The notes under the pieces are model-generated. The model was not told where the DNA came from, did no database searches, and worked only from the letters and a program-made list of their open reading frames with translations. This document shows positions 1 to 9,878 of a DNA stretch of 9,878 bases, in pieces. Numbering within the stretch: position 1 is the first letter of the stretch; each line of letters opens with the position of its first letter. Made by a program: the position numbers and the translations under genes. The stretch is from Alphaproteobacteria bacterium (GTDB lineage Bacteria; Pseudomonadota; Alphaproteobacteria; UBA828), in assembly GCA_029937205.1 (NCBI GenBank), contig JAPYQV010000065.1:1-9878 (forward strand), read 5' to 3'.

Positions 1-351
1 GCCTTCGGCTGGGCCATGCCGCAGGAGCTCGACGATATGCTCTCCATGGCTCTCAGGGTAAACGACTTTCTCTCCGGCCTGTTTTATGGTGTCGGCATCC
101 GCCTGGTGGATTTCAAGCTGGAATTCGGCCGCCTGTGGCAGGGCGAGGAATTGCGCATCGTGCTGGCCGACGAGATCAGCCCCGATTCCTGCCGCCTTTG
201 GGATCTCGAGACCGATGAGCGGCTCGACCGGGACCGTGCGCGCCTCAGCATGAGCGAGGCCGCCGAGGCCTATCAGGAAGTCGCCCGCCGCTTGGGAATT
301 TTACCCGAATCCGATGTCGTCGACATGCATGGCCGGAGCCGCGCGAATTGA
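1..351 (+). CDS. purC: Phosphoribosylaminoimidazole-succinocarboxamide synthase (SAICAR synthetase), C-terminal part
   Basis: The last 116 residues of PurC are present; the gene runs in from the left edge, so the ATP-binding N-terminal part is not visible. PurC joins CAIR and aspartate, using ATP, to give SAICAR in cytosolic de novo purine synthesis. The best evidence is the family's C-terminal block: a helix with A-L-R-V-N-D-F-L, then [13 protein letters not shown] (about residues 38-50 of the fragment), followed by the [14 protein letters not shown] stretch that closes the active site. The frame is open from base 1, so the ATG at 16 is an internal methionine, not a start. purS begins 36 bases after the stop, and purC leading into purSQL is usual in Alphaproteobacteria. 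Confidence 0.95.
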
Positions 352-387
352 TCCCCATTTTGCCGTTCGTTGGTCTATAAGAAAAAA

Positions 388-630
388 ATGAAAGCCCGAA
401 TCCACATTACCCTTAAATCTGGCGTTCTCGACCCGCAAGGCAAAGCCATCCAAACCTCGCTCGGTGCGCTCGGCTTTGGCGGTGTGGACAATGTGCGCCA
501 GGGCAAATTCATCGAACTCGACATCGCTGCTGATACCGAATCGGAGGCGCGCACGCGCCTCAAAGAAATGTGCGAACAGCTTCTCGCCAACACGGTGATC
601 GAGAATTACACCATCGATCTGGAGGCATGA
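388..630 (+). CDS. purS: Phosphoribosylformylglycinamidine synthase, PurS subunit
   Basis: An 80-residue protein of normal PurS length. PurS is the small structural subunit that bridges PurQ and PurL, so that ammonia made by PurQ reaches the FGAR-amidating site of PurL. Family features are the opening beta strand K-A-R-I-H-I-T-L-K, the [10 protein letters not shown] turn-helix, the G-V-D-N-V-R-Q-G-K strand and the final I-E-N-Y-T-I-D strand. I chose the ATG at 388 because PurS proteins begin directly at this first strand; an in-frame TTG at 370 would add six residues (M-V-Y-K-K-K) that the family lacks. No Shine-Dalgarno sequence precedes the ATG, only an A-rich run, and a TATAAG lies at 376-381. 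The stop overlaps the purQ start (ATGA), suggesting translational coupling. Confidence 0.93.
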
Positions 631-1322
631 CGCTGAAAGCCGCCGTTATCGTCTTTCCCGGCTCCAATTGCGACCGTGACGTCAAGGTCGCCCTCGAGGC
701 ATCGAGCGGCGCGGAACCGGCGATGGTTTGGCACGGCGACGGCACGCTGCCGGATTGTGACCTGATCGTCCTGCCGGGCGGCTTTTCCTACGGCGATTAT
801 CTGCGCTCGGGCGCCATGGCAGCGACTTCGCCGATCATGCGTGCCGTGGTCGCGGCGGCCAAACGCGGCACCCGCCTGTTGGCGATCTGCAACGGCTTCC
901 AGATCGCCGCCGAAGCCGGCCTGTTGCCCGGCGTGCTGATGCCCAACGCATCGCTCAAATTCGTCTGCAAGGATGTGCTGCTGCGCGTCGAATCATCGGA
1001 AAGCCCGTTTACCCGCAACTACGCTGCCGGCGATGTGGTGCGCATGCCGATCGCCCACCGCGACGGAAATTATTTTGCTTCCGAGAACGAACTCGATGCC
1101 TTGGAAAACCACGACCTCGTGGCTTTCCGGTATTGCGATGCCGATGGCGCGCTTTCGCCGGCGGCCAACCCGAACGGTTCGGCGCGGAATATTGCCGGTA
1201 TATTCAATCGGGGCCGATCGGTCCTCGGCATGATGCCGCATCCCGAGCGCCTCGCCGATGCGCGCCTCGGCGGCGTAAACGGCAAGGCAATGTTTGACGG
1301 CCTGCTGGCGGCCCTGGCATGA
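627..1322 (+). CDS. purQ: Phosphoribosylformylglycinamidine synthase, glutaminase subunit PurQ
   Basis: A 231-residue class I glutamine amidotransferase. It hydrolyses glutamine and passes ammonia to PurL for conversion of FGAR to FGAM. The N-terminal [11 protein letters not shown] motif is typical of PurQ. The nucleophile is Cys88 in L-L-A-I-C-N-G-F-Q, and the other triad members are His205 and Glu207 in M-M-P-H-P-E-R. The [12 protein letters not shown] stretch (about 49-60) is the oxyanion and glutamine-binding region. The start at 627 gives the family N-terminus; an upstream ATG at 570 in this frame lies inside purS and would add 19 unrelated residues. The gene overlaps both purS and purL by four bases (ATGA), as expected for a tightly coupled complex. 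Confidence 0.97.
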
Positions 1323-3547
1323 GCACCGGGACCCCGCCTGAGACCGCGCCCGACGCCGAGACAATCGCCGCGCACGGCCTCAACGAAGAGGAATACGCGC
1401 TGATCGAGAAGCGTCTCGGCCGGGCGCCCAACATGACCGAGCTCGGCATATTTTCCGTCATGTGGAGCGAACATTGCTCCTATAAATCCTCCCGCATTTG
1501 GCTCAAGAAATTGCCGACCGAAGCGGCCTGGGTGATTTGCGGACCCGGCGAGAATGCCGGTGTGATCGATATCGGCGATGGCCAGGCGGCAATCTTCAAG
1601 ATGGAAAGCCATAACCATCCCTCTTACATCGAGCCCTATCAGGGCGCGGCGACCGGTGTCGGCGGCATTATGCGCGACATTTTCACCATGGGCGCACGGC
1701 CGATCGCCAACATGAATGCGCTCCGGTTCGGCGATCCGGCCCACCCCAAGACGCGCCATCTGGTCTCCGGCGTGGTCGCCGGGATCGGCGGCTACGGCAA
1801 TTGCATGGGCATCCCCACCATCGGCGGCGAATGCAATTTTCATTCGGCTTATGACGGTAATATTCTGGTCAACGCCATGACCGTCGGCCTTGCCGACAAG
1901 GAGCGTATATTCTATTCCGCCGCCACCGATGTCGGCCACCCGGTGGTCTATGTCGGCTCCAAGACGGGGCGCGACGGCATTCACGGTGCGACCATGGCCT
2001 CGGCCGAGTTCGATGAGGATTCAGCAGACAAACGCCCGACCGTGCAGGTCGGCGATCCGTTTACCGAGAAACTGGTGCTCGAAGCCTGCCTGGAGCTGAT
2101 GGCGACCGACGCCATTCTCGCCATTCAGGATATGGGCGCCGCCGGCCTGACCTGTTCATCGGTGGAAATGGTGAGCAAGGGCGGCACCGGGCTCGAGCTC
2201 GATCTTGACCGGGTACCGACGCGGGAAGTTGGCATGACGCCATATGAAATCATGCTCTCGGAAAGCCAGGAGCGCATGCTGATGGTGCTCGAGCCGGGCT
2301 CCGAGGACAGTGCGCGCAAAGTGTTTGAAAAATGGCAACTCGATTTCGCAATTGTCGGGCGCATTACCGATACGGGTCGCATGGTGCTGAAGAGCGGCAA
2401 TACCATCGTCGGCGACCTGCCGGTCGGCCCGCTGGTCGATGATGCGCCGATCTATGAGCGCCCCTACACTGAGCACGCTCTGCCAGCGCCTCTCCCGACG
2501 GCGGAATTGGCTTCGGCAGAGGCCCCGATGGAGGTTCTGCGCAAGCTTATGGCGTCGCCCGATCTCTGTGCCAAGCGCTGGGTGTGGGAGCAATATGATC
2601 ACATGGTCATGGCTGACACGATCGTTCGTCCCGGCGGCGATGCCGGCGTGGTGCGGGTGCATGGCAGCCAGAAAGGCCTCGCCATCAGCACCGACTGCAC
2701 GCCGCGCTATTGCGCCGCCCATCCGGAAACCGGCGGCGCCCAGGCGGTGGCGGAAACTTGGCGCAATCTCACCGCCGTCGGTGCGACGCCATTGGCGATC
2801 ACCGATTGCCTTAATTTCGGCAATCCTGAGCGGCCTGAGGTAATGGGCCAGTTTGTCGGCTGCATCAAAGGCATGGCCGAGGCCTGCCGGGCGCTCGATT
2901 ATCCCGTCGTTTCCGGCAATGTGTCGTTCTACAACGAGACCAATGGCGTGGGTATCCTGCCGACGCCGGCCATCGGCGGGGTCGGGATGATCGCTGATAT
3001 CGACCGCATGGCGCGTATTGCCTTCGCCAATGCCGGCGAGCAGATCCTGGTGATCGGCGAGACCAGGGGTCATCTCGATGCCTCGATCTTTGCTCGCGAA
3101 ATCCTCGGCCGCGAAGACGGCCCGCCGCCACCGGTCGATCTCGCCAGCGAGCGGCGCAACGGCGATTTCGTGCGCGCCCTCATCGAAGCCGGGCGCATCA
3201 CCACGTGTCACGATATTTCCGATGGCGGCCTGCTCGTCGCGGTGGCGGAAATGTGTCTCGCCGCCCTCGCCGACGGACGCGAAATCGGCGCCGCAATCGA
3301 CCTGCCGGATGCCGGTATGCCGGTCCATGGCTGGCTTTTCGGCGAGGATCAGGCGCGCTATATCATCAGCGCCGATGCGGTCTCGGCGAAGACCATAATC
3401 GAGGACGGCGGCAAAGCGAATATACCCATTAAAGTCATAGGGTTGAGCGGCGGTGCTACGTTGACACTGGGGGGGACAGATGCCATATCCCTAAGAGAAC
3501 TTCAGCGTGTCCATGAAGACTGGCTACCGAAATATATGGAAGCCTGA
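1319..3547 (+). CDS. purL: Phosphoribosylformylglycinamidine synthase, PurL large subunit (short form)
   Basis: A 742-residue short-form PurL, which works with separate PurS and PurQ, unlike the roughly 1300-residue fused enzyme of Gammaproteobacteria. It phosphorylates the FGAR amide with ATP and replaces it with ammonia. The internal duplication of the family is visible. In the first half there are W-S-E-H-C-S-Y-K (49-56), M-E-S-H-N-H-P-S (95-102), the [12 protein letters not shown] loop (109-120), K-T-G-R-D-G-I-H-G (215-223), Q-D-M-G-A-A-G-L (270-277) and S-E-S-Q-E-R-M (314-320). In the second half H-D-I-S-D-G-G (631-637) is the matching nucleotide/Mg site. Nothing is missing. The ATG lies in an ATGA overlap with purQ, and bolA starts 31 bases after the stop. 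Confidence 0.98.
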
Positions 3548-3578
3548 AACGGGCCGGCATACTCCGGAGACGAAACAG

Positions 3579-3818
3579 ATGGCGATGGAATCGGCTGAGA
3601 TCGTGCAATTGATCCAGGATAGCATCCCGGACGCCGAGGTTCGTATCGACGACCTGAGGGGCGATGGCGATCATTATTCGGCGCTCGTGCTGTCCGCCAG
3701 CTTCAAGGGAAAATCACGCATTCAGCAACATCAACTGGTCTATAAAGCGCTCAAAGGCCGCATGGGAGACCAACTCCATGCGTTGGCGCTCAAAACCGGA
3801 ACACCCGCAGAAACCTGA
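3579..3818 (+). CDS. bolA: BolA family protein, partner of monothiol glutaredoxin
   Basis: A 79-residue BolA-fold protein. BolA-like proteins bind a [2Fe-2S] cluster together with CGFS glutaredoxins and take part in iron-sulfur trafficking or iron sensing. Visible family features are the G-D-G-D-H-Y-S-A-L-V strand (28-37), the basic G-K-S-R-I segment (44-48) and the helix start H-Q-L-V-Y-K-A-L (51-58), where His51 matches the invariant cluster-ligand His of the family. The ATG at 3579 was chosen because GGAGA at 3566-3570 is a well-placed ribosome binding site; upstream in-frame codons overlap the end of purL and encode nothing family-like. grxD follows 67 bases later, supporting a functional pair. 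The exact BolA subgroup (BolA or IbaG-like) is not settled. The stop codon lies in a small tandem repeat. Confidence 0.92.
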   Translation: MAMESAEIVQLIQDSIPDAEVRIDDLRGDGDHYSALVLSASFKGKSRIQQHQLVYKALKGRMGDQLHALALKTGTPAET

Positions 3819-3848
3819 ATACAGAAACCTGAATACAGAAACCTGATA
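3808..3848 (+). repeat. Three-copy tandem repeat, 14-base unit, across the bolA stop
   Basis: The unit CAGAAACCTGAATA occurs at 3808-3821 and 3822-3835 without change, and a third copy at 3836-3848 has lost one A. The first copy encodes the last three codons and the TGA stop of bolA; the other two are untranslated. Each unit carries its own CCTGA. It looks like replication-slippage duplication rather than a regulatory array. Confidence 0.9.
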
Positions 3849-3885
3849 TATTTACACGGCTTGAAATAGTCCGAGGAACAAAGCA

Positions 3886-4236
3886 ATGAACACAATGCCC
3901 GACGGTCCCGTTACTCAACGCATTCGCCAGACAATCGATACCAGCGACGTCGTCCTGTTCATGAAGGGCACGCCCGTTTTTCCGCAATGCGGCTTCTCCT
4001 CAACACTGGTCCAGGTGCTCTCGCTCATGGGCGTCAAATTCAAGGGCGTCGATGTGCTCGAGGATCCGGAAGTGCGTGACGGCATCAAGAGCTTCAGCGA
4101 TTGGCCGACCATTCCCCAGCTCTATGTCAAAGGCGAGTTTATCGGCGGCTGCGATATCGTGCGCGAAATGTATGAAAACGGCGAACTGGCTGAATTCATG
4201 ACCTCACACGGTATCGACCAGCAGCCACAAGGCTGA
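3886..4236 (+). CDS. grxD: Monothiol glutaredoxin, Grx4/GrxD family
   Basis: A 116-residue monothiol glutaredoxin. Proteins of this family dimerise around a [2Fe-2S] cluster held by the active-site Cys and glutathione, pass clusters on, and form mixed dimers with BolA. The active site is C-G-F-S at 35-38, preceded by the conserved K-G-T-P (27-30) that contacts glutathione. W-P-T-I-P-Q-L-Y (about 69-76) contains the cis-proline, and F-I-G-G-C-D-I (about 81-87) is the glutathione-binding end. The ATG at 3886 follows GAGGA at 3873-3877 with ideal spacing; a second in-frame ATG three codons on is less well placed. The gene directly follows bolA, and the next gene begins two bases after the stop. 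Confidence 0.97.
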
Positions 4237-4238
4237 AC

Positions 4239-4622
4239 ATGGCCGAAGCGGAAGCGTTGGAGCCAGCCAGCCCCGAGACGATCCGGGAATATCACGCGCA
4301 TATCTATTATGACGCCGGCACGCGGCGCGCGGCGGCGGAGTTGCGCGCGGACCTGAGCGAACATTTCGATGTGATTCTCGGTCGCTGGCGCGACGAGCCG
4401 GTGGGCCCGCACCCGGTGGCGATGTATCAGGTCGCTTTCGAACCGGCTGTTTTCGCCGAATTTTTGCCCTGGCTGATGCTCAACCGGCGTGGTTTAACAA
4501 TTCTGGTGCACCCCGATACCGGCCATGATGTCCCTGATCACGAAGATCATCCTTTGTGGCTCGGCGAAAAGCTCGATCTCGATATCGACAAACTGCGGGA
4601 TTTTGTGAGTAAGAGCGCCTGA
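4239..4622 (+). CDS. DOPA 4,5-dioxygenase family protein
   Basis: A 127-residue protein of the DOPA 4,5-dioxygenase family, small cytosolic proteins related to an enzyme that opens the catechol ring of DOPA; most bacterial members have no proven substrate. Family hallmarks are Y-H-A-H-I-Y-Y-D (18-25, His19 and His21 as likely metal ligands), G-P-H-P (56-59), W-L-M-L-N-R-x-G-L (78-86), I-L-V-H-P-D-T-G (88-95, His91) and D-H near 100 followed by W-L-G (107-109). Length is normal. The start is only two bases after grxD, so it is almost certainly cotranscribed with bolA-grxD. Whether this reflects catechol chemistry under iron or redox control, or only convenience, cannot be told from sequence. 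No convincing terminator follows in the 149-base gap before the convergent carbonic anhydrase gene. Confidence 0.88.
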   Translation: MAEAEALEPASPETIREYHAHIYYDAGTRRAAAELRADLSEHFDVILGRWRDEPVGPHPVAMYQVAFEPAVFAEFLPWLMLNRRGLTILVHPDTGHDVPDHEDHPLWLGEKLDLDIDKLRDFVSKSA

Positions 4623-4771
4623 CGGCACAGCCGAATAACCAGATACCCTGTCACAGTAATCAGCACGACAGACCATCCCAACGGCAGCCAGCTTCGGAAG
4701 CCATAATGTGTTGCGGAATGCGCCACCGAGCGCCCAAACTTACGGGTTAAAGAAATTGGCTAATTCCATTC

Positions 4772-5590
4772 CTAATTTGAACCGATCAAAAGTCGCGCAT
4801 TGAGCGGCTGAACCGGGCGCGCATTGGGTGCGGCGGTATCTTCGAATTTCTTGATTTGCGCAGCACTCATGCTGATCGGCTCGGAAAGCACGAACCAGCG
4901 TACGCCTTCGCTGCACGGCGGCGTGGTGAGCGAGCCCTTATAGTGGTAATAGCGCCCGTCGGCCGGCAGCACCGCGCTCGCATTGACGCTCACATCCGCC
5001 ACCATCTGCGCCGCCGTCTCGTGCGCCGGGAGATGCGCCCAGGCATCGGCCAGCGCCGCATTGGCCGCCCCTTCCTCGATCATGACGCCAATTACGGCGA
5101 GCCCGCCATGGCTGTCCTGATGAACGAAATGGGCCTCCATGGGATAATGCTTGCCGCCAACCGTATGTTCGCTCGGCGCGTGAAAGTGGAACTGCAACAG
5201 GTCATATTTTTCACCCTCGACGGACATGCTGCTGCCCGGTGCGTAGTTCAGCTGAACGGTGTGGCCATTGTGGAGGATGCTGAGCGGCGTTTCCTGATAG
5301 GCATAGTCATTGCCCGAGATGCCAACGGAGAGACCTGTGGCGTCCGCCGCAATATCGATCGGCGACTGCATGCGCCCAGCCTTACAGGCGGTATAATCCG
5401 GCGATAAATCGCCCCAATGCTCCGGCCCGTCGGCGCCGTCATAGCTCCAGTGAGCGGCGGCGTGACCATCGCCTGCATCGCCATGATCTTCTTCATGATC
5501 GCCTTCACCATGGCTTTTAAGCGGCCATAGGGATAGCGCAACGATCGCGGCAACGGCGATAAGCAAAGCGAAATGATCGAGCTTTATCAT
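4772..5590 (-). CDS. Alpha-class carbonic anhydrase, exported
   Basis: A 272-residue alpha-carbonic anhydrase, which interconverts CO2 and bicarbonate, here probably in the periplasm. The N-terminus has a Lys at 3 and a hydrophobic segment at about 7-22, a signal peptide or anchor with no obvious A-x-A cleavage site. Residues 27-47 are a His/Asp/Glu-rich linker. By alignment with human CA II, the zinc ligands are His135 and His137 in Q-F-H-F-H and His154 in E-A-H-F-V-H, the gate pair is Glu141 and Thr222 (L-T-T-P-P), and the proton shuttle is His110 (N-G-H). Cys69 and Cys226 match the disulfide of bacterial members, supporting export. A purine-rich AAGGGG precedes the ATG. The family is often about 245 residues; the excess is the linker. 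It is transcribed alone, convergent with the dioxygenase-family gene. Confidence 0.96.
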   Translation of the reverse strand: MIKLDHFALLIAVAAIVALSLWPLKSHGEGDHEEDHGDAGDGHAAAHWSYDGADGPEHWGDLSPDYTACKAGRMQSPIDIAADATGLSVGISGNDYAYQETPLSILHNGHTVQLNYAPGSSMSVEGEKYDLLQFHFHAPSEHTVGGKHYPMEAHFVHQDSHGGLAVIGVMIEEGAANAALADAWAHLPAHETAAQMVADVSVNASAVLPADGRYYHYKGSLTTPPCSEGVRWFVLSEPISMSAAQIKKFEDTAAPNARPVQPLNARLLIGSN

Positions 5591-5676
5591 GGCCCCTTCC
5601 CCCTACTAGGCGAATGAAGTAACAATTCTTACCGCTTTTTGGCCGATGCACAATCGCCCAATGGAATAGACTCACG

Positions 5677-5701
5677 AAAAAGGCCGCCCCGTGGGACGGC
5701 C
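5677..5701 (-). terminator. Intrinsic terminator of rpsD
   Basis: Read on the minus strand, GGCCGUCCC pairs with GGGGCGGCC (one G-U pair, innermost pair probably open to give a small loop) and is followed at once by UUUUU at 5681-5677. It begins 28 bases after the rpsD stop, a typical place and shape for a rho-independent terminator. Confidence 0.9.
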
Positions 5702-5729
5702 CTAAATTCATTTCGGCGATGGAAGCGGA

Positions 5730-6344
5730 TCAGCGCGAGTAATACTCGACCACCAGATTGGGCTCCATCTGCGCCGGATAGGGCACGTCGGCCAATTTCG
5801 GCGTGCGCACGAAAGTACCTTCCATGCGGTCATGATTGACGTCCATATATTCTGGCACTTCACGCTCGATCGAATCGATCGCGGCCAGCACTTGCGGCAA
5901 CTCGCGCGATTTTTCCTTAAGCGTGACCACATCGCCCTCACCCACCAGATAGCTCGCGATGGTGACGCGTATGCCGTTGACGCTGACATGGCCGTGGCTC
6001 ACGAACTGGCGCGCGGCAAAAACCGTCGGCACGAATTTCATGCGGTAGACCACGGCGTCCAAACGGCGTTCCAAAATGCCAATCAGATTCTCGCCGGTAT
6101 CGCCCTTCACATGGGAGGCCAGCTCGTAATAGCGCTGAAATTGCTTTTCGGTGATATTGCCGTAATAGCAGCGCAATTTTTGCTTGGCCTGCAATTGATT
6201 GCCGAAATCGGACGGTTTGCGGCGGCGCTGGCCGTGCTGGCCGGGGCCGTATTCGCGCTTGTTGGTCGGGCTCTTGGCACGGCCCCAGAGGTTCACGCCG
6301 AGGCGGCGGCAAACCTTATATTTCGATTCAAGTCGTTTGGTCAT
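5730..6344 (-). CDS. rpsD: 30S ribosomal protein S4
   Basis: A 204-residue S4, the usual length. S4 binds the 5' domain of 16S rRNA, starts 30S assembly, and in several bacteria represses its own synthesis. The N-terminal extension [13 protein letters not shown] (4-16) is followed by Y-G-P-G-Q-H-G-Q (about 32-39) and the [11 protein letters not shown] helix. The S4 RNA-binding domain begins near L-E-R-R-L-D and includes [14 protein letters not shown]. Only one Cys lies near the N-terminus, so this is the zinc-free form. I chose the ATG at 6344 because S4 proteins begin M-x-K-R; the frame is open upstream for 13 more codons, but these fall in the leader. The nearest SD-like GGGA (6351-6348) is only three bases from the ATG. 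The gene has its own promoter and terminator. Confidence 0.98.
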
Positions 6345-6364
6345 AAATCCCGCAATATGTGCGC

Positions 6365-6395
6365 AAAAAATTAGCGCGGACACCGGGGGTCCGCG
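6365..6395 (-). terminator. Hairpin plus six U in the rpsD leader (terminator or attenuator)
   Basis: On the minus strand CGCGGAC (6395-6389) pairs perfectly with GUCCGCG (6381-6375) around a seven-base loop, then CUAA and UUUUUU (6370-6365). It can end transcripts coming from trmJ. It also lies between the proposed rpsD promoter and the rpsD ATG, 20 bases from the ATG, so rpsD transcripts must cross it too. The four bases between stem and U run make it weaker than an ideal terminator. Confidence 0.7.
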
Positions 6396-6405
6396 AAGTG
6401 GCGGT

Positions 6406-6433
6406 ACTATATACCTGAAGCGTCACATGTCAA
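6406..6433 (-). promoter_or_regulatory. Sigma-70-type promoter of rpsD
   Basis: On the minus strand a perfect -35 box TTGACA (6433-6428) is followed by a 16-base spacer and a -10 box TATAGT (6411-6406, five of six consensus bases). The expected start point is the A at about 6399, giving a leader of about 55 bases. It lies between the trmJ stop and rpsD and is the clearest promoter in the window. Confidence 0.75.
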
Positions 6434-6460
6434 ACACGCTGAAGCGGCCTCTGCACCGGC

Positions 6461-7252
6461 TTATTTATCGCCCTCGCCAGGTGGCGGACGGCTCAGCGCC
6501 TTGAAGATGCCGAACAGGCTTTGGACGTCCTGCTGAGACAGCTGAATGCGCTGAAACATGTTGCGCATGTTGCGCGCCATTTTGGGCTGCATGGCCGGCG
6601 TGGGATAAAAATCTTTTTTCTTAAGTTCGTCTTCCAACATATTGAAAAAATTTATTATTTCAGACTTAGTTGCGGTCGGGCTTTGACCCGCCGCCGGCGC
6701 CTCTTGCAGCGAAATTTCGCCCCCGGCCGTGCGCCATTCATAGGAAAGGATCAGCACCGCCTGAGCCAAATTCAGCGACGAAAATGCCGGATTGAGCGGC
6801 ACTTCGATAATGGCATCGGCGAGCGAGACATCGTCATTGTCGAGGCCGCTGCGTTCCGGGCCAAACAGGATGCCGGCGCGTGCCTCGGGCCTGGCGCGGA
6901 GAGACTCCGCCGCCTGACGCGGCGTCAGGACCGGCTTGACCATCTCGCGCCCGCGCGCCGTCGTCGCATAGACGAGATCAAGCTCGCCAACCGCATCGGC
7001 GACCGTGTCGAAAATCTGCACCCCGCCGATTACCGCATCGGCACCCGAGGCGGCGTTTAGCGCCTTGACGTTGGGCCAGCCGTCGCGCGGCGCGACGATG
7101 CGCATGTCCATCAGGCCACAATTCAGCATGGCGCGCGCCGCGGTGCCGATATTCTCGCCCAATTGCGGGCGCACGAGAATGATGGCCGGCCCGCCGCTGA
7201 GCGCGAAATCCGACGCTTCGGTCTTGGCTTTGCGGCGGTCAGTTCCCGCCAT
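6461..7252 (-). CDS. trmJ: tRNA (cytidine/uridine-2'-O-)-methyltransferase, TrmJ/SpoU family
   Basis: A 263-residue SPOUT-class RNA methyltransferase. TrmJ methylates the 2'-O of the nucleotide at position 32 of the tRNA anticodon loop using S-adenosylmethionine. The three SpoU motifs are present: P-Q-L-G-E-N-I-G-T-A-A-R-A-M (29-42, with the conserved Asn and Arg), G-I-L-F-G-P-E-R-S-G-L (127-137), and V-P-L-N-P-A-F-S-S-L-N-L-A-Q-A-V (151-166), which form the knotted cofactor site. The part after about 190 is a helical tail seen in TrmJ; its F-F-N-M-L-E-x-E-L segment fits this subgroup better than TrmL or TrmH. The start overlaps the end of the upstream gene by 14 bases, indicating coupling. 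Exact tRNA target and base preference are inferred from family only. Confidence 0.9.
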   Translation of the reverse strand: MAGTDRRKAKTEASDFALSGGPAIILVRPQLGENIGTAARAMLNCGLMDMRIVAPRDGWPNVKALNAASGADAVIGGVQIFDTVADAVGELDLVYATTARGREMVKPVLTPRQAAESLRARPEARAGILFGPERSGLDNDDVSLADAIIEVPLNPAFSSLNLAQAVLILSYEWRTAGGEISLQEAPAAGQSPTATKSEIINFFNMLEDELKKKDFYPTPAMQPKMARNMRNMFQRIQLSQQDVQSLFGIFKALSRPPPGEGDK

Positions 7253-8846
7253 TCGCTTGGCGTTTCAAATCGTCGCGCAGCAGCTTGTAAACGATGCCGT
7301 CATGGAGCGCGCTGTAGGAGGCGTCGATTACATTGTCCGAGACACCCACGGTCGACCAATTGTCGACGCCGTCGGTGGAATCGATCATCACCCGGATGCG
7401 CGCCTTGGTGCCGCCCTCGGAATTCAGGATGCGCACCTTGTAATCGATCAGGCGAAGATCATCCAGCGCCGGATAAACATCGGCGAGGGCCTTTCGGAGG
7501 GCGACATCGAGGGCATGCACCGGCCCCGCCCCTTCGGCCACCATCATGTGGCGGTTCTGCCCGACCTGTACCCGCACGGACGCCTCCGAGAGGGTAACGA
7601 GGTCGCCGCGCGGATCGATGCGGCGCTCATCGATCACGCGGAAACTATCGAGACGGAAGAAGTTGGGCAGCGTCCCCAGGCTTTTTCGCGCCAGCAACTC
7701 GAAGCTCGCATCGGCGCCACCGTAATCGAGCCCGTCGCGCTCATTTTCCTGCAAGGTTTCAATCAGGCGCAAGGTCGCCGGATCATCGCCATCGGCCGCA
7801 AGGCCGAGGGCTGCCAAACGGGCGAGATAGTTGCCCTGTTCCACTTCCTCCTCAGACGCAATACGGCGCTGATTACCGACCGCCTGAGGATCAATATGCT
7901 CGAAACGCGCAACCGTTGCTGCCATTGCGGCGCCGTAGAGGCCTTCGCCATGGCTAAACGCCTGGGCGCCGACGAACGGTGTCCGGGTCTGAGAGGGTTG
8001 GTTCAGGCGCGCATCGACAAGCTGCGACACGGCGCTAAGGCGGCTCATTTTTTCCGCCGTCACAGCCGCCTCGAATCCCATCTTCAGCACCAAATTGGGG
8101 ATTACAACGGCCAGGTCCGCATTGCCGCAGCGCACACCGAGCGCGTTAAACGTGCCGTGCACCTGATGGGCGCCGACGCGCACGGCGGCCAGGCTACCGG
8201 CCACCGCATTGCCGCTGTCATTCAGGCATTCGATGCCGATATGGCTGCTCGGCAGTGCCTTGGCCACTTCTTCAACAATTTCGGCGATCTCATGCGCCAG
8301 GGTGCCGCCGTTGCTGTCGCACAGCACCACCCAGCGCGCGCCATGAATATAGGCGGTTGCCGCGCACTCAAGCGCGTAGTGCGCATCGGCCTTGAAGCCA
8401 TCGAAAAAATCACCGCACAGGAACATTGTCTCCTCGGCCCACCCGGCGATGTGCGACACGCTCTCGGCGATCATATCGATATACTCGCGTGCCTCGGCGC
8501 CAAACTGGGAGCGCGCGTGGCCCTTGGATGCCGTACCTGCCAAGGTGACGATGCGTGCGCCGCTCGACCGTGCCCGGGTGAGGGCCGGATCGCCGGCGGC
8601 GCTGTCGCCGAGCGATTGCAAACGCGACAGTGCGGTCAGGCGCGCGTGGTCGTATTTGGGCGCGGCGGCGAACAGCGCATCGTCGCCGGAGCGCGAACCC
8701 GGCTGGCCGCCTTCAACATAATCGACGCCGAGGCCATCCAATGCCTCGGCGATGGCCAGTTTGTCGGCGGTGGAAAATTCGCCACCATCCTGCTGCGCGC
8801 CTCTGCGCAGGCTGCAGTCGTAAATATATATCTGCTTGTTCGCCAT
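7239..8846 (-). CDS. Citramalate synthase-like protein lacking the catalytic and metal-binding residues
   Basis: A 535-residue protein with the full layout of CimA: a TIM barrel (about 5-270), a linker, and a LeuA-type regulatory domain (about 395-523). True CimA condenses acetyl-CoA and pyruvate to (R)-citramalate for isoleucine synthesis. Similarity is clear in V-D-Y-V-E-G-G-x-P-G-S (41-51), F-F-D-G-F-K-A (147-153), L-C-D-S-N-G-G-T-L (175-183), N-D-S-G-N-A-V-A (209-216) and the C-terminal V-I-D-A-S-Y-x-A-L-H-D (506-516). Key residues are changed. L-R-D-G is L-R-R-G (Arg15 for the metal Asp), H-x-H is E-C-L (206-208), E-H before F-F-D-G is G-D (145-146), the Glu of G-E-R-C-G-N is Val238, and the conserved His of the G-G-L-H motif is Tyr304. 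Arg14 and Asn242 remain. The ATG at 8846 follows AGGGCGGG, eight bases behind cysS; an upstream ATG at 8873 lies inside cysS. No frameshift or stop is seen, so I call it intact but probably not a citramalate synthase. Confidence 0.85.
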   Translation of the reverse strand: MANKQIYIYDCSLRRGAQQDGGEFSTADKLAIAEALDGLGVDYVEGGQPGSRSGDDALFAAAPKYDHARLTALSRLQSLGDSAAGDPALTRARSSGARIVTLAGTASKGHARSQFGAEAREYIDMIAESVSHIAGWAEETMFLCGDFFDGFKADAHYALECAATAYIHGARWVVLCDSNGGTLAHEIAEIVEEVAKALPSSHIGIECLNDSGNAVAGSLAAVRVGAHQVHGTFNALGVRCGNADLAVVIPNLVLKMGFEAAVTAEKMSRLSAVSQLVDARLNQPSQTRTPFVGAQAFSHGEGLYGAAMAATVARFEHIDPQAVGNQRRIASEEEVEQGNYLARLAALGLAADGDDPATLRLIETLQENERDGLDYGGADASFELLARKSLGTLPNFFRLDSFRVIDERRIDPRGDLVTLSEASVRVQVGQNRHMMVAEGAGPVHALDVALRKALADVYPALDDLRLIDYKVRILNSEGGTKARIRVMIDSTDGVDNWSTVGVSDNVIDASYSALHDGIVYKLLRDDLKRQANGGN

Positions 8847-8854
8847 ATCCCGCC

Positions 8855-9878
8855 CTACCCGGCACGCCGCCAATCGGTGCTGCCGTCCGGCCTATCCTCC
8901 AGGATGATGCCATTTTCGGCCAGGGCATCGCGAATATTATCCGCCGCCGCGAAATCCTTGGCTTTGCGTGCTTCCAGCCGCAGGCTGATTTGCGCCTCGA
9001 TATGGCCGACATCGCTCTCCGCTTCGCCGCCCTTGAACCAGGCTTCCGGGTCTTTCTGCAAAATACCGAGAGTGTTGGCGCTGGCGAGCAAGTTTGAACG
9101 ATGCCCAGCGCATTCAGAAACGTTCATCTTCGACAGGTCATCGGCCTGACGCTCGAGAACACTCAGGGCCATGGGCGTATTCAGGTCATCATGAAGTGCG
9201 GCAAGAAATGGGTCGCCTTCCGCTGAATTGGCAGATTCTTGTGCACTTGGCGCGCCTTCGGTTTTCTGCAGCACACGATAGAGCCGATCGAGGCGCGTGC
9301 GCGCCTGTTGCACACCCTCTTCCGTCCAATCGAGCGGATGGCGGTAGTGGGTACTGAGCATCATCAGGCGGAGAACTTCGCCCGGCGCGCCTTCGAGAGC
9401 CTGGCGGATGGTGATGAAGTTGCCGAGGGATTTGGACATCTTCTCGCCATTCACCGAGAGAAATCCGTTGTGCACCCAATGGCGCACGAAATCATGGTCC
9501 GGGCAGGCGCATTCGCTTTGCGCGACTTCGTTCTCGTGGTGCGGGAAGATCAAATCGGCGCCGCCGCCATGAATATCGACGGTCAGCCCGAGATGCTTGC
9601 GGCTCATGGCCGAGCATTCGATATGCCAGCCCGGCCGGCCGCGGCCCCACGGGCTGTCCCAGCCCGGCAGGTCGTCAGAGCTTGGCTTCCACAGAACAAA
9701 ATCCGCCGGGTCTTGTTTGTAGGGCGCGACTTCTACGCGCGCGCCGGCCACCATTTCCTCGCGGTCGCGGTGCGATAGCTTGCCGTAATTGGGGTTTGAC
9801 GGCACATGAAAAAGCACGTGCCCGTCCTTAAAATAGGCGTGCTCCTTGTCGATGAGCGTTTCGATGATCTCGATCATC
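8855..9878 (-). CDS. cysS: Cysteinyl-tRNA synthetase, C-terminal three quarters
   Basis: About 341 residues of CysRS are visible; the gene continues past the right edge, so roughly the first 120 residues, including the H-I-G-H ATP-binding motif, are missing from the window only. The enzyme charges tRNA-Cys with cysteine in the cytosol. Counting from the Met at 9877, the zinc ligands are Cys88 (W-H-I-E-C-S-A-M), His113 and Glu117 (F-P-H-H-E-N-E), with the same spacing as Cys209, His234 and Glu238 of the E. coli enzyme. K-M-S-K-S, the second ATP motif, is at 146-150. The C-terminal region with A-R-x-x-K-D-F-A-A-A-D-x-I-R-D-A-L is the anticodon-recognising end typical of bacterial CysRS. The TAG stop is eight bases before the citramalate-synthase-like gene, so cysS leads this minus-strand operon or is cotranscribed from further upstream. 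Confidence 0.97.

Follow-up and report, generated by a model that had tools for sequence, protein, structure and literature searches.

The window, a 9,878-nucleotide stretch of alphaproteobacterial DNA, carries a positional orthologue of cimA in which the metal ligands and catalytic residues have been replaced. Its product is likely a pseudoenzyme kept by selection, with a predicted role as a regulator or scaffold that responds to branched-chain amino acids (probability about 0.55). The loss of catalytic residues under selection is well supported, and the conservation within the clade to which the protein belongs suggests a retained non-catalytic function. The gene, the parts of its product and its two neighbours are as follows.

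7239..8846, reverse strand: CimA-type pseudoenzyme gene (535 aa; TIGR00977, 502.4 bits against a cut-off of 450)
7992..8846, reverse strand: TIM-barrel (HMGL-like) domain, residues 1-285 (PF00682, 118.5 bits), with relaxed active-site residues
7722..7991, reverse strand: linker or active-site lid region, residues 286-375, the most relaxed part of the protein
7242..7721, reverse strand: C-terminal LeuA_dimer regulatory domain, residues 376-535 (PF08502), strongly conserved
8855..9877, reverse strand: cysS (cysteine--tRNA ligase, 353 bits), the upstream neighbour, its 5' part lost at the contig end
6461..7252, reverse strand: TrmJ-type RNA methyltransferase gene, the downstream neighbour (166.4 bits, just under the cut-off of 167.15)

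As the original prediction held, the protein is a full-length, in-frame CimA homologue. It agrees with the alphaproteobacterial citramalate synthase CimA of the TIGR00977 type in length, domain order and the gene order cysS-cimA-trmJ, and it scores above the equivalog cut-off, but differs in that the metal ligands and catalytic residues are replaced and the lid is degenerate. The C-terminal LeuA_dimer domain reaches 80.1 bits (Pfam gathering cut-off 24.9), and the post-barrel HCS_D2 domain stays at 21.1 bits, under the Pfam cut-off of 27. At the 21 CimA loci outside the genus, counted with flanks of up to 1,500 bases, cysS adjoins the gene in 11, trmJ in 14, both in eight and neither in four. 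Because these neighbours also flank cimA elsewhere in the class, the gene in the window is taken as the positional orthologue of cimA. A 714-aa open frame (7005-9149, forward strand) lies antisense to it and is probably an artefact of G+C-rich sequence. The window further holds a gene for a small DOPA 4,5-dioxygenase family protein (4239-4622, forward strand; PF08883, 117 bits), next to which lies an ORF (3886-4236) that we take to be monothiol-glutaredoxin-like, and one for a eukaryotic-type (alpha) carbonic anhydrase (4772-5590, reverse strand; PF00194, 157 bits), whose hydrophobic N-terminus is possibly a signal peptide.

The active site was compared with that of a working member of the superfamily, the Brassica juncea methylthioalkylmalate (MAM) synthase 6E1J, with positions counted by hand along the alignment, and each position was then counted over the clade. 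The positions concerned, all on the reverse strand, are these.

8802..8804, reverse strand: R15 in place of the metal-ligand Asp (D90 of 6E1J)
8805..8807, reverse strand: R14, the essential Arg of the superfamily (R89 of 6E1J), kept in all 19 clade rows
8409..8414, reverse strand: G145-D146 in place of Glu-His (position 145 corresponds to E227 of 6E1J)
8313..8315, reverse strand: S178 in place of the substrate-contact Thr (T257 of 6E1J)
8223..8231, reverse strand: E206-C207-L208 in place of the metal-ligand HxH (H288 and H290 of 6E1J)
8133..8135, reverse strand: V238 in place of the Glu of GERCGN
7935..7937, reverse strand: Y304 in place of the catalytic-base His (H388 of 6E1J)
7902..7904, reverse strand: F315 in place of the Tyr (Y399 of 6E1J)

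The original prediction had named five altered sites (R15, G145-D146, E206-C207-L208, V238 and Y304), and all were found at the coordinates it gave; R15, G145, E206/L208 and Y304 do fall on functional positions of 6E1J. The Glu at position 238 is presumably a functional residue as well, judging by its role in the family. Thus the Asp, His and His that bind the divalent metal are absent from the window protein (R15, E206, L208), as are the catalytic His, Glu and Tyr of the Claisen-condensing enzymes (Y304, G145, F315); its Q18 pairs with Q93 of 6E1J. In PMC11532901, D90, H288 and H290 are described as metal ligands of the MAM synthase, the mutants R89A/K/Q, E227A/D, H388A/Q/D/E, Y399S, T257A and Q93A/N are without activity, and E227Q, H388N, T257S and Y399F keep some; the mutant set described there covers neither the metal ligands nor the Glu at 238. 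Judged from these mutant data and the metal ligands, T178S or Y315F alone would not abolish the reaction, since T257S and Y399F keep some activity, and D15R, H206E, H208L, E145G and H304Y together should. By its residues, then, the window protein likely no longer makes citramalate. Besides T178S and Y315F, changes were seen at K105, N52 and M75-R77, and D143 is lost in 16 of 17 clade rows; H146 is retained in 10 of 17, and Asp10 in all 15 aligned clade sequences.

These replacements are shared by a whole clade. The alignment of 125 sequences comprised 19 clade rows (the window protein, 14 database proteins and four loci from its genus); the other 106 rows were intact relatives, made up of 27 loci and 79 of the 127 intact proteins listed. 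Nine signature positions (14, 15, 145, 178, 206, 208, 238, 304 and 315) read R-D-E-T-H-H-E-H-Y in intact enzymes, and all nine are found in 153 of the 154 other relatives (127/127 listed intact database proteins and 26/27 loci), the 27th locus being a fragment lacking the N-terminus that carries the other six. This intact set consists of the best-scoring listed relatives plus loci of other families and was not drawn at random, so that rarer losses may occur elsewhere. The full signature occurs in none of the 19 clade rows: D15, T178, H206, H304 and Y315 are lost in every one, R14 is always kept, and the only single survivors are E145 in P0016, H208 in P0013 and E238 in G003 (L004). Since L006 is identical to P0012 and L005 is 98.5% identical to P0009, the rows hold about 17 distinct proteins; P0001, which matches the window protein at 99%, had been omitted as a duplicate. 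Two fragments, P0014 and P0121, were counted in a 17-row clade alignment and left out of the matched-identity pairs, the 19-row counts and the tree; both lack the intact signature, and the N-terminal part of P0121 aligns poorly. In the FastTree phylogeny the clade is monophyletic (support 1.0) with the intact protein P0017 as its sister, and its stem, at 0.54 substitutions per site, is exceeded among internal branches only by the one that sets off the chosen outgroup L027 (1.23). Two CimA-type genes of other families, L016 (G051) and L055 (G065), each contain one in-frame stop (TGA and TAG, respectively), for which sequencing error, decay and recoding are candidate explanations; the stop of L016 was read as X in the alignment.

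A sequencing or assembly error, or an enzyme that is still active with shifted ligands, is scarcely credible as an explanation. The source genome is indeed fragmented (630 contigs, 87% complete, 6% contamination), but losses of the same kinds are seen in 18 more rows, which come from other sources, and assembly error was rejected on that ground; no alternative ligand set was seen among the clade positions examined. A new Cys metal site was considered, as C144, C207 and C240 are invariant in one clade alignment, and was set aside: in the strands that hold them, C144 and C207 take turns with residues of the pocket, so that their side chains would be expected to face away from it.

The gene is under selection, as seen from the Nei-Gojobori (NG86) dN/dS values of the 10 pairs from five genomes, in all of which the reading frame is open. 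The whole gene has 0.11-0.23; by part, the values are 0.13-0.24 (residues 1-285), 0.10-0.38 (linker) and 0.07-0.17 (C-terminus), figures that are rough because whole-gene dS is 0.58-1.17. The original prediction of a selected pseudoenzyme, whose substitutions would define a conserved clade under purifying selection, is supported by the monophyly of the clade, the five open frames, the low dN/dS and a predicted fold that is intact; catalytic residues are lost, and the predicted fold and purifying selection are kept, as defines a pseudoenzyme. It had also held that the sequence between the altered sites is well kept, which is true of only part of the protein. We defined 168 canonical-invariant positions, at least 98.5% conserved in the 79 intact proteins, and called a position kept if it is conserved in at least 90% of the 17 clade rows. 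By this measure 49/51 are kept in the C-terminal domain, but only 51/93 in the barrel and 11/24 in the linker. Eighteen of them are kept by no row of the 17-row alignment, none of these in the C-terminal domain; E238, one of the 18, survives in G003, which is outside that alignment.

Rates of divergence gave a similar picture. At C-terminal identities of 0.85-0.90, identity is 0.74 in the barrel and 0.53 in the linker for clade pairs (51 pairs), against 0.82 and 0.86 for pairs of intact enzymes (48 pairs). As the intact control for rates we used the G056 family (seven proteins, with cysS for six), from which L055, with its in-frame stop, and L056, which is partial, were excluded; the G022 family had one genome. 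Scaled to cysS, the mean divergence of the clade is 1.19 in the barrel, 1.95 in the linker and 0.58 in the C-terminus, against 0.71, 0.75 and 0.79 in the intact family. Scaled to trmJ, which covers fewer of them and in one case is a piece of 45 residues, the barrel of the clade diverges only a little faster than that of intact CimA (1.17 versus 0.99) and the C-terminus stands at 0.57 versus 1.10. At a matched cysS identity of 0.76 the C-terminus is alike in the clade and the intact enzymes (0.86 and 0.84). The barrel and linker are therefore relaxed and the C-terminus is not, the latter being about as constrained as in intact CimA and not clearly more.

The distribution of the gene bears on the main rival, in which the protein is a slowly decaying relic that lost its use, whose pocket drifted, which faces deletion and which is held by a weak constraint such as avoiding misfolding. 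The gene was found in five of the six genomes of the genus; in the sixth (G005, 86% complete) it is absent, with 114 bases between trmJ and cysS. Outside the genus, the family is represented by 15 genomes: 14 have no match at 1e-60, and in 11 trmJ lies beside cysS without the gene, some of the remaining genomes being incomplete. The gene thus appears dispensable in places. A second cysS-like gene was observed in two family genomes (G011:C124 and G013:C39). It is this loss in a congener, and the absence from most of the family, that makes slow decay the main rival, and the relaxed barrel and linker are in its favour too. The low dN/dS and open frames in five genomes argue against it, as do the C-terminal positions kept and the 27 positions newly fixed in the clade, which would be unexpected in a relic, so that we regard it as unlikely. 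A cimA remnant in the 114-base gap of G005 was searched for with 90 bases from either end of five genes (10 comparisons, 300 shuffles each) and is not taken as real: the best two, both from G002, had their score reached by 6 and 10 of 300 shuffles, and the other eight by 54-292. G005 is placed within the genus only with low support (0.414 and 37). In the same family, G009 carries an intact, 37%-identical CimA (L027, G009:C8:10216-11757) on a different contig from its cysS and trmJ, which suggests a later gain by transfer.

The same arrangement of neighbours makes it highly improbable that the gene is kept mainly in cis, by coupling the translation of trmJ. The first 14 bases of the trmJ-type gene are indeed also the last 14 of the cimA-type gene, but such a role would not preserve the amino-acid sequence, and in G005 and the 11 genomes mentioned above trmJ adjoins cysS with no cimA between them.

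New constraint has also appeared in the barrel, in two helices on the reverse strand.

8439..8492, reverse strand: barrel helix 119-136, newly constrained, 8/18 positions invariant in the clade
8331..8384, reverse strand: helix 155-167 and the residues up to 172, newly constrained, 12/18 positions invariant in the clade

R120, S131, W136, A163, I167 and H168 are fixed in 19/19 clade rows, where the commonest residue of the intact enzymes differs. For residues 119-136 and 155-172, respectively, invariant positions number 2-5 and 3-7 in the 12 larger intact subclades listed (12-36 tips), and 2-12 and 5-12 in the 19 smaller ones (6-11 tips), whose ranges overlap the clade; these subclades are nested and not independent. 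Counted in the same way, the C-terminus has 99/155 invariant positions in the clade (58-87 in the larger and 72-117 in the smaller intact subclades), and the linker has 13/90, below all 31 intact subclades (27-75). From secondary structure, one may guess that the two helices form an outer docking surface.

The original prediction had alternatively proposed that the barrel acquired a new, metal-independent chemistry, which the clade does not bear out. Arg14 and Asp10 are kept, and of the 27 newly fixed positions a few (S12, L76, Q77 and L208), but only these, lie near pocket motifs. However, positions 15, 105, 304 and 315 of the pocket hold many residue types from member to member, and no part of the protein is less conserved than the lid region. 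With a pocket that drifts in this way among clade members, new chemistry has little support, and we consider it improbable.

As to metabolism, a second, intact CimA, which the original prediction had raised, was not found in this genome, which is 87% complete: at E up to 0.001 the window protein has one other match there, LeuA, itself above its cut-offs, and G001 and G002 (both 98% complete) likewise have only these two matches, the clade protein and LeuA. A match over the cut-off of TIGR01124, the model for biosynthetic threonine deaminase, is present in four of the genus's six genomes, the present one among them, and in 11/21 of the family, so that catalysis by CimA is plausibly dispensable here. 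IlvA (TIGR01124) was not found in G001, which carries the gene, or in G005; a PRK06110-type threonine dehydratase is over its cut-off in both.

The regulatory domain of the Leptospira interrogans citramalate synthase (LiCMS) belongs to a working enzyme. This domain (3f6g, 3f6h) shares 23% identity with that of the window protein, whose predicted C-terminal domain matches the fold of the isoleucine-bound LiCMS domain; by sequence, a search of the C-terminal domain against the PDB gave no relative at E up to 10. The 2-isopropylmalate synthase LeuA (1sr9, 3fig) shares the architecture of barrel plus regulatory domain, and the LeuA of this genome is 29% identical to the window protein, which differs in having lost the active-site residues.

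We thus return to the regulator or scaffold as the reading that fits best, as the pocket is lost, the lid degenerate, the feedback domain kept and barrel helices newly fixed. CimA catalysis may have become dispensable once isoleucine was made through threonine deaminase, whereupon the barrel pocket would have drifted. What persists would be a dimer whose C-terminal interface binds an amino acid, with isoleucine or leucine as the likely ligand, and the signal might pass to a partner perhaps docked on helices 119-136 and 155-172; LeuA, the nearest paralogue, is a candidate partner. Several points count against a regulator or scaffold: the gene is missing from G005 and most of the family and so is dispensable in places, LeuA is covered from end to end by its models and so needs no lent regulatory domain, the C-terminus is not clearly more constrained than in intact CimA, the barrel scaled to trmJ is little faster than in intact CimA, the small intact subclades overlap the helix counts, and IlvA was not found in G001. 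We hold it only tentatively, at somewhat less than even odds, that the whole enzyme has turned into a dedicated branched-chain amino-acid sensor, with the barrel as docking scaffold, a new two-helix interface and a feedback domain that signals.

In the open-access literature we found no paper joining pseudoenzyme with citramalate synthase or isopropylmalate synthase, and none with the phrases for bacterial or prokaryotic pseudoenzymes. According to PMC11532901, the Brassicaceae MAM synthases of the same superfamily likewise lost one half of a two-part enzyme, and they are the mirror image, having lost the regulatory domain and kept catalysis. A dedicated sensor, if real, would have evolved in the opposite direction to the MAM synthases and, among the DRE-TIM metallolyases, would perhaps be the first pseudoenzyme with a regulatory role. 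The window protein is also an annotation trap: since it exceeds the curated citramalate synthase cut-off, and one clade member (P0012) carries the name citramalate synthase in its sources, pathway predictions for these genomes would likely include the pyruvate route to isoleucine wrongly. The clade offers a clear, replicated case in which the catalytic residues are gone and selection is kept, with the intact sister P0017 for comparison, and illustrates a way in which an enzyme under feedback control may become a regulator itself.
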